Assembly (NCBI RefSeq): GCF_041154745.1
Contig: NZ_AP031573.1
Location: 3,720,001 to 3,784,000 of the forward strand
DNA length: 64,000 nt
Reading direction: 5' to 3'
Source of the DNA: Flavobacterium sp. CFS9
GTDB taxonomy: Bacteria > Bacteroidota > Bacteroidia > Flavobacteriales > Flavobacteriaceae
Each line of letters starts with the position of its first letter. The first letter of the stretch is position 1. This document shows positions 1-64,000 of this stretch, piece by piece. Under the pieces are notes generated by a model. That model was not told the origin of the DNA. It saw only the letters and a list, made by a program, of their open reading frames with translations, and ran no database searches. The translations under genes were made by a program, and so were the position numbers.

Positions 1-1213
1 CAAGTGTGTTAAACTGAATTTTTCCGAAATTACCAAGGAAAGAATTCAAATTGGAAAGGGATGTTTTTTCGGATGGAATCACGACTAAGTTACCGCCCTT
101 AGCAACAAATGCTTTTAAAGTGGTTTGTAATGCCTGAGGAACTTCGGTCAGTTCGTTTAGAATAATGGTGTTTTGTTTGTCTAAACTATTGTAATCTAAA
201 CTGCTGATCGAATAGTTGTTGTAGTTGAATTCTGCCGAGGTATAAATTCGGGATAAGAAATTACTTTTTTCAGGTTCACCAATACTGATGACGTTTGTTT
301 TCTTTGTTTTAAGAATGCTGAAATAGAGCTTATTGTCGTACGCCAATCCATTGTCTTCAATCACAACATAACCATGAAAAGCTTCTTTGGGAATGGTAAA
401 GTCGATTTTCTTTTTCTTTGCATCAAAATTAATGATGGTTTTGGCAATCAGTTTGTTTTGATTGTACAAGGCCATCGAAACGGGTTTGAAATCTTCTCCG
501 TAAGCAGATAGATTAACGCTTATCTCGTAGAAATTCTCCAGCGTCTGATTGATAAAAACACTGTCAATGGCAATATTGTTTTTCTGTTCCGCTTCGGGAA
601 TAATAAAATAAGGTTTCTCTTCGGTGTCAAGGTTTTTTATGTCCTTCTCGGCAAGACCTACTGCATCTGTAATAATAACGATGTCTTTTTTATGGGCCGA
701 TTTATGCGCTTTGATCTTTGCTATTATCGACGGAAGCTCAAAAGGAGTGGCGCTGTATTTTAGGTTTTGCAGGGCGCTTTTGGATGATTTGATGTCGGTA
801 TTCCAATAATTTTCAGTGTTCGTCAACAGTGAAAAAGAGGCAGTTTCAGGCGTGTTTTCCAGTAGTTCCTGTACAGCGCGTTTTAGCAGTTCTCCCTTTT
901 TTCCTTTCGCCTGCATGCTAAACGAATTGTCAAGAACGATGTACATTTCATTGGCAGCATTTTTACTGTCTTTGGCCTCAAAAAAGGGCTGGGCAAAAGC
1001 CAGAATAATGCAGGTTAATAAGAGCAAGCGGGTGGCTAATAACAATCGCTTTTTGATTTTCGAACTCTTTCGGGTCTGAACAGAGATTTCTTTCAGGAAG
1101 CGAACATTAGTAAAAAAGGAGGTTTTAAAACGTCGTAATTGAAATAAGTGAACCAGAATTGGAACAATTAACAAGAACAGAAAGTATAGAATTTCGGGAT
1201 GTTTAAAATGCAT
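1..1213 (-). CDS. BatA-like VWA membrane protein, 3' end missing
   Basis: The reading frame runs from the ATG at 1213 to the window edge without a stop, so the C-terminus lies outside the window. The translation begins MHFKHPEILYFLFLLIVPIL, a first membrane helix (about residues 9-24). A second helix follows (about 58-75), then a von Willebrand A domain starting VLDNSFSMQ, which carries the DxSxS metal-binding motif. This is the architecture of the N-terminal double-transmembrane BatA/aerotolerance family of Bacteroidota. The family is membrane-anchored with a periplasmic domain; its function is poorly known. A TAnnTTTG element lies upstream at 1264-1271. I am confident of the family and not of any specific role. 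Confidence 0.85.
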   Translation of the reverse strand, partial: MHFKHPEILYFLFLLIVPILVHLFQLRRFKTSFFTNVRFLKEISVQTRKSSKIKKRLLLATRLLLLTCIILAFAQPFFEAKDSKNAANEMYIVLDNSFSMQAKGKKGELLKRAVQELLENTPETASFSLLTNTENYWNTDIKSSKSALQNLKYSATPFELPSIIAKIKAHKSAHKKDIVIITDAVGLAEKDIKNLDTEEKPYFIIPEAEQKNNIAIDSVFINQTLENFYEISVNLSAYGEDFKPVSMALYNQNKLIAKTIINFDAKKKKIDFTIPKEAFHGYVVIEDNGLAYDNKLYFSILKTKKTNVISIGEPEKSNFLSRIYTSAEFNYNNYSISSLDYNSLDKQNTIILNELTEVPQALQTTLKAFVAKGGNLVVIPSEKTSLSNLNSFLGNFGKIQFNTL

Positions 1214-1263
1214 TCGGGCTTCGATTTACTTCACTACGTTTTATTTTTCGCGAAGACACTGGT

Positions 1264-1271
1264 CAAAAATA
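1264..1271 (-). promoter_or_regulatory. TAnnTTTG -7 element, BatA-like gene
   Basis: On the minus strand this reads TATTTTTG, matching the Bacteroidota -7 consensus, about 50 bases before the start codon at 1213. A well-spaced TTG -33 element is not evident, so support is moderate. Confidence 0.4.
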
Positions 1272-1484
1272 CAAATTTTTACTCAAACCGTATCAGTTGT
1301 AGAGCAGATTATAAGCAAACGGTATTGACTCTGATATTTAATGAATTTATATTGGTTTTGAGTGGAAAAAAATAGTTTGCATCGTTTGAGAAATCTAACT
1401 TCTGCAATCCCTTTTGTAACAAAAAAATAGGATTGGAGAAGATATTATTCGCTATTTTAGCGTATCTAAAACAATTCTAGAATT

Positions 1485-2597
1485 ATGAAAAGATTATATG
1501 TATTGCTTTTTTCTGCTTTTTTCTGCTCAGGTTTACAAGCTCAGAACAAATTTAATTTACTGGTAGGAACTTATACGAATACCTGTCAGAGTAACGGAAT
1601 TTACGTTTATGATTTTAATGCTGATTCCGGTGATTTTAAATTGAAAAGTTCCTCAGAAAGTGTAGTAAGTCCAAGTTATTTATCGGTTTCGGCAGACAAT
1701 AAGTTTGTGTATGCGGTAAACGAAAACGGGACTCACAGTACTGTTAGCGCTTTTGGTTATGATGCAGGAACAGGAAAATTGACTTTTCTCAATAAGAATG
1801 ATGCTTTAGGCGCCGATCCCTGTCATTTGATTAATGATGATAAAAATGTGCTTGTTGCAAATTATTCGGGAGGTAATATTGCTGTTTTTAAGAAGAATGC
1901 CGATGGAAGTATTTCTGAAGCGCAGCAGTTGGTTCAGCATGAAGGAAAAGGAACCAATGTAGCACGTCAGGAAAAAGCACACGTACACATGGTTGCTTTT
2001 TCACCCGATAAAAAGTTTGTTTTGTCTAATGATTTAGGTTTGGATAAAGTTTTTGTATACAAGTACAACCCGAATTCTAAAAATGAAATCTTAACACTGA
2101 AGGGAGCTGTAGACGTAAAGCCGGGAAGCGGACCAAGACATTTGACGTTTAGTAAAGACGGTAAATTGGTGTATCTGGTTCAGGAATTGGACGGTACGCT
2201 GACGACTCTTAGTTTTGATCAAAACGGAAATCTGAAAGTAATTGGGGAAACCAGTATTCTTCCAAAAGGATTTAAGGGAGGAACCGGAGCCGCAGCCATT
2301 AAAATTTCACCTGATGGAGCATTTTTATACGTTTCAGATCGTGTAGATGCAAATTCAATTTCAGTTTATAAAATTCAGAAAAATGGCGCAATTGAATTGG
2401 TAGAACAAGTGAGTACCCTGGGAAAAGGCCCGAGAGATTTTGCGATTGATCCTACCGGCAATTTTCTTTTAGTGGGACATCAATACACCAATGATATTAT
2501 TATTTTTCAAAGAGATAAAACAACCGGAAAATTAACCGATACAGGTAAGAGAATTGGATTGTGCTCTCCGGTGGGGTTGGTTTTTACGAAGATATAG
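1485..2597 (+). CDS. secreted lactonase family (YbhE-like) beta-propeller protein
   Basis: The 370-residue product starts with a signal peptide (MKRLYVLLFSAFFCSGLQAQ) and continues as a seven-bladed beta-propeller of the 6-phosphogluconolactonase (YbhE/Pgl) type. Repeated blades have the form SPDGAFLYVSDR, SKDGKLVYLV and DPTGNFLLVG, and the N-terminal strand is FNLLVGTYT. Length and layout fit the Lactonase family. The export signal argues against the cytosolic pentose-phosphate role of E. coli Pgl; a periplasmic sugar-lactone or other lactone substrate is possible but not shown. It stands alone, ending at a bidirectional terminator shared with the converging helicase gene. Confidence 0.85.
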   Translation: MKRLYVLLFSAFFCSGLQAQNKFNLLVGTYTNTCQSNGIYVYDFNADSGDFKLKSSSESVVSPSYLSVSADNKFVYAVNENGTHSTVSAFGYDAGTGKLTFLNKNDALGADPCHLINDDKNVLVANYSGGNIAVFKKNADGSISEAQQLVQHEGKGTNVARQEKAHVHMVAFSPDKKFVLSNDLGLDKVFVYKYNPNSKNEILTLKGAVDVKPGSGPRHLTFSKDGKLVYLVQELDGTLTTLSFDQNGNLKVIGETSILPKGFKGGTGAAAIKISPDGAFLYVSDRVDANSISVYKIQKNGAIELVEQVSTLGKGPRDFAIDPTGNFLLVGHQYTNDIIIFQRDKTTGKLTDTGKRIGLCSPVGLVFTKI

Positions 2598-2604
2598 TTT
2601 ATTG

Positions 2605-2756
2605 AGGCACTAAGTTGCTAAGGTTCTAAGCCACTAAGATTGTGGTTCTGGAAAAGTAAAAGCCCAAAAAAATGAATTAACCAATTCATTTTTTTGGGCT
2701 TTTGTTTTTTTGTAACTTAGAACCTAAGCAACTTAGAGACTTAGTAACTAAAAGAA
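2605..2756. repeat. octamer nnnCTAAG inverted-repeat arms around a terminator
   Basis: The left arm (about 2605-2640) is a run of 8-base units ending in CTAAG (CACTAAG, TTGCTAAG, GTTCTAAG, CCACTAAG). The right arm (about 2713-2752) holds the complementary CTTAGnnn units. The arms can pair imperfectly around the terminator hairpin at 2658-2703. The same unit occurs near 13780-13940 and 44633-44877. Confidence 0.75.
2658..2703. terminator. bidirectional hairpin terminator
   Basis: A 21-bp stem (AAAAGCCC through GAATT and its complement) closes on a four-base AACC loop and is A-rich on one side and T-rich on the other. It sits between the converging lactonase and helicase genes. Confidence 0.9.
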
Positions 2757-2758
2757 AA

Positions 2759-4117
2759 CTATTTCTCTCTATCCTTCCTCTTCTTATCTCTTGTTTTCAA
2801 CATATTTCGATTGACAGATCCGTGGGTTTTCTTTTTGGTTTTAGACGGACCTCCAAGATTGACTTTTTTATTCTTTTTCGATTTTTCGTGAAAGGCACCT
2901 TCACCCTCAAGTTTTGGTTTTTTCATTAAAAACTTGATAGGCTGTCTGTCTTTTTCCGGCTCAATTAATTTGGTTGAAATTTCAACTTCTTCAGGGAAAT
3001 CAGCAATTTCAAGTTCCTGGTTCATTAAAACTTCAGCTTCAATTTTAAATTCTTCTTCACGAGGTGTAATGAAACTAATCGCAGTTCCCGTAGCATCGGC
3101 ACGACCTGTACGCCCAATTCTGTGCATGTACAATTCAGGGGATTCAGGAAGCTCAAAGTTAATAACGTGCGAGATGTTCGAAATGTCTAAACCTCTGGCC
3201 ATAATATCAGTGGTAATTAATCCGCGAAGATTTCCTTCCTGAAATTCTGCCATAGTACTCAAACGGTAATTTTGAGATTTGTTAGAGTGAATTACTCCAA
3301 ACTGACCTTCAAAATCCTCTTCGATTCGGGTATGAAGCATATCCGAAATCTTTTTATTGTTCACGAAAACCAAAACACGTTCCATACTTTCATCAGTTTC
3401 CAGTAAATGTTTCAGTAAATTTACTTTGGTATTGAAATTCGGGACATTATAAGTAATCTGTGTAATTTTTTCCAAAGGTGTTCCCGAAGCAGCAAGTGTT
3501 ACCTCTTCCGGAAAGTCAAAAAAGTCATTCAGTACAGCATCAACTTCATCGGTCATGGTGGCTGAGAATAAAATGTTTTGACGTTTGGTTTTCATCATCG
3601 CCAAAAGGGCTGTCAATTGCGTACGGAAACCTAAATTCAGCATTTCATCAAACTCATCAATAACCAGTTTCTGAGTTTCATCAAAACGTACTACGGCATC
3701 CAATGCTAAATCCATTGTTCTACCTGGGGTTCCAACTAAAATGTCTACACCTTCGTACACCGCTTTTTTCTGTGTATTGATGTTGACTCCACCATAAATT
3801 CCCAGTGTTTTAACCGACATGTATTTGGTTAATTTCTCTACTTCTTCTACTACCTGAACAACTAATTCACGGGTCGGAACCAGAATTACAATTTTAGGCG
3901 TATTGGTATTGGTGAATTTGTATAATTTTAGAAGGGGTAATAAGTAAGCAAATGTTTTACCGGTACCGGTTTGTGCAATTCCCATCATGTCACGGCCAGA
4001 CATAATCACTGAAAAAGATTTTTCCTGAATGGGAGTAGGAGTAACAAAACCTAGTTCGTCGATTGCTTTTTGTACTGATTTTGGGAGATTGAATTTTTCG
4101 AAAGTGCTCATTTGCAT
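2759..4117 (-). CDS. DEAD-box RNA helicase with DEFD motif II
   Basis: This 452-residue ATP-dependent RNA helicase has the full two-RecA-domain core: Q motif near residues 6-31, Walker A AQTGTGKT at about 48-55, PTREL, TPGR, motif III SAT at about 185 and motif VI HRIGRTGR. Motif II reads DEFD (about 154-157) instead of the usual DEAD, which is still a valid DExD form. The basic, lysine-rich C-terminal tail is typical of RhlE-like bacterial helicases and probably binds RNA. Expected roles are ribosome assembly or RNA turnover in the cytoplasm. A second ATG six bases downstream (4111) is also plausible, given a TATATTTG element at 4129-4136. Confidence 0.93.
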   Translation of the reverse strand: MQMSTFEKFNLPKSVQKAIDELGFVTPTPIQEKSFSVIMSGRDMMGIAQTGTGKTFAYLLPLLKLYKFTNTNTPKIVILVPTRELVVQVVEEVEKLTKYMSVKTLGIYGGVNINTQKKAVYEGVDILVGTPGRTMDLALDAVVRFDETQKLVIDEFDEMLNLGFRTQLTALLAMMKTKRQNILFSATMTDEVDAVLNDFFDFPEEVTLAASGTPLEKITQITYNVPNFNTKVNLLKHLLETDESMERVLVFVNNKKISDMLHTRIEEDFEGQFGVIHSNKSQNYRLSTMAEFQEGNLRGLITTDIMARGLDISNISHVINFELPESPELYMHRIGRTGRADATGTAISFITPREEEFKIEAEVLMNQELEIADFPEEVEISTKLIEPEKDRQPIKFLMKKPKLEGEGAFHEKSKKNKKVNLGGPSKTKKKTHGSVNRNMLKTRDKKRKDREK

Positions 4118-4128
4118 TAAATTTTGTG

Positions 4129-4136
4129 CAAATATA
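4129..4136 (-). promoter_or_regulatory. TAnnTTTG -7 element, DEAD-box helicase
   Basis: The minus strand reads TATATTTG only 12-18 bases from the two candidate start codons, so the leader would be very short. No clear TTG -33 element is present at the right spacing. Confidence 0.5.
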
Positions 4137-4220
4137 GCTATAAATAGCTGAAAATCGATATTTCTTAGAAATTACGACAGTTTGTAGTCTTCGAATTTCT
4201 TAAAAATGAAGTTTAAAATG

Positions 4221-4589
4221 CTATAAAAATCGTTTTATTCGCAATAAAAGTTCATTTGGGTTAAATGGTTTTGCAATAAAATCGTCTACACCCAATTCAA
4301 AAGCTTCTTCCACGGTGTTTTCTTCTTCTCCAAGCGAAGAAAGTGCCACCACGAAGATGTTGCTGTAATTTTGCTTGATTTCATTGATAATTTCCAGACC
4401 GGATTTAAGCGGTACGGTAATCGTGGTAATTACTAAATCAGGCATAATAATGGGAAGTCGCTCCATGGCATTGAGCCCGTCTTTGGCAATACTAACTTTG
4501 AAGCCTTCTTTTTTTAGAATGAATTTTAGAATTTCAACAGTCATATCATCATTGTCGATGATCATGATTTTTTTATCGTTACTATCCAT
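4221..4589 (-). CDS. receiver-only protein lacking the phosphoacceptor Asp
   Basis: The 122-residue product is a single CheY-like receiver domain with no output domain. The conserved lysine is present (IAKPFNPNEL near the C-terminus), and so is the first acidic-pocket Asp (D12 in IDNDD). The second acidic position is Asn13. The phosphorylation site, expected as Asp in a PDLVIxDIxxP context, is Thr56 (PDLVITTITVP). Normal aspartyl phosphorylation is therefore unlikely; it may act by constitutive binding or another signal. It is the last gene of the HEAT-GT2-YaiO-DUF4838 operon, starting 8 bases after the preceding stop, so it may control that machinery by protein contact. Confidence 0.9.
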   Translation of the reverse strand: MDSNDKKIMIIDNDDMTVEILKFILKKEGFKVSIAKDGLNAMERLPIIMPDLVITTITVPLKSGLEIINEIKQNYSNIFVVALSSLGEEENTVEEAFELGVDDFIAKPFNPNELLLRIKRFL

Positions 4590-4597
4590 TTTGACTA

Positions 4598-6811
4598 TTA
4601 TTTTTTAAACAATTCTATTTCGTCCAGCATTATCATTGCTTTTTTGTTTTTTCGCTTTCTCCAGACGGGCAATTCCTTCTGGTTTTCTACTACGATTTTA
4701 ATCTTGGTAAAACTACTGAATATTTGATTTTCGACTTCCCATGATTGTGTTGTAATTTCGTAGTCTTCTGTTAAAATGTTGCAAATTTGTTCCTTAATAA
4801 GTTCCCATTTCTGATTCTTAAAACCGTAGATTTTGATACTTTTTGGTGTAAAAATCCAATGTCTCTGATCGCTTAGGAAATTTAATTTCAAGGTGTTGAA
4901 ATCAAGTTTTTTGGTTTCAATTTCAATTTCAGGATTCGTTGCATACCATCCCATCCAGTTGATATTGAAGTTTTTGTACCCCCTGTTTCCGTCCACTAAA
5001 CCATAACTTCCTTTGCCTTTAAACTCATCAGATGGAGGTGTTATGAAGGTAACTTTCAAATCCTCTCCTAAATGAGTTGTAGTGTTTTTGCAAATCTCAA
5101 GCCATTCTTTGTAATAATTATCAGGAGAGATTCCGTCTTCGCTCAATTCATAAATTCCAAACTGATTGCAGGATTGCGAGAATTTTAGAACTCTTTCAGT
5201 TAAACCTGTTTTTACTTCTTTTTCACCTTTGTTATTTACGACAAACATACCGTGTTGGTTTTTTCCATAAAATTTGGCCTGTTCAAAATAAACAAATTCT
5301 AAAGCCAGTCGTAATTTATGAACACGTGAGCTTAAAATGGAATCATTTTCGACGGCATTATTGGCCTGTTCCAGAAAATGATCGTACTGATCCATGGCTT
5401 CAGGAGTCAGGAAGGTATTTCGTGCCTGAACTGGACCGGAATAAATATCAAGATAAGCTTTACTTTTGCTTTGATTGGCTTCTAAGAGTTCAAGGTATTT
5501 CGCGACAAAGGGTGCTGCTTTTCCGTAAAAACCTCTGAGGAAATCAGCGGTAACAGCTTTAATGTCAATTTCAGTATCCCACATTAATTTGGCCAGCAGG
5601 TATTGCCGTAATTCCGAAAGATCGCCCGGAACATCAGCATATCCCTGTACAAATAACCCTTTTACTTTGTTTTTTTGAAAGAGTTTATAGTTGCTTTGAA
5701 AAGATCCAAAATTAGGAAAGGGAGACATGAAATTAGAGAATTGTACCGTGTAATCCCATAAAAACAGCTGCGGTGAAGTCGTACTCCAGTTTTCCAGATT
5801 TTTGACAAAGGAGGGATTGTTTTGACTGGTAATAGGTTTGCGGCGATCCAGTTCGATTGGACATAAAATGGTGCAAATATTTGGTGCTATTTTCAGATTT
5901 ACGGGTGGTTTGAAGGTATGAAGATAGGCAAGCGTAGTAATTTTGGTTTTAGGAAAACGAGCTGCTATTTTATTCAAAAAATAATAAAAGGAACCTTGCG
6001 GACCGCCATATTTGTTGTTCATGGCTCGGCATTGCGTGCATTCGCAATACACGACGTCATCATTCTGGCTTACGGAATAGAATTGGGCGTTGGGGGTTTT
6101 TGCAATAATTTCGGTCATTTTTTCAGCGACCAGATTCACAACAGTATCGTTGGTCATGCACAGAGATTCTGTGTTTCGTTCCCCTTCGTACAAAGCAAAA
6201 AGTTTAGGATTGCTTTTAAAATATTCTTTTGGAGGAACGAGAATGTTAAAAGAATGACCCCAAAGACCAAAATCGTCAATGTGCCAGTCGAGTTTGTGCC
6301 AGTCCCTGAAATCTTCGTCATAACAATCCGGGTAAAACAATGCTCTGTAATCAAAAGACGGGTGATAGATTTTGTTTGTATTTTTTGCAAAAGTAAACTG
6401 AGTCATTTTTGGAATATAAGTTTCTGTCGCGGTAAATTTTCGAAACTCCCAGATTTCGAGTAAAGTATAAACGGCATAACGCAGGTATTTCTGATTGGGA
6501 GCTGTTATATAAATTGATTTTGAATCACTTTTGATACTGAATTCGTTTGCTTTTAGTTTTTTATCATTGGAAATTTCCAGTATGATTTCGGAAGCATCAC
6601 TCTCTTTTTGACTTTTTGTAGTAATTTCAAATGTTTTTGACACGGATTTTTCCAAATACATCTTAAGAATTCCGGCCGCAGCCTGAGTAGTTTCGGTTGT
6701 GGCAATAATTTTGGTTTTATCGGATATTATAATTTCAGATTGTGCCATCATCTTAAAACTAAGCAGGGTGAGAATAAGGATTTGTAAATAGATAAGGCGC
6801 TTTTTTTTCAT
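4598..6811 (-). CDS. DUF4838 glycosidase-like exported protein
   Basis: The 737-residue product has an N-terminal signal peptide ending near MMAQSEII. A small alpha/beta N-domain like those preceding GH20/GH67 catalytic barrels follows (about 25-140). The DUF4838 region carries SLCMTNDTVVNLVAEKM and the CxxCRAMNNKYGG segment. The C-terminal region (about 590-737) looks like a beta-sandwich discoidin-type domain. DUF4838 proteins are thought to have a glycoside-hydrolase-like barrel, but activity is not established. Here it is 5 bases from the YaiO barrel gene and downstream of a polysaccharide synthase, so processing a nascent exported glycan in the periplasm is a reasonable inference, comparable to the hydrolase domain of PgaB. 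Confidence 0.82.
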   Translation of the reverse strand: MKKKRLIYLQILILTLLSFKMMAQSEIIISDKTKIIATTETTQAAAGILKMYLEKSVSKTFEITTKSQKESDASEIILEISNDKKLKANEFSIKSDSKSIYITAPNQKYLRYAVYTLLEIWEFRKFTATETYIPKMTQFTFAKNTNKIYHPSFDYRALFYPDCYDEDFRDWHKLDWHIDDFGLWGHSFNILVPPKEYFKSNPKLFALYEGERNTESLCMTNDTVVNLVAEKMTEIIAKTPNAQFYSVSQNDDVVYCECTQCRAMNNKYGGPQGSFYYFLNKIAARFPKTKITTLAYLHTFKPPVNLKIAPNICTILCPIELDRRKPITSQNNPSFVKNLENWSTTSPQLFLWDYTVQFSNFMSPFPNFGSFQSNYKLFQKNKVKGLFVQGYADVPGDLSELRQYLLAKLMWDTEIDIKAVTADFLRGFYGKAAPFVAKYLELLEANQSKSKAYLDIYSGPVQARNTFLTPEAMDQYDHFLEQANNAVENDSILSSRVHKLRLALEFVYFEQAKFYGKNQHGMFVVNNKGEKEVKTGLTERVLKFSQSCNQFGIYELSEDGISPDNYYKEWLEICKNTTTHLGEDLKVTFITPPSDEFKGKGSYGLVDGNRGYKNFNINWMGWYATNPEIEIETKKLDFNTLKLNFLSDQRHWIFTPKSIKIYGFKNQKWELIKEQICNILTEDYEITTQSWEVENQIFSSFTKIKIVVENQKELPVWRKRKNKKAMIMLDEIELFKK

Positions 6812-6816
6812 ACGAC

Positions 6817-8082
6817 TTAGAATTTATATTGCAGTAAAAAAGCGAAATCAAGTTCGTTTTGAAACTTTTTAGGGGTGTATTCCTGTTGGTTGTTGGTGAT
6901 TAGTATCCCAAAAATATAATGGGTTTTGATTAATTTATAAAAACCGGCACTTAGTCTGTACGAACTTAAAGAAGCTCTGTTTTCATATTCTGCTGCTCTG
7001 GTCTGATCATCCGGCGAAGTTCCATAACCCGCAATCAGGGTGAGATAATCAAACTTGGTGCCGTAATAGTAGCGGGAGGTAAGAGTAAACGATGGGCTGT
7101 CTTTTTGAATGTAAGACCTTAAATTGAGCCAGTAAGCCCCAAAGTATTTTCCTAGTCCGACATTTAATGTTTTTAAATTGCTGTTGTCCTGCATTTCGAT
7201 GTAGCGGAAGCCTAAATCAGCCTCCCAGCCTTTGGCAAAATTGTAGAAATAGGAATAGCCTAATCTCCATTTCGGAAAAGCGATGTCATTGCTGTAGGCA
7301 ACATCAATGTAGGAGTAGTTGTTTTTCTTTCCTGAAAGGTAAGATTCAACTTCAAATTGGAGCCCGCTGGCCATGACCTGACTGAAAGATCGTCTCTCTG
7401 CATAACTTACTCTTCCAATTAAACTTCCCCAGCTACGCTGATGTGTATAATCGGCACTTGCCAGATGCCAAGGGCCAATACCGTCGCGATCAATTGTGGT
7501 GAAGTTGTAATAAACACCCGCCCGATCCATATTGGTTTTGGAATACAAGGCAAAAAGATGCTGTTCAATGTTGGCGTCATTAGGATATTTTGTTCTTATT
7601 GATTTTAGGTCTTTTTCTTCATTTTTGGTGTCATTCTGTAGAGCATAAATCGCAATTCTTTTCAGTCTGAAAGTTTTATTGTCCGGAAACTGCTCAATTG
7701 CTTTATTGGTTAGGGCTAGAGCTTTGTCGTAGTTTTTCGCCTCTAAATCCATATTAATCAGATACAGATAGGCATCTTCATAGGCCGGGTTTTTATCAAT
7801 GACATAATTATAGTAAAATCGGGCACTGTCTTTTGCTTTTGTCAGCTCATGATTTCGACCCAATACCAGATAGAAATCCAGATAATCCGGAGCCAGTTTT
7901 TTCCCTAACTGAGCTCTCCGGATATTTGTTTTGTAGTCCGGACGGGCACTTTTCATGTCTTGGAGCACAACAGTCAAAAGGCTGTCAGTGTCTATTTTTT
8001 TTTGACCTTTTGCGGCTGGGCAGGTCAATAGAAATAAACAAAAAAGCAGTTTTATTAAGGATATAGTTCTATTATGATTCAT
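6817..8082 (-). CDS. TPR plus YaiO-type outer-membrane beta-barrel protein
   Basis: From the ATG at 8082 the 421-residue product begins with a signal peptide (MNHNRTISLIKLLFCLFLL, cleaved near AAKG). TPR-like helical repeats follow (about 25-180, for example YEDAYLYLINMDLEAKNYDKA). The C-terminal half has alternating aromatic beta-strands typical of the YaiO outer-membrane family, ending in FLLQYKF with a terminal Phe. A periplasmic TPR domain plus a barrel is also the design of the PgaA glycan exporter. An upstream ATG at 8112 would add ten residues and overlap the glycosyltransferase gene by 23 bases; I prefer 8082 because the signal peptide then sits at the N-terminus. Confidence 0.85.
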   Translation of the reverse strand: MNHNRTISLIKLLFCLFLLTCPAAKGQKKIDTDSLLTVVLQDMKSARPDYKTNIRRAQLGKKLAPDYLDFYLVLGRNHELTKAKDSARFYYNYVIDKNPAYEDAYLYLINMDLEAKNYDKALALTNKAIEQFPDNKTFRLKRIAIYALQNDTKNEEKDLKSIRTKYPNDANIEQHLFALYSKTNMDRAGVYYNFTTIDRDGIGPWHLASADYTHQRSWGSLIGRVSYAERRSFSQVMASGLQFEVESYLSGKKNNYSYIDVAYSNDIAFPKWRLGYSYFYNFAKGWEADLGFRYIEMQDNSNLKTLNVGLGKYFGAYWLNLRSYIQKDSPSFTLTSRYYYGTKFDYLTLIAGYGTSPDDQTRAAEYENRASLSSYRLSAGFYKLIKTHYIFGILITNNQQEYTPKKFQNELDFAFLLQYKF

Positions 8083-8089
8083 GATCAGC

Positions 8090-9526
8090 TTATTTTTTAG
8101 TTGGACTTTCATATCCTTTACGGACCATTACACCCCAGTTTTGTTCTTTTCTTCGAAAGAAGAGCCAGTAGCCTTTCAGTGAGGCATAAATTGTTATCGG
8201 ATGGTACACAAAGGGTTCCAGTGCGGCCATCCCAATAAGAATCATTAACTCTTTATAATTGGCATAACTTTTATACAGTATTTCATCTATCAATATGGAT
8301 ATGATGGTTATGGAGAGATAGAACAGATAGACTAATAAGCTTATAATCAGTAAATGCTGGTAGTCGATAAGTCCAAATATAAAACTGAAAATTAGAGTCA
8401 GAATACCAATAAATTCAATAATGGGAACTAAAAACTCAAAACTGAAAAAGAAAGGTAATACCAGAAATGCTGTTCGTCCGTATTTTGGATTTAAAAACAT
8501 TTTTCGATGTAAATACAAGGTTTGAACTAGTCCACGAGCCCAGCGAATGCGTTGTCTTAAGAATATTTTTCGTGTACTCGGAACTTCTGTCCAGCAGAGC
8601 GATTCTGGAATGTATTTGATTAAGTATTTTTCTTTAGTATCGTGCATGTATTTTCGCATGCGTGTCACGAGTTCCATATCTTCACCTAAGGACTGATGCC
8701 AGTATCCGCCCGCTTTAATCACAATGTCTTTGTCAAACATGCCAAGACCTCCCGAAACCAAAAGCAGACCGTTTAGCTGACTCCAAGCCATTCTTCCAAA
8801 CAAAAAGGATCTCACATATTCTAATTCCTGAAAACGCGGATACCATTCTTTAGGATAATGAACTTTAAACAAAAAGCCTTCCTTGATTTCGCAGGAGTTT
8901 GAAATCCTGATTCCGGCCCCGCAGGCAATGACCCGTTTTTCATTTTCCATAAATGGTTTGGCCAGTTTCAAAATAGTATCTCTTTTTAGAATACAATCTA
9001 CATCGGTACATAAAAATAGAGGATATTGTGAAGAATTGATTCCTGCATTTGCCGCATCAGCTTTACTTTTTCCGTTTACTTTGTCAACAATCAGTAATTT
9101 CGAATAAACAGGATTCTTTGATTTATAATGTCCGCGAACAGGCTGTGTGGCTATTTTCTCCTGATAATAAAAGTCAATTTTAACCAGATCAAATTCGGCA
9201 ATTAGTTTTTCCAGCGTATCGTCCGTACTTCCATCATTGACAATAATGATTTCGTATTTCGGATAGGTTAGAGAAAGCAGGGATTTGACATTGTAAACGA
9301 TATTTACTCCCTCATTAAAAGCAGGAGCTACAATGGAAACCCCCAGTATATGGTTCGAACGAATTAAAATTTCTTCTTCCAGGTATTTTTGATATTTTAA
9401 ATGTTTTACGATCGCCCAATAAGAAAGAACAGACAGAAAGATGTAGAACAGTATATACCCAATTGAAAAATGGATCACAAAGACATTGTAACAGTGAACA
9501 ATATAATGTAGAAAATCAGTCGTCAT
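8090..9526 (-). CDS. membrane processive glycosyltransferase family 2 (PgaC/BcsA-like)
   Basis: This 478-residue inner-membrane protein has an N-terminal helix (about 18-40), a cytosolic GT-A domain and several C-terminal helices (about 350-450). Catalytic signatures are intact: VNDGSTDDT (96-104), DVDC as the DxD motif (175-178), the GED general-base motif (281-283) and QRIRW, the QxxRW motif of processive synthases (325-329). Such enzymes polymerise beta-linked sugars and often thread the chain through the membrane. The nucleotide-sugar substrate cannot be told from the sequence; poly-GlcNAc or a beta-glucan are candidates. The gene overlaps the preceding HEAT gene by four bases (ATGA), implying translational coupling. 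Confidence 0.93.
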   Translation of the reverse strand: MTTDFLHYIVHCYNVFVIHFSIGYILFYIFLSVLSYWAIVKHLKYQKYLEEEILIRSNHILGVSIVAPAFNEGVNIVYNVKSLLSLTYPKYEIIIVNDGSTDDTLEKLIAEFDLVKIDFYYQEKIATQPVRGHYKSKNPVYSKLLIVDKVNGKSKADAANAGINSSQYPLFLCTDVDCILKRDTILKLAKPFMENEKRVIACGAGIRISNSCEIKEGFLFKVHYPKEWYPRFQELEYVRSFLFGRMAWSQLNGLLLVSGGLGMFDKDIVIKAGGYWHQSLGEDMELVTRMRKYMHDTKEKYLIKYIPESLCWTEVPSTRKIFLRQRIRWARGLVQTLYLHRKMFLNPKYGRTAFLVLPFFFSFEFLVPIIEFIGILTLIFSFIFGLIDYQHLLIISLLVYLFYLSITIISILIDEILYKSYANYKELMILIGMAALEPFVYHPITIYASLKGYWLFFRRKEQNWGVMVRKGYESPTKK

Positions 9527-10584
9527 AGTTGTAATTCTCTAATGTGATTAATCATTTTTTGTGTATCAGAATCTTGTCTCCCTAATATATCCAGACGTGC
9601 AAAATCCAGATCGTTTAAAGCGGCTACCATTTTTAACTTAAGATCTTTGATTTCTTCTTTCGGAATTTGATGATTTAAAAACGCGATTGTTTTTTCTGAA
9701 CCTATAATAGCGAGGGCGTCAAGAATTTCCAATTGAAGTTCGATACTCTCGTTCTTAAATAGCAGTAATAAATCCTCTTCGGCCTCATACAGGTACAAGT
9801 CGCGAATGGCAATAATTACATCGGTTCTCAGGTTTTTATTTTCGTGTTGGAGCAATTTGATGATATCCTGTGATCTGTTTCTGTAATTATAAAAAACCAT
9901 GGTCATTACAGCTAATTTCAGAACAGTCGGATTGTCAGATTCTATCCAATCTTCTATTTCTGGTGGAATCGGTATGTTCTGCGAATGCAATACATCCATT
10001 ATTTTTATGGTGGTACTGATGGATACTTTTACCGGAATCTTATTAACGGCCTGCCAGTCTCCTTTGGTTAAAATCAGGTAAGCAATATTGGCGTTTGACC
10101 GGATAATTTTATTGGGATGGAACAAATATTTTTTGATTAGAGCAATTCCCGGTTTGTATCCTAAGGCTTGAAAATGATAAATGCCATCACATTTTTTATA
10201 TTTTCTAAAATCCCGAAGTAAACTTGCCGAATAACGGTTTAAACCCAGTTGTTTGTAAATAACAAGAATGTTTTTGGCAGTTTTGCCTTTTAAATTGCTT
10301 TTCATCCGAATCATATCGTCGATAAGCATTTCTTTACACCAGGTTTTATGTATTGGAATTTCGGATCGGAATTTGGCAATTTTGTATTTCAGAATACTTT
10401 CTTCCGGTCTTGAGAGTGTAATCTCCGTAAGGAAAATTTCAGATTTTCTAACAATATGATGCCGGTAAGGAAGAGTGTATTGATAATGAATTCTTTTGAG
10501 TATTAATGCAAGTGCTAAAGCTAAACTTGTAAATACAAATAATGGGATGGCGTAGTGTTTTATATAACCTATAAAATGCTCCAT
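9523..10584 (-). CDS. membrane-anchored HEAT-repeat protein
   Basis: The 353-residue product has one N-terminal transmembrane helix (about residues 11-28) followed by an all-helical region. Repeating pairs such as HENKNLRTDVIIAIRDLYL and FKNESIELQLEILDALAII are typical of HEAT/armadillo scaffolds. No catalytic motif is visible. It is the first gene of the operon and overlaps the glycosyltransferase start by four bases. Inferred role: a cytoplasm-facing scaffold for the synthase, possibly the docking partner for the receiver-only protein at the operon's end. That partnership is a guess from gene order. Confidence 0.8.
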   Translation of the reverse strand: MEHFIGYIKHYAIPLFVFTSLALALALILKRIHYQYTLPYRHHIVRKSEIFLTEITLSRPEESILKYKIAKFRSEIPIHKTWCKEMLIDDMIRMKSNLKGKTAKNILVIYKQLGLNRYSASLLRDFRKYKKCDGIYHFQALGYKPGIALIKKYLFHPNKIIRSNANIAYLILTKGDWQAVNKIPVKVSISTTIKIMDVLHSQNIPIPPEIEDWIESDNPTVLKLAVMTMVFYNYRNRSQDIIKLLQHENKNLRTDVIIAIRDLYLYEAEEDLLLLFKNESIELQLEILDALAIIGSEKTIAFLNHQIPKEEIKDLKLKMVAALNDLDFARLDILGRQDSDTQKMINHIRELQL

Positions 10585-10655
10585 AAATATTGCTTTATAG
10601 AGTGAAATTACGAAAAAAAACGCAATAAAACTAATGAAAGGTCACTTCCCGGGGA

Positions 10656-11420
10656 CTAAAACCCTTCAAAAACGCCCAATCCGAAAAGGGCAAAGTCATA
10701 TTTTACCGGATCATGAGGATCCATTTTTCTGAGTTTAAGATCGAGTTCAGTTAAGGCTTTTCCATCATTTTGTTTTCGGGTTAGTATCCCTAATTTTCGG
10801 GCCACATTACCGGAGTGTACATCAAGCGGACAGGACAATAAAGCAGGCGATATGGTTTTCCAGATGCCTAAATCGACACCTTTGGTATCCTGGCGCACCA
10901 TCCAGCGCAGGTACATGTTGATTCTTTTTGCTGCCGAATTGTTTAACGGATCCGAAATGTGCTTTTGGGTTCGGGGTAAATGATCAATTTCAAAGAATAT
11001 TTTTTTGAATTCGCTTATACTTTTCTGTAAGCCGTCAGCCTCCTGATTTTTAGCAAAAACAGCCTCCAGACCATTGTGATTTTTATAGATGTGCTGTAAT
11101 CCTTTTACAAAGCCTGTAAAGTCCTTTCCGTTAAAAGTACGGTGTACAAAGTTCTCAAGACGCTCCAGATCTTCGTCAGTATGTGACATTACAAAATCGT
11201 AAGGAGTATTACCCATTAATTCCATCATTTGATGTGAATTTTTGATAATCATCTTGCGATTTCCCCAGGCAATGGTAGCACTCAAAAAACCGGCAATCTC
11301 AATGTCTTCTTTCTGAGAAAACAAATGAGGAATTTGCACAGGATCGCTTTCGATAAAGTCGAGATTGTTGTATTGAATGACTTTTTCGTCAAGGAATTCT
11401 TTGAGTTCTTTTTGTGTCAT
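10656..11420 (-). CDS. TIGR02757 family protein (DUF2400)
   Basis: The 254-residue product matches my memory of the TIGR02757/DUF2400 family common in Bacteroidota, including the segment IAGFLSATIAWGNRKMIIKN and the C-terminal region KMDPHDPVKYDFALFGLG. The family is helical and has been likened to HhH-GPD base-excision proteins (the segment LSCPLDVHSGNVARKLG fits a DNA-glycosylase-like fold), but no activity is established. It begins 38 bases after the ABC ATPase gene on the same strand and is probably co-transcribed with it. Confidence 0.85.
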   Translation of the reverse strand: MTQKELKEFLDEKVIQYNNLDFIESDPVQIPHLFSQKEDIEIAGFLSATIAWGNRKMIIKNSHQMMELMGNTPYDFVMSHTDEDLERLENFVHRTFNGKDFTGFVKGLQHIYKNHNGLEAVFAKNQEADGLQKSISEFKKIFFEIDHLPRTQKHISDPLNNSAAKRINMYLRWMVRQDTKGVDLGIWKTISPALLSCPLDVHSGNVARKLGILTRKQNDGKALTELDLKLRKMDPHDPVKYDFALFGLGVFEGF

Positions 11421-11458
11421 AATTTAAAGGAAAGTGGTGACCTAATTGTTGAACGTTT

Positions 11459-12124
11459 TTAATTACTGATTAATCCGTCAACCATTACTAACTTTCTATC
11501 CGCCATATTGGCTAATTCTTCATTGTGGGTTACAATTACGAAAGTCTGTCCAAATTCATCACGAAGCTGAAAAAACAACTGGTGTAAATTTTCGGCAGAA
11601 TGCGTGTCCAGATTCCCGGAAGGCTCATCTGCAAAAATAACATCGGGTTTGTTGATGAGTGCTCTTGCTACGGCAACTCTTTGCTGTTCTCCTCCCGAAA
11701 GTTCATTCGGTTTGTGATTAATTCTGTGTGAAAGCCCTAAATATTCTAAAAGCTTTTTGGCTTCTGTTTCTACTTCGGTATTTTTTTTTCCGGCAATGAA
11801 AGCAGGAATACATACATTTTCTAATGCTGTAAATTCAGGTAAAAGCTGATGAAACTGAAAAATAAAACCTAAATTGAGATTTCTGAATTTTGATAATGCT
11901 TTATCACTCAGCTCTAAAATATTCTGACCGTTTATCGTTAAGGAAGTTTCGGTTTCTAATCCTGAAGGCTTGTCAAGCGTCCCCAGAATTTGCAAAAGAG
12001 TTGTTTTTCCCGCACCGGATGCGCCCACAATCGAAACAATTTCACCTTTTTTAATATGCAGATCGACTCCTTTTAAAACTTCTAATTTGTCGTAGAACTT
12101 ATGTATATTTTTTGCGTGGATCAT
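11459..12124 (-). CDS. LolD-type ABC transporter ATP-binding protein
   Basis: Starting at the ATG of [13 protein letters not shown] (12124), the product is 221 residues, the usual length for LolD/MacB-type ATPases. Walker A is GASGAGKTT, the signature is [15 protein letters not shown], Walker B is [12 protein letters not shown] and the switch His is in VTHNEEL. This subfamily energises lipoprotein release (LolCDE) or macrolide and peptide export. The permease is not adjacent, as is often seen in Bacteroidota. The frame stays open upstream to 12169, but the extra 15 residues are unlike the family. Confidence 0.92.
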
Positions 12125-12457
12125 TTTGAAACTGTTTTTACAAAGAAACAAAGATTCTTCCGATATCAAAATGCCATCTAACAGAATTTTAAGAACAAGT
12201 TTTCAATAGCAATGACAATAACAATAACAATAACAATGTCAATTTAGACGTTAATCTTAACTTTAGGATGCTGAAAAGGGGAGAGCTTGAAAAAAACGGG
12301 TTCTTGAATAAATCGGTCTGGTTTTTGAAAGAGGATTGGTTAGAGATGCTTTTTTGATGAGGAAAAGTGTTGATCAGGTGGAAATTAAGAAATAAATTAC
12401 CATTTGAAAATAAGTTTGTTTTAAAGAATTCTTTTTAAATTCGAATATCTAAATACC
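12125..12457. other. gene-free stretch with a short ACAATA array
   Basis: No credible gene is seen in these 333 bases. They hold a short simple repeat (ACAATA units, about 12210-12238). No clear promoter consensus was found for the gene that follows. Confidence 0.6.
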
Positions 12458-12751
12458 ATGAAAATGCAGGAAGCCAAAGTAATGAACGACGACAGAACAA
12501 AGAAACTCCTTTTGGGGTTGGCATTGGACGCAATTGGAATGCTGACTTACAGTATACCGGGCTTTGCCGAGCCTGCCGATTTGATTTGGGCACCAATAGC
12601 AGCTTTTATAATGACCAAAATGTATCAGGGAAGAGTAGGGAAAGTAGCGAGTGTTTTGACTTTTATTGAAGAAATACTTCCGGGAACGGATATTGTTCCA
12701 TCCTTTACCATAACCTGGATTTATACTTACTTTTTTTCAAAAAGAGAGTAA
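12458..12751 (+). CDS. small conserved-looking membrane protein
   Basis: This 97-residue product is not one I can name. It has two hydrophobic segments (about 17-34 and 44-57), a short amphipathic region (RVGKVASVLTFIEEILPGTDIVPS) and a C-terminal aromatic segment ending FFSKRE. The pattern, with proline- and glycine-containing turns, suggests a small inner-membrane protein. A second ATG at 12482 (MNDDRTKKLL) may be the true start and would give 89 residues. It stands alone between two minus-strand blocks. Flavobacterium-like codon use supports a real gene. Confidence 0.7.
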   Translation: MKMQEAKVMNDDRTKKLLLGLALDAIGMLTYSIPGFAEPADLIWAPIAAFIMTKMYQGRVGKVASVLTFIEEILPGTDIVPSFTITWIYTYFFSKRE

Positions 12752-12914
12752 GGAGTATTGAGATTTTAGAATGAAGATTAACGATTTGTGATTTTGTGTT
12801 GTTACGTAACACTATAGTCGTTTTCTACCGTTTAGAAATATCTGAAATCAAAAATTGTTAATCAATAATCTGAAATCTACAGATCTTGATAGATTTTGTA
12901 TGTTTTATGGTAAA

Positions 12915-13232
12915 TTAGGATTGCGGTTTTGAATCCTTAAATAAGAATCCCAGCCCCATATTTTTAAGCATTTTCTTTTCAAAATTCCAAAAGAAACGGA
13001 ATTGTCCAAATATGGTACCGATACCAACCAGTAAAACCTGATAGATCGGGAAAATAATTAGCAGTCGTATTAGAGTAAACCAGCCTCCGAAATCCTCTTT
13101 GGTAATGCCAAGCAAGACGCAAAAAGGTTTAGACAGCCATGCAGATGCCGATCCTGTGATGGCAAAAACAATAAGTATGATTATGGCTTGTACATTTGAG
13201 GTGATGCCCCAACGTTTTTTTAGTCTGTTCAT
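12915..13232 (-). CDS. DUF6787-like small membrane protein
   Basis: The 105-residue product starts MNRLKKRWGITSNVQAIIIL and has two or three transmembrane helices (about 14-34, 54-80) and a basic, aromatic C-terminal tail (FRFFWNFEKKMLKNMGLGF). I recall this as DUF6787, sometimes mislabelled as prolipoprotein diacylglyceryl transferase; it is far too short to be that enzyme. Function unknown. It lies 33 bases downstream of the DUF6146 lipoprotein gene on the same strand and is probably co-transcribed with it. Confidence 0.75.
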   Translation of the reverse strand: MNRLKKRWGITSNVQAIIILIVFAITGSASAWLSKPFCVLLGITKEDFGGWFTLIRLLIIFPIYQVLLVGIGTIFGQFRFFWNFEKKMLKNMGLGFLFKDSKPQS

Positions 13233-13265
13233 TCTTTATTTATAACGATTACAAATATAAGAACA

Positions 13266-13706
13266 TTATCTTATTGGAACATAGCCTGCGAGCTTTTGTT
13301 TGTAAGTATTTTGAAAATAAATCATATAGTTATAAATAAGGTAATTTACTTCGTAACCGTAATGAATCGTTGGCTGATAATCAATTCGCATTTCATACAA
13401 ATTCGGACTGTAGCGCTGTGGTTGTAAAACACGATTGTTCCATTCGGTTACATACAGATTATTTTTGTTTTCGAGATAACTTAAAGAGTAATAATTTCGG
13501 GGAAGTGCTCTTGAAGCCAGCCAGGTACTGAATCCATTATCGATAATGATCACTTCGTATTCTAAAGAATCGTTGGCGATTCGCACTGTATCGTTTACTG
13601 CAACAGCAGACTTACCGCCTGTATTTGCAGCAACCGTTTTTTTTGAAGCTGTTGAACACGCTATTATCGTAAACAGAAGGCCTAATATAAAGAGGGATTT
13701 TTTCAT
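13266..13706 (-). CDS. DUF6146 family lipoprotein
   Basis: The 146-residue product has a lipoprotein signal peptide with a lipobox-like LLFTIIACS (Cys at about 17). A compact domain rich in Tyr and Asn follows (WNNRVLQPQRYSPNLYEMRI, IHYGYEVNYLIYNYMIYFQ), characteristic of DUF6146 as I remember it. Expected location is the outer membrane facing the periplasm. Function unknown. It forms a two-gene unit with the small membrane protein downstream. Confidence 0.8.
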   Translation of the reverse strand: MKKSLFILGLLFTIIACSTASKKTVAANTGGKSAVAVNDTVRIANDSLEYEVIIIDNGFSTWLASRALPRNYYSLSYLENKNNLYVTEWNNRVLQPQRYSPNLYEMRIDYQPTIHYGYEVNYLIYNYMIYFQNTYKQKLAGYVPIR

Positions 13707-13776
13707 AAATTTTGTTTCAGACCTAAATTTACGAATAAATGAGGAGAGGTTTTAGGGATTTAACAGTTTGTATAGA

Positions 13777-13940
13777 AAAGGTGCTGAGGTACTAAGGCTC
13801 TAAGATGCTAAGGTTTTTGGTTTTGAAATAAAAAAAGCTGTTTGGATTTAACAAACAGCCTTTTATATTTTTGTTTAAATTTTTAATCTGCTTTTAGTGG
13901 GACTTCGAATAACTTAGAACCTTAACATCTCAGAACCTCA
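13777..13940. repeat. octamer nnnCTAAG inverted-repeat arms around a terminator
   Basis: Left arm units (TGCTGAGG, TACTAAGG, CTCTAAGA, TGCTAAGG; about 13779-13813) face the complementary right arm (about 13908-13940) across the hairpin at 13837-13859. The arrangement is the same as at 2605-2756: octamer arms outside a terminator. Confidence 0.75.
13837..13859 (-). terminator. hairpin terminator of the DUF937 gene
   Basis: The stem GCTGTTTG / CAAACAGC closes on a seven-base loop. On the minus strand it is followed by a T-run, so it fits the end of the DUF937 gene. Confidence 0.8.
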
Positions 13941-13956
13941 GCACCTTTAAAAGAAC

Positions 13957-14514
13957 CTACTTTCCAAACAATTTCCCCAATAACCCGCCTAATCCGCCGC
14001 TTTTAGTAAGACTTGCAGCATCGGCTAAATCTACTTTTCCATCGTTGTTTTGGTCCAGACCGAATTGCATTCCGTATTTATTAATGGTATCCATGATACC
14101 GGAAGCCTGTCCGCTGTTTCCGGAAATAGAGCTTATGATATCTGAAATATTGAAACTACTGTCGTTAGGATCTTTTGCTTTGTTGACTAAAGAATTCAAA
14201 ACCTGTGGAATCATATTTGAAGCGACACCGGCAGAATCAGTACTGCTCAATCCGAATTTTTCACCAAGACTTCCGCTCAATTGTTGTGTTATTTGTTGTA
14301 CCACGGGATTAGAACTGTCCAGTTTAGAAGTTCCGTTAAATAAGCCGGCCAATTGTTCTGCACCTCCTTCTGAAGCAATTTTTTGCAATCCTGAAAATAT
14401 AGAAGTACTTGCTTCGTTTATAACAGCTTCATTGTGTTCATTTGGGATAGCTTTGTTGTTTACAACCGCATCGCCTCCGTATTGTTGTACTAATTGTGTT
14501 AATTGTTCGAACAT
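13957..14514 (-). CDS. DUF937 protein with a C-terminal EF-hand-like loop
   Basis: The 185-residue product starts MFEQLTQLVQQYGGDAVVNN and has the helical, Gly/Ser/Gln-rich pattern of the DUF937/YidB-like family (VVQQITQQLSGSLGEKFGLS). Near the C-terminus, about residues 155-166, lies DQNNDGKVDLAD, a textbook EF-hand/dockerin-type calcium loop. It is followed by a glycine-rich tail ending GGLGGLLGKLFGK. No signal peptide is seen. Function is unknown; the loop predicts Ca2+ binding. It is monocistronic with its own terminator. Confidence 0.85.
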   Translation of the reverse strand: MFEQLTQLVQQYGGDAVVNNKAIPNEHNEAVINEASTSIFSGLQKIASEGGAEQLAGLFNGTSKLDSSNPVVQQITQQLSGSLGEKFGLSSTDSAGVASNMIPQVLNSLVNKAKDPNDSSFNISDIISSISGNSGQASGIMDTINKYGMQFGLDQNNDGKVDLADAASLTKSGGLGGLLGKLFGK

Positions 14515-14565
14515 GATTTAAAGAATTTAGGTTAGAATTTAAACTCAAATTTAATCAAAAAAAGA

Positions 14566-14599
14566 AAGGGATTTATTAAACGATGTTAATAAATCCCTT
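14566..14599 (-). terminator. hairpin terminator of serA
   Basis: A perfect 14-bp stem (AAGGGATTTATTAA and its complement) with a six-base loop ends 24 bases after the serA stop codon and is followed on the minus strand by a T-run. Confidence 0.9.
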
Positions 14600-14622
14600 C
14601 TAAATAATTTATTTTTAGATTA

Positions 14623-15573
14623 TTAGCTCAATAAAGAAATGATTTGTGAAGCTAATTCTGTACCAATTCTGTCTTGTGCTTCTCCTGTAGCAGCTCCAAT
14701 GTGCGGAGTCAATGAAATTTTAGAGTGCATTAAAATAGCCATTTCCGGTTTTGGTTCGCTTTCAAAAACGTCCAATCCTGCAAAGGCAACTTTTCCAGAA
14801 TCTAAAGCCTTCAATAAAGCTACTTCGTCAATAACACCACCACGGGCACAGTTTACGATTCCAACACCATCTTTCATGATAGCCAGTTCTTTTTCGCCAA
14901 TGATGTAGCCGTCCTGAGCAGGAACGTGTAAAGTAATGAAATCAGCTTCTTTGAACAATGATTCTAAAGATTGAGAAACGATCGTTGTAGTGATCGACTG
15001 ACCGTCAAAAAACTCAACTTTAACGTCAACAGAAGGAATAAAGCTGTCAGCAGCGATTACTCTCATTCCTAAACCTAAAGCCATTTTTGCAGTAGCCTGA
15101 CCAATACGTCCAATACCAACAATACCAAGAGTTTTACCTCTTAATTCAGTGCCATTAGCGTATGCTTTTTTCAAACCGTCAAAGTTAGAATCCCCTTCAA
15201 GAGGCATATTTCTGTTTGAATCATGTAAAAAACGAACACCAGAAAATAAGTGTCCAAATACCAATTCGGCAACAGATTCTGATGAAGAAGCCGGAGTATT
15301 AATTACATGGATTCCTTTGCTTTTTGCATAATCTACATCGATGTTGTCCATACCAACACCACCACGGCCAATAATTTTCAATCCCGGGCAGGCATCAATA
15401 ATGTCTTTGCGAACTTTAGTAGCGCTTCGTACTAAAACGACATCTACATTATTTTCGTTTACAAAATTAGCTACTTGTTCCTGAGCTACTTTTGTAGTAA
15501 TAACTTCAAAACCACCTTTTTCTAAAGCAAGAATTCCACTTTTTGAAATTCCGTCGTTTGCTAATACTTTCAT
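14623..15573 (-). CDS. serA: D-3-phosphoglycerate dehydrogenase, short form
   Basis: The 316-residue enzyme oxidises 3-phosphoglycerate with NAD+ in the first step of serine synthesis. The Rossmann motif GIVGIGRIGQATAK, the active-site Arg/Glu region (VNCARGGVIDE) and the catalytic His in TPHIGAATGEAQ are present. It lacks the C-terminal ACT domain of long-form SerA, so serine feedback through ACT is not expected. It lies downstream of serC on the same strand, though a 223-base gap with a repeat element separates them. Confidence 0.93.
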   Translation of the reverse strand: MKVLANDGISKSGILALEKGGFEVITTKVAQEQVANFVNENNVDVVLVRSATKVRKDIIDACPGLKIIGRGGVGMDNIDVDYAKSKGIHVINTPASSSESVAELVFGHLFSGVRFLHDSNRNMPLEGDSNFDGLKKAYANGTELRGKTLGIVGIGRIGQATAKMALGLGMRVIAADSFIPSVDVKVEFFDGQSITTTIVSQSLESLFKEADFITLHVPAQDGYIIGEKELAIMKDGVGIVNCARGGVIDEVALLKALDSGKVAFAGLDVFESEPKPEMAILMHSKISLTPHIGAATGEAQDRIGTELASQIISLLS

Positions 15574-15599
15574 TGTTGTGTTTATTGTTTATTTGGTTA

Positions 15600-15770
15600 A
15601 TCGTTTATTTGTTTAATCGATACACCAATTTGTTATTTTTTCCTTTTTTTGTTTAGGAGCTAATCCCGCTATCCGTTGCAATCTTTTTTATTTTTAAAGA
15701 AAAAATAAAAAAGGATTTCCACTTCTATCGGGGCTAGGAATCCCGTGTTCAATTTCTGTTTTTAGCAAAC
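15600..15770. repeat. dispersed intergenic inverted element between serC and serA
   Basis: The left half AGCTAATCCCGCTATCCG (about 15659-15676) and the right half TTCTATCGGGGCTAGGAATC (about 15723-15742) are imperfect complements. They flank an A/T-rich centre (TTTTTTATTTTTAAAG...AAAAATAAAAAA) that can also pair. I recall very similar elements from other Flavobacterium genomes, but cannot search here. Confidence 0.6.
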
Positions 15771-15796
15771 TGCAAACTAAAAACTGCGACTGTAAA

Positions 15797-16867
15797 CTAA
15801 ACTTTACTTTCCAAAGCCTTCATTACATCCACTAAAACCTGAACACTTTCGATAGACATGGCATTGTAGATTGAAGCTCTGTAACCACCAACGGAACGGT
15901 GACCAGGTAATCCTGAAATTCCGGCTTCTTTCCATAAAGCGTCAAAAGTAGCAGTATGATCGGCATTGTTTAGTAAGAAAGTAACGTTCATTTTAGAACG
16001 GTCTTCAACCGCTGCAGTACCTTTAAATAATGGGTTTCTGTCGATTTCAGCATAAAGTAAGTCGGCTTTAGCATTGTTTAGTTTTTCAACAGCAGCAATT
16101 CCTCCTTTTTCTTTGATCCATTGTAAAGTCAGTAAAGAAACATATACAGCAAAAACAGGAGGTGTGTTGTACATACTCTCTGCTTTAATATGTTTGGCAT
16201 AATCTAACATACTTGGAATTGTTCTTCCGTTTTTCCCCAGTATCTCTTCTTTTATTACAACCAAAGTCGTTCCGGCAGGCCCCATATTTTTTTGAGCACC
16301 GGCATAGATAATGTCAAATTTAGAGAAATCCAGTTCGCGTGAAAAAATATCAGAACTCATGTCGCAAACCACAGGAACATTAGTTGCCGGGAATTCTTTC
16401 ATTTGAGTTCCAAAAATGGTGTTGTTGCTGGTGCAGTGAAAGTAATCAGCATCACTTGGTATTTCGTATCCTTTCGGAATATGATTGTAATTTGCTTCTT
16501 TTGAAGAACCCACAATAACAGTTTCTCCAAAATACTTTGCTTCTTTTATAGCGGCAGTTGCCCAGGTTCCGGAATCCAGATAAGCAGCTTTTCCGTTTTC
16601 TTTCATTAAATTATAAGGGGCCATTAAGAAGGCTGTGCTTGCACCACCTTGTAAAAATAGAGCCTGGTACCCTTTTCCCTGAAGTCCCAATAATTCTAAA
16701 GCAAGGGATCGAGCTTCCTCCATAACGGCAACGAAATCTTTACTTCGGTGCGAAATTTCAAGAATAGATAATCCTGAATCATTAAAATCTAAAACGGCTT
16801 TTGATGCTTTTTCAAAAACTTCCTGAGGTAAAATACTTGGTCCTGCGCTGTAGTTGTGTTTTTTCAT
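15797..16867 (-). CDS. serC: phosphoserine aminotransferase
   Basis: The 356-residue PLP enzyme converts 3-phosphohydroxypyruvate and glutamate to phosphoserine (serine and pyridoxine synthesis). The start MKKHNYSAGPSILPQEVFEK is diagnostic, the PLP-binding Lys is in YAGAQKNMGPAGT, and the C-terminal GHRSVGGYRASIYNAM binds phosphate. Length is normal. With serA it supplies two of the three serine-synthesis steps; the phosphatase is not in the window. Confidence 0.96.
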   Translation of the reverse strand: MKKHNYSAGPSILPQEVFEKASKAVLDFNDSGLSILEISHRSKDFVAVMEEARSLALELLGLQGKGYQALFLQGGASTAFLMAPYNLMKENGKAAYLDSGTWATAAIKEAKYFGETVIVGSSKEANYNHIPKGYEIPSDADYFHCTSNNTIFGTQMKEFPATNVPVVCDMSSDIFSRELDFSKFDIIYAGAQKNMGPAGTTLVVIKEEILGKNGRTIPSMLDYAKHIKAESMYNTPPVFAVYVSLLTLQWIKEKGGIAAVEKLNNAKADLLYAEIDRNPLFKGTAAVEDRSKMNVTFLLNNADHTATFDALWKEAGISGLPGHRSVGGYRASIYNAMSIESVQVLVDVMKALESKV

Positions 16868-16960
16868 GGTTTTTGTTAATAGTCGAAAAATTTAAAGACG
16901 CAAATTTCGGCAATAGGAGCTGAAAAAGCGATAAATAATTCGAAATAATTGAACATATTT

Positions 16961-18034
16961 TTATTTTGTTGTTAACAAAAACGTTATAGTATCTACATTA
17001 TCTGCATAATCCCACAAACGTGGTTTTTGGGTTTGCCCAAAAGAAATACTGTTTTGAGTTAAATCATTGCTAACGATGCATTGAATTTGTTCAGCATCAG
17101 CTTCTAAACGAGTCTGTAAGTCTTCGATATTTTCATAAGATTCGTAAAAGATGCTCGAAATAGGAGAGGCGTAACTTGAATCTTCTTTTAAGGTTAAAAA
17201 ACCATTGTCAAGCAGTTTAAAATTACTCATCAAAAAGACAGCTTTGTTGTAGTCGTAATTGTTAGCGTATTTTTCGTAATGAATAACATCCTGATATTTG
17301 AAAATTGCCTGAAAAAAAGCATCAAAAGAATATCCTTTCGGAACAAAAAGTTTAGATACATTGCGGCATCCCAGACCAAAGTATCTGAAAATATCCTCGC
17401 CCAAAGCTTCTAATTCTTCGTGAGTTTCTTTTCCGTTTAAAATCGCGACCGAATTTCTGTTTTTACGAATGATAGAAGGTTTATCTTTAAAGTAATATTC
17501 AAAATAACGTGCCGTATTATTGCTTCCGGTGGCTATAACAATATCAAAATTTTCGAGTTTACCTTCCACGAAAGTGATCTTATCTTTCAGATTTTCGTCA
17601 ACAAAAATGAGGTATTTGGCTAAAAACGGTAATAAATGCTGATCGTTTGAAGAAGTTTTTATTAAGGCCTTATTTCCGGTGATTAAAACCGATAAAAAGT
17701 CATGAAATCCTACTAAAGGAATATTTCCGGCAAGAATTAAAGCAACTGTTTTTTCAGTTTTATCCGCTTTGTCGAATGCCGGGCTGTAAGCTGAAAGCCA
17801 TTTCTCAATGTTTTCTTCCGTCAAAGCTTCGGCCCAGGAATGTATTGCAAAATGCACCTGTTCAGGAGTATACCATCCATTGTGTGATTGTGAAAGAGCA
17901 ATCAGTTTTATGAAATCATCAAAAAACAGGTCGTTACCTAAAACCGATTCATTTCGTACGTTTTCTGTTTCAGAGAACTGACTTAAAAATCGACCTAGTG
18001 CTATAAAAGACTGTTTTTTTTCGTTTTGTAACAT
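16961..18034 (-). CDS. LuxC-like acyl-CoA reductase family protein
   Basis: The 357-residue product resembles the LuxC/acyl-CoA reductase family (aldehyde-dehydrogenase-like). It has a nucleotide-binding part (KTVALILAGNIPLVGFHDFL, FDIVIATGSNNTARYFEYYF) and the catalytic Cys segment FRYFGLGCRNVSKLFVPKG. LuxC enzymes reduce acyl-CoA or acyl groups to aldehydes. No Lux genes are here, and the real substrate is unknown. It stands divergently from a ferredoxin gene (139-base gap) and upstream of serC, an arrangement I recall in other Bacteroidota. Confidence 0.85.
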   Translation of the reverse strand: MLQNEKKQSFIALGRFLSQFSETENVRNESVLGNDLFFDDFIKLIALSQSHNGWYTPEQVHFAIHSWAEALTEENIEKWLSAYSPAFDKADKTEKTVALILAGNIPLVGFHDFLSVLITGNKALIKTSSNDQHLLPFLAKYLIFVDENLKDKITFVEGKLENFDIVIATGSNNTARYFEYYFKDKPSIIRKNRNSVAILNGKETHEELEALGEDIFRYFGLGCRNVSKLFVPKGYSFDAFFQAIFKYQDVIHYEKYANNYDYNKAVFLMSNFKLLDNGFLTLKEDSSYASPISSIFYESYENIEDLQTRLEADAEQIQCIVSNDLTQNSISFGQTQKPRLWDYADNVDTITFLLTTK

Positions 18035-18041
18035 AAGTAAT

Positions 18042-18072
18042 TTGTTTATGAAAGGTTTTGATTGTAATTTTG
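18042..18072 (+). promoter_or_regulatory. Bacteroidota-type promoter of the ferredoxin gene
   Basis: A TTG at 18042-18044 and TAATTTTG at 18065-18072 are separated by 20 bases, matching the -33/-7 consensus. The start codon is about 100 bases downstream, implying a fairly long leader. Confidence 0.65.
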
Positions 18073-18172
18073 CACAAAAATAAGCTATATTAAGTTATAA
18101 GGCAAAGCAGAATAAAATGTTTGACATTTTTAACGCATTTCTTATAATTTTTAACTCGTAACTAAGAACAAA

Positions 18173-18523
18173 ATGGCAATAATTATAACTGACGAATGCA
18201 TAAACTGTGGGGCTTGCGAACCAGAATGCCCAAATACAGCAATTTATGAAGGTGCTGATGATTGGAGATACAAAGACGGAACCAGTCTTTCAGGAACCAT
18301 AATTTTACCGGACGGAACTGAGGTTGATGCAGAAGATGCACAAACACCAATTTCTGATGAGGTGTATTATATCGTTCCCGGAAAATGTACCGAGTGTAAA
18401 GGTTTTCACGATGAACCTCAATGTGCTGCTGTATGTCCGGTTGATTGTTGCGTACCAGATGATAATCACGTTGAAGACGAAGAAACCTTGTTGAACAGAC
18501 AAGCGTTTTTACATGGTGAATAA
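18173..18523 (+). CDS. 4Fe-4S dicluster ferredoxin
   Basis: The 116-residue protein has two cysteine clusters: [12 protein letters not shown] near residues 9-20 and [21 protein letters not shown] further on. The second contains an 8-residue insertion, as in the Allochromatium-type 2[4Fe-4S] ferredoxins. It carries low-potential electrons in the cytoplasm. The divergent LuxC-like reductase next door is a possible redox partner by position only. Confidence 0.93.
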
Positions 18524-18550
18524 TGAAATAATGATGTATTAGATATAAAT

Positions 18551-18582
18551 AAAAAATCCTGAGTTAACGCTCAGGATTTTTT
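18551..18582. terminator. bidirectional hairpin terminator
   Basis: The stem AAAAAATCCTGAG / CTCAGGATTTTTT with a six-base loop lies between the converging ferredoxin and TonB-receptor genes. Confidence 0.92.
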
Positions 18583-18640
18583 GTTTAGTCAGATTAAAGC
18601 TTTTTTTGACCTGTCTAGCTTGTATAAAGTTTCTAATTGC

Positions 18641-21307
18641 TTAAAAATTAAATCCAAGTCTTGCATAGTAGTAAGCTCCGCTGAATCCCATCTGAACAGC
18701 ATCCCAGTAGCCACCTGCTTCGGTGTTCCCTGTCTCGTCTTGTTTCGTTGGATAAACATTGAATAAGTTGTTACTTCCAATGCTTAATTTCAGGTTTTTA
18801 GTCAATTGATACCCAACAGTAAGATCAGTGATTAATCTTGGGTTGTATACATCGTTTTCATCAGTGTAATCTACTAAAACTACTTTGCTGAATCGGGTGA
18901 ATGCGATACCGGCATCAAATTTATTTTTAGCATAGTTAAGGTTTAAACCAAATTTGTTATCCGGAGCTGATGATAGTAAGAATGCTTTTTCACGTTTTCC
19001 GAAGAAAGTCCCCTCGTCTAAAGTTCCGTTTTTAACCTTATCAATTTTCATATCGTTGATGTTTCCAACCAGAGTCGCACTAAATAGGGATTCTCCGAAC
19101 TTCTTTTTCCAGGCCAAAACGATATCCAAACCATGTGTACTGGTGTCTACACCATTCACGAAAAACTGTGCTTTATCGACACCAAGGTTTAAAGGTTTAG
19201 CATCAAAATATCCGGTAAGAACGATACGATCTTTTACTTTGATGTAGTAACCATCAACTGTTGCCGTGAAATCTCCAAACGTAGCCGTGAATCCCAAAGA
19301 GGCATTTACCGCTTTTTCTTCGTTTAGTTTCTGAATTCCAAAAGCTTTAGTTACCGGGCTGTTGTTTGGAGCAAGTAAAACTTCGGTAGCTCCTCCGGCA
19401 TTAAAATTCGTAAAACGCAGGTTGTAATAAATTTGTGCTAATGAAGGCGCACGGAAACCAGTACTTACAGATCCTCTAAAGTTAATATGTGATCCAGCTT
19501 TTACTCTGGCAGCTAATTTTCCGTTTAGAGTACTTCCGAAATCACTATAGTTTTCAAAACGAACCGCACCGCTCAGTAAAAAAGACTCTGTGATGTCAAG
19601 CTCAGCGTCAGTATATAAAGATAAGTTTGTACGGCTTTTGTCTACTGTATTAGAAGGGCTGTATCCCGGAAAACCTTGTGAACCTCCGGGTCTTGAAATT
19701 GTTGGAGACGAAGTTGGGTCTGTAGGATCGTAATCCGGATTTGGAACAGTCGGTGCGCTTTGAGTTGTAGGATCAGTTATAGGTCTTCCGTTCGTATCGT
19801 AAGTCGCATAAGAACCTTCTTCTCCTGAGAAAATAGTGAATTTTTCTGTTCTGTATTCCGCTCCAAAAGCAAGGTTTAAACCGCTTAGTACCGAATCGTA
19901 GTTTTTAGAAAAATCAAAATTGGTTGTGTTTTGAGTCAGACTATGTCCTCCTGCATCAAATTCTGTTGGAGATTTCTCTTCTAAGGAAGCATTTATAGTT
20001 CCTTTGATGTAGTAGTGAAAAAGGTTTTTACCATAAGTATTACTTAGATCAATGTTCCATCCGCTGGCTGTTTTGGTTCTAAATCCTGCAGCAAGAGAAT
20101 TGTCTATAATGTTGGACGTAATTCTAGGAGTGTAACCACCCGGATAAACACTTTCAACCACTCTTTCTCCTCCATTTCTGGTAAAGGCATAGGCATCTGT
20201 ATCTCTGTAATTTCTGCCTCCAAAAGCATAAAATTGTGTTTTTTCGGATACCGGAAGTGTTAAATTTCCGAATAAGTTAAAGCCTTGAATAGAAGCGTCT
20301 CCAAAGCCTTTTCTGAAATCATAAGCAGGTCTTAAGGTTTTGTTTTTGTTGATGTATTCTGTTGTAAAATTGGCTGATCCTCCTTTGTCACCAATAGCAA
20401 CTCCGTAGTTAGCGGCTACTTTTACAGATCCACCGTCGAAAGATTGGTTTTTACCGTAAGTATTTCCGTTTCCGTTTTGATCCAGTCTGAAGTTTTTGGT
20501 ATTTGGAGTTCCATCCAGAAAATCACCTTTTGCATTGGTATTAAACGCTCCGTAGGTTACAGATCCCGTTAGCTCATCAACATTGTCATTTAATACAATA
20601 TTAATAACGCCGGCAATGGCATCCGAGCCGTATTGGGCAGCAGCACCGTCTCTTAGGATCTCAATTCTTTTGATAGCGGTAGCAGGTATGGCATTCAAAT
20701 CAGTTCCTGTATTTCCACGTCCGCGGGTACCAAATAAATTGATTAAGGACGATTGATGTCTTCTTTTTCCGTTAATCAAAACCAAAGTCTGATCTGGCCC
20801 CAAACCTCTCAGCGAAGCAGGGTCAACGTGATCGGCACCATCGGATCCGGATTGTTTGTTGGCATTAAAAGACGGAGCAACATATTGTAACAATTGATTG
20901 ATCTCTATTTTACCGCTTTGTGTTGTGACATCTTTTACACTAATCACATCAATTGGCACGGCTGAATTCACTACAGTTCTCTTAGTATTTCTTGATCCGA
21001 CGATTACAACATCATTCAGGACCTGACCTCCATTTTCGTCTAAAGTAACGTCGGTTTTGCTGTTCGTAGAGGATTTTTCTACATTGGTATAGCCAACATA
21101 GCTAAAAATTAAAATGGCACCTTCTTTTACTTTTATAAGGTAACCTCCTTCAAAATTGGTAGATACACCGTTTGTAGTTCCTTTTTCGAGGATATTAACT
21201 CCTGGTAGCGGATTACCTGATTTATCTCTTACAACTCCTGATATTTCCTTTTGGGCGAATAGAAATGCTGTGTTTAGCAGCATTAACAATAATGCAATAT
21301 TTCTCAT
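18641..21307 (-). CDS. TonB-dependent receptor with CarboxypepD_reg-like domain
   Basis: The 888-residue outer-membrane protein has a signal peptide and an N-terminal carboxypeptidase-regulatory-like domain (EISGVVRDKSGNPLPGVNIL, about 20-100). The plug domain (about 105-235) contains LRGLGPDQTLVLINGKRRH and IEILRDGAAAQYGSDAIAGV, and a 22-stranded barrel ends in ARLGFNF. It imports a ligand with TonB energy. No SusD partner, siderophore gene or riboswitch lies next to it, so the substrate cannot be inferred. The plug signatures resemble iron/cobalamin-type receptors more than SusC. Confidence 0.93.
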   Translation of the reverse strand: MRNIALLLMLLNTAFLFAQKEISGVVRDKSGNPLPGVNILEKGTTNGVSTNFEGGYLIKVKEGAILIFSYVGYTNVEKSSTNSKTDVTLDENGGQVLNDVVIVGSRNTKRTVVNSAVPIDVISVKDVTTQSGKIEINQLLQYVAPSFNANKQSGSDGADHVDPASLRGLGPDQTLVLINGKRRHQSSLINLFGTRGRGNTGTDLNAIPATAIKRIEILRDGAAAQYGSDAIAGVINIVLNDNVDELTGSVTYGAFNTNAKGDFLDGTPNTKNFRLDQNGNGNTYGKNQSFDGGSVKVAANYGVAIGDKGGSANFTTEYINKNKTLRPAYDFRKGFGDASIQGFNLFGNLTLPVSEKTQFYAFGGRNYRDTDAYAFTRNGGERVVESVYPGGYTPRITSNIIDNSLAAGFRTKTASGWNIDLSNTYGKNLFHYYIKGTINASLEEKSPTEFDAGGHSLTQNTTNFDFSKNYDSVLSGLNLAFGAEYRTEKFTIFSGEEGSYATYDTNGRPITDPTTQSAPTVPNPDYDPTDPTSSPTISRPGGSQGFPGYSPSNTVDKSRTNLSLYTDAELDITESFLLSGAVRFENYSDFGSTLNGKLAARVKAGSHINFRGSVSTGFRAPSLAQIYYNLRFTNFNAGGATEVLLAPNNSPVTKAFGIQKLNEEKAVNASLGFTATFGDFTATVDGYYIKVKDRIVLTGYFDAKPLNLGVDKAQFFVNGVDTSTHGLDIVLAWKKKFGESLFSATLVGNINDMKIDKVKNGTLDEGTFFGKREKAFLLSSAPDNKFGLNLNYAKNKFDAGIAFTRFSKVVLVDYTDENDVYNPRLITDLTVGYQLTKNLKLSIGSNNLFNVYPTKQDETGNTEAGGYWDAVQMGFSGAYYYARLGFNF

Positions 21308-21622
21308 GGTTAATTAAGTTTGGTTTATTGGTTGTTGTTCGTTTGTTATAAAAGTAATTATTTTTAACAAAAAATTAATAAGAAGTTTAATTTTTTTATT
21401 CTCCAATTCTTAAAAAACATTAATCGTCATTTTTACTTCAATTGCGAGCTATTAAATCTTATATTTGCAAAATTTTAAAGCCAAAAAATAATATTTTGGC
21501 ACAAATACAAAAGGAATACGAAAATTATAACCTGTTAAAAACGACTTTGGTATACTGAGAAATCGGTATAAAGAAGGCCCGGAAGAAATTAGGTTTACAT
21601 AAAAAACAAATAGAATCAACAG
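21308..21622. other. intergenic region upstream of ychF
   Basis: These 315 bases separate two divergent genes. They contain the promoter at 21442-21467 and a long leader, within which I see no hairpin or riboswitch that I can name. A 20-codon TTG-started frame at 21496-21558 is open, but its codon use is poor. Confidence 0.5.
21442..21467 (+). promoter_or_regulatory. Bacteroidota-type promoter of ychF
   Basis: TTG (21442-21444) and TATATTTG (21460-21467) are separated by 15 bases, slightly short. The predicted leader of about 150 bases is long for this group. Confidence 0.5.
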
Positions 21623-22717
21623 ATGAAAGCAGGAATTGTAGGATTACCAAATGTTGGAAAATCAACATTATTTAATTGTTTGTCTAATGCAAAAGCGCAA
21701 AGTGCCAACTTTCCGTTTTGTACAATCGAACCTAATATTGGAGTTGTAAACGTTCCGGATCCAAGAATTAACAAACTGGAAGAATTGGTAAAACCAGAGC
21801 GTGTACAAATGGCAACTGTGGATATCGTTGATATCGCAGGTTTGGTAAAAGGTGCAAGTAAAGGAGAAGGTCTTGGAAACCAGTTTTTAGGAAACATTAG
21901 AGAGTGTAATGCTATTATTCACGTTTTACGCTGTTTTGATAACGATAATATCGTTCACGTTGACGGTAATGTAAACCCAATTCGTGATAAAGAAACGATC
22001 GATATCGAACTTCAGTTGAAAGATTTGGAAACGATCGAGAAACGTCTGGAAAAAGTAAAACGTGCCGCAAAAACCGGAAATAAAGAAGCTCAGGCAGAAG
22101 AAGCTCTGTTAAACCGAATCAGAGAAGCATTATTGCAGGCAAAATCAGCGAGAACAATTGTTCCTCAAAATCAGGATGAAGAGGTTTTATTGGAGAGTTT
22201 TCAATTGATTACAGCTAAGCCTGTATTGTATGTATGTAACGTTGACGAAGGTTCAGCTGTAAACGGAAATAAATATGTAGATCAGGTTCGTGAATTGGTA
22301 AAAGACGAAGAGGCTGAAGTTATCATTCTTTCGGTAGGAGCAGAGGCTGATATTACAGAATTAGAAAGCTACGAAGAGCGTCAGGTTTTCCTTGAAGATA
22401 TGGGATTAACTGAGCCGGGATCTTCTGTATTAATTCGCGCAGCTTACAAATTATTAAAACAACAAACTTATTTTACAGCAGGTGTAAAAGAAGTTCGTGC
22501 CTGGACCATCAATATTGGAGCTACAGCACCGCAAGCTGCCGGAGTTATCCATACTGATTTTGAAAAAGGATTCATCCGTGCAGAGGTAATCTCATACGAA
22601 GATTACGTTCAGTATGGTTCTGAAGCAAAAGCAAAAGAAGCAGGGAAATTCAAAGTGGAAGGAAAAGAATATGTTGTAAAAGATGGTGATGTAATGCATT
22701 TCCGTTTCAACGTTTAG
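21623..22717 (+). CDS. ychF: redox-regulated ATPase/GTPase YchF (OLA1 family)
   Basis: The 364-residue P-loop protein begins MKAGIVGLPNVGKSTLFNCL (G1), has DIAGLVKGASKGEGLGNQFL (switch II) and the degenerate G4 motif NVDEG that goes with ATP preference. It ends in a TGS-like domain with the conserved AWTINIGATAPQAAGVIHTDF. It binds ribosomes and is linked to stress responses. Length and motifs match the family throughout. Confidence 0.96.
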   Translation: MKAGIVGLPNVGKSTLFNCLSNAKAQSANFPFCTIEPNIGVVNVPDPRINKLEELVKPERVQMATVDIVDIAGLVKGASKGEGLGNQFLGNIRECNAIIHVLRCFDNDNIVHVDGNVNPIRDKETIDIELQLKDLETIEKRLEKVKRAAKTGNKEAQAEEALLNRIREALLQAKSARTIVPQNQDEEVLLESFQLITAKPVLYVCNVDEGSAVNGNKYVDQVRELVKDEEAEVIILSVGAEADITELESYEERQVFLEDMGLTEPGSSVLIRAAYKLLKQQTYFTAGVKEVRAWTINIGATAPQAAGVIHTDFEKGFIRAEVISYEDYVQYGSEAKAKEAGKFKVEGKEYVVKDGDVMHFRFNV

Positions 22718-22724
22718 TTTTTTT

Positions 22725-22762
22725 AGAGAATAGAGAATAGAGAATAGAACATAGAAAATAGA
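22725..22762. repeat. AGAATAG 7-bp tandem repeat
   Basis: Four to five head-to-tail copies of AGAATAG, decaying to ACATAGA and AAATAGA, directly after the ychF stop. Confidence 0.85.
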
Positions 22763-22766
22763 TTGG

Positions 22767-22788
22767 ACTGCTGGAGAAATTCAGCAGT
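22767..22788 (+). terminator. hairpin terminator of ychF
   Basis: The stem ACTGCTG / CAGCAGT with an eight-base loop is followed by a T-run, 50 bases after the stop. Confidence 0.85.
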
Positions 22789-22812
22789 TTTTTTATGCTT
22801 GATCGTTATCAT

Positions 22813-22836
22813 TGTCAGGCTGAGTGAAGTCGAAGC
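22813..22836 (-). repeat. TTCGACT(T/C)CGCTCAG-family repeat
   Basis: Reads TGTCAGGCTGAGTGAAGTCGAAGC on the plus strand in the sequence shown at these positions; related copies lie near 34987 and 45941. Confidence 0.6.
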
Positions 22837-23031
22837 TTCACGTAGTTTGCCATTTCGAGGAACGAGACTCGAAATGATAAAAAAAAGGACTTTAAAATCC
22901 GTTTAAATCCGCGCTTTCGCATGTGCGAATCTGTATAATCTGTGTGTAATTTGTAAGAAGCAAAAAAAAATGGCTCAAAAATTGGTTACAGAAAAATTAA
23001 CCAATTATCAATCTAAAAACAACCAATCAAA

Positions 23032-23709
23032 ATGCTAAAAAAATCTTTCAAATTTCTGGGCTGGACACTTTTCGGAATCTTTACTTTTCTTGCTTTATAT
23101 GTCACAGCCGTATTATTGATTTCCAGAATTACAGTTAACTCCACTATTGACAAAATTGACGAACAAAATGCAATTCCGATTTATATTCTTTCCAACGGAG
23201 TGCACACAGATATAGTGGTTCCGATTGTTACCGAAGTCAAAGATTGGAGAAAGGAAATTCAGTTTGATCAGACAGAATCCAACGATACACTGGCAAAATT
23301 TGTAGCTTTTGGCTGGGGTGATAAAGGTTTTTATCTCGATACACCGGAATGGTCAGATTTAAAAGCCAGTACAGCGTTAAAAGCAATACTTGGCGTGAGT
23401 TCGTCAGCCATGCATACTACATTTTTTAAGCAATTACGCGAAGGCGAAGATTGCAAACGCATTCTGGTTTCTAAAGAAAATTATCAAAAATTAGTACACT
23501 ATATTTCGGAGAGTTTTAGTAATCCGGAGAATCCTGAATGGCTTGAAGGTCATAGTTACGGTAAAAAGGATGCTTTTTATGAGGCTAAAGGAAGTTATAG
23601 TCTGTTTTATACGTGTAACACCTGGGCAAACTGTGCGTTAAAAGCAGCGAATCAAAAAGCGAGTTTATGGACGATTTATGACAGGGGGATTTTTTGTCAT
23701 TATAAGTAA
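23032..23709 (+). CDS. TIGR02117 family protein (DUF2459)
   Basis: The 225-residue product has an N-terminal transmembrane helix (about 12-34). The domain that follows contains IYILSNGVHTDIVVPI, FGWGDKGFYLDTPEW and the C-terminal FYTCNTWANCALKAA, matching TIGR02117 (DUF2459), formerly called urease-associated. The conserved His and Cys placement resembles a papain-like or NlpC-type hydrolase fold, but activity is unproven. It is probably an inner-membrane or periplasmic protein. Confidence 0.85.
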   Translation: MLKKSFKFLGWTLFGIFTFLALYVTAVLLISRITVNSTIDKIDEQNAIPIYILSNGVHTDIVVPIVTEVKDWRKEIQFDQTESNDTLAKFVAFGWGDKGFYLDTPEWSDLKASTALKAILGVSSSAMHTTFFKQLREGEDCKRILVSKENYQKLVHYISESFSNPENPEWLEGHSYGKKDAFYEAKGSYSLFYTCNTWANCALKAANQKASLWTIYDRGIFCHYK

Positions 23710-23779
23710 AAAGCAGCATGGTAAAAATGTAAAAATTATCTGAAATGCAGGAATTTAAATTTTTGTTTATTCTTTAAAT

Positions 23780-24736
23780 TTGAAAGAATATCAAAAAACG
23801 AATCTTGTGGAAAATCAAAATATTTTATCAAAAACCTGGTATTTGTTGCGAACCACTTTTTTAGAGTTCAATGACGATAATGCCATCAAGTTAAGTGCTG
23901 CCTTATCGTACTATACCATATTTGCATTACCGCCTTTGTTGATCATTATTATAACCATCTGCGGTTTCTTTTTTGGAGAAGAAGCTGTAACCGGGGAGTT
24001 GTACGGGCAAATCAACCGTTTAGTAGGTAACGATGCGGCAATTCAAATTCAGGATGCAATCAAAAATGTACAATTGTCTGATAGTAATGTTTTCGTAACG
24101 ATTTTTGGAGTTGTAATGCTTTTAATTGGAGCTTCGGGAGTTTTTGCCGAAATACAAAGTTCAATTAATTTTATCTGGGGACTCCGCGCGAAACCGAATA
24201 AAGGGCTTAAAAAATTCATTCAGAATCGGATTATGTCTTTCTCTATGATTGTTTCTGTGGGATTTCTAATGCTCGTAAGCTTGATGTTAAATGCAGTTTT
24301 AGATGTGTTGAATGCGAGATTAAAACTATATTTAGCAGACAGTACGGTGTATTTGTTTTACATTATAAATTTGATCATTGTTTTAGGAAGTATCACGTTG
24401 CTTTTTGCGATTATATTCCGAACTTTACCAGATGGTATTATAAAGTGGAGAGACGCTTTTATCGGAGCCGGATGTACTGCAATCCTTTTTATGATAGGTA
24501 AATTTGCAATTGGATTTTATTTAGGAAATTCAACAATTGCGAGTGTGTATGGTGCAGCAGGATCAGTAATTATCATTTTGGTTTGGGTGTATTATTCCGC
24601 AATTATTTTATATTTTGGAGCCGAGTTCACTAAAGTATATGCAAAGACGTACGGAGGGAAAATTGCTCCGAATGGCTATTCGGTCGAAATTAAAAAAGAG
24701 ATATTTGAAATTAAAGAACAAACAAAAAAATCATAA
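23780..24736 (+). CDS. YihY/BrkB family inner-membrane protein
   Basis: The 318-residue product belongs to the YihY/virulence factor BrkB family, once mis-assigned as RNase BN. It has the conserved LSAALSYYTIFALPPLLIII in the first helix, six predicted membrane spans, and the family segment GAAGSVIIILVWVYYSAIILYFGAEFTK near the C-terminus. Function is unknown. The start is not an ATG: TTG at 23780 is used here, GTG at 23807 is the alternative, and no in-frame ATG fits. Confidence 0.88.
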   Translation: MKEYQKTNLVENQNILSKTWYLLRTTFLEFNDDNAIKLSAALSYYTIFALPPLLIIIITICGFFFGEEAVTGELYGQINRLVGNDAAIQIQDAIKNVQLSDSNVFVTIFGVVMLLIGASGVFAEIQSSINFIWGLRAKPNKGLKKFIQNRIMSFSMIVSVGFLMLVSLMLNAVLDVLNARLKLYLADSTVYLFYIINLIIVLGSITLLFAIIFRTLPDGIIKWRDAFIGAGCTAILFMIGKFAIGFYLGNSTIASVYGAAGSVIIILVWVYYSAIILYFGAEFTKVYAKTYGGKIAPNGYSVEIKKEIFEIKEQTKKS

Positions 24737-24830
24737 GTTTTGATGATTCAGAAATGTAGTTTGTGGCTTTATGGAATACTAAAAATCTAGTGAAAAGGAT
24801 AACAAAAAACAAATTCTAAAATAAAAATAT

Positions 24831-25355
24831 ATGAAAATTGTAGCCTTTGGAGGGAGTAACAGTCAGCATTCAATAAACAAACAGCTGGCGACTTATGCCG
24901 CAAGTTTATTCGAAAATGGAACAGTTGAGGTTTTAGATCTTAATGATTTTGCGATGCCCTTGTTCAGTGTTGATTTAGAAAAGGAAATCGGTCAGCATGA
25001 GCTCGCAAAAGCATTTTTACAAAAGATTGAAAATGCAGATCTTTTGGTCATTTCTTTGGCAGAAAACAACGGAAATTACTCTGCAGCTTTCAAGAATTTG
25101 TTTGATTGGAGTTCAAGGATCATGAAAGAAATTTTTCAGCAAAAACCAATGCTTTTGATGGCTACTTCGCCGGGAGCAAGAGGAGGAGCTTCGGTTTTGG
25201 AAATTGCCAATAATGCATTACCGAGATATGGAGCGCAGATTAAAGCTACTTTTTCATTGCCTGCATTTAATGCGAATTTTGATTTGGAAGAAAATAAAAT
25301 CTCCAATGAGGAGTTAAATAAAGAATTAAAAGACATTATTAAGTCTAGTTTTTAA
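24831..25355 (+). CDS. NADPH-dependent FMN reductase family protein
   Basis: The 174-residue flavodoxin-like protein begins MKIVAFGGSNSQHSINKQLA, the FMN-phosphate-binding loop of the NADPH-dependent FMN reductase family. It also has the LLMATSPGARGGASVLE segment that is conserved in azobenzene and chromate reductase-like members. Expected cytosolic role: quinone, flavin or nitro-compound reduction. It stops 4 bases before the transglutaminase-fold gene, so the two are probably co-transcribed. Confidence 0.9.
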   Translation: MKIVAFGGSNSQHSINKQLATYAASLFENGTVEVLDLNDFAMPLFSVDLEKEIGQHELAKAFLQKIENADLLVISLAENNGNYSAAFKNLFDWSSRIMKEIFQQKPMLLMATSPGARGGASVLEIANNALPRYGAQIKATFSLPAFNANFDLEENKISNEELNKELKDIIKSSF

Positions 25356-25358
25356 TTT

Positions 25359-26336
25359 ATGATTGCAAAAAAGATTGTCCTTGCTGTTTTCTTCCTGAGT
25401 TCCATCTTTCTGTCTGGTGTAAACGCGCAAAAGTACAATACGATTGATAAGACGGTGTTAAAGTATCCCGCTAATTTTAATTCAGTAGAAAGTCTCGCAG
25501 AAAGAATACAAAAAGATTTTACCTCAGATTCTGATAAAGCGAGGGCTATTTACAGTTGGATTGCATTAAACATAAGATACGATTATAAAGCTTATCTGAA
25601 TCCGCCAAAACCGCTCAGATTTACCTATATTAATGAAGCGGACAAACAAGCAAAAATTGCAGTTTTAAAGGAAAAAACCTGGCAGAATACTTTCGAATCC
25701 CGAAAAGCGGTTTGTGAAGGTTTTACACTTTTGTATCAGGAATTGGCTTCTTTAACAGGTTTAAAATGTGAAGTGATCCGAGGAGATTCTAAACGATCGT
25801 TGAGTGATATTGGACGTCAAAACTCGTTTTCCAATCATTCCTGGAATATGGTTCAGGTGGATGGAAAATGGATTCTGGTTGATGTAACCTGGGGGCAAGG
25901 ATATTATGACAGCAATAAAAAAGTAGCAGTGAGTCATTTTTCACCCGTTTATTTTGATACTGATCCCAAGTACTTTTTTACCAAGCATTTTCCGGATTCC
26001 GGAACTTATCTGGGTAAAAAATTAAACAAAGAAGATTTTCTGAACGGTCCGTTGCTGTTTGATGCTGCAATTGAAGGTGATCATGAGATTCTGGCACCTG
26101 ATTCGGGAATTATTCAGGCAAATGACGGGGACAAAATCCGTTTTAGAATAAAGAATATTGCAAAGACAGATCTGTTTTATTATTTGAAAAATGGAAAACC
26201 TGTCAGAATTGAAGATTCTAAAGTTGTAAATGGAGCTTTGGAATTTGAAGTTATTTATGATAAAAAAATAGGATCCTATATTACTTTTTTTCTGGATCGT
26301 GACGGTATAATGTCATTTAAGATAGTTTCAAAGTAA
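25359..26336 (+). CDS. exported transglutaminase-like protein
   Basis: The 325-residue product has a signal peptide (cleaved after VNAQ) and a transglutaminase/papain-like core. The candidate triad is Cys119 (RKAVCEGFTLLYQ), His160 (FSNHSWNMVQVDGKW) and Asp175 (LVDVTWGQG). The C-terminal third looks like a beta-sandwich (about 240-325). Such periplasmic proteins in Bacteroidota are often uncharacterised proteases or cross-linking enzymes. Substrate unknown. Confidence 0.85.
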   Translation: MIAKKIVLAVFFLSSIFLSGVNAQKYNTIDKTVLKYPANFNSVESLAERIQKDFTSDSDKARAIYSWIALNIRYDYKAYLNPPKPLRFTYINEADKQAKIAVLKEKTWQNTFESRKAVCEGFTLLYQELASLTGLKCEVIRGDSKRSLSDIGRQNSFSNHSWNMVQVDGKWILVDVTWGQGYYDSNKKVAVSHFSPVYFDTDPKYFFTKHFPDSGTYLGKKLNKEDFLNGPLLFDAAIEGDHEILAPDSGIIQANDGDKIRFRIKNIAKTDLFYYLKNGKPVRIEDSKVVNGALEFEVIYDKKIGSYITFFLDRDGIMSFKIVSK

Positions 26337-26431
26337 AACGAAGCAGGATCTTTGCTTAAAGAACTTCTTTCTTTGGTTAAATTGGCGTACCTTAGCTATT
26401 ACGGTTATAAAATTAATTTAACTGCCGGATT

Positions 26432-27607
26432 ATGGAGACAACTTATTTGAAATCAATCTTAGATAATGATTTCTATAAATTTACAATGCAGCATGCTGTA
26501 ATCAAACTTTTTCCAAAGGCTCGGGTTCGTTACGGCTTTATCAACAGAGGAAATCATTTTTTCCCGCCCGGATTTGGAGATTTACTTCGAAAGTCTGTTG
26601 ATGCAATGGCAAATCTGCGGTTGACAAAAGAAGAAAAGCAATATTTGTGGCAGCATTGTTCTTATCTGGATCCCACTTATTTTGATTTTTTACAAGGCTA
26701 TAACTTTGACCCGTCTGAGGTCCAGATTACTCAAACAGGTTCTGAGCTGAAAGTAACCGTTGAAGGCTATTGGTATCGCACTATTTTATGGGAAGTGCCC
26801 CTGATGGGCTTAATTTCTGAACTCTTCTATAAGACTGGTCAATCCGTTCGACTGGACGATGAGGCTTTAAAAAGAGTGACCAAAGACAAGATTGATAATT
26901 ACAATAAAATTGGAGTTTCGATTTTGGAGTTTGGAACCCGACGACGCCATTCGTATGAGGTTCATGCCCTGGTGAATGAGACACTCCGAAAATTTGGTTC
27001 GAATAGTTTTATAGGAACCAGTAATGTTCATTTTGCAATGACAAACAATATGCGGCCATTGGGTACTCACGCCCACGAATGGTTCATGTTTCATGCTGCC
27101 CAATACGGTTTTAAAATGGCTAATATGATGGGCTTGGGACATTGGACACAGGTGTACGATGGCGACCTCGGAATTGCCCTGACGGATACCTATACTACAG
27201 CTGTATTTTTTGAGCAATTTGATAAAAAGTACTCGAAACTTTTTGACGGGGTACGTCACGATAGCGGGGATCCTATTGAATTTGCTGAAAAAGTAATTTC
27301 TCATTATACCCAAATGGGAATTGATCCGAAATCGAAAGTGATTGTTTTTTCGGATTCGTTGAATTACGAGAAGGTAAAAAGAATAGCAGATTTTTGCAGA
27401 GATAAAATCAAAATGTCCTTTGGTGTCGGAACCAATTTTACTAACGATGCAGGTTTGCCTTCGATGAATATGGTGATAAAACTTACAGAAGTGAAATTGA
27501 ATAATAACGAGTGGCAAGGTGTGGTAAAACTTTCTGACGAAAAAAATAAAAATACGGGAACACCTGAAATGATTGCTTTGGCAAAAGAAGTGCTGGGAAT
27601 CAAATAG
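26432..27607 (+). CDS. pncB: nicotinate phosphoribosyltransferase
   Basis: The 391-residue enzyme makes nicotinate mononucleotide from nicotinate and PRPP in NAD salvage. Conserved segments include LDNDFYKFTMQHAVIKLFP at the N-terminus, FGTRRRHSYEVHAL, the GTSNVHFA loop, the autophosphorylated-His region GTHAHEWFMFHAA and VRHDSGDPIEFAEK. Full length, PncB-type as in E. coli. Confidence 0.95.
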   Translation: METTYLKSILDNDFYKFTMQHAVIKLFPKARVRYGFINRGNHFFPPGFGDLLRKSVDAMANLRLTKEEKQYLWQHCSYLDPTYFDFLQGYNFDPSEVQITQTGSELKVTVEGYWYRTILWEVPLMGLISELFYKTGQSVRLDDEALKRVTKDKIDNYNKIGVSILEFGTRRRHSYEVHALVNETLRKFGSNSFIGTSNVHFAMTNNMRPLGTHAHEWFMFHAAQYGFKMANMMGLGHWTQVYDGDLGIALTDTYTTAVFFEQFDKKYSKLFDGVRHDSGDPIEFAEKVISHYTQMGIDPKSKVIVFSDSLNYEKVKRIADFCRDKIKMSFGVGTNFTNDAGLPSMNMVIKLTEVKLNNNEWQGVVKLSDEKNKNTGTPEMIALAKEVLGIK

Positions 27608-27769
27608 TATTTTTTACCGAAAAGTTCATTTTATATATTTTCAAACCAGAGGTTATTTTAAAATTAATTTAAATAGGGTTTGTAGTTGTTATTATTCGTA
27701 ACAAAAAAAATAATACGCTTTCATTTTTTGACTATAAATGGTATTTTAGCCAAAAATCCAATTTACTTT

Positions 27770-29641
27770 ATGCCAGAGCAAAATCAATATACCGAAGATA
27801 ATATCCGATCACTCGATTGGAAAGAACATATCCGTATGCGTCCCGGAATGTATATCGGGAAATTGGGAGACGGATCTTCGCCTGACGATGGTATTTATAT
27901 CCTTCTAAAAGAGGTACTGGACAACTGTATTGATGAGTTTGTAATGGGCTCAGGAAAAACTATTGAAGTGACTATCAGAGATAAAACGGTTTCGGTTCGT
28001 GATTACGGACGTGGAATTCCGTTAGGGAAAGTAGTGGATGTTGTTTCAAAAATGAATACGGGAGGAAAGTACGATTCAAAAGCTTTCCAGAAATCGGTTG
28101 GTCTGAATGGTGTCGGAACGAAAGCAGTAAATGCCTTGTCGAACTATTTTCGTGTAGAATCGGTTCGTGATGATAAACAAAAAGCGGCAGAATTTTCAGC
28201 GGGAAATTTGGTTCTTGAAGAAGATGTAATTGATACTACCAAGCGAAAAGGAACAAAAGTAACTTTTACGCCGGATGAATCGATTTTTAAAAATTATAAA
28301 TTCCGTTTAGAATATGTGATCAGAATGGTTAAGAACTATTGTTACCTGAACAATGGACTGACCATTATTTTCAACGGTGAAAAATACTATTCCGAGAACG
28401 GACTTCGTGACTTACTGGAAGAAACCATCAACGAAGAGGATTTAGAATACCCGATTATCCATTTAAAAGAGCATGATATTGAAGTAGCGTTAACGCACAG
28501 TAAAACGCAATACAGTGAAGAATATCACTCTTTTGTCAACGGACAAAATACGACACAGGGAGGAACACACTTAGCAGCTTACAGAGAAGCAATTGTAAAA
28601 ACCATTCGTGAGTTTTACAATAAAAACTTCGAAGCATCTGACGTTCGTAAATCGATTGTGAGTGCCATTAGTATTAAGGTTATGGAGCCGGTTTTTGAGT
28701 CTCAGACTAAAACCAAATTAGGTTCTACCGATATGGGTTCTGATGACGGGACACCCCCGGTTTCGGTTCGTACCTTTGTGAACGATTTTATCAAAACCAA
28801 GTTAGACAATTACCTGCATAAAAATCCAACGACCGCAGAAGCCTTATTGCGAAAAATCTTGCAGGCAGAGCGCGAGCGAAAAGAATTGTCCGGAATTAGA
28901 AAGCTTGCTACAGATCGTGCTAAAAAAGCCAATCTTCACAATAAGAAATTAAGAGATTGCCGAGCGCATCTTCCGGATACAAAAAATCCAAGAAACCTGG
29001 AAAGTACCCTTTTCATTACCGAGGGAGATTCGGCTTCCGGATCGATCACCAAATCGCGTGATGTGAATACACAGGCGGTTTTCAGTTTACGTGGTAAGCC
29101 TTTGAACTCTTATGGAATGAGCAAGAAAATTGTTTATGAAAATGAAGAATTTAACTTGCTGCAGGCGGCACTTGATATCGAAGACGGACTGGAGAAATTG
29201 CGTTACAACAATATCGTAATTGCAACCGATGCCGATGTCGACGGTATGCACATTCGTTTGCTTTTGATTACATTTTTTCTTCAGTTCTTCCCTGAGTTAA
29301 TCAAAGAAGGGCATTTGTACATTTTGCAGACACCGCTTTTCAGGGTTCGTAACAAGAAAGAAACCATCTATTGTTATTCTGAAGAAGAACGAAAAGACGC
29401 CATCGAAAAGCTAAAACCTAAACCGGAAATCACCCGATTTAAAGGTTTGGGAGAGATTTCTCCTGATGAGTTTAAAAATTTCATCGGAGACACCATTCGT
29501 CTTGATCCGGTCATGATGGACAAACATACGTCGATCGAACAGTTGTTGTCTTTCTATATGGGTAAAAATACTCCGGACAGACAAGAGTTTATTATCAAGA
29601 ATCTGAAGGTAGAGCTGGATACGATTGAAGAAGAAGTTTAA
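27770..29641 (+). CDS. parE: DNA topoisomerase IV subunit B (type IIA, GyrB/ParE)
   Basis: From ATG 27770 ([17 protein letters not shown]) the product is 623 residues. It has the GHKL ATPase motifs ([32 protein letters not shown]), the transducer and the Toprim motif EGDSASGS with [10 protein letters not shown]. The short length and lack of the GyrB insert fit ParE. The frame is open upstream to a TTG at 27686, but those 28 residues are not family-like. Its partner parC lies 1.15 kb downstream with a DUF1016 gene between them. Confidence 0.93.
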
Positions 29642-29661
29642 GATTTAAATAAAAGATACTA

Positions 29662-30765
29662 TTGTCAGACGGTCTTCAAAATAAAGTGATTTTTCAACAA
29701 GTAGTCGAGTTGCTTCAAAATGCGCGACAACAAGTTTTACGTACTGTAAATTCTACCATGACAATTACCTATTTTGAAATTGGAAGAATCATTGTTGAAG
29801 AAGAACAGAGTGGAAAGGATAGAGCTGAATACGGAAAACAGCTTTTAAAGGGGCTTTCTAAACAATTGACAGAGGAATTTGGTAAGGGTTTTTCGGTTGA
29901 AAGTTTGGATCGTATGCGGAAATTTTATCAAATTTATTCAATTTCGTCATCACCGATGACGAAATTGCAAAATAGAATTTCCCAGTCACTGACTGGGGAA
30001 TTGAAAACAAAGAAATCACAGTCAGTTACTGAGGAATTTCAATCTCAAAAAGCGCAGTCATTGGCTTCGTTTTTCAAATTAACTTGGACTCACTATATTT
30101 TCTTAATGCGAATTGAAGATGAAAAGGAAAGACGTTTTTATGAAATTGAATCTGAAAAATACAATTGGAGTGTTCGTGAATTAAAACGTCAATATGATAC
30201 AGCACTTTATACCAGATTAGCTTTAAGCCGTGATAAAGAAGGAATATTAAAACTTTCAGAACAAGGTCAGATTATTGAAAAACCGAAAGATATTATTAAA
30301 GATCCTTATATATTGGAATTTCTGGGGTTACCTGAGTTAAATCAGTATTCAGAATCACAATTAGAAGAGGAGATTATTAATAAGCTGGAACACTTTTTAC
30401 TGGAATTGGGACATGGCTTTACTTTTGTCGCAAGGCAGGAAAGAATCACTTTTGATGATAAACATTTCAGAATTGATTTGGTTTTTTATAATCGAATATT
30501 AAGATGTTTTGTCCTTATTGATTTAAAAATAGGAGAGCTAAAACATCAGGATTTAGGACAAATGCAAATGTATGTTAATTACTATGACAGGGAAATGCGT
30601 TTGGAAGACGAGAACAAAACGATTGGAATTGTACTTTGCCAGAATAAAAGCGAAGCTGTAGTAAAATATACTTTACCGGAAAACAACGAACAAATTTTTG
30701 CCAGTAAATATAAAACAGTATTGCCAAGTGTAGAGGTTTTAAAGGAACTTCTTGAAAACAAATAG
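29662..30765 (+). CDS. DUF1016/YhcG PDDEXK nuclease family protein
   Basis: The 367-residue product has a DUF1016 N-terminal helical domain (about 5-165, with IVEEEQSGKDRAEYGKQLL) and a C-terminal PDDEXK-like nuclease domain (about 190-350). The likely catalytic set is Asp in FRIDLVFYNR and Asp/Lys in VLIDLKIGE. A charged, Ser/Gln-rich linker (about 95-135) with near-repeats (SQSLTGEL, SQSVTEEF, AQSLASF) separates them. DUF1016 proteins are found with restriction-modification and mobile elements, and their role is unclear. The start is TTG. It sits between parE and parC, with 20- and 23-base gaps and the same strand. Confidence 0.88.
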   Translation: MSDGLQNKVIFQQVVELLQNARQQVLRTVNSTMTITYFEIGRIIVEEEQSGKDRAEYGKQLLKGLSKQLTEEFGKGFSVESLDRMRKFYQIYSISSSPMTKLQNRISQSLTGELKTKKSQSVTEEFQSQKAQSLASFFKLTWTHYIFLMRIEDEKERRFYEIESEKYNWSVRELKRQYDTALYTRLALSRDKEGILKLSEQGQIIEKPKDIIKDPYILEFLGLPELNQYSESQLEEEIINKLEHFLLELGHGFTFVARQERITFDDKHFRIDLVFYNRILRCFVLIDLKIGELKHQDLGQMQMYVNYYDREMRLEDENKTIGIVLCQNKSEAVVKYTLPENNEQIFASKYKTVLPSVEVLKELLENK

Positions 30766-30788
30766 AATTATAATTACAAGATAATTAA

Positions 30789-33506
30789 ATGAAAGACGAA
30801 GAAGACGATAACATCATCCCTGGCGACGACGAGAATAATTCAGAAGAAAACCTGGATAACATTCAGGAGAGAGATGATGATGAAATTATCGACGTAGATG
30901 CCAAACATTTTGAAGGAGCGCATTTTTACGAAAATCAGGAGCAAGAAGGTGAAGACGTAATTACCAAAGTTACCGGAATGTACAAAGACTGGTTTTTGGA
31001 CTATGCTTCGTATGTAATTCTGGAACGTGCCGTTCCTGCTATCGAGGACGGATTTAAACCTGTTCAGCGTCGTATTATGCACTCTTTGAAAGAGCTGGAT
31101 GATGGCCGTTATAACAAAGTTGCCAATGTTGTGGGGCACACCATGCAGTATCACCCACACGGAGATGCGAGTATTGGTGATGCTATGGTGCAGATTGGAC
31201 AAAAAGACTTATTGATCGACTGTCAGGGTAACTGGGGTAATATTCTAACAGGTGATGGTGCTGCAGCTCCCCGTTATATTGAAGCACGTTTGTCTAAATT
31301 TGCTTTAGAGGTTTTGTATTCTCCTAAAATTACCGATTGGGGCGTTTCCTACGATGGTCGTCGTGCAGAACCGAACAATCTTCCGGTAAAGTTTCCGTTG
31401 CTTTTAGCGCAGGGAGCGGAAGGAATTGCAGTAGGACTTTCGACAAAAGTTTTACCTCACAACTTCAATGAGTTAATTGATGCTTCGATCAAAATCTTAA
31501 AGGGTAGAGCTTTTACGCTGTATCCTGATTTTATGACGCAGGGTATTGCCGACGTATCGAATTATAACGACGGTATGCGTGGCGGACGTGTACGTGTGCG
31601 TGCGAAAATTGCTCAGTTGGACAAAAATACATTGGTGATTACGCAAATTCCGTTTTCGACCAATACATCGAGTTTGATTGACAGTATTTTGAAAGCCAAC
31701 GAAAAAGGTAAAATCAAAATCAAGAAAATTGAAGACAATACCGCGGCGGATGTTGAGATTTTAATTCATCTTTTCCCGGGTGTTTCTCCGGATAAAACTA
31801 TAGATGCGTTGTTTGCTTTTACAGCTTGTGAGACTTCGGTGGCACCTTTAGGCTGTGTGATTGAAGATAATAAGCCATTGTTTATCGGGGTTTCTGAAAT
31901 GTTGAAAATATCAACTCACAGAACCGTTGATTTACTTCGTCAGGAGCTGGAAATTCAATTAGAGGAATTAAGAAATAAATGGCACTTCTCGACTTTAGAA
32001 AAAATCTTCATTCGTGAAGAAATGTACATTGACTTCAAATTGTATTCGGATAGAGAATCACTTTATAAATATTTATACGATCGTTTTGAGCCGTTCAAAA
32101 AATCATTCGTCAGAGAAATCAACGATGAAGATTTACAACGACTGACTCAAATACCGATGATCCGTATTACCCGTTTTGACTCTGACAAGGCCGATGATTT
32201 TATCGCGAAGTTAGAAGATGAAATGAAGGAAGTAGAATATAATCTGGAGAATTTAACGGATTTTGCAATTGCCTACTTCACTAAACTAAAAGAGAAATAC
32301 GGAAAAGGCCGCGAGCGCCAGACCGAACTTCGTGTTTTTGACAATGTTGAGGCTACAAAAGTTGTTTTGCGTAATACTAAGTTATACGTAAATCGTGAAG
32401 AAGGATTTGTCGGAACCAGTTTAAAGAAAGACGAATATGTGGGCGATTGTTCGGATATTGATGATGTTATTGTGTTCCTGCGTGATGGTACAATGATGAT
32501 TTCAAAAGTAGATGCCAAAACATTTATAGGAAAAGATATTATACACGTCGCCGTTTTTGATAAGAGCGATAAACGTACGATTTACAACATGATGTATCGT
32601 GATGGTAAATCCGGACCTTCCTATATAAAACGTTTTAATGTTACCGGAGTTACACGTGATAAAGCATATGATCTGACTAACGGAACAAATGGTTCGCAGG
32701 TGGTTTATTTTTCGCATAATCCAAATGGAGAAGCTGAGGTTGTTACTATTTTACTACGTCAGATAGGAACCATTAAAAAACTGAAATTCGATATTGATTT
32801 CGCTAAACTGGCTATCAAAGGCCGTGGATCAAAAGGAAATTTGGTAACCAAATATCCAATCAAGAAAATTGAATTAAAAGAAAAAGGAATTTCGACTTTA
32901 TTGCCAAGAAAAGTCTGGTTTGATGATACTGTTAAGCGTTTAAATGTTGATGCCAGAGGAGAATTGCTGGGAGAGTTTAAACCAAGCGATAAAATTCTGA
33001 TTATAAGTCAGGCTGGTAAGTTGAAGGTTATTATTCCGGAATTATCGACTCATTTTGAGGAAGATATGATTGTTCTGGAAAAATGGAAGCCTAAAAAGCC
33101 AATTTCAGCAATTTACTACGATGGGGAAAAAGAACGTTATTTCTTAAAACGTTTCCTTGTGGAAAACGAAGGTAAAGAAGAAAGTTTTATTACAGACCAT
33201 CCAAATTCGCAATTAGAAATTGTATCGACAGATTATCGTCCGGTAGCCCAGTTGGTTTTTGCAAAAGTAAAAGGAGTTCAGAAAGAAGATTTGCATATTG
33301 ATGTTGAAGATTTTATTGCCGTAAAAGGTTTTAAAGCGCTAGGAAATCAACTGACGACTGAAAAGCTGAAACAAGTAAATCTGTTAGAGCCATTACCTTA
33401 CGAAGAACCGGTTGAAGAAGTTCCGGAAAGGGTAATAGGAGACGAGGATGACGCCGTTGAAACAGAATTAGACGATGATGGCCAAATAGGCCTCGTTCTC
33501 GAATAA
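30789..33506 (+). CDS. parC: DNA topoisomerase IV subunit A (type IIA, GyrA/ParC)
   Basis: The 905-residue product has an unusually acidic N-terminal extension (residues 1-55). The winged-helix/tower DNA-breakage domain follows, with catalytic Tyr near 163 (GAAAPRYIEARLSKFALE), HPHGDASIGDAM, and the GyrA/ParC-type C-terminal beta-pinwheel. No canonical GyrA-box (QRRGGKG) is apparent, which supports ParC over GyrA. It ends in an acidic tail. With ParE it decatenates chromosomes. Confidence 0.93.
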   Translation: MKDEEDDNIIPGDDENNSEENLDNIQERDDDEIIDVDAKHFEGAHFYENQEQEGEDVITKVTGMYKDWFLDYASYVILERAVPAIEDGFKPVQRRIMHSLKELDDGRYNKVANVVGHTMQYHPHGDASIGDAMVQIGQKDLLIDCQGNWGNILTGDGAAAPRYIEARLSKFALEVLYSPKITDWGVSYDGRRAEPNNLPVKFPLLLAQGAEGIAVGLSTKVLPHNFNELIDASIKILKGRAFTLYPDFMTQGIADVSNYNDGMRGGRVRVRAKIAQLDKNTLVITQIPFSTNTSSLIDSILKANEKGKIKIKKIEDNTAADVEILIHLFPGVSPDKTIDALFAFTACETSVAPLGCVIEDNKPLFIGVSEMLKISTHRTVDLLRQELEIQLEELRNKWHFSTLEKIFIREEMYIDFKLYSDRESLYKYLYDRFEPFKKSFVREINDEDLQRLTQIPMIRITRFDSDKADDFIAKLEDEMKEVEYNLENLTDFAIAYFTKLKEKYGKGRERQTELRVFDNVEATKVVLRNTKLYVNREEGFVGTSLKKDEYVGDCSDIDDVIVFLRDGTMMISKVDAKTFIGKDIIHVAVFDKSDKRTIYNMMYRDGKSGPSYIKRFNVTGVTRDKAYDLTNGTNGSQVVYFSHNPNGEAEVVTILLRQIGTIKKLKFDIDFAKLAIKGRGSKGNLVTKYPIKKIELKEKGISTLLPRKVWFDDTVKRLNVDARGELLGEFKPSDKILIISQAGKLKVIIPELSTHFEEDMIVLEKWKPKKPISAIYYDGEKERYFLKRFLVENEGKEESFITDHPNSQLEIVSTDYRPVAQLVFAKVKGVQKEDLHIDVEDFIAVKGFKALGNQLTTEKLKQVNLLEPLPYEEPVEEVPERVIGDEDDAVETELDDDGQIGLVLE

Positions 33507-33515
33507 TAGAAAAAA

Positions 33516-33547
33516 AAAGGAAGTTTCAAATTTTGGAACTTCCTTTT
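33516..33547 (+). terminator. hairpin terminator of parC
   Basis: Stem AAAGGAAGTT / AACTTCCTTT with a 12-base AT-rich loop, followed by a T-rich tract. Confidence 0.85.
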
Positions 33548-33649
33548 GTTTTTATGTGTATAAGATCATAGTTTTCTATTTAATTCTCTTGTCGTAAATA
33601 TTCTGTTAAAAAGTCATTTTCGGAACGAAATTGACGTAAACAGGCAGTT

Positions 33650-33736
33650 CTGAAAGAGCTTCAGTAACAGCATAGTGCAAAGCACTATGAATAATAAAAA
33701 GGAGTTGTTGTTTTAGCCCTGTAAGGGCGAAAGCTA
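33650..33736. repeat. composite palindromic repeat, copy 1
   Basis: Contains CTGAAAGAGCTTCAG, GCATAGTGCAAAGCACTATG and AGCCCTGTAAGGGCG in that order. The parts and order recur at 41601-41682 with substitutions (for example GCATAGTGCGGAGCGCTATG), conserving the stems. Confidence 0.8.
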
Positions 33737-33758
33737 AGCGTCAAAGAGAGAAACTCAT

Positions 33759-34538
33759 TTAATTTGATGAATGTTTTTTTCGGATTCTCATATTGATAAA
33801 TTCGACAGCAAGCGAAAACGAAATGGCGAAGTACAAATATCCTTTCGGTACCGCACCGATATGTTCACCCGCCAGCGCCGCATTCGATAAGTGCATACTT
33901 TCCGTAATCAGCATAAAACCGATAAGGATTAAAAACGAAAGCCCTAATATTTGAATAGACGGATTCTTATTGACAAAATTTCCAACAGGTACTGCAAACA
34001 ACATCATAACCAATACCGAAATAACCACCGCAGTAATCATGATCGTTAAAGCTCCATGAACACCATTTGTCATACCAACAGCTGTTAAAATTGAGTCGAC
34101 AGAGAATATCAAATCGATCAACAGAATTTGCATGATAACATTTGAGAATGATTTTTTGGCAACAGTTTTAAGTGTTTTTTCCTCCTCGGCATGATGGTCT
34201 ACTTTTTCACTGATTTCTTTGGTACTCTTATAAATCAGAAACAAACCACCCAGAAATAATATGACCGCCTGACCGGTAAAATCCCCTTCAAACCAACCCC
34301 ATTGAATGCTGAAAAGAGTTGCTTTCATGGCAATCAGATACGAAATTCCCATCAGCAGGGCGATACGCATAAACATGGCTAAAAACAGACCAATTCGGGT
34401 GGCTCTCTTTCGATCTTCTTCAGGGAGTTTTCCCGTGACGATAGAGATGAAAATGATATTATCAATTCCCAGTACAATTTCCAGAAAAGTCAATGTCAGT
34501 AAGGCAATCCAGGCATCGGGGTTTAGAAAAACTTCCAT
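33759..34538 (-). CDS. TerC family integral membrane protein
   Basis: The 259-residue protein has seven or so transmembrane helices. The TerC signature is EIVLGIDNIIFISIVTGKLP near the N-terminus, with the second repeat LIDLIFSVDSILTAVGMTN. TerC proteins are linked to manganese or calcium efflux and metalation of secreted proteins, as well as tellurite resistance. No other ter genes are here. Confidence 0.93.
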   Translation of the reverse strand: MEVFLNPDAWIALLTLTFLEIVLGIDNIIFISIVTGKLPEEDRKRATRIGLFLAMFMRIALLMGISYLIAMKATLFSIQWGWFEGDFTGQAVILFLGGLFLIYKSTKEISEKVDHHAEEEKTLKTVAKKSFSNVIMQILLIDLIFSVDSILTAVGMTNGVHGALTIMITAVVISVLVMMLFAVPVGNFVNKNPSIQILGLSFLILIGFMLITESMHLSNAALAGEHIGAVPKGYLYFAISFSLAVEFINMRIRKKHSSN

Positions 34539-34571
34539 ACTAAAGCTGTTTTAAAACATGTAATAGATTAT

Positions 34572-34943
34572 TTACTCAACTCTTACCACTGTACCGCGTT
34601 GTTTTTGGTCAGAGCCCACCATTCCAAATTCAAAAGTATAAGAATCCTTAGAAGTGGTTAGAATTTTCATGCTGATGGCTTTTTCTTCCGCCATATTTTT
34701 AGGATGTTTTTTTTGTAAGATGTATTCGCAATCACTTACCCATCTAATGGTTGAAGTATCAGTTTTGCCTTCAAAGGTTTCGATTTCGATATTGTCTTTA
34801 CGTTCAAAAACAGTAGTTTTTTTGACACCATTTACTTCAAACTCAAATTTGAATTTTCCGTTTTTAAAATCTTTGCAGTTGTGTTCTGCGTTGTAACATG
34901 ACATTAAACCTAATAATGGAAGTAAGAATATAATTTTTTTCAT
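34572..34943 (-). CDS. small lipoprotein, probably mislabelled topoisomerase IV in databases
   Basis: The 123-residue product begins MKKIIFLLPLLGLMSCYN, a lipoprotein signal with Cys at about 16. A small beta-rich domain follows (KFKFEFEVNGVKKTTVFER). I recall close relatives annotated as DNA topoisomerase IV. Nothing in this sequence resembles a topoisomerase, so that name would be an annotation transfer error, perhaps because of the neighbouring parC. It is 33 bases upstream of the TerC gene on the same strand. Confidence 0.82.
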   Translation of the reverse strand: MKKIIFLLPLLGLMSCYNAEHNCKDFKNGKFKFEFEVNGVKKTTVFERKDNIEIETFEGKTDTSTIRWVSDCEYILQKKHPKNMAEEKAISMKILTTSKDSYTFEFGMVGSDQKQRGTVVRVE

Positions 34944-35091
34944 TTTTAAATTTTAATTGTTTTTATGGAGAATAAGTGAGGGAGGGGCTTCGACTTCGCT
35001 CAGCCTGATGACTTCACTCAGCTTGGTATTAAGGTTCTGGATTTTAGATTCCAGCATGTAAATCTGAAATCGTTGATCAAAAATCAAAAGT

Positions 35092-35664
35092 CTAAAATCT
35101 CTTTAATTCATCATCTGTAAAGTTCTTGATTTCTTTTTCTTTGGCAAACTTTTCAGCGTTGTAATTTCCGGATTTATTTTTCGGAATCGATAAGCTGTCC
35201 CAGTCATCTTTTTTTAATTGTTTGGCATAAAAAACGATCTGTCCGATATGATAAGGATAATGTGCCAGTTGTCTGTTGATCGCTTCAATAACGGTATGAC
35301 CTTCGTTTCGGATATAAATGATTTCTGAAAGCTGTTCCGGGTTTAAACTGTTTAAGGCATTCATCAAACAATCCCAGCCTTTGCCCCAGATCAACAGGAC
35401 TTCTTCTTTGGATTGCAGATCATTTTCAAATTCCGAATCACGATTGCGCCACTCTTTTTCACCATCAGACGTTAAAAAATCGGTCCAGCGTGAGAGCATA
35501 TTACCTGAAACGTGTTTTACAATTGTAGCAATGCTGTTGGTGTCTTCATTTAAGGAGACAAAGAGTTGTTCGGGTTCTAATTGTGCCATGGCTTTCTCGC
35601 CTAGCATTTTATAGTACAAAAACTGTTTTTTAACGCTTTCTAAATAGGAATCAGTTGCTTTCAT
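35092..35664 (-). CDS. DinB-superfamily (DUF1572) protein
   Basis: The 190-residue product is a four-helix bundle of the DinB/DUF1572 type: the first helix starts YLESVKKQFLYYKMLGEKAM, with IATIVKHVSGNMLSRW and a second metal-ligand region QLAHYPYHIGQIVFYAKQ. These His residues could form the DinB metal site. Members act in thiol or small-molecule conjugation in other bacteria; the role here is unknown. Confidence 0.85.
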   Translation of the reverse strand: MKATDSYLESVKKQFLYYKMLGEKAMAQLEPEQLFVSLNEDTNSIATIVKHVSGNMLSRWTDFLTSDGEKEWRNRDSEFENDLQSKEEVLLIWGKGWDCLMNALNSLNPEQLSEIIYIRNEGHTVIEAINRQLAHYPYHIGQIVFYAKQLKKDDWDSLSIPKNKSGNYNAEKFAKEKEIKNFTDDELKRF

Positions 35665-35727
35665 AATGATACATTTGGTTTAGCGGAAATAAGTTTTTAT
35701 TTTTTGCTATGAATTCACGACAAAAAA

Positions 35728-36300
35728 CTATACAATTTTGATATCATATTTGTCTAATAGCCCCACGATACCCTGAGTTGAAAACTGTGCTTTTCGCATG
35801 GGATTAAACTCGGGATCAATTTTATAATTGTAGGCAGTTCTAAAGTCGACGCCTGCCAGTTGTGTATCGTTAAAAATAGCCCCGTCGAGATTGGAATTGT
35901 CAAATAAAGAACCGGTTAGATTGCATCCTATAAAAGAAACTTCGCGCACAGAGCAGTTGATAAATTTAGTTTTTGGCATTTTTTTGTTCGAAAAAGCAGC
36001 ATAATCTAACGTGCTTTCTTCAAAATAAACCTGGAATAGAAAATCATCACATTCGTTAAAAGCAATTCCAAGAAGCTTGCAATTTTTGAATGTAACATTT
36101 TTCAAACTGGTGCCGGACAAACTCGTCATCGACAAATTACAATCGATAAATTGGCAGTCTAAAAAAGTATTGTAAGCAAAATTGCTGTTTGAGAAATCAC
36201 AATTCTTAAAAACACAATCTTCGAACTCCCGATTGTTTATTTTCTTGTCGATATAAGTAACTTTTTCGAAGGTTTTTTGAATGTGAATTAAGCTTTCCAT
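35728..36300 (-). CDS. pentapeptide-repeat protein (Qnr/McbG-like)
   Basis: The 190-residue product is made largely of pentapeptide repeats in two blocks. Examples are FEDCVFKNCDFSNSNF and the later SLFDNSNLDGAIFNDTQL, with central Leu/Phe typical of the right-handed beta-helix. Size and the N-terminal DxxF pattern resemble Qnr/McbG proteins that mimic DNA and bind type II topoisomerases. Whether this one does so is not shown. It lies about 2.2 kb from parC. Confidence 0.85.
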   Translation of the reverse strand: MESLIHIQKTFEKVTYIDKKINNREFEDCVFKNCDFSNSNFAYNTFLDCQFIDCNLSMTSLSGTSLKNVTFKNCKLLGIAFNECDDFLFQVYFEESTLDYAAFSNKKMPKTKFINCSVREVSFIGCNLTGSLFDNSNLDGAIFNDTQLAGVDFRTAYNYKIDPEFNPMRKAQFSTQGIVGLLDKYDIKIV

Positions 36301-36345
36301 GAGTGTTTATTAGAGTTTCGTGAGTTAGGTACGAGAAGGGGGGAA

Positions 36346-36567
36346 TTAGTCGTTAAATAAACCTTTCATAATGATTTTTAATCCGTAAAAGATCAAAAAC
36401 ATAGCGCTTAAACAAGCCACAATTCCAATTCCCAGAACCAGATAATGCCAGTTGGTATGCTGATTCATAAAAGCGTTATAAATTAGCGATGGCCCAATAA
36501 ACAATAAAGGCAATGAACCTGATAAATATTTAATTCCTTTTCCTAATAATTCTTTATTTGTTGCCAT
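36346..36567 (-). CDS. DUF6095 family small membrane protein
   Basis: The 73-residue product has two transmembrane helices (about 14-33 and 42-66) and fits my memory of DUF6095, a short family found beside murQ in flavobacteria. It lies 134 bases from murQ across a short-repeat region. Function unknown. Confidence 0.8.
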   Translation of the reverse strand: MATNKELLGKGIKYLSGSLPLLFIGPSLIYNAFMNQHTNWHYLVLGIGIVACLSAMFLIFYGLKIIMKGLFND

Positions 36568-36589
36568 TTTTTTTGTTTTAAGGGGGGGA

Positions 36590-36687
36590 GTTTCAAGTTT
36601 CAGGTTTCAGGTTTTCGAAATTTACGATTAGATATGCATAATCTAATTTTCATCTCACATCTCACATCTCACATCTCACATCTTACA
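36590..36687. repeat. two 7-bp tandem arrays: TTTCAGG and ATCTCAC
   Basis: 36590-36615 holds TTTCAAG, TTTCAGG and TTTCAGG units. 36651-36687 holds five near-perfect ATCTCAC units (complement GTGAGAT). The second unit is the complement of the array at 41413-41490. Confidence 0.85.
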
Positions 36688-36701
36688 AGAAACATCTCCC
36701 A

Positions 36702-37514
36702 TTAAAGATTATAATTGTCCACAGCATTTCTAACGCTGCCATATTTTTTTAATAATTCGCTGGCTTGTTCATAGGAAACAGGAATTTCTCCCATAATCAT
36801 TTTAACACCACGATCTACCAATTTGATGTTACTCAGCTGCATGTCAACCATTTTATTGCCTTTTACTTTTCCAAGCTGAATCATTGCGGCAGTCGAAATC
36901 ATATTCAGTACTAATTTTTGAGCGGTTCCAGCTTTCATTCGGGAGCTTCCGGTAACGAATTCAGGGCCTACAACCACTTCAACCGGAAACTGAGCGGTAA
37001 GTGCCAGAGGACTTCCGGCATTGTTAGTGATACAGCCTGTAAGTATACCATTTTGATTACAGCTTTCTAAACCGCCAATCACATAAGGCGTAGTTCCTGA
37101 AGCTGCAATACCAATTACTACATCATTTTGGTCAATATGATTGGACTGTAAATCAATCCAGGCTTGAGTTGCGTTATCTTCGGCATTTTCAACGGCACGA
37201 CGGATGGCAGTATCACCACCGGCAATAATTCCGTTTACTAAATCAAAAGGAACACCAAAAGTTGGAGGACATTCAGAAGCATCAACAACACCTAAGCGTC
37301 CGGATGTTCCGGCACCGATATAAAACAATCGGCCTCCTGATTTTAATTTAGAAACTACTTGTGCCACTAAAGTTTCAATTTGCGGAATCGCTTTTTCGAC
37401 TGCATCAGGAACAGTTTTGTCTTCCTGATTGATGTTAACCAGAAGTTCTTGAACTGACATTTTTTCTAAATGTTCGTATTTTGAAGACTGTTCTGTAGTT
37501 TTTGTAAAGGCCAT
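36702..37514 (-). CDS. murQ: N-acetylmuramic acid 6-phosphate etherase
   Basis: The 270-residue SIS-domain enzyme cleaves the lactyl ether of MurNAc-6-P in peptidoglycan recycling. It has the family's GAGTSGRLGVVDASECPPTF and NAEDNATQAW (catalytic Glu region), ATSGTTP-type IAASGTTPYVIG and the MKAGTAQKLVLNM segment. Length is near the usual 270-300 residues. Confidence 0.95.
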   Translation of the reverse strand: MAFTKTTEQSSKYEHLEKMSVQELLVNINQEDKTVPDAVEKAIPQIETLVAQVVSKLKSGGRLFYIGAGTSGRLGVVDASECPPTFGVPFDLVNGIIAGGDTAIRRAVENAEDNATQAWIDLQSNHIDQNDVVIGIAASGTTPYVIGGLESCNQNGILTGCITNNAGSPLALTAQFPVEVVVGPEFVTGSSRMKAGTAQKLVLNMISTAAMIQLGKVKGNKMVDMQLSNIKLVDRGVKMIMGEIPVSYEQASELLKKYGSVRNAVDNYNL

Positions 37515-37668
37515 TTTTTCGTGTTAATTGAACTGGGTCAAAATTAATCTTTTTTCTTGCAATCCCGAAATTTGGAACGTAAAGTCATGAAGATTTAGAA
37601 TATTTTTTTGTTGTAATTTCTGATGAAATGATTGCTAGATTGAACCTTTATTAAAACAACTAAAACAT

Positions 37669-37676
37669 TATATTTG
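37669..37676 (+). promoter_or_regulatory. TAnnTTTG -7 element, AraC-type regulator
   Basis: TATATTTG lies 22 bases before the start codon. The nearest TTG at 37640-37642 is 26 bases away, slightly too far. Confidence 0.5.
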
Positions 37677-37697
37677 TTAAATAATTAAAAATTTGGA

Positions 37698-38846
37698 ATG
37701 GATATAATTAGCTTTTTAACGAGTATCGCAAAAATATCAGTCTTTGTTTCCTTTTTACTGGCCTTTTTTTTACTCACTGTACAAACAAAGAACAAATTAG
37801 CAAATCGTCTGTTTGCTTTTTATTTAATATTTTTTGCCCTTGATAATAGCGGAATTTTTATTGACGATGGATTTATTAAAGCCCATTTTAGTTTAGAATT
37901 TTTAAGATGGACGGCTTGTTCTCTGGTTTTGCCTTTTTTCTATCTGTATGTTTTATCTGTTTGTTTCGCGGATTTTAGATTGAAACCGAAACATTTACTG
38001 CATGCAATTCCATTTGCACTCCTGAATGTGTTTTATCTGTTCAGACTTTACTTTTTAACGAACGCCAAAAAAATAGTGTTTTACAGCCAGCGTGATCAAT
38101 CGCCGGAAATGTTCTTCTTGTTTCTTGCTTTGGCCTTGCAGATTGTATTTTACAGTATTGGAGTCGCTTTGGCCTTAAAAAGATACAAAGCAATATATGA
38201 GGAAAATTATACCAATCCCAAAAGCTCTGCTTTTAAATGGCTGCTTCAGATAGCGGCTATATTCTTTGTCCTGTATTATTTGTGTATCATAAAGAATGCT
38301 TTGAGGTATGTAAATTTTGATTCGTTATGGATTTGGACCAACGTGCTCTTACAGCTGATGGTATTAGTGATAACTTGTTGGTTTGTACTAAAAGCCCTGA
38401 ATGAACCGGAACTTTTTAGAGGGATTGATTCTAAACTGCAATTGGCCAAAGATATTCTTCCGGCAAAAAATAATACTGCTGCTGAAGAGAAAGAGCATCA
38501 GAACGAAGCGATTTCCGGTCAGATCGCGGCGTTGAAACTTTATATGACCGAAAAAGAACCTTTTCTGGATCCGTCGCTTACCATTCAGGAGCTTTCGAAT
38601 CAAATCAATATTCCGGTTCGGGATTTATCCGTATTAATTAATCATCATATCGATCAGCATTTTTTTGATTTTGTAAACGAATATCGCATTCAAAAAGCAA
38701 TGAATATCCTGAAAGACCAGTCCAAAAGTCAGCTTACGGTTTTGGAAATTTTGTATGAAGTAGGTTTTAATTCCAAATCTTCGTTTAATACCTCTTTTAA
38801 AAAATATACGAATTTAACCCCTACAGCTTATCGGAATGCCTCATAA
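37698..38846 (+). CDS. membrane-anchored AraC-family regulator
   Basis: The 382-residue product joins an N-terminal membrane domain of six or seven helices (about 1-240) to a cytoplasmic AraC-type double helix-turn-helix (about 280-380). The latter contains LTIQELSNQINIPVRDLSVLIN and EILYEVGFNSKSSFNTSFKKYT. Such regulators in Bacteroidota are thought to sense signals through the membrane part. Its only near neighbour on the same strand is the barrel protein 154 bases downstream, a likely target. Confidence 0.9.
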   Translation: MDIISFLTSIAKISVFVSFLLAFFLLTVQTKNKLANRLFAFYLIFFALDNSGIFIDDGFIKAHFSLEFLRWTACSLVLPFFYLYVLSVCFADFRLKPKHLLHAIPFALLNVFYLFRLYFLTNAKKIVFYSQRDQSPEMFFLFLALALQIVFYSIGVALALKRYKAIYEENYTNPKSSAFKWLLQIAAIFFVLYYLCIIKNALRYVNFDSLWIWTNVLLQLMVLVITCWFVLKALNEPELFRGIDSKLQLAKDILPAKNNTAAEEKEHQNEAISGQIAALKLYMTEKEPFLDPSLTIQELSNQINIPVRDLSVLINHHIDQHFFDFVNEYRIQKAMNILKDQSKSQLTVLEILYEVGFNSKSSFNTSFKKYTNLTPTAYRNAS

Positions 38847-38879
38847 TAAAGGCTTTGCATAAAGTACTACTTCGTGACG

Positions 38880-38928
38880 AAAAAAGTCGAACTCATTTCT
38901 GTTGAGAAAATGAGTTCGACTTTTTTTT
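38880..38928 (+). terminator. hairpin terminator of the AraC-type gene
   Basis: An 18-bp stem (AAAAAGTCGAACTCATTT and its complement AAATGAGTTCGACTTTTT) closes on a short loop, with an 8-T tract after the stem. Confidence 0.93.
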
Positions 38929-39000
38929 GTCGGTCGAATTCCGAAAATTTCTGCAACAACTTTGCTTCATAATTAATCGAACAAGTTAAAACCAGAAATC

Positions 39001-41388
39001 ATGAAAAAAGTGTATCTCCTTATTATTTTAGTATTACCGGTGTTAGGTTTAGCACAAACTACTGCAAAATTAAAAGGAAAAATTGCCAGTGAAACAACTG
39101 CATTAGAATGGGCAGATGTTTCCGTATTCAATTCAGAAGGAAAAATTATAGAAGGAACAACCAGCAAGCCGGACGGTTCTTTTGAACTTAACTTAAAAGA
39201 AGGCCTTTACAAAATTGGAATAAGTTTGTTGGGATTTGTAGACTACGAAAAGCAGATCGTGATTGAAAAAGATACCGATTTAGAAACCATAGTTATGAAA
39301 GAGAATACTACCCGGCTGGGAGAAGTGGTCATTAAAACTAAAAAGAACACCATCGAACAAAAAACAGACCGTTTGGTTTATAATCTCGAAAATAATGTGA
39401 TAAATGTTGGCGGCGATGCTTTAAGCGCGATCAATACAGCGCCTGGTGTTGTGGTTCAAAAAGAGACGATCAGTATATTAGGCAAAGGGACCTCCCGTGT
39501 GATGATTGACGGACGTATCGTTGAATTAACCGGAGAGGAATTGAATAACTATTTAAAATCGATATCGGCGGCAGATATTAAAAACATTGAAATTATTAGT
39601 ACACCTCCCTCAAAATATGAAGCCGAAGGTACGGGAGGACTTATTAATATTGTACTGAAAAAAGGTACCCGAAATTCCTGGAAAAACACTTCCACAGCAA
39701 CTTATGATCAGAATAAATATGGCGCTTTGACTTTAAGAGATAATTTCTTTTACAACAAAAATAAGTTCAGATTTTCTGCCAGTATTAATGGAAAGAAAGG
39801 ACACAGATTTGCTGACGAATTTCTGGATATGTACTTCCCTGATGGACTTTCTGAGATGATTATCAATACAAAATTTACCGATGAAAGTCTGTCCGGAAAA
39901 ATAGCTTTGGATTATGATTTTTCAGATCGCATAACCGTGGGATTTCAGGTTTTAAAAGACAGAAGTAATCCGGATTTTAAGTCGGATATCAGAATTAATA
40001 ATTACAATACTAAAAAGGAGTTAGACAATTATATCCTGAACAATAGTTTTGTAGACAAAAAGTCCGGCAATCAGACTTATCACGGGCATTTGATTGCCAA
40101 ATTGGATTCTTTAGGCAGAAAATTGTCTTTTGATGTGGATTATTTTAATTACAATTCAAAATTCGACCGAAATGCAATCGCCTACAATTACAGACCAGAT
40201 AATTCATTTGCAGGTATTAACCAGTCGGCAAGAAATATTTCCGATCAGGATATTGATAACTGGAGCTTTAAGGCTGATATGGAACATCCGCTCACTGCAT
40301 TTAATTTGTCGTATGGTACAAAAATGAGTTTTACCAACAGTAAGAGTTATGTACTTTACTACAACACGATTACAGGAACGCCGGAACTGGATCCTAATCA
40401 GTCCAACCGATTCAGCTATACGGAGAACAATCAGTCAGTGTACGTTAACGGAGATAAAAAAATCAATGATAAATGGAATCTTCAATTGGGATTGCGCCTT
40501 GAAAATACCCAAACGAGTGGTTTTTCAGAAACCTTAAACGAGGAAACAAAAAATAATTATCTGAGATTATTTCCGACGGTTTATGTTTCGTACAAAGAAA
40601 ATGAGAATAATAATTTTAGCTTCAATTATGGTAAAAGAATCAGCCGACCTCAGTTTGATCTGTTGAATCCATTTCGTAACTATATTAACAGCAACAGTTA
40701 TTCAGAAGGAAATCCGTTTTTAAGACCTTCTTTTAGTGATAATTTTGAGCTTACTCATTCGTATAAAGGAGTTTTGCGAACCAATGTTTTCTTGAATGTG
40801 ATCAATGACGGTTATGGCGTGATTTTTACCTCAATTCCCGAAACCAATACGCAAATTGTAACCAGAGAGAATTATTTCAGGGACCTGAAATATGGAGTTG
40901 GAGAGAGTTATTCGGCTAATTTTGCAGACTGGTGGCAAAGTGAAAACACGTTATATTTCTTAGGATCAAAAACGAAGTTTATTACAGCTATTAATGCCAC
41001 GCCATCCAATAGTCTTGAAATTAATTTTTCAACGAACAATACTTTTTCATTAGGTAAAAACTCTAAACTTCAAATTGATTTTAATTACAATACACCTTCC
41101 CGAAGTGGTTTGTACAAAACAGGGTATATGTCGAGTTTTGATATTGGTTTTAAACAGGATATGCTGAATAAAACGCTACAGATTGCTTTTTTAGCCAATG
41201 ATATTTTCAATACCTCTTATTTAAAAGATTTAGTTTCGGTTGTAAATGGTGTAAAGCAGGTATACAGTCAGAATTTTTCAAATCGATTTGTACGCTTATC
41301 GGTGATCTACAATTTTGGGAACAAAAAAATTAATGTGAAACAGCGTGATTTTGGAAATCAGGAGGAGAAAAACAGAACAGGGAATTAG
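39001..41388 (+). CDS. outer-membrane beta-barrel protein, TonB-receptor-like (OMP_b-brl_3)
   Basis: The 795-residue product has a signal peptide (ending LGLAQ), an N-terminal carboxypeptidase-regulatory-like domain (about 22-105), a plug-like region (GDALSAINTAPGVVVQKE, IEIISTPPSKYEAEGTGGLI) and a C-terminal barrel. The segment GTGGLINIVLKKGT is typical of the outer-membrane beta-barrel family linked to TonB receptors in Bacteroidota. The barrel ends near VIYNFGNKK, then a short charged tail follows (QRDFGNQEEKN). Ligand unknown; it is probably controlled by the upstream AraC-type gene. Confidence 0.88.
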   Translation: MKKVYLLIILVLPVLGLAQTTAKLKGKIASETTALEWADVSVFNSEGKIIEGTTSKPDGSFELNLKEGLYKIGISLLGFVDYEKQIVIEKDTDLETIVMKENTTRLGEVVIKTKKNTIEQKTDRLVYNLENNVINVGGDALSAINTAPGVVVQKETISILGKGTSRVMIDGRIVELTGEELNNYLKSISAADIKNIEIISTPPSKYEAEGTGGLINIVLKKGTRNSWKNTSTATYDQNKYGALTLRDNFFYNKNKFRFSASINGKKGHRFADEFLDMYFPDGLSEMIINTKFTDESLSGKIALDYDFSDRITVGFQVLKDRSNPDFKSDIRINNYNTKKELDNYILNNSFVDKKSGNQTYHGHLIAKLDSLGRKLSFDVDYFNYNSKFDRNAIAYNYRPDNSFAGINQSARNISDQDIDNWSFKADMEHPLTAFNLSYGTKMSFTNSKSYVLYYNTITGTPELDPNQSNRFSYTENNQSVYVNGDKKINDKWNLQLGLRLENTQTSGFSETLNEETKNNYLRLFPTVYVSYKENENNNFSFNYGKRISRPQFDLLNPFRNYINSNSYSEGNPFLRPSFSDNFELTHSYKGVLRTNVFLNVINDGYGVIFTSIPETNTQIVTRENYFRDLKYGVGESYSANFADWWQSENTLYFLGSKTKFITAINATPSNSLEINFSTNNTFSLGKNSKLQIDFNYNTPSRSGLYKTGYMSSFDIGFKQDMLNKTLQIAFLANDIFNTSYLKDLVSVVNGVKQVYSQNFSNRFVRLSVIYNFGNKKINVKQRDFGNQEEKNRTGN

Positions 41389-41412
41389 GGAGTGGAATGT
41401 GTGATGTGAGTT

Positions 41413-41490
41413 GTGAGATGTAAGATGTAAGATGTAAGATGTAAGATGTAAGATGTAAGATGTAAGATGTGAGGTGTAAAATGTGAAAGA
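41413..41490. repeat. GATGTAA 7-bp tandem array
   Basis: About eight head-to-tail copies of AGATGTA, becoming GATGTGA at each end. This is the complement of the ATCTCAC array near murQ. Length differences between strains would be expected. Confidence 0.9.
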
Positions 41491-41600
41491 TGGGGTGTGA
41501 CAGATAGAGGTGGAAGTTTTGTTTTTCTAAGGATTCATTTGTAAAAGGATATGGCGAGTTTGGTTTTATGTGTGTAAATACCCGCCCGAAACATTTTGCT

Positions 41601-41682
41601 CTGAAAGAGCTTTAGCCGAAGCATAGTGCGGAGCGCTATGAAAGATAATGATTATTGTTTAAGCCCTGAAAGGGCGTAAGCT
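41601..41682. repeat. composite palindromic repeat, copy 2
   Basis: Matches the element at 33650-33736 in order: CTGAAAGAGCTTTAG, GCATAGTGCGGAGCGCTATG, then AAGCCCTGAAAGGGCG. Base changes preserve pairing in the stems. Confidence 0.8.
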
Positions 41683-41745
41683 TATAATAGAACAGATGAA
41701 ATGTCACTCCTGTACACAAAAAAACTATGTTTCTAGGTATAAAAA

Positions 41746-42414
41746 CTACAATATAAAAGCCAGAAGAATTCCCAGAACAATCATCGAAACTTTGGCAACA
41801 TTGAATTTATGTCCTTCACTGCTTTCGAAGATGATGGTGGAGGAAATGTGAAACAGAATTCCGATAACGATGGCGGTGATTTCAGTGTAATATTTGCTTA
41901 GAATCGGTAAATATTCAGAGGCAACGGTGCCCAGCGGTGTCATAACCGCAAAAGCAAGCATAAAGGCAAAAATAGCTTTTTTATTCAGCTCTGCATTGAT
42001 AAAAAAGGTTGTCAGAATTACGGCAATTGGTAAATGATGAATGGCAATTCCAAGCGCCAGACCATGGTGATGGCTGACGGGGAAACCTTCCAGAAAAGCA
42101 TGAATACACAAGCTGGTAAAGAGCAGCCACGGAATCTGTGACATCTTAGCGTGCCCATGAACGTGCCCATGTTCGGCTCCCTTAGAGAAAAATTCCAGTA
42201 TGATCTGGAATAAAATTCCAAGCATGATAAAGATACCAATATTGTGTTTATGGGTTTCGTAAACTTCCGGTAGCAGATGCATTACGGTTAAGGATAATAA
42301 AAATGAACCGCTAAATGCAAGCAGCAGTTTTAGATTGGTTTTGCTCTTTGGTTTTAAAAACAAAGCGACCATATAACCTAAAAGTACAGAAAATAAAGGT
42401 AGTAGATAATTCAT
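41746..42414 (-). CDS. ZIP family metal transporter
   Basis: The 222-residue protein has about eight transmembrane helices, a His-rich cytoplasmic loop (HGHVHGHAKM, about 82-91) and the family's metal-site segments HAFLEGFPVSHHHGLALGIAIHHLPIA. ZIP proteins import zinc or other divalent metals. No zinc-responsive regulator or operator was recognised upstream. Confidence 0.9.
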   Translation of the reverse strand: MNYLLPLFSVLLGYMVALFLKPKSKTNLKLLLAFSGSFLLSLTVMHLLPEVYETHKHNIGIFIMLGILFQIILEFFSKGAEHGHVHGHAKMSQIPWLLFTSLCIHAFLEGFPVSHHHGLALGIAIHHLPIAVILTTFFINAELNKKAIFAFMLAFAVMTPLGTVASEYLPILSKYYTEITAIVIGILFHISSTIIFESSEGHKFNVAKVSMIVLGILLAFIL

Positions 42415-42541
42415 TTTTTATTTTTTAACCGTTTTTTTGTTTAACCGTTTAATCGTTGATTTGTTAAATCGATGTGTAAGTGCCAGACTTTTTTATTGGC
42501 CAGTTAAACAAATTAACGATTAAACAAATTAACGAAGAAAT

Positions 42542-43306
42542 CTATTTAAAAATCATGATTAATCGTTCGCTTTCGGTTTTGTGGAATTTTTTGAGTTTAT
42601 AATCTCCAAAAATATCCAACAGGAAAATCCCGGCTTCGGCCATTAACTCTTCAAAATCTTTTAAAGTTAAGGCTTTTACTTTTTCTGTGAAATGGTAATT
42701 TCTTCCCTGATCCTCAAAATCTATTTCTTTAAAAATATGTCCGTCTTCTACATACCTTTTGATTTTGAAATCAATTCCGTCCACATTTTTTACCTCTTCA
42801 GGTACCAAGGTTTCGATAACCTGAGTAACGTTCATAAAGTCGATTACCGCAAAACCGTATTCAGATAAACTTTCTTTAATGGCTTTAAGCGTGGTTAAAT
42901 TATCGTCGTCACTTTCAAAATACCCAAAACTGGTAAACAAATTAAAGATAGCATCAAACTTTTCTTCAAAAGGTTCACGCATATCGTGCACTTTAAAATG
43001 CAGTGTTTCGTTACTGTTTTTTGTAGCTTCGGCAATGCTGTTTTCAGACAAATCAGCACCTAAGACGTTAAATCCAAGCTGGTTTAAGTAGATAGAGTGA
43101 CGACCTTTTCCGCAAGCCAGATCAAGTACTTTTGCTTTTTCAGGCAAATTCAGATAATGGGTTAAATTGTCCATGAAAATCTGAGCTTCGCGATAATTTC
43201 GGTCTTTATAAAGAATATGGTAATATGGAGTATCAAACCATGAAGTAAACCAATTTTCGGTATTACGTTCCTGATTTGGTGAGGATGAGTTTGCTGCTTC
43301 AGACAT
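42542..43306 (-). CDS. class I SAM-dependent methyltransferase
   Basis: The 254-residue product has the Rossmann-like methyltransferase core with motif I VLDLACGKGRHSIYLNQLGF, motif II-like VLGADLSENSI and motif IV-like FDAIFNLFTSFGYF. Substrate unknown. It is divergent from the RNA methyltransferase gene, and the two TAnnTTTG elements of the pair lie almost back to back at 43337-43355. Confidence 0.9.
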   Translation of the reverse strand: MSEAANSSSPNQERNTENWFTSWFDTPYYHILYKDRNYREAQIFMDNLTHYLNLPEKAKVLDLACGKGRHSIYLNQLGFNVLGADLSENSIAEATKNSNETLHFKVHDMREPFEEKFDAIFNLFTSFGYFESDDDNLTTLKAIKESLSEYGFAVIDFMNVTQVIETLVPEEVKNVDGIDFKIKRYVEDGHIFKEIDFEDQGRNYHFTEKVKALTLKDFEELMAEAGIFLLDIFGDYKLKKFHKTESERLIMIFK

Positions 43307-43336
43307 TTATTCTATTTCAATTAATTCAAAGTCCGG

Positions 43337-43355
43337 CAAATTTAGTGTATTTTTG
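43337..43355. promoter_or_regulatory. back-to-back TAnnTTTG elements
   Basis: Minus strand TAAATTTG (43337-43344) reads toward the methyltransferase at 43306. Plus strand TATTTTTG (43348-43355) reads toward the RNA methyltransferase at 43475. Neither has a well-placed TTG, so support is moderate. Confidence 0.4.
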
Positions 43356-43474
43356 CCGAAAAATAACTATTTCGCAACGATACCTCTATGAATCCTTGCG
43401 GAAATGCAGCAGGTGTACGAATATGCAGATGCAGAGATCAACAGCAGTACATTTGAAATAATTCAAAAATAAAG

Positions 43475-44632
43475 ATGGAAGAAAATTTTAGAATGATAGC
43501 CAAATGTTTTTTTGGTTTTGAAGAAATATTAGAAAATGAATTGCGTACTCTTGGCGCTCAGAATGTCGAGAAAGGAGTGCGAATGGTGAGTTTTAAAGGA
43601 GATAAAGGTTTCATGTATAAAGCTAATTTATCGCTTCGTACTGCACTTAAAATTCTAAAACCTATTTATTCGTTCAGAGCTAATAATGAGCAGGCACTGT
43701 ACAAAGGAATTTCGGGTGTAAACTGGTCCAAATTATTAAATGCCAATCAGACTTTTGTGATTGACGCGACCGTACACTCCACTTATTTCAATCACTCTGA
43801 ATTTGTTTCTCAAAAGTGTAAAGATGCTATCGTAGATCAGTTTAGAGAAAGAACCGGGCAGCGTCCGAGTATCGATAAAGCTTTTCCGGATTTAAGAATT
43901 AATGTGCATATCGATAAAGACCAGGTTTCGGTTGCGTTGGATACTTCAGGGAATTCATTGCATCAGAGAGGTTACCGAACTGCGACTAATATTGCGCCAA
44001 TCAACGAAGTTTTGGCTGCCGGAGTACTATTGTTATCAGGATGGGAAGGACAAAGTCATTTTGTGGATCCAATGTGTGGTTCCGGAACTTTTCTGGCAGA
44101 GGCCGCTATGATTGCCTGCAATATTCCGGCGAATATCAATCGTAAAGAGTTTGCCTTCGAAAAATGGAAAGACTGGGACAACGATCTTTTTGATCAGATT
44201 GTAAACAGCCTGATGAAGAAAACAAAAGAGTTTCATTATACCATAAAAGGGTTTGATAAAGCGCCAAGTGCTGTAAACAAAGCCAAAGACAATATCCGAA
44301 ACGCTAATTTGGAAGATTACGTTACGGTAAGTGAGGATAACTTTTTTGATACTGAAAAAGCGGTAGAAGGAAAGTTGCACATGGTTTTCAATCCGCCTTA
44401 CGATGAGCGTCTGGACATTCACATGGAAAAATTCTATAAAAACATAGGAGATACTCTAAAGAAAAGCTACCCGGGTACAAACGCCTGGTTTATTACCGCC
44501 AATCTTGAGGCTCTGAAATTTGTAGGCTTAAAACCATCCCGAAAAATTAAACTTTTCAACGGAAGTCTTGAAGCACGTCTGGTAAAATACGAGATGTACG
44601 AGGGAAGTAAGAGAACGAAATTTCAGGTCTAA
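43475..44632 (+). CDS. THUMP-domain RNA methyltransferase (RlmL/YpsC-like)
   Basis: The 385-residue product has an N-terminal ferredoxin-like and THUMP region (about 1-165) and a C-terminal methyltransferase with motif I FVDPMCGSGTFLAEAAMIA and the catalytic NPPY in FNPPYDERL. Length and layout match the N-terminal half of RlmL and the YpsC family, which makes m2G in 23S rRNA in the cases studied; the exact site here is inferred, not shown. Confidence 0.9.
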   Translation: MEENFRMIAKCFFGFEEILENELRTLGAQNVEKGVRMVSFKGDKGFMYKANLSLRTALKILKPIYSFRANNEQALYKGISGVNWSKLLNANQTFVIDATVHSTYFNHSEFVSQKCKDAIVDQFRERTGQRPSIDKAFPDLRINVHIDKDQVSVALDTSGNSLHQRGYRTATNIAPINEVLAAGVLLLSGWEGQSHFVDPMCGSGTFLAEAAMIACNIPANINRKEFAFEKWKDWDNDLFDQIVNSLMKKTKEFHYTIKGFDKAPSAVNKAKDNIRNANLEDYVTVSEDNFFDTEKAVEGKLHMVFNPPYDERLDIHMEKFYKNIGDTLKKSYPGTNAWFITANLEALKFVGLKPSRKIKLFNGSLEARLVKYEMYEGSKRTKFQV

Positions 44633-44877
44633 GCTTCTAAGATACTAAGTTTCTAAGACTCTAAGAATCGTAGTATCTTAGGACCTTAAAAAGAATTTAG
44701 GTTTTTAAAAAAAAGGAGAAGGAATGCACAAAATATAAACTTAGAACCTTAGCCCCTCAGAACCTCAGGATCTTTAAAAAATAATAATAATTTAAGGTCT
44801 AAAAAAAAAAGGCAAAGGAATGCACAAAGTATAAACTTAGAGCCTTAGCCCCTCAGAACCTTAGCAACTTAAAAAAA
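44633..44877. repeat. octamer repeat array plus an 82-bp direct duplication
   Basis: 44633-44690 holds CTAAG octamer units and a facing CTTAG block. A unit at about 44694-44775 (TAGGTTTTTAAAAAAAAGGAG through CTTAGAACCTTAGCCCCTCAG) recurs at about 44789-44870, with small changes and conserved GGAATGCACAAA.ATATAAAC. Confidence 0.8.
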
Positions 44878-45114
44878 ATGACTAAACTACAAGTAAGAGC
44901 TTTTTTATACCAATTGGGATGTTTCGCAATTCTATTTATTTTATTTAGATTTTTAGTAGCTTCTTATACCGGATTAACGGGATTTTGGATTCCGATGACC
45001 GCTTTTATTGTCGCTACATTGATTTCTCCTAAGTTTCAGTCTGTAAAGACTAAAGATGGAGAAAAGCTTTTCATGAAATGGATTTTTATAAAAGGAATCA
45101 GAGAAATTGGATAA
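44878..45114 (+). CDS. small membrane protein, function unknown
   Basis: The 78-residue product has two hydrophobic segments (about 10-30, 34-52) and a basic C-terminus (KWIFIKGIREIG). I do not recognise the family. It starts directly after the octamer repeat region and ends 15 bases before the racemase gene on the same strand, so the two may be co-transcribed. Confidence 0.7.
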   Translation: MTKLQVRAFLYQLGCFAILFILFRFLVASYTGLTGFWIPMTAFIVATLISPKFQSVKTKDGEKLFMKWIFIKGIREIG

Positions 45115-45129
45115 TTAATTGATTTTTAT

Positions 45130-45822
45130 ATGAGGATAATTGGACTTATAGGCGGAATTAGCTGGGTTTCTACAGCAGATTATTACAAACTTATAAACGA
45201 AGGAATTAATAATGAGCTGGGAGGACTTAATTTCTCAGAGTGTCTGATTTATTCGTTCAATTATGCCGACATTAAAAAGAACAATGATGCCAATGATTGG
45301 GACGCAACTTTTAATTTGCTTTTAAAAGGATGTCAGTTTCTTAAGCAGAGCGGGGCAGAAGCTATTGTTTTGTGTGCGAATACCATGCATTTGATTGCTG
45401 ACCGATTGGAGAAAGCGATCGATTTGCCAATTATTCACATTGCGACCGTAACCGCATCAGCGATTCAGAAAAAGGAAGTCAAAAAAGTAGGTTTGATGGG
45501 AACGAAGTTTACTATGGAACTTGACTTTTTTAAAGACAAATTAACCGAAAATGGAATCGAAACGATTATTCCGAAGAGTGATGCCGACCGCGATTTTATG
45601 CATACTACAATCTTTGAGGAATTGGGAAGAGGTTTGGTAACGGAGCCAACAAAAAAGCGCTATTTAGAAATTGCCAATCAATTGATAGCAGAAGGCGCTG
45701 AGGGGATTATTTTAGGCTGTACCGAGATTCCTTTGGTGATAAAACCAGAAGATGTTGCTGTACCGGTTTTTGATACCACTTTAATTCACTCTATGGCGGC
45801 AGTTCAGTTTCAATTGTCATAA
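45130..45822 (+). CDS. aspartate/glutamate racemase family protein
   Basis: The 230-residue product starts MRIIGLIGGISWVSTADYYK. It has the two catalytic Cys motifs of the Asp/Glu racemase superfamily (VLCANTMHLIAD and ILGCTEIPLVI). It resembles RacX/YgeA-type broad racemases. The true substrate is unknown; it is not MurI by its N-terminal pattern. Confidence 0.92.
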   Translation: MRIIGLIGGISWVSTADYYKLINEGINNELGGLNFSECLIYSFNYADIKKNNDANDWDATFNLLLKGCQFLKQSGAEAIVLCANTMHLIADRLEKAIDLPIIHIATVTASAIQKKEVKKVGLMGTKFTMELDFFKDKLTENGIETIIPKSDADRDFMHTTIFEELGRGLVTEPTKKRYLEIANQLIAEGAEGIILGCTEIPLVIKPEDVAVPVFDTTLIHSMAAVQFQLS

Positions 45823-45851
45823 AAGTTAGGAGAAATTCCAATATTAAAAAA

Positions 45852-45905
45852 AAAAAGATAAATTCTAAATAGTATTATATGTATTATTTGGAATTTATCT
45901 TTTTT
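45852..45905 (+). terminator. hairpin terminator after the racemase gene
   Basis: Stem AAAAAGATAAATTC / GAATTTATCTTTTT with an AT-rich extension; runs of A before and T after. Confidence 0.75.
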
Positions 45906-45940
45906 AGTACTTTCTGTTTTTTAATCCTGTAGTGTCAGTC

Positions 45941-46012
45941 TTCGACTCCGCTCAGACAGACACTTTCGACTCCGCTCAGGCAGATGCTTTCGACTCCGTT
46001 CAGCAAGACACG
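45941..46012. repeat. 24-bp tandem repeat, three copies
   Basis: Units start at 45941, 45965 and 45989, each beginning TTCGACTCCG(C/T)TCAG followed by a variable nine-base tail. The core equals the single repeats near 22813 and 34987. Confidence 0.85.
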
Positions 46013-46035
46013 CTTTTATGGATCAGATTTAGGTA

Positions 46036-46081
46036 AAAAAAACAAATTCCAAACACTACCTAATTGTACCGTTTGGAATTT
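46036..46081 (-). terminator. hairpin terminator of the DUF6048 gene
   Basis: Stem AAATTCCAAAC / GTTTGGAATTT with a 16-base loop; on the minus strand the stem is followed by a T-run. Confidence 0.8.
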
Positions 46082-46106
46082 GGAATTTTTTAAATATTGG
46101 AATTTA

Positions 46107-46928
46107 TTATTTTTTAATAGTTTCCTTTTTTATTAGTTCAGGAATAATTGTCTTTTTCTTGTAAAGCGGAATGAAATAAGAAACAGTATAGTTAAAACCA
46201 ATTCCGAAACTACCATCATACGTTCTGTTGAAACCCGGAATATAAAGGTTATCAAATCCGGAAGGTTTTTGATTGGCCGCCAATAGTTTAAGCTGAACTC
46301 CAAAACCAACAAATACATTATTAAAAACTTTTGCTTTTACACCCAATGCTACTTCAAGCCAGCCTGCAGTAAGACCATTGTATTTCTGACCGGAAACAAT
46401 TGCCGGCTGTTCTCCCCAGTAAGGATTTGGGTTGTAAATTTTATAGGTATTCAATTGTTGGCTAAAAGTACTGAAACCGCCTCGAAGTCCAATGGTGATT
46501 AAATTTTCCATATCCAGCCAGTTTTGGTATAAATTGTAATCAAAACCTCCTTTGATATAAGTTCCGGTAGTGGTAGTGTTTAATCGGTCATCGTCGGTAG
46601 TTTTGTCTTCAAAACCAAGTTCGGCAGCCAGATAGTATTTTTTGGTCAGACGAAAATCACCGGTAACTTCAATACCTTTGTAGTTATTGTCGTACAATCC
46701 ACGAGTTAATTTGTACAAATCTACACCCACACGAAGTCCGTAACGATCCGTTTTGATGCTATCCAGTTTAGTTTCCTTAACAGCAGGTTTAGCGGCCTGA
46801 GCTTTCGGTTTTGTTTTTTCGATCTCTTTAGGTACAGCTGTGTCCGATGTTTCCTGAGCCTGACTCAGGAATATTGAAAACAGGAGACAAAAACTATAGA
46901 TATATTTCAATGTGTGTTTCATTTTCAA
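46107..46928 (-). CDS. DUF6048 family outer-membrane-type protein
   Basis: The 273-residue product has a signal peptide (ending FLSQAQ), a Lys/Ala/Pro linker (about 27-55) and a barrel-like C-terminal region of alternating beta-strands (RLTKKYYLAAELGFED through FNYTVSYFIPLY). It matches DUF6048 as I recall it. The start overlaps the DUF6452 gene by 35 bases; a second ATG six bases in is also possible. Probably acts at the outer membrane; function unknown. Confidence 0.82.
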   Translation of the reverse strand: MKMKHTLKYIYSFCLLFSIFLSQAQETSDTAVPKEIEKTKPKAQAAKPAVKETKLDSIKTDRYGLRVGVDLYKLTRGLYDNNYKGIEVTGDFRLTKKYYLAAELGFEDKTTDDDRLNTTTTGTYIKGGFDYNLYQNWLDMENLITIGLRGGFSTFSQQLNTYKIYNPNPYWGEQPAIVSGQKYNGLTAGWLEVALGVKAKVFNNVFVGFGVQLKLLAANQKPSGFDNLYIPGFNRTYDGSFGIGFNYTVSYFIPLYKKKTIIPELIKKETIKK

Positions 46929-47439
46929 GTTCGATATTAAACTTCTTTACAAAAATTTGTTTTATCCATAATCCGTCACCTCCGGAATCAGTACGTACAA
47001 AAGGACCTATTTCAGGAAGAGTAAAAATGGTTTTGAAACCACAGGCTCTTGACACATAAACATCCTGATGTGTATAGTTAAATGTTATACGATCAGTGTT
47101 TCTTGCAGCAGGATTGGTGCTCTCAGAGTTATAAACAAGATCATAAGTGGTGGTGTTTTTGTCTGTTCTCAAGGGTATTGAGATTGTATTCGAATTGGTT
47201 ACATATCTTAAAGGATTCGTTTCGTCAGTTATGCTTTTGTTGAAAACAATTCCTTTACTTTCTCCTTCTCCGGTTACTTTTAGATTTATTACATTTTCTT
47301 TTACAGTAGGCTCGGCATCTTTATAAAATGTAATCACCAGCCGTGGGGTAGTAGGCGTGTTGGCATCGCAGATGTCATCTTTTTCACAGCTGGACAGACC
47401 AAAGGTGAAAATTAGTAAAAGAGAGATTATTTTTTTCAT
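46894..47439 (-). CDS. DUF6452 family lipoprotein
   Basis: The 181-residue product has a lipoprotein signal (MKKIISLLLIFTFGLSSCEK, Cys at about 18) and a beta-rich domain. The Cys-containing motifs ICDANTPTTPRLVITFY and SRACGFKTIF are typical of DUF6452. It lies 12 bases after the rlmD stop and overlaps the DUF6048 gene, so these three are probably one transcript. Confidence 0.82.
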   Translation of the reverse strand: MKKIISLLLIFTFGLSSCEKDDICDANTPTTPRLVITFYKDAEPTVKENVINLKVTGEGESKGIVFNKSITDETNPLRYVTNSNTISIPLRTDKNTTTYDLVYNSESTNPAARNTDRITFNYTHQDVYVSRACGFKTIFTLPEIGPFVRTDSGGDGLWIKQIFVKKFNIELENETHIEIYL

Positions 47440-47451
47440 TTAGATATTTTG

Positions 47452-48864
47452 TTATCGAAGTTCTAAAAGTACAACATTTTCGACATGGTGTGTTTGCGGA
47501 AACATATCAACCGGTCTAACACGGGTTACTTTGTATTTTTCGTCCATTAAAGCTAAATCACGTGCCTGAGTTGCTGAATTACAGCTCACATAAACGACTT
47601 TTTTAGGAGCAATCTTCAAAATTTGATCAACAACCGCAGCATGCATACCGTCTCTTGGTGGATCTGTAATGATCACATCCGGTTTTCCGTGCTGAGCGAT
47701 AAAAGCTTCATTGAAAACAACTTTCATGTCACCAACAAAAAACTCACAATTGGTAATATTATTGCGCTCTGCATTTGCTTTAGCGTCTAAAATCGCTTCA
47801 GGAACACTTTCTACACCAATTACTTTTTTCGCCTTTTTTGAGACAAATTGCGCAATAGTTCCCGTTCCGGTATACAAATCATATACCGTTTCGTTTCCGG
47901 TAAGACCTGCGAAATCGCGTGTTATTTTGTATAGTTCGTAGGCTTGATCTGAATTAGTCTGGTAGAAAGATTTAGCATTGATGCTGAATTTTAAACCTTC
48001 CATTTCTTCCAGTATATAGTCTCTTCCTTTATAAAGTTTGATATCCTGATCGTAAATGGTATCGTTTTGTTTCCCGTTTATCACGTATTGTAATGAGGTA
48101 ATCTGTGGAAACTTCTCGTAAAGGTGATCCAGAATCAATTCGCGGTTTTTTTGATCGTCTTCAAAAAACTGGATCAAAACCATAATTTCACCTGTAGATA
48201 CCGTACGAATCATTACCGTTCTCAATAAACCGGAATGCTCTCTTGGATTGAAGAAAGCCATATTGTGCTCGTTCGCAAAAGCTCTGATCTCATTTCTGAT
48301 GGCATTTGAAGGATCTTCCTGTAAATGACATTTTTGAATGTCCAGAATTTTGTCCCACATTTTCGGGATATGGAATCCTAAAGCATTTCGGTTTCCTAAA
48401 TCTTCCGTACTTCCAATTTCTTTCTCAGTTAACCAACGACTGTTAGAAAATGAAAATTCCATTTTGTTTCTGTAGAAAAACTGTTTTTCAGAACCCAAAA
48501 TGGTTTCAAACTCAGGAAGTTCTACTTTTCCGATACGCTGTAAGTGATTTTTTACCTCATTTTGTTTGTAATACAGCTGCTGGCTGTATTTCATATTTTG
48601 CCATTTACATCCTCCACAAACACCAAAATGATCGCAGATTGGTTCGATACGATGCTCTGATAATTCATGAAATTTTACGGCTTTGCCTTCATAATAGGCT
48701 TTTCTTTTCTTAAAGGTTTGTACGTCTACCACATCGCCAGGAACGACATTCGGAATAAAGATTACTTTTCCGTCAGGAGCCTTTGCTACTGATACTCCTT
48801 TTGCTCCTGCATCAAGAACCTGAATTTGATGAAAGACAATTTTGTCTGTATTTTTTCTTCCCAT
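47452..48864 (-). CDS. rlmD: 23S rRNA (uracil-C5)-methyltransferase RlmD
   Basis: The 470-residue product has an N-terminal TRAM domain, the four-Cys iron-sulfur motif in CDHFGVCGGCKWQN (plus a later Cys), and the RumA-type methyltransferase core. Motif I is VYDLYTGTGTIAQF, and the active-site Cys is in VSCNSATQARDL. It makes m5U1939 in 23S rRNA. Length is normal for the family. Confidence 0.92.
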   Translation of the reverse strand: MGRKNTDKIVFHQIQVLDAGAKGVSVAKAPDGKVIFIPNVVPGDVVDVQTFKKRKAYYEGKAVKFHELSEHRIEPICDHFGVCGGCKWQNMKYSQQLYYKQNEVKNHLQRIGKVELPEFETILGSEKQFFYRNKMEFSFSNSRWLTEKEIGSTEDLGNRNALGFHIPKMWDKILDIQKCHLQEDPSNAIRNEIRAFANEHNMAFFNPREHSGLLRTVMIRTVSTGEIMVLIQFFEDDQKNRELILDHLYEKFPQITSLQYVINGKQNDTIYDQDIKLYKGRDYILEEMEGLKFSINAKSFYQTNSDQAYELYKITRDFAGLTGNETVYDLYTGTGTIAQFVSKKAKKVIGVESVPEAILDAKANAERNNITNCEFFVGDMKVVFNEAFIAQHGKPDVIITDPPRDGMHAAVVDQILKIAPKKVVYVSCNSATQARDLALMDEKYKVTRVRPVDMFPQTHHVENVVLLELR

Positions 48865-48868
48865 AGCG

Positions 48869-48876
48869 CAAAAATA
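48869..48876 (-). promoter_or_regulatory. TAnnTTTG -7 element, rlmD, very close to the start
   Basis: Minus strand TATTTTTG ends 4 bases before the start codon at 48864, predicting a leaderless or nearly leaderless message. No clear TTG is seen at the usual distance. Confidence 0.45.
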
Positions 48877-48959
48877 AGGGTTTGTAAACTTTTATAAATT
48901 TAATTTTTAAAATATTTTATCAAATTGCCTAATTTAGTGGTTTAATCAAGTTTAAAAGT

Positions 48960-48967
48960 TAACTTTG
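48960..48967 (+). promoter_or_regulatory. TAnnTTTG -7 element, histidine kinase gene
   Basis: TAACTTTG, 59 bases before the start codon. The nearest TTG (48925-48927) is about 32 bases away, so support is modest. Confidence 0.4.
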
Positions 48968-49026
48968 TTTATAACAATCGCCCCGAATACTGCATTTTTA
49001 TAACCTATTAGTATTGTTGTCCTTAT

Positions 49027-50076
49027 ATGAAGTTGTACCATAATCTGTCTCAAATTGGCTTTTTAAAGAAAAGTTATGCTTTCAAATTTTTGTTTGTTGC
49101 GTTTATTGGTATTCATATCCCTCTGATAGGAATTTTATTCTTTGTACTGTATTACAATCACAGTGTTTCGGCTACCTCAATTTTGATTTTTTCTTTGGTT
49201 ATGACCTTATTAGCGACATTAGTGACGCTTTTGGTTTTGAATCACTTAATAAAACCCATTTCAATAGCCTCGAAAGCCTTAGACGATTACCGACACAATA
49301 GAAGATTATCTATTTTGCCTACAGAATATAGCGATGAGGCAGGTTTACTTTTGTGTAACATTCAGGAATCGATTTATGAATCAGAAAGTTTTATCAATGA
49401 AAAACAGGATTTGATTTATATGCTTTCTCACGATCTGAAAAATTTTGCCGGAAATCCGCAGGGACTGGCGCGATTGATTATAAGTGAAAAACCATCAGAA
49501 TCAGTCCGCCAATTGGCAGAATTGATTTGCGAATCTACCAATTTACAGTTTCGATACATTGAAAACTTTATTAAATTATTGCAGGAACAGGATCGGGTAG
49601 CGAAAGGGAATTTGGAGATCAGAATGATAACCTTTCCTAATATCTTACCTTTTATCAATGAACAGGTTGAACAGCGTCTGATCGATAAGAATATTAAATT
49701 AAGTCTGAATTTAGAACTGGTTGAAGCAAAACTAAGAATTGACGAAGGTTTACTGGTTCAGGTTTTAGTGAATTTGATTAGTAACGCCGTTAAATTCTCT
49801 TATTTTGATAGCGAAGTTAAAGTGAGAATTTATACTGAAGATGGAAAATTCATTGTAACAGTTACGGATAATGGAATTGGTTTTGACAAAAATCAAATTG
49901 ATGAGCTCTTTAAAAAATTCACAAAAATGAGCCGATTGGGTACCGCTAATGAATCTTCGACCGGAATTGGTCTGTATCTCTGTAAAAAAATAATTGAGAA
50001 AAATAAAGGTAAATTAACCGCAACCAGTGAAGGTAGAAACAAAGGCGCTGAATTTAGAATCGAGTTTGAATTGTAA
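49027..50076 (+). CDS. membrane sensor histidine kinase
   Basis: The 349-residue kinase has two transmembrane helices (about 19-43 and 50-71) with almost no sensory domain between them. A short HAMP-like linker follows, then the dimerisation/phospho-His domain with His135 (YMLSHDLKNF), and the ATPase domain with N box LISNAVKFSY, G1 DNGIGFD and G2 STGIGLYLCKK. Its cognate regulator is not adjacent. The receiver-only protein at 4.2 kb is far away and lacks a phosphoacceptor, so it is not an obvious partner. Confidence 0.9.
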   Translation: MKLYHNLSQIGFLKKSYAFKFLFVAFIGIHIPLIGILFFVLYYNHSVSATSILIFSLVMTLLATLVTLLVLNHLIKPISIASKALDDYRHNRRLSILPTEYSDEAGLLLCNIQESIYESESFINEKQDLIYMLSHDLKNFAGNPQGLARLIISEKPSESVRQLAELICESTNLQFRYIENFIKLLQEQDRVAKGNLEIRMITFPNILPFINEQVEQRLIDKNIKLSLNLELVEAKLRIDEGLLVQVLVNLISNAVKFSYFDSEVKVRIYTEDGKFIVTVTDNGIGFDKNQIDELFKKFTKMSRLGTANESSTGIGLYLCKKIIEKNKGKLTATSEGRNKGAEFRIEFEL

Positions 50077-50138
50077 ATTTTGGTTTATTGTTTATTGCTT
50101 GTTATTGAGATTTTTAGATACTGTTTAATATTCTGAAA

Positions 50139-50215
50139 TGTAGCGCTCCGTTGGAGCTCTTTCTTTTCAGGGGATAATTGTGCCATATTTATTTTGCTCC
50201 TTCGGAGCTCAATTC
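50139..50215. repeat. GCTCC mini-hairpin pair
   Basis: Two short palindromes (GCTCC-GTT-GGAGC and GCTCC-TTC-GGAGC) about 58 bases apart. The stem is shared, while the loops and spacer differ. Confidence 0.6.
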
Positions 50216-50235
50216 AGAAAACTTTTTCGTGAAAT

Positions 50236-50296
50236 GATAAATTCGCGTCAATTCGTGTTTTCGCTTTAGCGAATCCGTCTAATCCGCGTTAAAAAT
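50236..50296. repeat. dispersed TTTCGC/GCGAAT repeat, copy 2
   Basis: Contains TTTTCGCTTTAGCGAATCCGT followed by CTAATCCGCG; a related block lies near 22890-22945 (CTTTCGCATGTGCGAATCTGT then ATAATCTGTG). The central palindrome is conserved in both. Confidence 0.6.
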
Positions 50297-50379
50297 GTGA
50301 GAAGTTCTTATGTCGAGTTTATGGCTCTGAATGAATCTTAATTGTTGAATAAAAATCAATTCAGAACCATAAAGCTGTT

Positions 50380-51267
50380 TTAGTCAAATAAATCAGAAGA
50401 CAAATAACGATCGCCACGATCACAAATCACAGCAACAATAACTCCTGATTCCAATTGCTCAGCAATTTTTAAGGCAACGGCTACAGATCCTCCACTGCTC
50501 ATTCCGGCAAAGATACCTTCTTCAAGAGCAAGTCTTTTTGTCATTTTTCTGGCTTCCTCTTCGCTCACATCAATAACAGTATCTACTTTCGAAGCATCAA
50601 AAATTTTAGGTAAATATTCCTGCGGCCATTTTCTAATTCCCGGAATTTGAGATCCGTCACTAGGCTGAGCCCCGATGATTTGAATATTGGAGTTTTTTTC
50701 TTTTAAATAAGTAGAAGTTCCGATAATAGTTCCTGTAGTTCCCATTGCCGAAACGAAATGAGTTACTGTTCCTTCCGTATCGTTCCAGATTTCCGGACCT
50801 GTGGTTTTGTAATGCGCTTTCCAGTTGTCATCATTAGCGAACTGATTTAGCATCAAATAACCGCCCTGAGCAACTTTTTTGTCGGCATAGTCCCTTGAGC
50901 CAATAATTCCTTCACTAGCGGGCGTTAAAATGACTGTGGCGCCATAAGCACGCATCGTTTGAGTTCGCTCTTTTGTAGAATCTTCAGGTAAAACCAATTC
51001 GATTTCAATTTGAAACAATTGTGCGATCATTGCCAGAGCAATTCCCGTATTTCCGCTGGTAGCTTCAATTAGTTTGTCACCTTTTTTAATATCACCTCTT
51101 TCAATAGCCGAAGCAATCATGTTGTATGCCGCTCTGTCTTTTACACTTCCTCCGGGATTATTACCTTCAAGTTTCAGTAAAAGCTTTACATTTTTATTTT
51201 TAACCAAATTGACAGTTTCCATCAATGGAGTGTTCCCAATTAGGTTAAGTAATTTCTGTGGACCCAT
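50380..51267 (-). CDS. cysM: cysteine synthase (CysM/CysK type)
   Basis: The 295-residue PLP enzyme makes cysteine from O-acetylserine and sulfide (or thiosulfate). Conserved parts include the PLP-Lys segment EGNNPGGSVKDRAAYNMI, the substrate loop TSGNTGIALAMIAQ and the phosphate-binding AMGTTGTIIGT. Length and N-terminus fit CysM rather than the longer CysK. It starts one base after the cysE-type gene, so the two form an operon. Confidence 0.92.
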   Translation of the reverse strand: MGPQKLLNLIGNTPLMETVNLVKNKNVKLLLKLEGNNPGGSVKDRAAYNMIASAIERGDIKKGDKLIEATSGNTGIALAMIAQLFQIEIELVLPEDSTKERTQTMRAYGATVILTPASEGIIGSRDYADKKVAQGGYLMLNQFANDDNWKAHYKTTGPEIWNDTEGTVTHFVSAMGTTGTIIGTSTYLKEKNSNIQIIGAQPSDGSQIPGIRKWPQEYLPKIFDASKVDTVIDVSEEEARKMTKRLALEEGIFAGMSSGGSVAVALKIAEQLESGVIVAVICDRGDRYLSSDLFD

Positions 51268-51268
51268 T

Positions 51269-52060
51269 TTATTTTTTTTCTTTTATTTTAACTTCAGTTG
51301 TAGTGGTGTTTAAAACGATTGAATCTTCGGGGATAGATTTAGTGATCCATGCATTTCCGCCTACAATACTGTTTTTACCAATGATAGTTTCACCTCCCAA
51401 AATCGTAGCATTGGCATAAATACAAACGTTTGCTTCTACAGTCGGATGTCTTTTGGCGTTTTTCATTTCTTTGCTAACGCTCAGAGCGCCTAAAGTAACA
51501 CCTTGATAGATTTTCACGTGTTTTTTAATCACAGTAGTTTCTCCAATTACAATCCCTGTAGCGTGATCGATAAAAAAGGGAGAGGCAATCTCAGCCCCGG
51601 CATGAATGTCAGTTCCGGTAATTCGATGCGCGTACTCACTCATCAATCTTGAGAAAAGTAAGAGATCCAGACGATACAATTCGTGACTTAATCGGTAAAT
51701 GGCGATCGCGTAAAATCCGGGATATCCCAAATAAACTTCGTCGATGCTGTTCGATGCCGGATCGTTTTCAAGAATGTATTCGGCGTCCTGATTTAGTTTT
51801 TCCAGAACTCCGGGCAATTTTTCCAAAAAGCGATCCCACATCGCATCACACGAATTTTCAGATTTTTTGCAGGCCAGAACAGCAATTTCTTTAAAACGAA
51901 TCTCCAGTTCTTTGATACTTTCGTCTAAAGCTGCATTTGAATCAAAGAGAGTGTAAAAAAGCTTTTCGGTAAAATCTTCTGTTTTGGTTTTGATGCCATA
52001 ATTTATGCTTGAATGACTTTTTAAAGCTTTTAGGTTTTGTATGATGGAATCTTTTGTCAA
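51269..52060 (-). CDS. cysE: serine O-acetyltransferase
   Basis: The 263-residue enzyme acetylates serine in the first step of cysteine synthesis. After a helical N-terminal domain it has a left-handed beta-helix of hexapeptide repeats with the catalytic residues in TDIHAGAEIASPFFIDHATG and VIKKHVKIYQGVTLGALSV. It is close in form to the EpsC/CysE type. It overlaps no gene but ends one base before the cysM start. Confidence 0.93.
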   Translation of the reverse strand: MTKDSIIQNLKALKSHSSINYGIKTKTEDFTEKLFYTLFDSNAALDESIKELEIRFKEIAVLACKKSENSCDAMWDRFLEKLPGVLEKLNQDAEYILENDPASNSIDEVYLGYPGFYAIAIYRLSHELYRLDLLLFSRLMSEYAHRITGTDIHAGAEIASPFFIDHATGIVIGETTVIKKHVKIYQGVTLGALSVSKEMKNAKRHPTVEANVCIYANATILGGETIIGKNSIVGGNAWITKSIPEDSIVLNTTTTEVKIKEKK

Positions 52061-52250
52061 AATGGTAAAATTGAATGAATACTTAGAAACGCTAAAAGTA
52101 AGGTGTTTTTTGTAAATAAAGGCATGAATTCTACAAAGAAATTTTCTTTTGGAAGTGGTATTTGTGATAAATAAAAGAAATGTAAGCCGCTCTTTTTTAT
52201 GTCATTCTTAAGCAGTTAAATGTGTAAATTAGCAGTTAAAAATTGTAAAA

Positions 52251-52952
52251 ATGAAAAATAACTCCACTTTTAAAAGCGCTATTTCTGATATTTCCTTTCC
52301 TGAAAGCGATAAAATTTATGGAAAATCGATACATGACCCTATTTTAGGATTGATTATTAAAGATCATCCCTCTTTTAGCGATGAGGATTGTATTGCTGTG
52401 AAAGAATTGAATGAATACCGTCAAAGATATATATCGAACTATTTGTCAACGGAAATCGGAGTGCTTTCAGATCTCGAACAAAGCGTTCTTTCTTCGTTAA
52501 AAGAAGACAAATCAATTGTTAGTATTGCGGAAGACGAGCCGGAAACCAGAAATTTAGGTCAGAAGGTAGCAGATCAGGTGGCAGATTTTGGCGGAAGCTG
52601 GACGTTTATTATTTCTTTTATGATTTTTATTATCGTGTGGATCGGCACGAATGTTTATATTTTGGTCAACAAAGGTTTTGACCCTTATCCGTTTATTTTG
52701 CTCAATTTGATTTTGTCTTGTATTGCTGCATTGCAGGCGCCGGTCATTATGATGAGTCAGAATCGCCAGGAAGAGAAGGATCGAAATCGAGCTAAAAAAG
52801 ATTATATGATCAACCTTAAATCGGAATTAGAGATCAGAATGATTCATGATAAAATCGATCATTTGATCATGCATCAGCAACAGGAATTGATCGAAATTCA
52901 AAAAGTTCAAATCGAAATGATGAATGATATTTTAGATAAGATCAAGAAATGA
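52251..52952 (+). CDS. DUF1003 membrane protein
   Basis: The 233-residue product has an N-terminal charged cytoplasmic part (about 1-110), two transmembrane helices (about 115-137, 146-166) and a C-terminal coiled-coil-like tail (KSELEIRMIHDKIDHLIMHQ). The helix pair with the short GFDPYPFILLNLIL loop is the DUF1003 signature. Function unknown. Confidence 0.9.
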   Translation: MKNNSTFKSAISDISFPESDKIYGKSIHDPILGLIIKDHPSFSDEDCIAVKELNEYRQRYISNYLSTEIGVLSDLEQSVLSSLKEDKSIVSIAEDEPETRNLGQKVADQVADFGGSWTFIISFMIFIIVWIGTNVYILVNKGFDPYPFILLNLILSCIAALQAPVIMMSQNRQEEKDRNRAKKDYMINLKSELEIRMIHDKIDHLIMHQQQELIEIQKVQIEMMNDILDKIKK

Positions 52953-53335
52953 TTCTTACAAAATGAGAGGGGGTAAAAGATCCGAAAAGGTTAAAAAGAG
53001 CATTTTCTGGTTGAAGAAAATTAGGGTACTTAGAATGTTGGATTTTGCTTTTTTTTGATGCAAAGAAGGGGAGGAAAGGAGTGGCTTTTGGATTGAATTC
53101 TATTTTGCATTTGATCGAAAATATAATTTCGAAAAAGTAAGAATAAAACAGGGGGGATCTTTTGAATACTGTTACAAAAGAAATACAATTTAATACACTT
53201 CGATGACACCGGTTTTTCCAAATTAAAAGTTTTCTTTTTTCTAAAATCAGGCAAGAATTAATAAAGACAGTTGGAAAGGGGTAGTGTTGCTATTTTAAAG
53301 TTTCCTACTTTTGGACTTTCAATACTTATAAAAAA
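52953..53335. other. gene-free stretch, mostly featureless
   Basis: These 383 bases hold no gene I can support. Only the promoter for the small gene at 53336 is recognised (53287-53313). Confidence 0.55.
53287..53313 (+). promoter_or_regulatory. Bacteroidota-type promoter of the small membrane protein and Smr genes
   Basis: TTG (53287-53289) and TACTTTTG (53306-53313) are separated by 16 bases, with the start codon 23 bases beyond. Confidence 0.65.
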
Positions 53336-53521
53336 ATGAAAGCGTTTAAAATTTTAATAATGATTCTTGCTATTTCGGTTGCGTTATACGAGCAGGTTTC
53401 AGCAGAAAAAAATATCTATATTATGGTAATTGCCATCGCGGTTTTCATGTATGGAATGATGCAGTTGAGTGCAAAAACACCTAGTAAAAATCAAGATAAA
53501 GAAGAGCAGGATGTTGACTAA
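53336..53521 (+). CDS. small membrane protein overlapping the Smr gene
   Basis: The 61-residue product has two hydrophobic segments (about 5-20, 27-44) and a charged C-terminus (KNQDKEEQDVD). I do not recognise the family. Its stop overlaps the Smr start (53511) by 11 bases, indicating translational coupling. Confidence 0.7.
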   Translation: MKAFKILIMILAISVALYEQVSAEKNIYIMVIAIAVFMYGMMQLSAKTPSKNQDKEEQDVD

Positions 53522-54062
53522 AGGAGATAAGGTTTCGGTCTTAGACGAAGCGATAAACGGGACAGTAGTTTCGGTGAAAAACAAGGAAGTTTTGATCGAA
53601 ACTGAGGATGGATTTATGATGACATTTTTTGTCAATGAATTACTTAAAGTGCAAGATTCCAGTAATTTAATGAATTCAATTAAAAGAATTGATTTAGATG
53701 AGATTACAAAAGAGAAAACCGAGCCAAAACCGCGAAGTTTTGTGAAAGAAAAGAAAGATAAACGTGAGATTTCGGCTCCTGAGTTTGATTTACATATCGA
53801 AAAACTGGTTCCAAATAAACGCGGAATGTCTAACTATGATATTTTGACTTTACAGACGGAAACAGCAAAAAGACATATTGAATTTGCGATCAGAAATCGT
53901 ATTCCTAAAATTGTTTTTATTCATGGCGTTGGTGAAGGAATTCTAAAAGCGGAACTTGATTTTTTATTGGGTCGTTACGACGGAATAGATTTTCAGGATG
54001 CTAATTATCAAAAATACGGCTTAGGTGCGACAGAAGTTTATTTTAGACAAAATCAGAAATAG
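53511..54062 (+). CDS. Smr domain protein
   Basis: From ATG 53511 the product is 183 residues: an N-terminal beta-barrel-like part (MLTKGDKVSVLDEAINGTVV) and a C-terminal Smr (small MutS-related) domain with DLHIEKL, IHGVGEG and the ATEVYF ending. Smr domains are nicking endonucleases or RNA-processing factors; this short form resembles the flavobacterial DUF2027/Smr type. An upstream in-frame start at 53469 is open but overlaps the small gene more. Confidence 0.88.
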   Translation: MLTKGDKVSVLDEAINGTVVSVKNKEVLIETEDGFMMTFFVNELLKVQDSSNLMNSIKRIDLDEITKEKTEPKPRSFVKEKKDKREISAPEFDLHIEKLVPNKRGMSNYDILTLQTETAKRHIEFAIRNRIPKIVFIHGVGEGILKAELDFLLGRYDGIDFQDANYQKYGLGATEVYFRQNQK

Positions 54063-54102
54063 GAACTTGTTTCGATCGTAAAACATTAGATTTTGGGCAA
54101 AA

Positions 54103-54164
54103 AAAAGCGTCCGTTTTTCTCTCCAGATTTCTTATGAAATCAGTTCGGAAAACGGACGTTTTTT
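54103..54164. terminator. bidirectional hairpin terminator
   Basis: A long stem around AAAAGCGTCCGTTTT / AAAACGGACGTTTT lies between the converging Smr and lipoprotein genes. Confidence 0.85.
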
Positions 54165-54206
54165 GTAGGAAATTAAACAGGTGTAAACCTGTTTGAAAAT
54201 TGCCTT

Positions 54207-55187
54207 TTATGGTGTAGCTGGAACCTCAAGAATTCCATAATTGTAAATAGTTGGTAATTTAAAACTACTGTTGGCTCTTGTGAGTTTTACACCTTTAAGA
54301 ACAATCTTGTGGAAATAAGTACTTCCAACAAGAGTTGTACTGACTTCGATAATTCCACTTACATTTTCTACACCGTTATCTGCGATCCATATTTCGTTTA
54401 CAGTCGGTTTCGTAGGTAAGGGTGAAGCACAGAAATAATCTTGAGTTAAGGAGCCGTCGTTGTAAGTACGCAGTAAAACTTTGTTTAGTGTGGCACTGAT
54501 CAAACCTTTTTTAGGCTGGTTAGAAGGTGTAACTACGTTTTCGAGTAACTTAGGATCAATACTGTCAATTGTTATCGCAGTTGAGGCGCTAAAGTTGTAC
54601 AGTTGTTTTGATGTTGTGCATTGTCTGACTACTCCCAGAAAAGTAGCATTTGGAGAGTTGTAAGTAGTTTTGAAAGTACCAAAAGGGTACTCAACTTCTA
54701 CTTGTGGACCTGAGGGTTTTAAGAAAGTAATGTTTTGAAAAACGAGATTATGATTATAACCTGTGATAGTAGAACTTCCATCAGGATTATCTGTGATTGC
54801 TGCCGTACTGATATCGACAATTTTTCCGGCAGTAGCCTGCCACTCTTCTGTTACAGCTGGTGTCGTTGGTGGTATTGCGCCGCAGATATTGTCAACAGCT
54901 ACCAGACCATTATAAGCTCTGTATACGACACGTGTCGTGGTATTATTAATGTCGTAAGTCAATGGTTTGCCGGGTACCGTTGCGTCATTCGTAAGGGTAT
55001 TAGGAGGCAATTGAATTAACAGTGATTCCTGTTTTTTAAGTTTGTATATAAGGCTGTTGGTTGTAGTATTGCAGGTTGCTGCTGTGATACTAGGATCACT
55101 AAAGTCAATCGTATCAACCACTAAATCTCCATCGTCACAGCCGTTTAATAAAAGCGCAAAGAAGAGAAGGCTTGCATATTTTTTCAT
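54207..55187 (-). CDS. lipoprotein with an internal duplication
   Basis: From the ATG at 55187 the product is 326 residues with a lipobox signal (MKKYASLLFFALLLNGCDD, Cys at about 17). I do not recognise the family. Two similar halves can be seen. In the first, YRAYNGLVAVDNICGAIP, TEEWQATAGKIVDIS and LVFQNITF; in the second, LRTYNDGSLTQDYFCASP, NEIWIADNGVENVSG and IVLKGVKL. Each half has one Cys at the same place. A frame open further upstream (to 55385) lacks the signal peptide at its N-terminus and is not favoured. Likely outer-membrane-anchored. Confidence 0.8.
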   Translation of the reverse strand: MKKYASLLFFALLLNGCDDGDLVVDTIDFSDPSITAATCNTTTNSLIYKLKKQESLLIQLPPNTLTNDATVPGKPLTYDINNTTTRVVYRAYNGLVAVDNICGAIPPTTPAVTEEWQATAGKIVDISTAAITDNPDGSSTITGYNHNLVFQNITFLKPSGPQVEVEYPFGTFKTTYNSPNATFLGVVRQCTTSKQLYNFSASTAITIDSIDPKLLENVVTPSNQPKKGLISATLNKVLLRTYNDGSLTQDYFCASPLPTKPTVNEIWIADNGVENVSGIIEVSTTLVGSTYFHKIVLKGVKLTRANSSFKLPTIYNYGILEVPATP

Positions 55188-55243
55188 CGTAATTTTATTT
55201 GAGGTCAAAAATAGTGAAAAATTTGGCAAATGATATTCAAGAT

Positions 55244-55269
55244 TTGACAATTGATATTTCTTAACTTTG
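55244..55269 (+). promoter_or_regulatory. promoter of the cysteine desulfurase gene, almost at the start codon
   Basis: TTG (55244-55246) and TAACTTTG (55262-55269) are separated by 15 bases, and the ATG at 55275 is only six bases beyond. The message would be leaderless or nearly so. Confidence 0.55.
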
Positions 55270-55274
55270 CAGAG

Positions 55275-56399
55275 ATGAAAAAAGTATACCTCGATAACGC
55301 CTCTACAACCGCAATGCGCCCTGAAGTGATTCAGGAAATGATAAAAGTGATGACCGAAGATTTTGGAAATCCGTCTTCTACACACAGTTTTGGAAGAAAT
55401 GGAAAGACTATTTTAGAGCTTTCCAGAAAGAGTATTGCGAAGTATTTAAATTGTACAGCACAGGAGATTATTTTCACCTCAGGAGGAACTGAGGCTGACA
55501 ATTGGATCCTTCGTTCGGCAGTGGAAGATCTTAAAGCAGAACGCATTATTACAACCAGAATTGAGCATCATGCAGTGTTGCATACTGCACAGGTTCTGGA
55601 GTCAGAATACAATGTTCAGTTAGATTACGTAAATGTAAATCCCGACGGAAGTATCGATTTAACTCATCTGTCGAATTTACTAGCTGAAGACAAAAAGACA
55701 ATTGTCAGTCTGATGCATGTAAACAACGAAACCGGAGCTGTTTTGGATCTGGAAAGAGTTGGTGTAATTTGTAAGCAGTATAATGCATTGTTTCATTCGG
55801 ATACTGTTCAGTCTGTTGGGAAAACTGAGATCGATCTGCAAAAAATCCCCGTTGATTTTATTGTAGCAAGTGCGCATAAATTTCACGGTCCAAAAGGAGT
55901 CGGGTTTGCATTTGTTCGAAAAAATTCAGGATTACAGCCTTTGATTTTTGGAGGAGAGCAGGAAAAAGGTCTGCGTGCCGGTACAGAAGCCGTGCATCAG
56001 ATTGCCGGAATGGCGAAAGCTTTGTCTCTTTCATATGAGAATTTAGACGCTGAAAGAAACTATATTTCAGGCTTGAGAAGTTATCTTATTGAGCAGCTGG
56101 AAACTCATTTTCCGGGTTTCAGAATCAATGGGAAAAAGGATGATTTTTATAACATCATCAATGTTATTCTGCCGTTTTCAGCAGATAAAACTTCGATGCT
56201 TTTATTTAGTTTAGACATGAAAGGAATTGCAGTTTCCAGAGGCAGTGCCTGTCAGTCCGGGAGTGTGAAACCATCACATGTCTTGAAAGAAATGCTTTCG
56301 GAGGCTGATTTAAAACTACCAAATCTCCGAATTTCATTTAGTCATTTCAATACCAAGGAAGATATTGACTGGTTGATTGAGAGTTTAAAAGGTGTTTAA
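55275..56399 (+). CDS. cysteine desulfurase (NifS/IscS type)
   Basis: From the ATG at 55275 (MKKVYLDNASTTAMRPE) the product is 374 residues. It is a PLP enzyme that removes sulfur from cysteine for Fe-S cluster or tRNA thiolation; the active-site Lys is in VASAHKFHGPKG and the catalytic Cys in SRGSACQSGSVKPSHVL. No isc or suf neighbours are in the window. It is not obviously SufS, whose C-terminal pattern differs. Confidence 0.93.
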   Translation: MKKVYLDNASTTAMRPEVIQEMIKVMTEDFGNPSSTHSFGRNGKTILELSRKSIAKYLNCTAQEIIFTSGGTEADNWILRSAVEDLKAERIITTRIEHHAVLHTAQVLESEYNVQLDYVNVNPDGSIDLTHLSNLLAEDKKTIVSLMHVNNETGAVLDLERVGVICKQYNALFHSDTVQSVGKTEIDLQKIPVDFIVASAHKFHGPKGVGFAFVRKNSGLQPLIFGGEQEKGLRAGTEAVHQIAGMAKALSLSYENLDAERNYISGLRSYLIEQLETHFPGFRINGKKDDFYNIINVILPFSADKTSMLLFSLDMKGIAVSRGSACQSGSVKPSHVLKEMLSEADLKLPNLRISFSHFNTKEDIDWLIESLKGV

Positions 56400-56406
56400 A
56401 GTTTTA

Positions 56407-56450
56407 AGTTTCAGGTTTCGTGTAGAACTTGAAACCTGAAACCTGAAACA
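56407..56450. repeat. TTTCAGG 7-bp inverted repeat, possible terminator
   Basis: AGTTTCAGGTTTC on the left can pair with GAAACCTGAAAC(C) units on the right, between converging genes. The 7-bp unit equals the one near 36590. It may double as a terminator. Confidence 0.7.
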
Positions 56451-56456
56451 AAAAAA

Positions 56457-57017
56457 TTATTTACGAATCACTTTTACCTGTGAATCATTAGTGAGCTTTA
56501 TAATGGTTGATGGTTTTCCGGCAATTCTGTCGTGATACAGGTTTACTACATAGTCTACACCATTTACAATTTCCGGATTGATGTCTTTGAAGCCAATAGG
56601 AGTAGGTTGTCCAGAAATATTAGCTGAAGTCGAAACTAATGGTTTTTTCATTCGTTCCAATAATTTAAAACAGAATGGTTCTTTTACCAGACGAACAGCA
56701 AGCGAATTGTCGGCAGCGATGATATTTGGAGCAACATTGCGTGGTTCATCCAAAATTAAGGTGGTTGGTTTTTCGGATAAGTCTAAAATTTGCCAGGCTA
56801 CTTCAGGGATGTTTTTAAATACATTGTACATCATTTTTTCACCATTCATCAATACAATCATGCTTTGTGTTTCAGCACGCTGTTTGAGTTTGTATATTTT
56901 GGCAACAGCCTCAGGATTTGTTGCGTCACAGCCAATTCCCCAAACCGTATCAGTAGGGTAGAGAATGATTCCTCCTTCTTTTATGACCTCGTACGCTTTG
57001 ATTATTTCTTCGTTCAT
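56457..57017 (-). CDS. tsaC: threonylcarbamoyladenylate synthase
   Basis: From the ATG at 57017 the product is 186 residues of the TsaC/YrdC/Sua5 family: YPTDTVWGIGCDATNPEAV, the KLKQRAETQ segment and PLVSTSANISGQPTP. It makes the threonylcarbamoyl-AMP used for the t6A base of tRNA. The start overlaps the 3' end of the DUF4422 gene by a few bases only if the earlier ATG at 57029 is used. Confidence 0.92.
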   Translation of the reverse strand: MNEEIIKAYEVIKEGGIILYPTDTVWGIGCDATNPEAVAKIYKLKQRAETQSMIVLMNGEKMMYNVFKNIPEVAWQILDLSEKPTTLILDEPRNVAPNIIAADNSLAVRLVKEPFCFKLLERMKKPLVSTSANISGQPTPIGFKDINPEIVNGVDYVVNLYHDRIAGKPSTIIKLTNDSQVKVIRK

Positions 57018-57018
57018 A

Positions 57019-57783
57019 TTACAAGTCAATTATTCTGTATGATGGAATTCCTTTGATTTTAAACTTATGGTGATACATGTAAAGATTGATTAGTCTTTCT
57101 GAAATAAAACCAAAAATTCGGGCCTGATAAGCATCTTCCGGGATCGTAATTCGGGATTCTAATTCAAATAAAATGGAGAAAAGCCAGGCATAATAGCTGT
57201 CGAATTTTTCTTTTGAGCTAACCATCATATTTCCCATGTGGAAAAGGGTTCCTTCATCCAAAAATTGGGTAATACTGTCTTTATATTCCGGATATTTCTC
57301 CAAAATGATCTGTTTGGTTAGATCCCAGTCCTCTTTTCGGTGTTCCTCACAGTAGTTATCAGTCAAAGATCCTTTTTTGAACTTATAAGGACGGCATAGA
57401 ATTACGTCGTATTCTGAAAGAATAGAAGCTATTTTTTTTTCCAGTTTTTCAGAAGAGGTATTGAATAGCTTGGTCTTTTTGAAATCTTCGTTTTTGATTT
57501 TTTTCTGTGCCGAAGGTTTTAAATTGTACCAGTCGTTGTAAAAGTTGAGATATCTTCTGTAATGACAAATCCCTACGTAATCAGCTTCTTTTTCGTTTTT
57601 CCAAATCCAGTAAGCAGCTGTCAATTCACAGTAATTACTGTTTTTGTTTCCAATATTGTCCTGTGTATTGTCTCTTAAGATAGTATCAGTGATTGATGGA
57701 TTTGTTCCCACCTGAATCGGAACCAAAACATCATTAGATAATACAGGGTTTTCTTTATGAGTTACGATAAAAATCTTAATCAT
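57019..57783 (-). CDS. DUF4422 glycosyltransferase-like protein
   Basis: The 254-residue product begins MIKIFIVTHKENPVLSNDV and has the DUF4422 hallmarks YCELTAAYWIWKN and DYVGICHYRRYL. Members occur in capsule and O-antigen loci and are thought to be glycosyltransferases. It overlaps the upstream glf gene by eight bases, suggesting joint expression and a possible galactofuranosyl transfer role, which is inferred from position only. Confidence 0.88.
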   Translation of the reverse strand: MIKIFIVTHKENPVLSNDVLVPIQVGTNPSITDTILRDNTQDNIGNKNSNYCELTAAYWIWKNEKEADYVGICHYRRYLNFYNDWYNLKPSAQKKIKNEDFKKTKLFNTSSEKLEKKIASILSEYDVILCRPYKFKKGSLTDNYCEEHRKEDWDLTKQIILEKYPEYKDSITQFLDEGTLFHMGNMMVSSKEKFDSYYAWLFSILFELESRITIPEDAYQARIFGFISERLINLYMYHHKFKIKGIPSYRIIDL

Positions 57784-58888
57784 TATTCAGTTCTGTTTTA
57801 GATCTTTTTAAAGCTATTGCGATTATTTGATGCATGTCGTAATATCTGTATTCTGATAATCTTCCTCCAAATATTACATTCTTTTCTTCTAAAGACAGTT
57901 TTTTGTACTCTTCAAACAAGGCTTGGTTTTTAGCATCGTTTATAGGATAAAACGCTTCATTAGAAGGGTTCCATTCGCATGGATATTCTTTTGTAATAAC
58001 AGTTTTGCTTTGTTTGCCAAATTCAAAATGTTTGTGCTCAATTATTCTGGTAAAAGGGTAACTGGCGTCGTTGTAATTAACAACAGCATTTCCTTGGAAA
58101 TTGTCTGTATCGAGAACTTCATTTTCAAATTGTAGAGATCTGTATTCCAGAACCCCTAATTTGTAATCGAAATATTCGTCAATCTTTCCGGAATACACAA
58201 TTTTATCAGCAAGTCCGTCAAATTTCGCCCGGTCTGAAAAGTAATTGGTATTGGTTACCACTTCAATTCCGTCTAATAATTTGTCAATTAATTTATTGTA
58301 ACCGCCAATAGGGATTCCCTGATAAGTGTCGTTAAAATAGTTATTGTCAAAAGTGAATCTAACCGGAAGTCTTTTGATGATAAAAGCAGGTAATTCAGTG
58401 GCTTTTCTTCCCCACTGTTTTTCAGTATATTCTTTTATAAAATAATCGTAGATGTCTTTACCGACAAGACTTAATGCTTGTTCTTCCAGATTTTTCGGGT
58501 CTTTTACTCCGTAAGCTGCTACTTGTTCTTCTATTTTTGCTTTGGCTTCCTGAGGTGTTTTTGTTCCCCAAAGCTGGTAGAAAGTATTCATGTTAAAAGG
58601 TAAATTGTACATTTTACCTTTAGAGAGTGACATCGGAGAGTTGGTAAAGTTATTGAATTCAACAAATTGATTCACATAATCCCATATCGCTTTATCGTTG
58701 GTATGAAAAATATGTGCACCATATTTATGAACATTAATCCCTTCGATATTTTCACAATATATATTTCCTCCTATATGGTCTCTTTTGTCAATTACCAGAC
58801 ATTTTTTGCCTGCTTTTTTTGCTTCATGAGCGAACACACTGCCGTAAAGACCTGATCCAATTATTAAATAGTCATATTGCTTTTTCAT
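57776..58888 (-). CDS. glf: UDP-galactopyranose mutase
   Basis: The 370-residue flavoenzyme interconverts UDP-galactopyranose and UDP-galactofuranose. The FAD-binding start is YDYLIIGSGLYGSVFAHEAKK, with the conserved GGNIYCENIEGINVHKYGAHIFHT loop and a C-terminal GRLSEYRYYDMHQ segment. Its presence implies galactofuranose in the cell-surface glycan. The -7 element at 58893-58900 is nearly adjacent to the start codon. Confidence 0.95.
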   Translation of the reverse strand: MKKQYDYLIIGSGLYGSVFAHEAKKAGKKCLVIDKRDHIGGNIYCENIEGINVHKYGAHIFHTNDKAIWDYVNQFVEFNNFTNSPMSLSKGKMYNLPFNMNTFYQLWGTKTPQEAKAKIEEQVAAYGVKDPKNLEEQALSLVGKDIYDYFIKEYTEKQWGRKATELPAFIIKRLPVRFTFDNNYFNDTYQGIPIGGYNKLIDKLLDGIEVVTNTNYFSDRAKFDGLADKIVYSGKIDEYFDYKLGVLEYRSLQFENEVLDTDNFQGNAVVNYNDASYPFTRIIEHKHFEFGKQSKTVITKEYPCEWNPSNEAFYPINDAKNQALFEEYKKLSLEEKNVIFGGRLSEYRYYDMHQIIAIALKRSKTELNND

Positions 58889-58892
58889 GATG

Positions 58893-58922
58893 CAAAAGTA
58901 GAGATTAATTAGTAAATTGCAA
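58893..58922 (-). promoter_or_regulatory. Bacteroidota-type promoter of glf, very short leader
   Basis: On the minus strand TTG (58922-58920) and TACTTTTG (58900-58893) are separated by 19 bases, matching the consensus. The start codon at 58888 is four bases past the element, so the message is probably leaderless or nearly so. Confidence 0.7.
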
Positions 58923-58940
58923 CAAATTACAAAAGTAAAA

Positions 58941-59819
58941 ATGGCAGGAAAAATACAAGTAGGATATCTGGTTTCGTATGATTATGAGTTATTAAAAACA
59001 TCACTTCCAACAGTGTATAACGATGCAGATGAAGTTTTTGTCGCCATTGATAAAAATAGAAATACCTGGAACGGAGGAAGCTTTACGATCGACGCTTCTT
59101 TTTTTGAATGGATTAAGGATTTTGACGTTGATAAGAAGGTAGTGATTTACGAAGATGATTTTTATGTTCCGGCTTTAACTACAATGGAATGTGAAATCAG
59201 AGAGCGAAAAATGCTTGCTGAAAAAATGGGCATTGGCAACTGGATTGTTCAGGTAGATTGCGACGAGTATTTTGTTGATTTTAAAAAGTTTGTCTCAGAT
59301 TTAAGACGATACGATTCCTATCTTATGAATCCCGAAAAACATCCTATTCAAATATGTGCTTTCTGGGTTATGCTTTATAAGTATACAGATCAGGGTATTT
59401 TATATGTAGATAAACCGCTGAAAGCAATTTTTGCGACAAACTATCCTAATTATAAAAGCGGACGCAGAATCAAAGAGCGTCAGATTTATACCAATAATAT
59501 TGTTTTGCATGAATCGTTGTCAAGAACTGAGGCTGATTTGCGTTTCAAACTCGAAAACTGGGGACATAATGTAGATGTAGATAAAGGATTTTTGGACAAA
59601 TGGCTTGTGGTAAATGAAAACAATTATAAAGAATATAAAGATTTTTACTATTTACAGCCTAAAAGATGGAAGAAATTAGGATTTTTCTCGACTAAAAGCA
59701 TCCCTCAGATAAAAGAGATCATTGAGAAAGAAAAAAGACTGAATGTATCGAAGTTCAATCTCTATTTTAAAAATTTCGGACAGTGGCTGAAATATTCACT
59801 GAAGAAAAAGAAGGCATAA
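58941..59819 (+). CDS. probable GT-A glycosyltransferase
   Basis: From the ATG at 58941 the product is 292 residues. It has a glycosyltransferase family 2-like start (KIQVGYLVSYDYELLKTSLP) and a DxD-like motif in VQVDCDEYFVDFKKF. Beyond this I do not recognise a named family. Genes beside it (glf, DUF4422, InaA-type kinase) point to surface-glycan assembly. The frame is open upstream to a TTG at 58917, but the additional eight residues add nothing familiar. Confidence 0.75.
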   Translation: MAGKIQVGYLVSYDYELLKTSLPTVYNDADEVFVAIDKNRNTWNGGSFTIDASFFEWIKDFDVDKKVVIYEDDFYVPALTTMECEIRERKMLAEKMGIGNWIVQVDCDEYFVDFKKFVSDLRRYDSYLMNPEKHPIQICAFWVMLYKYTDQGILYVDKPLKAIFATNYPNYKSGRRIKERQIYTNNIVLHESLSRTEADLRFKLENWGHNVDVDKGFLDKWLVVNENNYKEYKDFYYLQPKRWKKLGFFSTKSIPQIKEIIEKEKRLNVSKFNLYFKNFGQWLKYSLKKKKA

Positions 59820-59850
59820 GGTAATTTTTATTTCGTTTTTGCTCTCATAA

Positions 59851-59882
59851 TTGATTTTTCTTAATTATTAAGGTTATTTTTG
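59851..59882 (+). promoter_or_regulatory. Bacteroidota-type promoter of the InaA-type kinase
   Basis: TTG (59851-59853) and TATTTTTG (59875-59882) are separated by 21 bases; the start codon is about 120 bases downstream. Confidence 0.65.
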
Positions 59883-60003
59883 CTTCCTTCCATTTCCTCC
59901 TGGAATTGCAGACTATTGAACTGCTTTTCGATGCTTTGGTTTGAATAGAATAAACGGTTGAGCATTGGAAATGGATAATAAATTAATATCAAAGTTATAG
60001 TTA

Positions 60004-60774
60004 ATGATCTCAAAATTTAGATTTTCAACAGCGGTAAAAAGTTCCAGAGACATTCTGACTTTTATCAAAGATTTTAATACTTCAGGCGAGTTGTTTGGAA
60101 ATGGAGACCGAAATGTTATTAAGTTGTTTGATCTCGAGGGAAAAAAAGTCAACATTAAATCCTTTAAAATTCCGAATTTAATTAACAAAGTAGCTTACCG
60201 CTATTTTAGAAAATCAAAGGCAAGACGTTCGTACGAATACGCTACAATTTTGTTGGAAAGAGGCATTGGAACTCCACAGCCCATAGCGTTTTTGGAAAAT
60301 TTTAATTTTGTAGGTCTGAGAGACAGTTACTATGCAAGTGAGCATCTGACAACTGATTTAACGTATAGAGAACTTGTAGAAATTCCGGACTATCCCGATC
60401 ATGATAATATACTGAGACAGTTTACCCGATTTAGTTTTGGCCTTCATGAAAAAGGAATTGAATTTTTGGATCACTCACCGGGAAACACATTGATTAAAAA
60501 GAAACAGGACGGAAATTATGAATTCTTTTTGGTCGATTTAAACCGAATGGAATTTCATGAATCAATGCCTTTTGAAATGCGTATGAAAAACCTGTGCCGT
60601 CTGACTCCGGTAAAAGATATGGTGGCGGTGATGAGTAACGAATATGCAAAGTTTTATAAAGAAGAATCCGAGCAAAAAATATTTGAAACTTTGTGGAAAT
60701 ATACTGCTGATTTTCAAGAGAAGTTTTACAGAAAAAAGCGCTTAAAAAAGAAGCTTAAGTTCTGGAAGAAGTAA
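60004..60774 (+). CDS. InaA/KdkA-type lipopolysaccharide kinase
   Basis: The 256-residue product is a small eukaryotic-type kinase fold of the InaA/WaaP/KdkA group. It has the catalytic-loop segment FLDHSPGNTLIKK and the metal-binding DLNRM (in VDLNRMEFHES). WaaP-type enzymes phosphorylate sugars such as Kdo or heptose in lipopolysaccharide core. Which sugar it acts on is unknown. Its 3' end overlaps the converging glycosyltransferase gene by 20 bases. Confidence 0.85.
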   Translation: MISKFRFSTAVKSSRDILTFIKDFNTSGELFGNGDRNVIKLFDLEGKKVNIKSFKIPNLINKVAYRYFRKSKARRSYEYATILLERGIGTPQPIAFLENFNFVGLRDSYYASEHLTTDLTYRELVEIPDYPDHDNILRQFTRFSFGLHEKGIEFLDHSPGNTLIKKKQDGNYEFFLVDLNRMEFHESMPFEMRMKNLCRLTPVKDMVAVMSNEYAKFYKEESEQKIFETLWKYTADFQEKFYRKKRLKKKLKFWKK

Positions 60775-61549
60775 TTCGGAAAAGCTCTTTATAGCGAACA
60801 AAAACGCTGTAAGCATTTAGATAACATATCGTGATTCCTTTGGCTCCGTCTAAAATGCCCAAACGAACTAAAAACTGATACAAAAAAGTATAAACAGGAT
60901 GGAAAATCATCAATAAACGTGATGGTTTCTGTCCTTTTTTTTGTTTTTCATTGGCCTTTAAAACTCCGTAACTGTACATTTTTGCTTTGTAGTCAGCATA
61001 AGAAGTGTACGAGAAATGAATGATCTTATTTTTTAAAGTTGCAATCGGCCCGTTCACGATCAGTTTTTCGTGTACCATTCTGTCCTGATTGTATCGACAG
61101 TGCGTTTTATTAAAAAGTCTGAAAATTTTATCCGTTTGCCAGCCGCTAAAATGAAGTTTACGGTTTTTGAACATGAAAGTTCTGTAAATGAAATAGGCAC
61201 TTGCCGTATCTTTTTGATTGATGGTGGCTGCAATTTCCAGCTTTAGTTCCGGAGTTAATCTTTCATCAGCATCGATGAATAAGATCCAGTCGTTTTTTGC
61301 CTGATCAATTGCAAAATTACGTTGTGAAGTGTAATTGACGAACGGATTCTGGATTACTTTTACATTTTTGAAAGATTCAATTATGCTCAGCGTTCGATCG
61401 GTACTGTATGAATCTACCACAATGATTTCATCGGCAAAATCGATATCTTCCAGTAATGATTTTATATGCTGTTCTTCATTAAGCGTAATAATCAAAACGG
61501 ACAATTTTTCCCTGTCAGCAGTATTCATAAGTTCTTCACTCATTTTCAA
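60755..61549 (-). CDS. WaaE-like glycosyltransferase family 2
   Basis: The 264-residue product has the GT-A start (LSVLIITLNEEQHIKSLLED), the DxD motif in LFIDADERLTPEL and the WaaE/KdtX-type ending. Enzymes of this subgroup add glucose to lipopolysaccharide core. The gene overlaps the GT9 gene by four bases (ATGA), indicating coupling. It may also transfer a different sugar. Confidence 0.88.
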   Translation of the reverse strand: MKMSEELMNTADREKLSVLIITLNEEQHIKSLLEDIDFADEIIVVDSYSTDRTLSIIESFKNVKVIQNPFVNYTSQRNFAIDQAKNDWILFIDADERLTPELKLEIAATINQKDTASAYFIYRTFMFKNRKLHFSGWQTDKIFRLFNKTHCRYNQDRMVHEKLIVNGPIATLKNKIIHFSYTSYADYKAKMYSYGVLKANEKQKKGQKPSRLLMIFHPVYTFLYQFLVRLGILDGAKGITICYLNAYSVFVRYKELFRITSSRT

Positions 61550-62610
61550 TTTTTATACTCCTGAAAATAAGTATCCAGTTTTTCAAGCATTAAAGGTAAA
61601 GGATACTCATCGTAGTATTGAAAAGTATGCTCCTTTATATATTGTTCGGTGTGTTGCTTGTATATTTCCGGTTTTAGATCTTTTAAGTGAATGGAGAAGT
61701 TTTTGGCTTCATTTTCAAATATTTGCCAGGTCTCTTTTCTAACAGATGGTGTGAATATGGAGAAGGTTGGAATTTCAAGTGCTTTAGCCATATTTACAGC
61801 TCCGCCTTCATTTCCAATCAGCATTTCGCATTGTGAAAGTAAAGCCAGAAAAGGTCTTAGTTCAGTACAGTACAAATCAAAAACGATGTGTTTTTTAGTT
61901 TCGGCACTGCAATGGTTGTATACTTCGAGAGCCTGTTCTTTTTGATCCGGGATATAATTGAAAATAATAGTAGCATTGGTTTTAGCAACTGTGAAATCGA
62001 TAATTTTGGCCATTCCTTCCAAAGGATATGTCTTATAAACTTCGCTTCCCAGAATTCCAAACATGATTAATGGCTTTTCCGTATCGACCTGATAGCTTTT
62101 TAGAAGCTTTTTTGCATCATCAATTTCAGATTCTTTTAAAAAGATTTTTGGTTTTACATCCGTAATCTTTTCAGAAATGAACGGTTTTAGAAGCATCAAA
62201 CGATTTTCGATAGCCAATCCGTGTTCTGATTCTACGGCATCTAAGCGTTCATAAGTGTAATTGTAGAATATTTTGGTGTACCATTTACGATACGAAACCT
62301 TATATTTTGCACCCGAAAACAACGTAATTAGATTAGTTTCCAGCTTAGAATAAACATCAATAACGGCATCGTATTTATTACGTCGAATTTGAAAAATAAA
62401 TTTAAACAGAGAAGGAGTTGATTTTCGAACCTTGTTGGATAAAGGAATAACGTTATCAATATTCTTGTTCTCTTTTAGTACATCCACAGAATTTGGATAA
62501 CACATATAATCGATAACCGAATCCGGATATTTGGTTTTTAGATTATTACAGATTATAGTGCTCGTTAATACATCTCCAATTCTTTTTTGCTGAATGACTA
62601 ATATTCTCAT
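61546..62610 (-). CDS. glycosyltransferase family 9 (heptosyltransferase-like)
   Basis: The 354-residue product starts MRILVIQQKRIGDVLTSTII, the family 9 acceptor-side motif, and has the nucleotide-sugar motif NEGGAVNMAKALEIPTFSIF in the C-terminal half. Family 9 enzymes are ADP-heptose:LPS transferases, though Bacteroidota members may use other donors. It is the first gene of a two-gene unit with the GT2 downstream. Confidence 0.88.
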   Translation of the reverse strand: MRILVIQQKRIGDVLTSTIICNNLKTKYPDSVIDYMCYPNSVDVLKENKNIDNVIPLSNKVRKSTPSLFKFIFQIRRNKYDAVIDVYSKLETNLITLFSGAKYKVSYRKWYTKIFYNYTYERLDAVESEHGLAIENRLMLLKPFISEKITDVKPKIFLKESEIDDAKKLLKSYQVDTEKPLIMFGILGSEVYKTYPLEGMAKIIDFTVAKTNATIIFNYIPDQKEQALEVYNHCSAETKKHIVFDLYCTELRPFLALLSQCEMLIGNEGGAVNMAKALEIPTFSIFTPSVRKETWQIFENEAKNFSIHLKDLKPEIYKQHTEQYIKEHTFQYYDEYPLPLMLEKLDTYFQEYKN

Positions 62611-62662
62611 TTATTTAAAATTCAATTTGTGGGCTAAATTAGTAATAATTTTATAAAGTGTG

Positions 62663-62692
62663 CAAACGTATGATTAAGATAAGGTAACTACA
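62663..62692 (-). promoter_or_regulatory. Bacteroidota-type promoter of the GT9-GT2 unit
   Basis: Minus strand TTG (62692-62690) and TACGTTTG (62670-62663) are separated by 19 bases; the start codon 62610 is about 53 bases beyond. Confidence 0.7.
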
Positions 62693-62703
62693 ATAAAAAG
62701 TTC

Positions 62704-62711
62704 TATTTTTG
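62704..62711 (+). promoter_or_regulatory. TAnnTTTG -7 element of the divergent GT2 gene
   Basis: TATTTTTG, 26 bases before the start codon at 62737. The -33 TTG is not clear. Confidence 0.45.
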
Positions 62712-62736
62712 TAAAAAAACAAATTCCCCCAAGAAA

Positions 62737-63486
62737 ATGCAGATAAGTGGTCTTGTTATTACTTTCAATGAAGAGAAAAATATCGGTAAATGTATAGATG
62801 CTTTACTAAAAGTGTGTGATGAAGTAATTGTAGTAGATTCGTTCAGTAAAGACCGAACTGTTGAAATTGCCAAAGAAAAAGGAGCAATTGTTGTAGAACA
62901 AGCTTTTTTAGGTGATGGTCCGCAACGCACTCATGGTTTGCCATATTGCAAAAATGACTGGATTTTAAATCTTGATGCTGATGAGTTTCTGGATAAAGAT
63001 GCAGAAAAATTTATAACAGATAAAAAGTACCTTGAGGGAAATTATGATGCTTTTAGTTTCAGAGTAAAAAACTTTTTAGCCGATAAACTTATCAATTTTT
63101 CAGGATGGTATCCGGACCATAAAGTTCGTTTTTTCAATAAACAGACAGCGCATCCTTCTGATTCTAAGGTGCATCAGAAAATAATCACTCAAAACGAGAA
63201 GAAAGTTGCCGTGCACATCCTGCACTACGGTTGGGATTCTTTAGATCAAATTATTGCAAAAAAGAATCAATATTCCGGTTGGCATGCACAGCAATTGTTT
63301 GACCAGGGGGAAAGAATATCGGCAATTAAGCCAGTTATCAATGGAGCAGTTGCGTTTATCAGATGTTACTTTTTTAAGAAAGGTATTTTTAATGGTATAG
63401 ACGGTTTGTCGATAGCCATGATTCAGAGTTTCTTTTCTTATATGAAATATGCTAAGCTTTTAAAACTTCAAAAGAGGCTAAAATAA
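62737..63486 (+). CDS. WaaE-like glycosyltransferase family 2
   Basis: The 249-residue product begins MQISGLVITFNEEKNIGKCI and has the DxD motif in LNLDADEFLDKD, with the WaaE-like acceptor segment INFSGWYPDHKVRFFN. It resembles the GT2 at 60755-61549 in length and layout, so the two may be an old duplicate pair acting on neighbouring sugars. Expected to act at the inner face of the inner membrane on lipid-linked or core glycan. Confidence 0.88.
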   Translation: MQISGLVITFNEEKNIGKCIDALLKVCDEVIVVDSFSKDRTVEIAKEKGAIVVEQAFLGDGPQRTHGLPYCKNDWILNLDADEFLDKDAEKFITDKKYLEGNYDAFSFRVKNFLADKLINFSGWYPDHKVRFFNKQTAHPSDSKVHQKIITQNEKKVAVHILHYGWDSLDQIIAKKNQYSGWHAQQLFDQGERISAIKPVINGAVAFIRCYFFKKGIFNGIDGLSIAMIQSFFSYMKYAKLLKLQKRLK

Positions 63487-63801
63487 AATTTGATAAAAAC
63501 GGAGGTACAATTTCAATTACAGTACTGTTTTTTAAGATACTAGCACAGTCCTTCACGCTGTGTTGTTACTTGGTTTTTCGATTGTTGCATGTGTCAGATA
63601 TATTTTCTGCAATATATCTAGGGGTAAATTTGCTTTAAAAATTATAATAAGTGGTTTTTTTCTTATATTTACAAGCGAGCAAGATCAGGTTTTATTTAAC
63701 AATAATGAGGTTTTTTGTTTCATTTCTTTTTTTTTTACTTAAAAGTGTTTTTTTTGTGAAAAATAATACTATTAATGATAGATTTGCTAAAAAAAAAGAG
63801 A
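63487..63801. other. intergenic region with hairpins upstream of the deacetylase gene
   Basis: No credible gene. It contains two small hairpins (63544-63562 with stem CACAG/CTGTG; 63596-63619 with stem AGATATATT/AATATATCT), a TAAATTTG at 63625-63632 and the better promoter at 63754-63786. Confidence 0.55.
63754..63786 (+). promoter_or_regulatory. Bacteroidota-type promoter of the deacetylase gene
   Basis: TTG (63754-63756) and TAGATTTG (63779-63786) are separated by 22 bases; the ATG at 63802 is 15 bases further. Confidence 0.65.
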
Positions 63802-64000
63802 ATGTCAAAGCTGCCCATTTTAATGTATCATAATGTTGTAGAAGACGAAGCAAAGTCTGTAAATCTAAGTGTTTCTATAGCAAAGTTAGAATCACAATTT
63901 AAATTTTTACACGATAACAATTACACGACATTTCATTTTAAAGATTTAAAAAATTTAAAAGAACTTCCTACCAAAAGCGTTATAATCACTTTTGACGATG
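63802..64000 (+). CDS. polysaccharide deacetylase, N-terminal part
   Basis: The frame from the ATG at 63802 is open to the window end (66 complete codons). It begins MSKLPILMYHNVVEDEA and reaches SVIITFDD, the NodB first motif of polysaccharide deacetylases (YHxV and TFDD). The catalytic rest is outside the window. In this locus a glycan-modifying role is likely. Confidence 0.85.
   Translation, partial: MSKLPILMYHNVVEDEAKSVNLSVSIAKLESQFKFLHDNNYTTFHFKDLKNLKELPTKSVIITFDD

Follow-up and report, generated by a model that had tools for sequence, protein, structure and literature searches.

A HEAT-GT2-YaiO-receiver gene cassette of Bacteroidota, probably a synthase-dependent-type exopolysaccharide machine working without c-di-GMP

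Described systems and layout of the locus

Five synthase-dependent polysaccharides are known according to the excerpt of PMC7112194 (2020) used here, which also presents control by c-di-GMP as typical of such systems. Its definition names a polysaccharide synthase of the inner membrane, typically a c-di-GMP-binding regulatory domain or co-polymerase, an enzyme that modifies or hydrolyses the chain in the periplasm, and periplasmic TPRs joined to an outer-membrane pore; hydrolases work on the polymer in the periplasm in several such systems (PMC5933820, in excerpt). The PgaABCD system of E. coli (poly-beta-1,6-GlcNAc) resembles the locus described here in that one operon encodes a GT2 synthase, a TPR plus outer-membrane barrel protein and a periplasmic carbohydrate-active protein. 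The cassette differs from it by having no deacetylase/GH153 PgaB and no PgaD among its five proteins, by the absence of GGDEF from the genome, by a barrel predicted with 14 instead of 16 strands, and by the addition of a HEAT protein and a receiver. Similarly, cellulose BcsABCZ shares the GT2, the TPR plus barrel protein and a periplasmic hydrolase slot filled by BcsZ, whose fold we take to belong to a hydrolase family other than DUF4838; unlike BcsABCZ, the cassette carries neither a BcsB-like protein nor PilZ (Pfam), and 14 strands are again predicted. The E. coli yaiS-yaiP-yaiX-yaiO genes likewise encode a GT2 and a barrel of the YaiO family together, with a deacetylase and an acyltransferase instead of HEAT and receiver proteins. 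E. coli YaiO (257 aa) had no significant pairwise match with YaiO of the window (E 0.48), and YaiP matches the window GT2 across 49 residues only. No description of a HEAT-GT2-YaiO-REC cassette was found among the literature matches listed (titles and abstract starts); DUF4838 is named in one paper among those matches.

The window, the whole stretch of 64,000 nucleotides that was analysed, is part of a complete 5.37 Mb chromosome. Five packed genes on one strand had been proposed from sequence inspection, and this was borne out: all lie on the minus strand and Pfam backs each of them. They encode a HEAT protein (9523..10584; 353 aa; HEAT_2 at 30.1 bits, barely above the cut-off of 27.7), a GT2 (8090..9526; 478 aa; Glycos_transf_2 at 67 bits, also compared with NCBIfam), a TPR-YaiO protein (6817..8112 as listed; YaiO at 153 bits), a DUF4838 protein (4598..6811; 737 aa; 306 bits, plus a GH20b domain) and a receiver-only protein, REC (4221..4589; 122 aa; Response_reg at 81.5 bits). 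HEAT and GT2 genes overlap by 4 bases, and gaps of 5 and 8 bases separate YaiO from DUF4838 and DUF4838 from REC, respectively. As listed, the YaiO frame overlaps GT2 by 23 bases; since M11 of YaiO is near-invariant in 52 aligned proteins, its likely start is at 8082, which leaves a gap of 7 bases. Closely packed, the five genes are genuine and under selection, with dN/dS of 0.03-0.16 for the computable pairs, other pairs being saturated. The GC content of the region (0.35-0.39) resembles most of the window and is uninformative on horizontal import; a promoter scan (27 sites for 28.5 expected) was similarly uninformative.

Synthase, barrel and DUF4838 protein compared with Pga

The GT2 has a hydrophobic N-terminal region and C-terminal TMs and is polysaccharide synthase-like. 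Its catalytic motifs, read as intact from the sequence, are so: D98, D148, D175-x-D177, E282-D283 and Q325/R326/R328/W329 (QRIRW) are each kept in 83-84 of the 84 cassette GT2s aligned (81 of them distinct). Hydrophobic segments and processive motifs together point to a predicted polymerase of the inner membrane.

The sequence-only reading had called the locus PgaABC-like, with the barrel protein and the synthase corresponding to PgaA and PgaC and DUF4838 possibly in the role of PgaB. By architecture the likeness stands, a TPR plus barrel protein, a processive GT2 and a glycosidase-like protein all being present. Could the locus then be a diverged Pga system, making PNAG by PgaC, exporting it via PgaA and using DUF4838 in place of PgaB? 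PgaC_IcaA is indeed the nearest curated model for the GT2 (NCBIfam), and the protein and E. coli PgaC share 25% identity in 305 alignment columns; the score of 112 bits is, however, far under the equivalog cut-off of 422, and a different GT2 of the same genome outscored the cassette GT2 when both were scanned together against PgaC. Neither a PgaB deacetylase nor a GHL13 (GH153) domain was found in the five proteins by Pfam, and a genome-wide search, positive on its E. coli control, found no GHL13. PgaD had no match among the five by Pfam and NCBIfam, and GGDEF was absent from the genome (control positive in 8/14). Finally, the TPR plus barrel architecture, which would favour this explanation, is modelled with 14 strands and not with the 16 of the PgaA barrel (PMC9384988, in excerpt). 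Family scores, the lack of GGDEF and GHL13 and the higher-scoring other GT2 thus rule out canonical Pga, and descent from it by divergence is improbable. PgaABC is a fair architectural analogy drawn from the wrong family.

The AF2 model of YaiO (mean pLDDT 88) consists of ten helices, the first a signal-like segment, followed by 14 strands, and its best Foldseek match is BcsC (9b8a, E 2.8e-9). The protein combines TPRs with a pore predicted to lie in the outer membrane, which makes it a candidate export channel. It is 93% identical to F. tructae YaiO, which places the host in Flavobacterium.

The layout of the DUF4838 protein comprises a signal-like hydrophobic N-terminus, a GH20b-like domain, a TIM barrel, a helical region and a C-terminal beta sandwich. 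The model suggests a glycosidase-like accessory with a GH20/GH84-like fold, putatively a periplasmic enzyme. With GH20/GH84 hexosaminidases it shares the GH20b-type N-domain, the TIM barrel and an Asp at the first position of the GH20 D-E dyad, which we take to be catalytic in GH20; it differs from them by its separate Pfam family, a variable second dyad position and four conserved cysteines (Cys218, 256, 258 and 261, in 43/43). The alignment puts D251-D252, kept in 54/54 close homologues, on this dyad. D251 is invariant, and position 252 may be D, N, E or S (N/E/S in 20/43); as it is Asn in 17/43, catalysis is not assured. The counts out of 43 refer to a set without L003, L004, L007 and L145 (duplicates or edge) and L106 (broken gene). 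A certain hexosaminidase is not claimed, GH115 and GH138 likewise matching the fold and the active-site loops of the model having pLDDT <50.

Homologues more than 50% identical occur in 20/149 Flavobacterium genomes, one of them broken. In G146 the gene is broken and in G198 it survives as a remnant, the other four genes being full length in both; this rules out DUF4838 as an essential part. Eight of the 43 DUF4838 genes lie outside cassettes, so that an exclusively cassette-borne family is likewise ruled out. Both observations would suit a scavenging glycosidase that sits in the operon by chance, like its relatives elsewhere in genomes. Against such a scavenger, 12 of the 27 DUF4838-bearing genomes of a 345-genome phylum sample, from several families, have their YaiO and DUF4838 domain matches on the same strand at a distance of 0.57-0.71 kb (read from coordinates), and in the window the two genes are 5 bases apart and DUF4838 is under purifying selection. 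We regard the scavenger as rather unlikely and prefer an accessory of the cassette. As for the PgaB role, DUF4838 is no fixed stand-in: it is absent from most of the machine loci examined, besides being broken or a remnant in the two genomes above.

Spread across Bacteroidota and the chromosomal slot

YaiO was found in 40/120 family genomes and 84/345 phylum genomes, DUF4838 in 17/120 (11 over cut-off) and 27/345 (26 over), respectively. The loci inspected were hand-picked, not random, and cover 24 of 42 YaiO matches at family level, and 38 of 89 at phylum level plus two others. Of the 24 family loci, 21 have GT2, HEAT and REC at most 8 kb from YaiO, 16 an LtaS-like sulfatase-fold gene and 8 a histidine kinase within the same distance. 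Among the 40 further loci, GT2 was seen in 30, GT2 with HEAT in 22, all three of GT2, HEAT and REC in 16 and an LtaS-like gene in 15. Ten of these 40 have no cassette-type GT2 near YaiO, which counts against the machine, as does the short length of some YaiO proteins in this wider set. As a control, no other cassette model matched above 100 bits in nine loci from the DUF4838 search that lie away from YaiO.

Thus, the core of REC, HEAT, GT2 and YaiO recurs in Bacteroidota, and DUF4838 is accessory. The sequence-only reading had made co-occurrence of all five families across the phylum a test; the families do co-occur, the five genes standing together in 15/149 Flavobacterium genomes (counted from gene maps; G164, one of these, has a shortened GT2 frame of 369 residues). 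Of the loci fetched, only those from Flavobacterium showed the exact set. The sets that recur outside the genus are HEAT-GT2-YaiO-DUF4838, with no receiver close by, and REC-HEAT-GT2-YaiO, in which the LtaS-like protein may be present or missing.

The midpoint-rooted GT2 tree, built without L003, L004, L007 and L145 (duplicates or edge), shows two deep clades. DUF4838 is nearby (at most 4 genes away, same strand) in 32 of the 38 leaves of one, and the LtaS-like protein, by the same measure, in 23 of the 41 leaves of the other. Three hybrids (G111, G176 and G590) have a GT2 of the first, DUF4838-rich clade fused to an LtaS-like protein, and one genome of the phylum sample (G402) carries a full tandem of both cassette types. 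For one example of the LtaS-like protein, the nearest PDB entry is the uncharacterized VP1736 (E 2e-16), followed by LTA synthases, which it resembles by sequence (2w8d, E 2e-7); phosphoglycerol transferase models matched it with low scores.

In Flavobacterium, the cassettes occupy one slot. Its upstream edge is a gene which we take to be of the DUF2400/TIGR02757 type (10656..11420 in the window, minus strand), present in 149/149 genomes; its downstream edge, judged from its motifs, is presumably a DEAD-box helicase gene (2759..4117, minus strand), present in 148/149 at E 1e-170. No tRNA was found at the slot, or anywhere in the window. Both edges stand on one contig and strand in at least 81/149 genomes. 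This is a lower bound, since the places (105 for DUF2400 and 85 of 148 for DEAD-box) were picked by eye for a shared contig, and G196, with a gap of about 2.9 kb, was missed. The gap measures <400 bases in 32 of the 81, 0.4-2 kb in 8 and at least 2 kb in 41; accordingly 32 slots are empty, which refers to the slot only, and 41 are occupied, 37 of them by versions of this machine. DUF4838 cassettes account for 20 of the 41, the LtaS-like type for 11 (10 with receiver) and HEAT-GT2-YaiO-REC alone for 6, including G198 with its DUF4838 remnant; four hold genes that no model labels. Mixed cassettes figure among the 20, such as that of G214, with parts of both types.

The cassette is thus an exchangeable unit at a single chromosomal position, present in some genomes and missing from others. 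Interchangeable surface-polysaccharide loci behave in this way. The slot also bears on whether the GT2 makes a glycolipid or a cell-wall sugar, with YaiO, DUF4838 and REC clustered beside it by chance and serving other tasks. This fits the loci in which YaiO stands apart from a cassette-type GT2; GT2, HEAT, YaiO and REC are nevertheless present or missing largely as one block in one slot, and TPR and barrel are joined within YaiO itself, so that a chance cluster seems quite unlikely to us. Two slot cassettes counted among the 20 (G128 and G246) are without yaiO, each genome having one elsewhere, which counts against the machine that we prefer. The slot alleles (empty, minimal, DUF4838, LtaS-like and hybrid) make the accessory roles testable among near relatives.

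The receiver and control of synthesis

The cassette is, in our view, probably an exopolysaccharide machine of the synthase-dependent type, found in Bacteroidota and independent of c-di-GMP. In the scheme by which we infer its product and control, the GT2 would polymerise a sugar, N-acetylhexosamine being the best guess, and move the chain across the inner membrane; the TPRs of YaiO, located in the periplasm, would lead it to the 14-strand barrel for export, and DUF4838, dispensable, may trim, clear or edit it in the periplasm.

As regards control, Pfam and NCBIfam reported neither a PilZ nor a PgaD-like family for the five proteins, and the cassette has no c-di-GMP-binding domain or co-polymerase of the sort that the excerpt of PMC7112194 gives as typical, which counts against the reading that we prefer; REC and HEAT occupy the place of the c-di-GMP domain in gene order. 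With no GGDEF in the genome, c-di-GMP is an unlikely switch, and we rejected it for this cassette. A recurring synthase-dependent-type machine in a GGDEF-less genome raises the question of how else such synthases are switched. The HEAT protein has one N-terminal TM (11-29; hydropathy) followed by a basic flank, so that its repeats are probably cytoplasmic, and it is likely a scaffold or regulator of the GT2. From gene order and predicted topology, it may hold GT2 and receiver together at the cytoplasmic face, so that the receiver, whose ancestral input would have been a histidine kinase, could switch synthesis post-translationally.

The receiver-only protein was correctly recognised in the sequence-only reading; it is not, however, an ordinary receiver. 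Its phosphoacceptor Asp is replaced by T56 and a Mg-site acid by N13. The phosphoacceptor is T, N or A in 93 of the 120 homologues listed (T 69, N 20, A 4) and Asp in the other 27. Among the 93 Asp-less receivers the second Mg-site acid is gone in 92, while D13 is present in 95 of 100 Asp-bearing receivers. In a receiver tree with these sites masked, identical receivers merged and more than 120 bits required, a single change accounts for all 96 Asp-less proteins among 169 distinct receivers (clade support 0.92); four nearby Asp-bearing relatives are already Asn at position 13. One distant receiver, L169_9, which falls below the score limit of the tree, has Asn at the phosphoacceptor and is perhaps a second loss.

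Loss of the phosphoacceptor and of one acid, together with the lack of a gene labelled by the kinase model next to the window cassette, might indicate a decaying leftover of a receiver that has lost its kinase. Such decay is hard to reconcile with a protein kept at full length under dN/dS of 0.03-0.11, with Ser84 and Phe104 present in 93/93 Asp-less proteins and Lys107 in 92/93, or with one loss from which 96 distinct receivers of the set descend, and we think it improbable. A receiver retained for a function is preferred. PMC12632262, in the excerpt used, defines an aspartate-less pseudo-receiver as a receiver domain without the D phosphorylation site; with T56 at this position, the window receiver falls under that definition. 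It has in common with the proteins of that excerpt the receiver fold, the missing D, the loss of one of the DD pair and the retained T/S and K; the examples given there are transcription or motility proteins, whereas the window REC is a free-standing domain encoded within a polysaccharide operon. In the window lineage, input would no longer come via Asp phosphorylation, and the pseudo-receiver may be a fixed subunit or answer another cue.

More tentatively, and as a possibility that we hold as close to balanced, the cassettes could form a c-di-GMP-independent class, spread through Bacteroidota, whose synthase is under the direct control of a HEAT scaffold and a free-standing receiver; the versions of this class (DUF4838, LtaS-like, tandems and hybrids) would be exchanged through the slot like capsule types, and the receiver of one lineage would have become phosphorylation-independent. 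How pseudo-receivers work is called a mystery in the excerpt of PMC12632262. The genome carries a second cassette (L144, G000:C1 at about 5.035 Mb), whose receiver keeps the Asp and is encoded next to a histidine kinase, and Asp-less and Asp-bearing receivers in the same operon type of one genome provide a natural comparison for pseudo-receiver action.

Variation in the GT2 and YaiO components

The LtaS-like sulfatase-fold protein and the GT2 were found as a single fusion in loci L103, L104, L155, L169, L170 and L172, and these fusions were spread over two different GT2 clades. In the L094 locus (genome G164), the cassette was complete apart from its GT2 gene (5167-6276), the frame of which stops at 369 residues, about 330 bases ahead of yaiO; either the gene was broken recently or the assembly is wrong at this point.

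A very long YaiO protein (930-1013 aa) was encoded in cassettes L132-L137 and L149-L151, most of which also carried a divergent DUF4838; the TPR region was long in the one scanned, and no receiver was seen near these cassettes, L149 excepted. Separately, G128 and G246 (L185, L186) possess a single yaiO, distant from the cassette at the slot between the DUF2400-type and DEAD-box genes, which itself lacks yaiO.

Receivers of related cassettes

At about 5.033-5.039 Mb of C1 (about 8000-13706 of L144), the genome of the window (G000) carries another cassette, in which GT2-HEAT-YaiO-REC is accompanied by a histidine kinase and the receiver retained the phosphoacceptor Asp. We also observed Asn at this position in L169_9, the REC gene of locus L169 (G410) and a distant relative. 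This residue could possibly represent an independent loss of the phosphoacceptor.

Slot contents and a Flavo-1 RNA

Slot genes in L193, L195, L201 and L210 (G204, G211, G187 and G242, respectively) were not labelled by any cassette model, hence the slot may also accept cargo other than the cassette.

Elsewhere in the window, a Flavo-1 RNA was detected at 15658-15739 on the minus strand (81.9 bits; gathering score, 42), flanked by two serine-biosynthesis-like genes.
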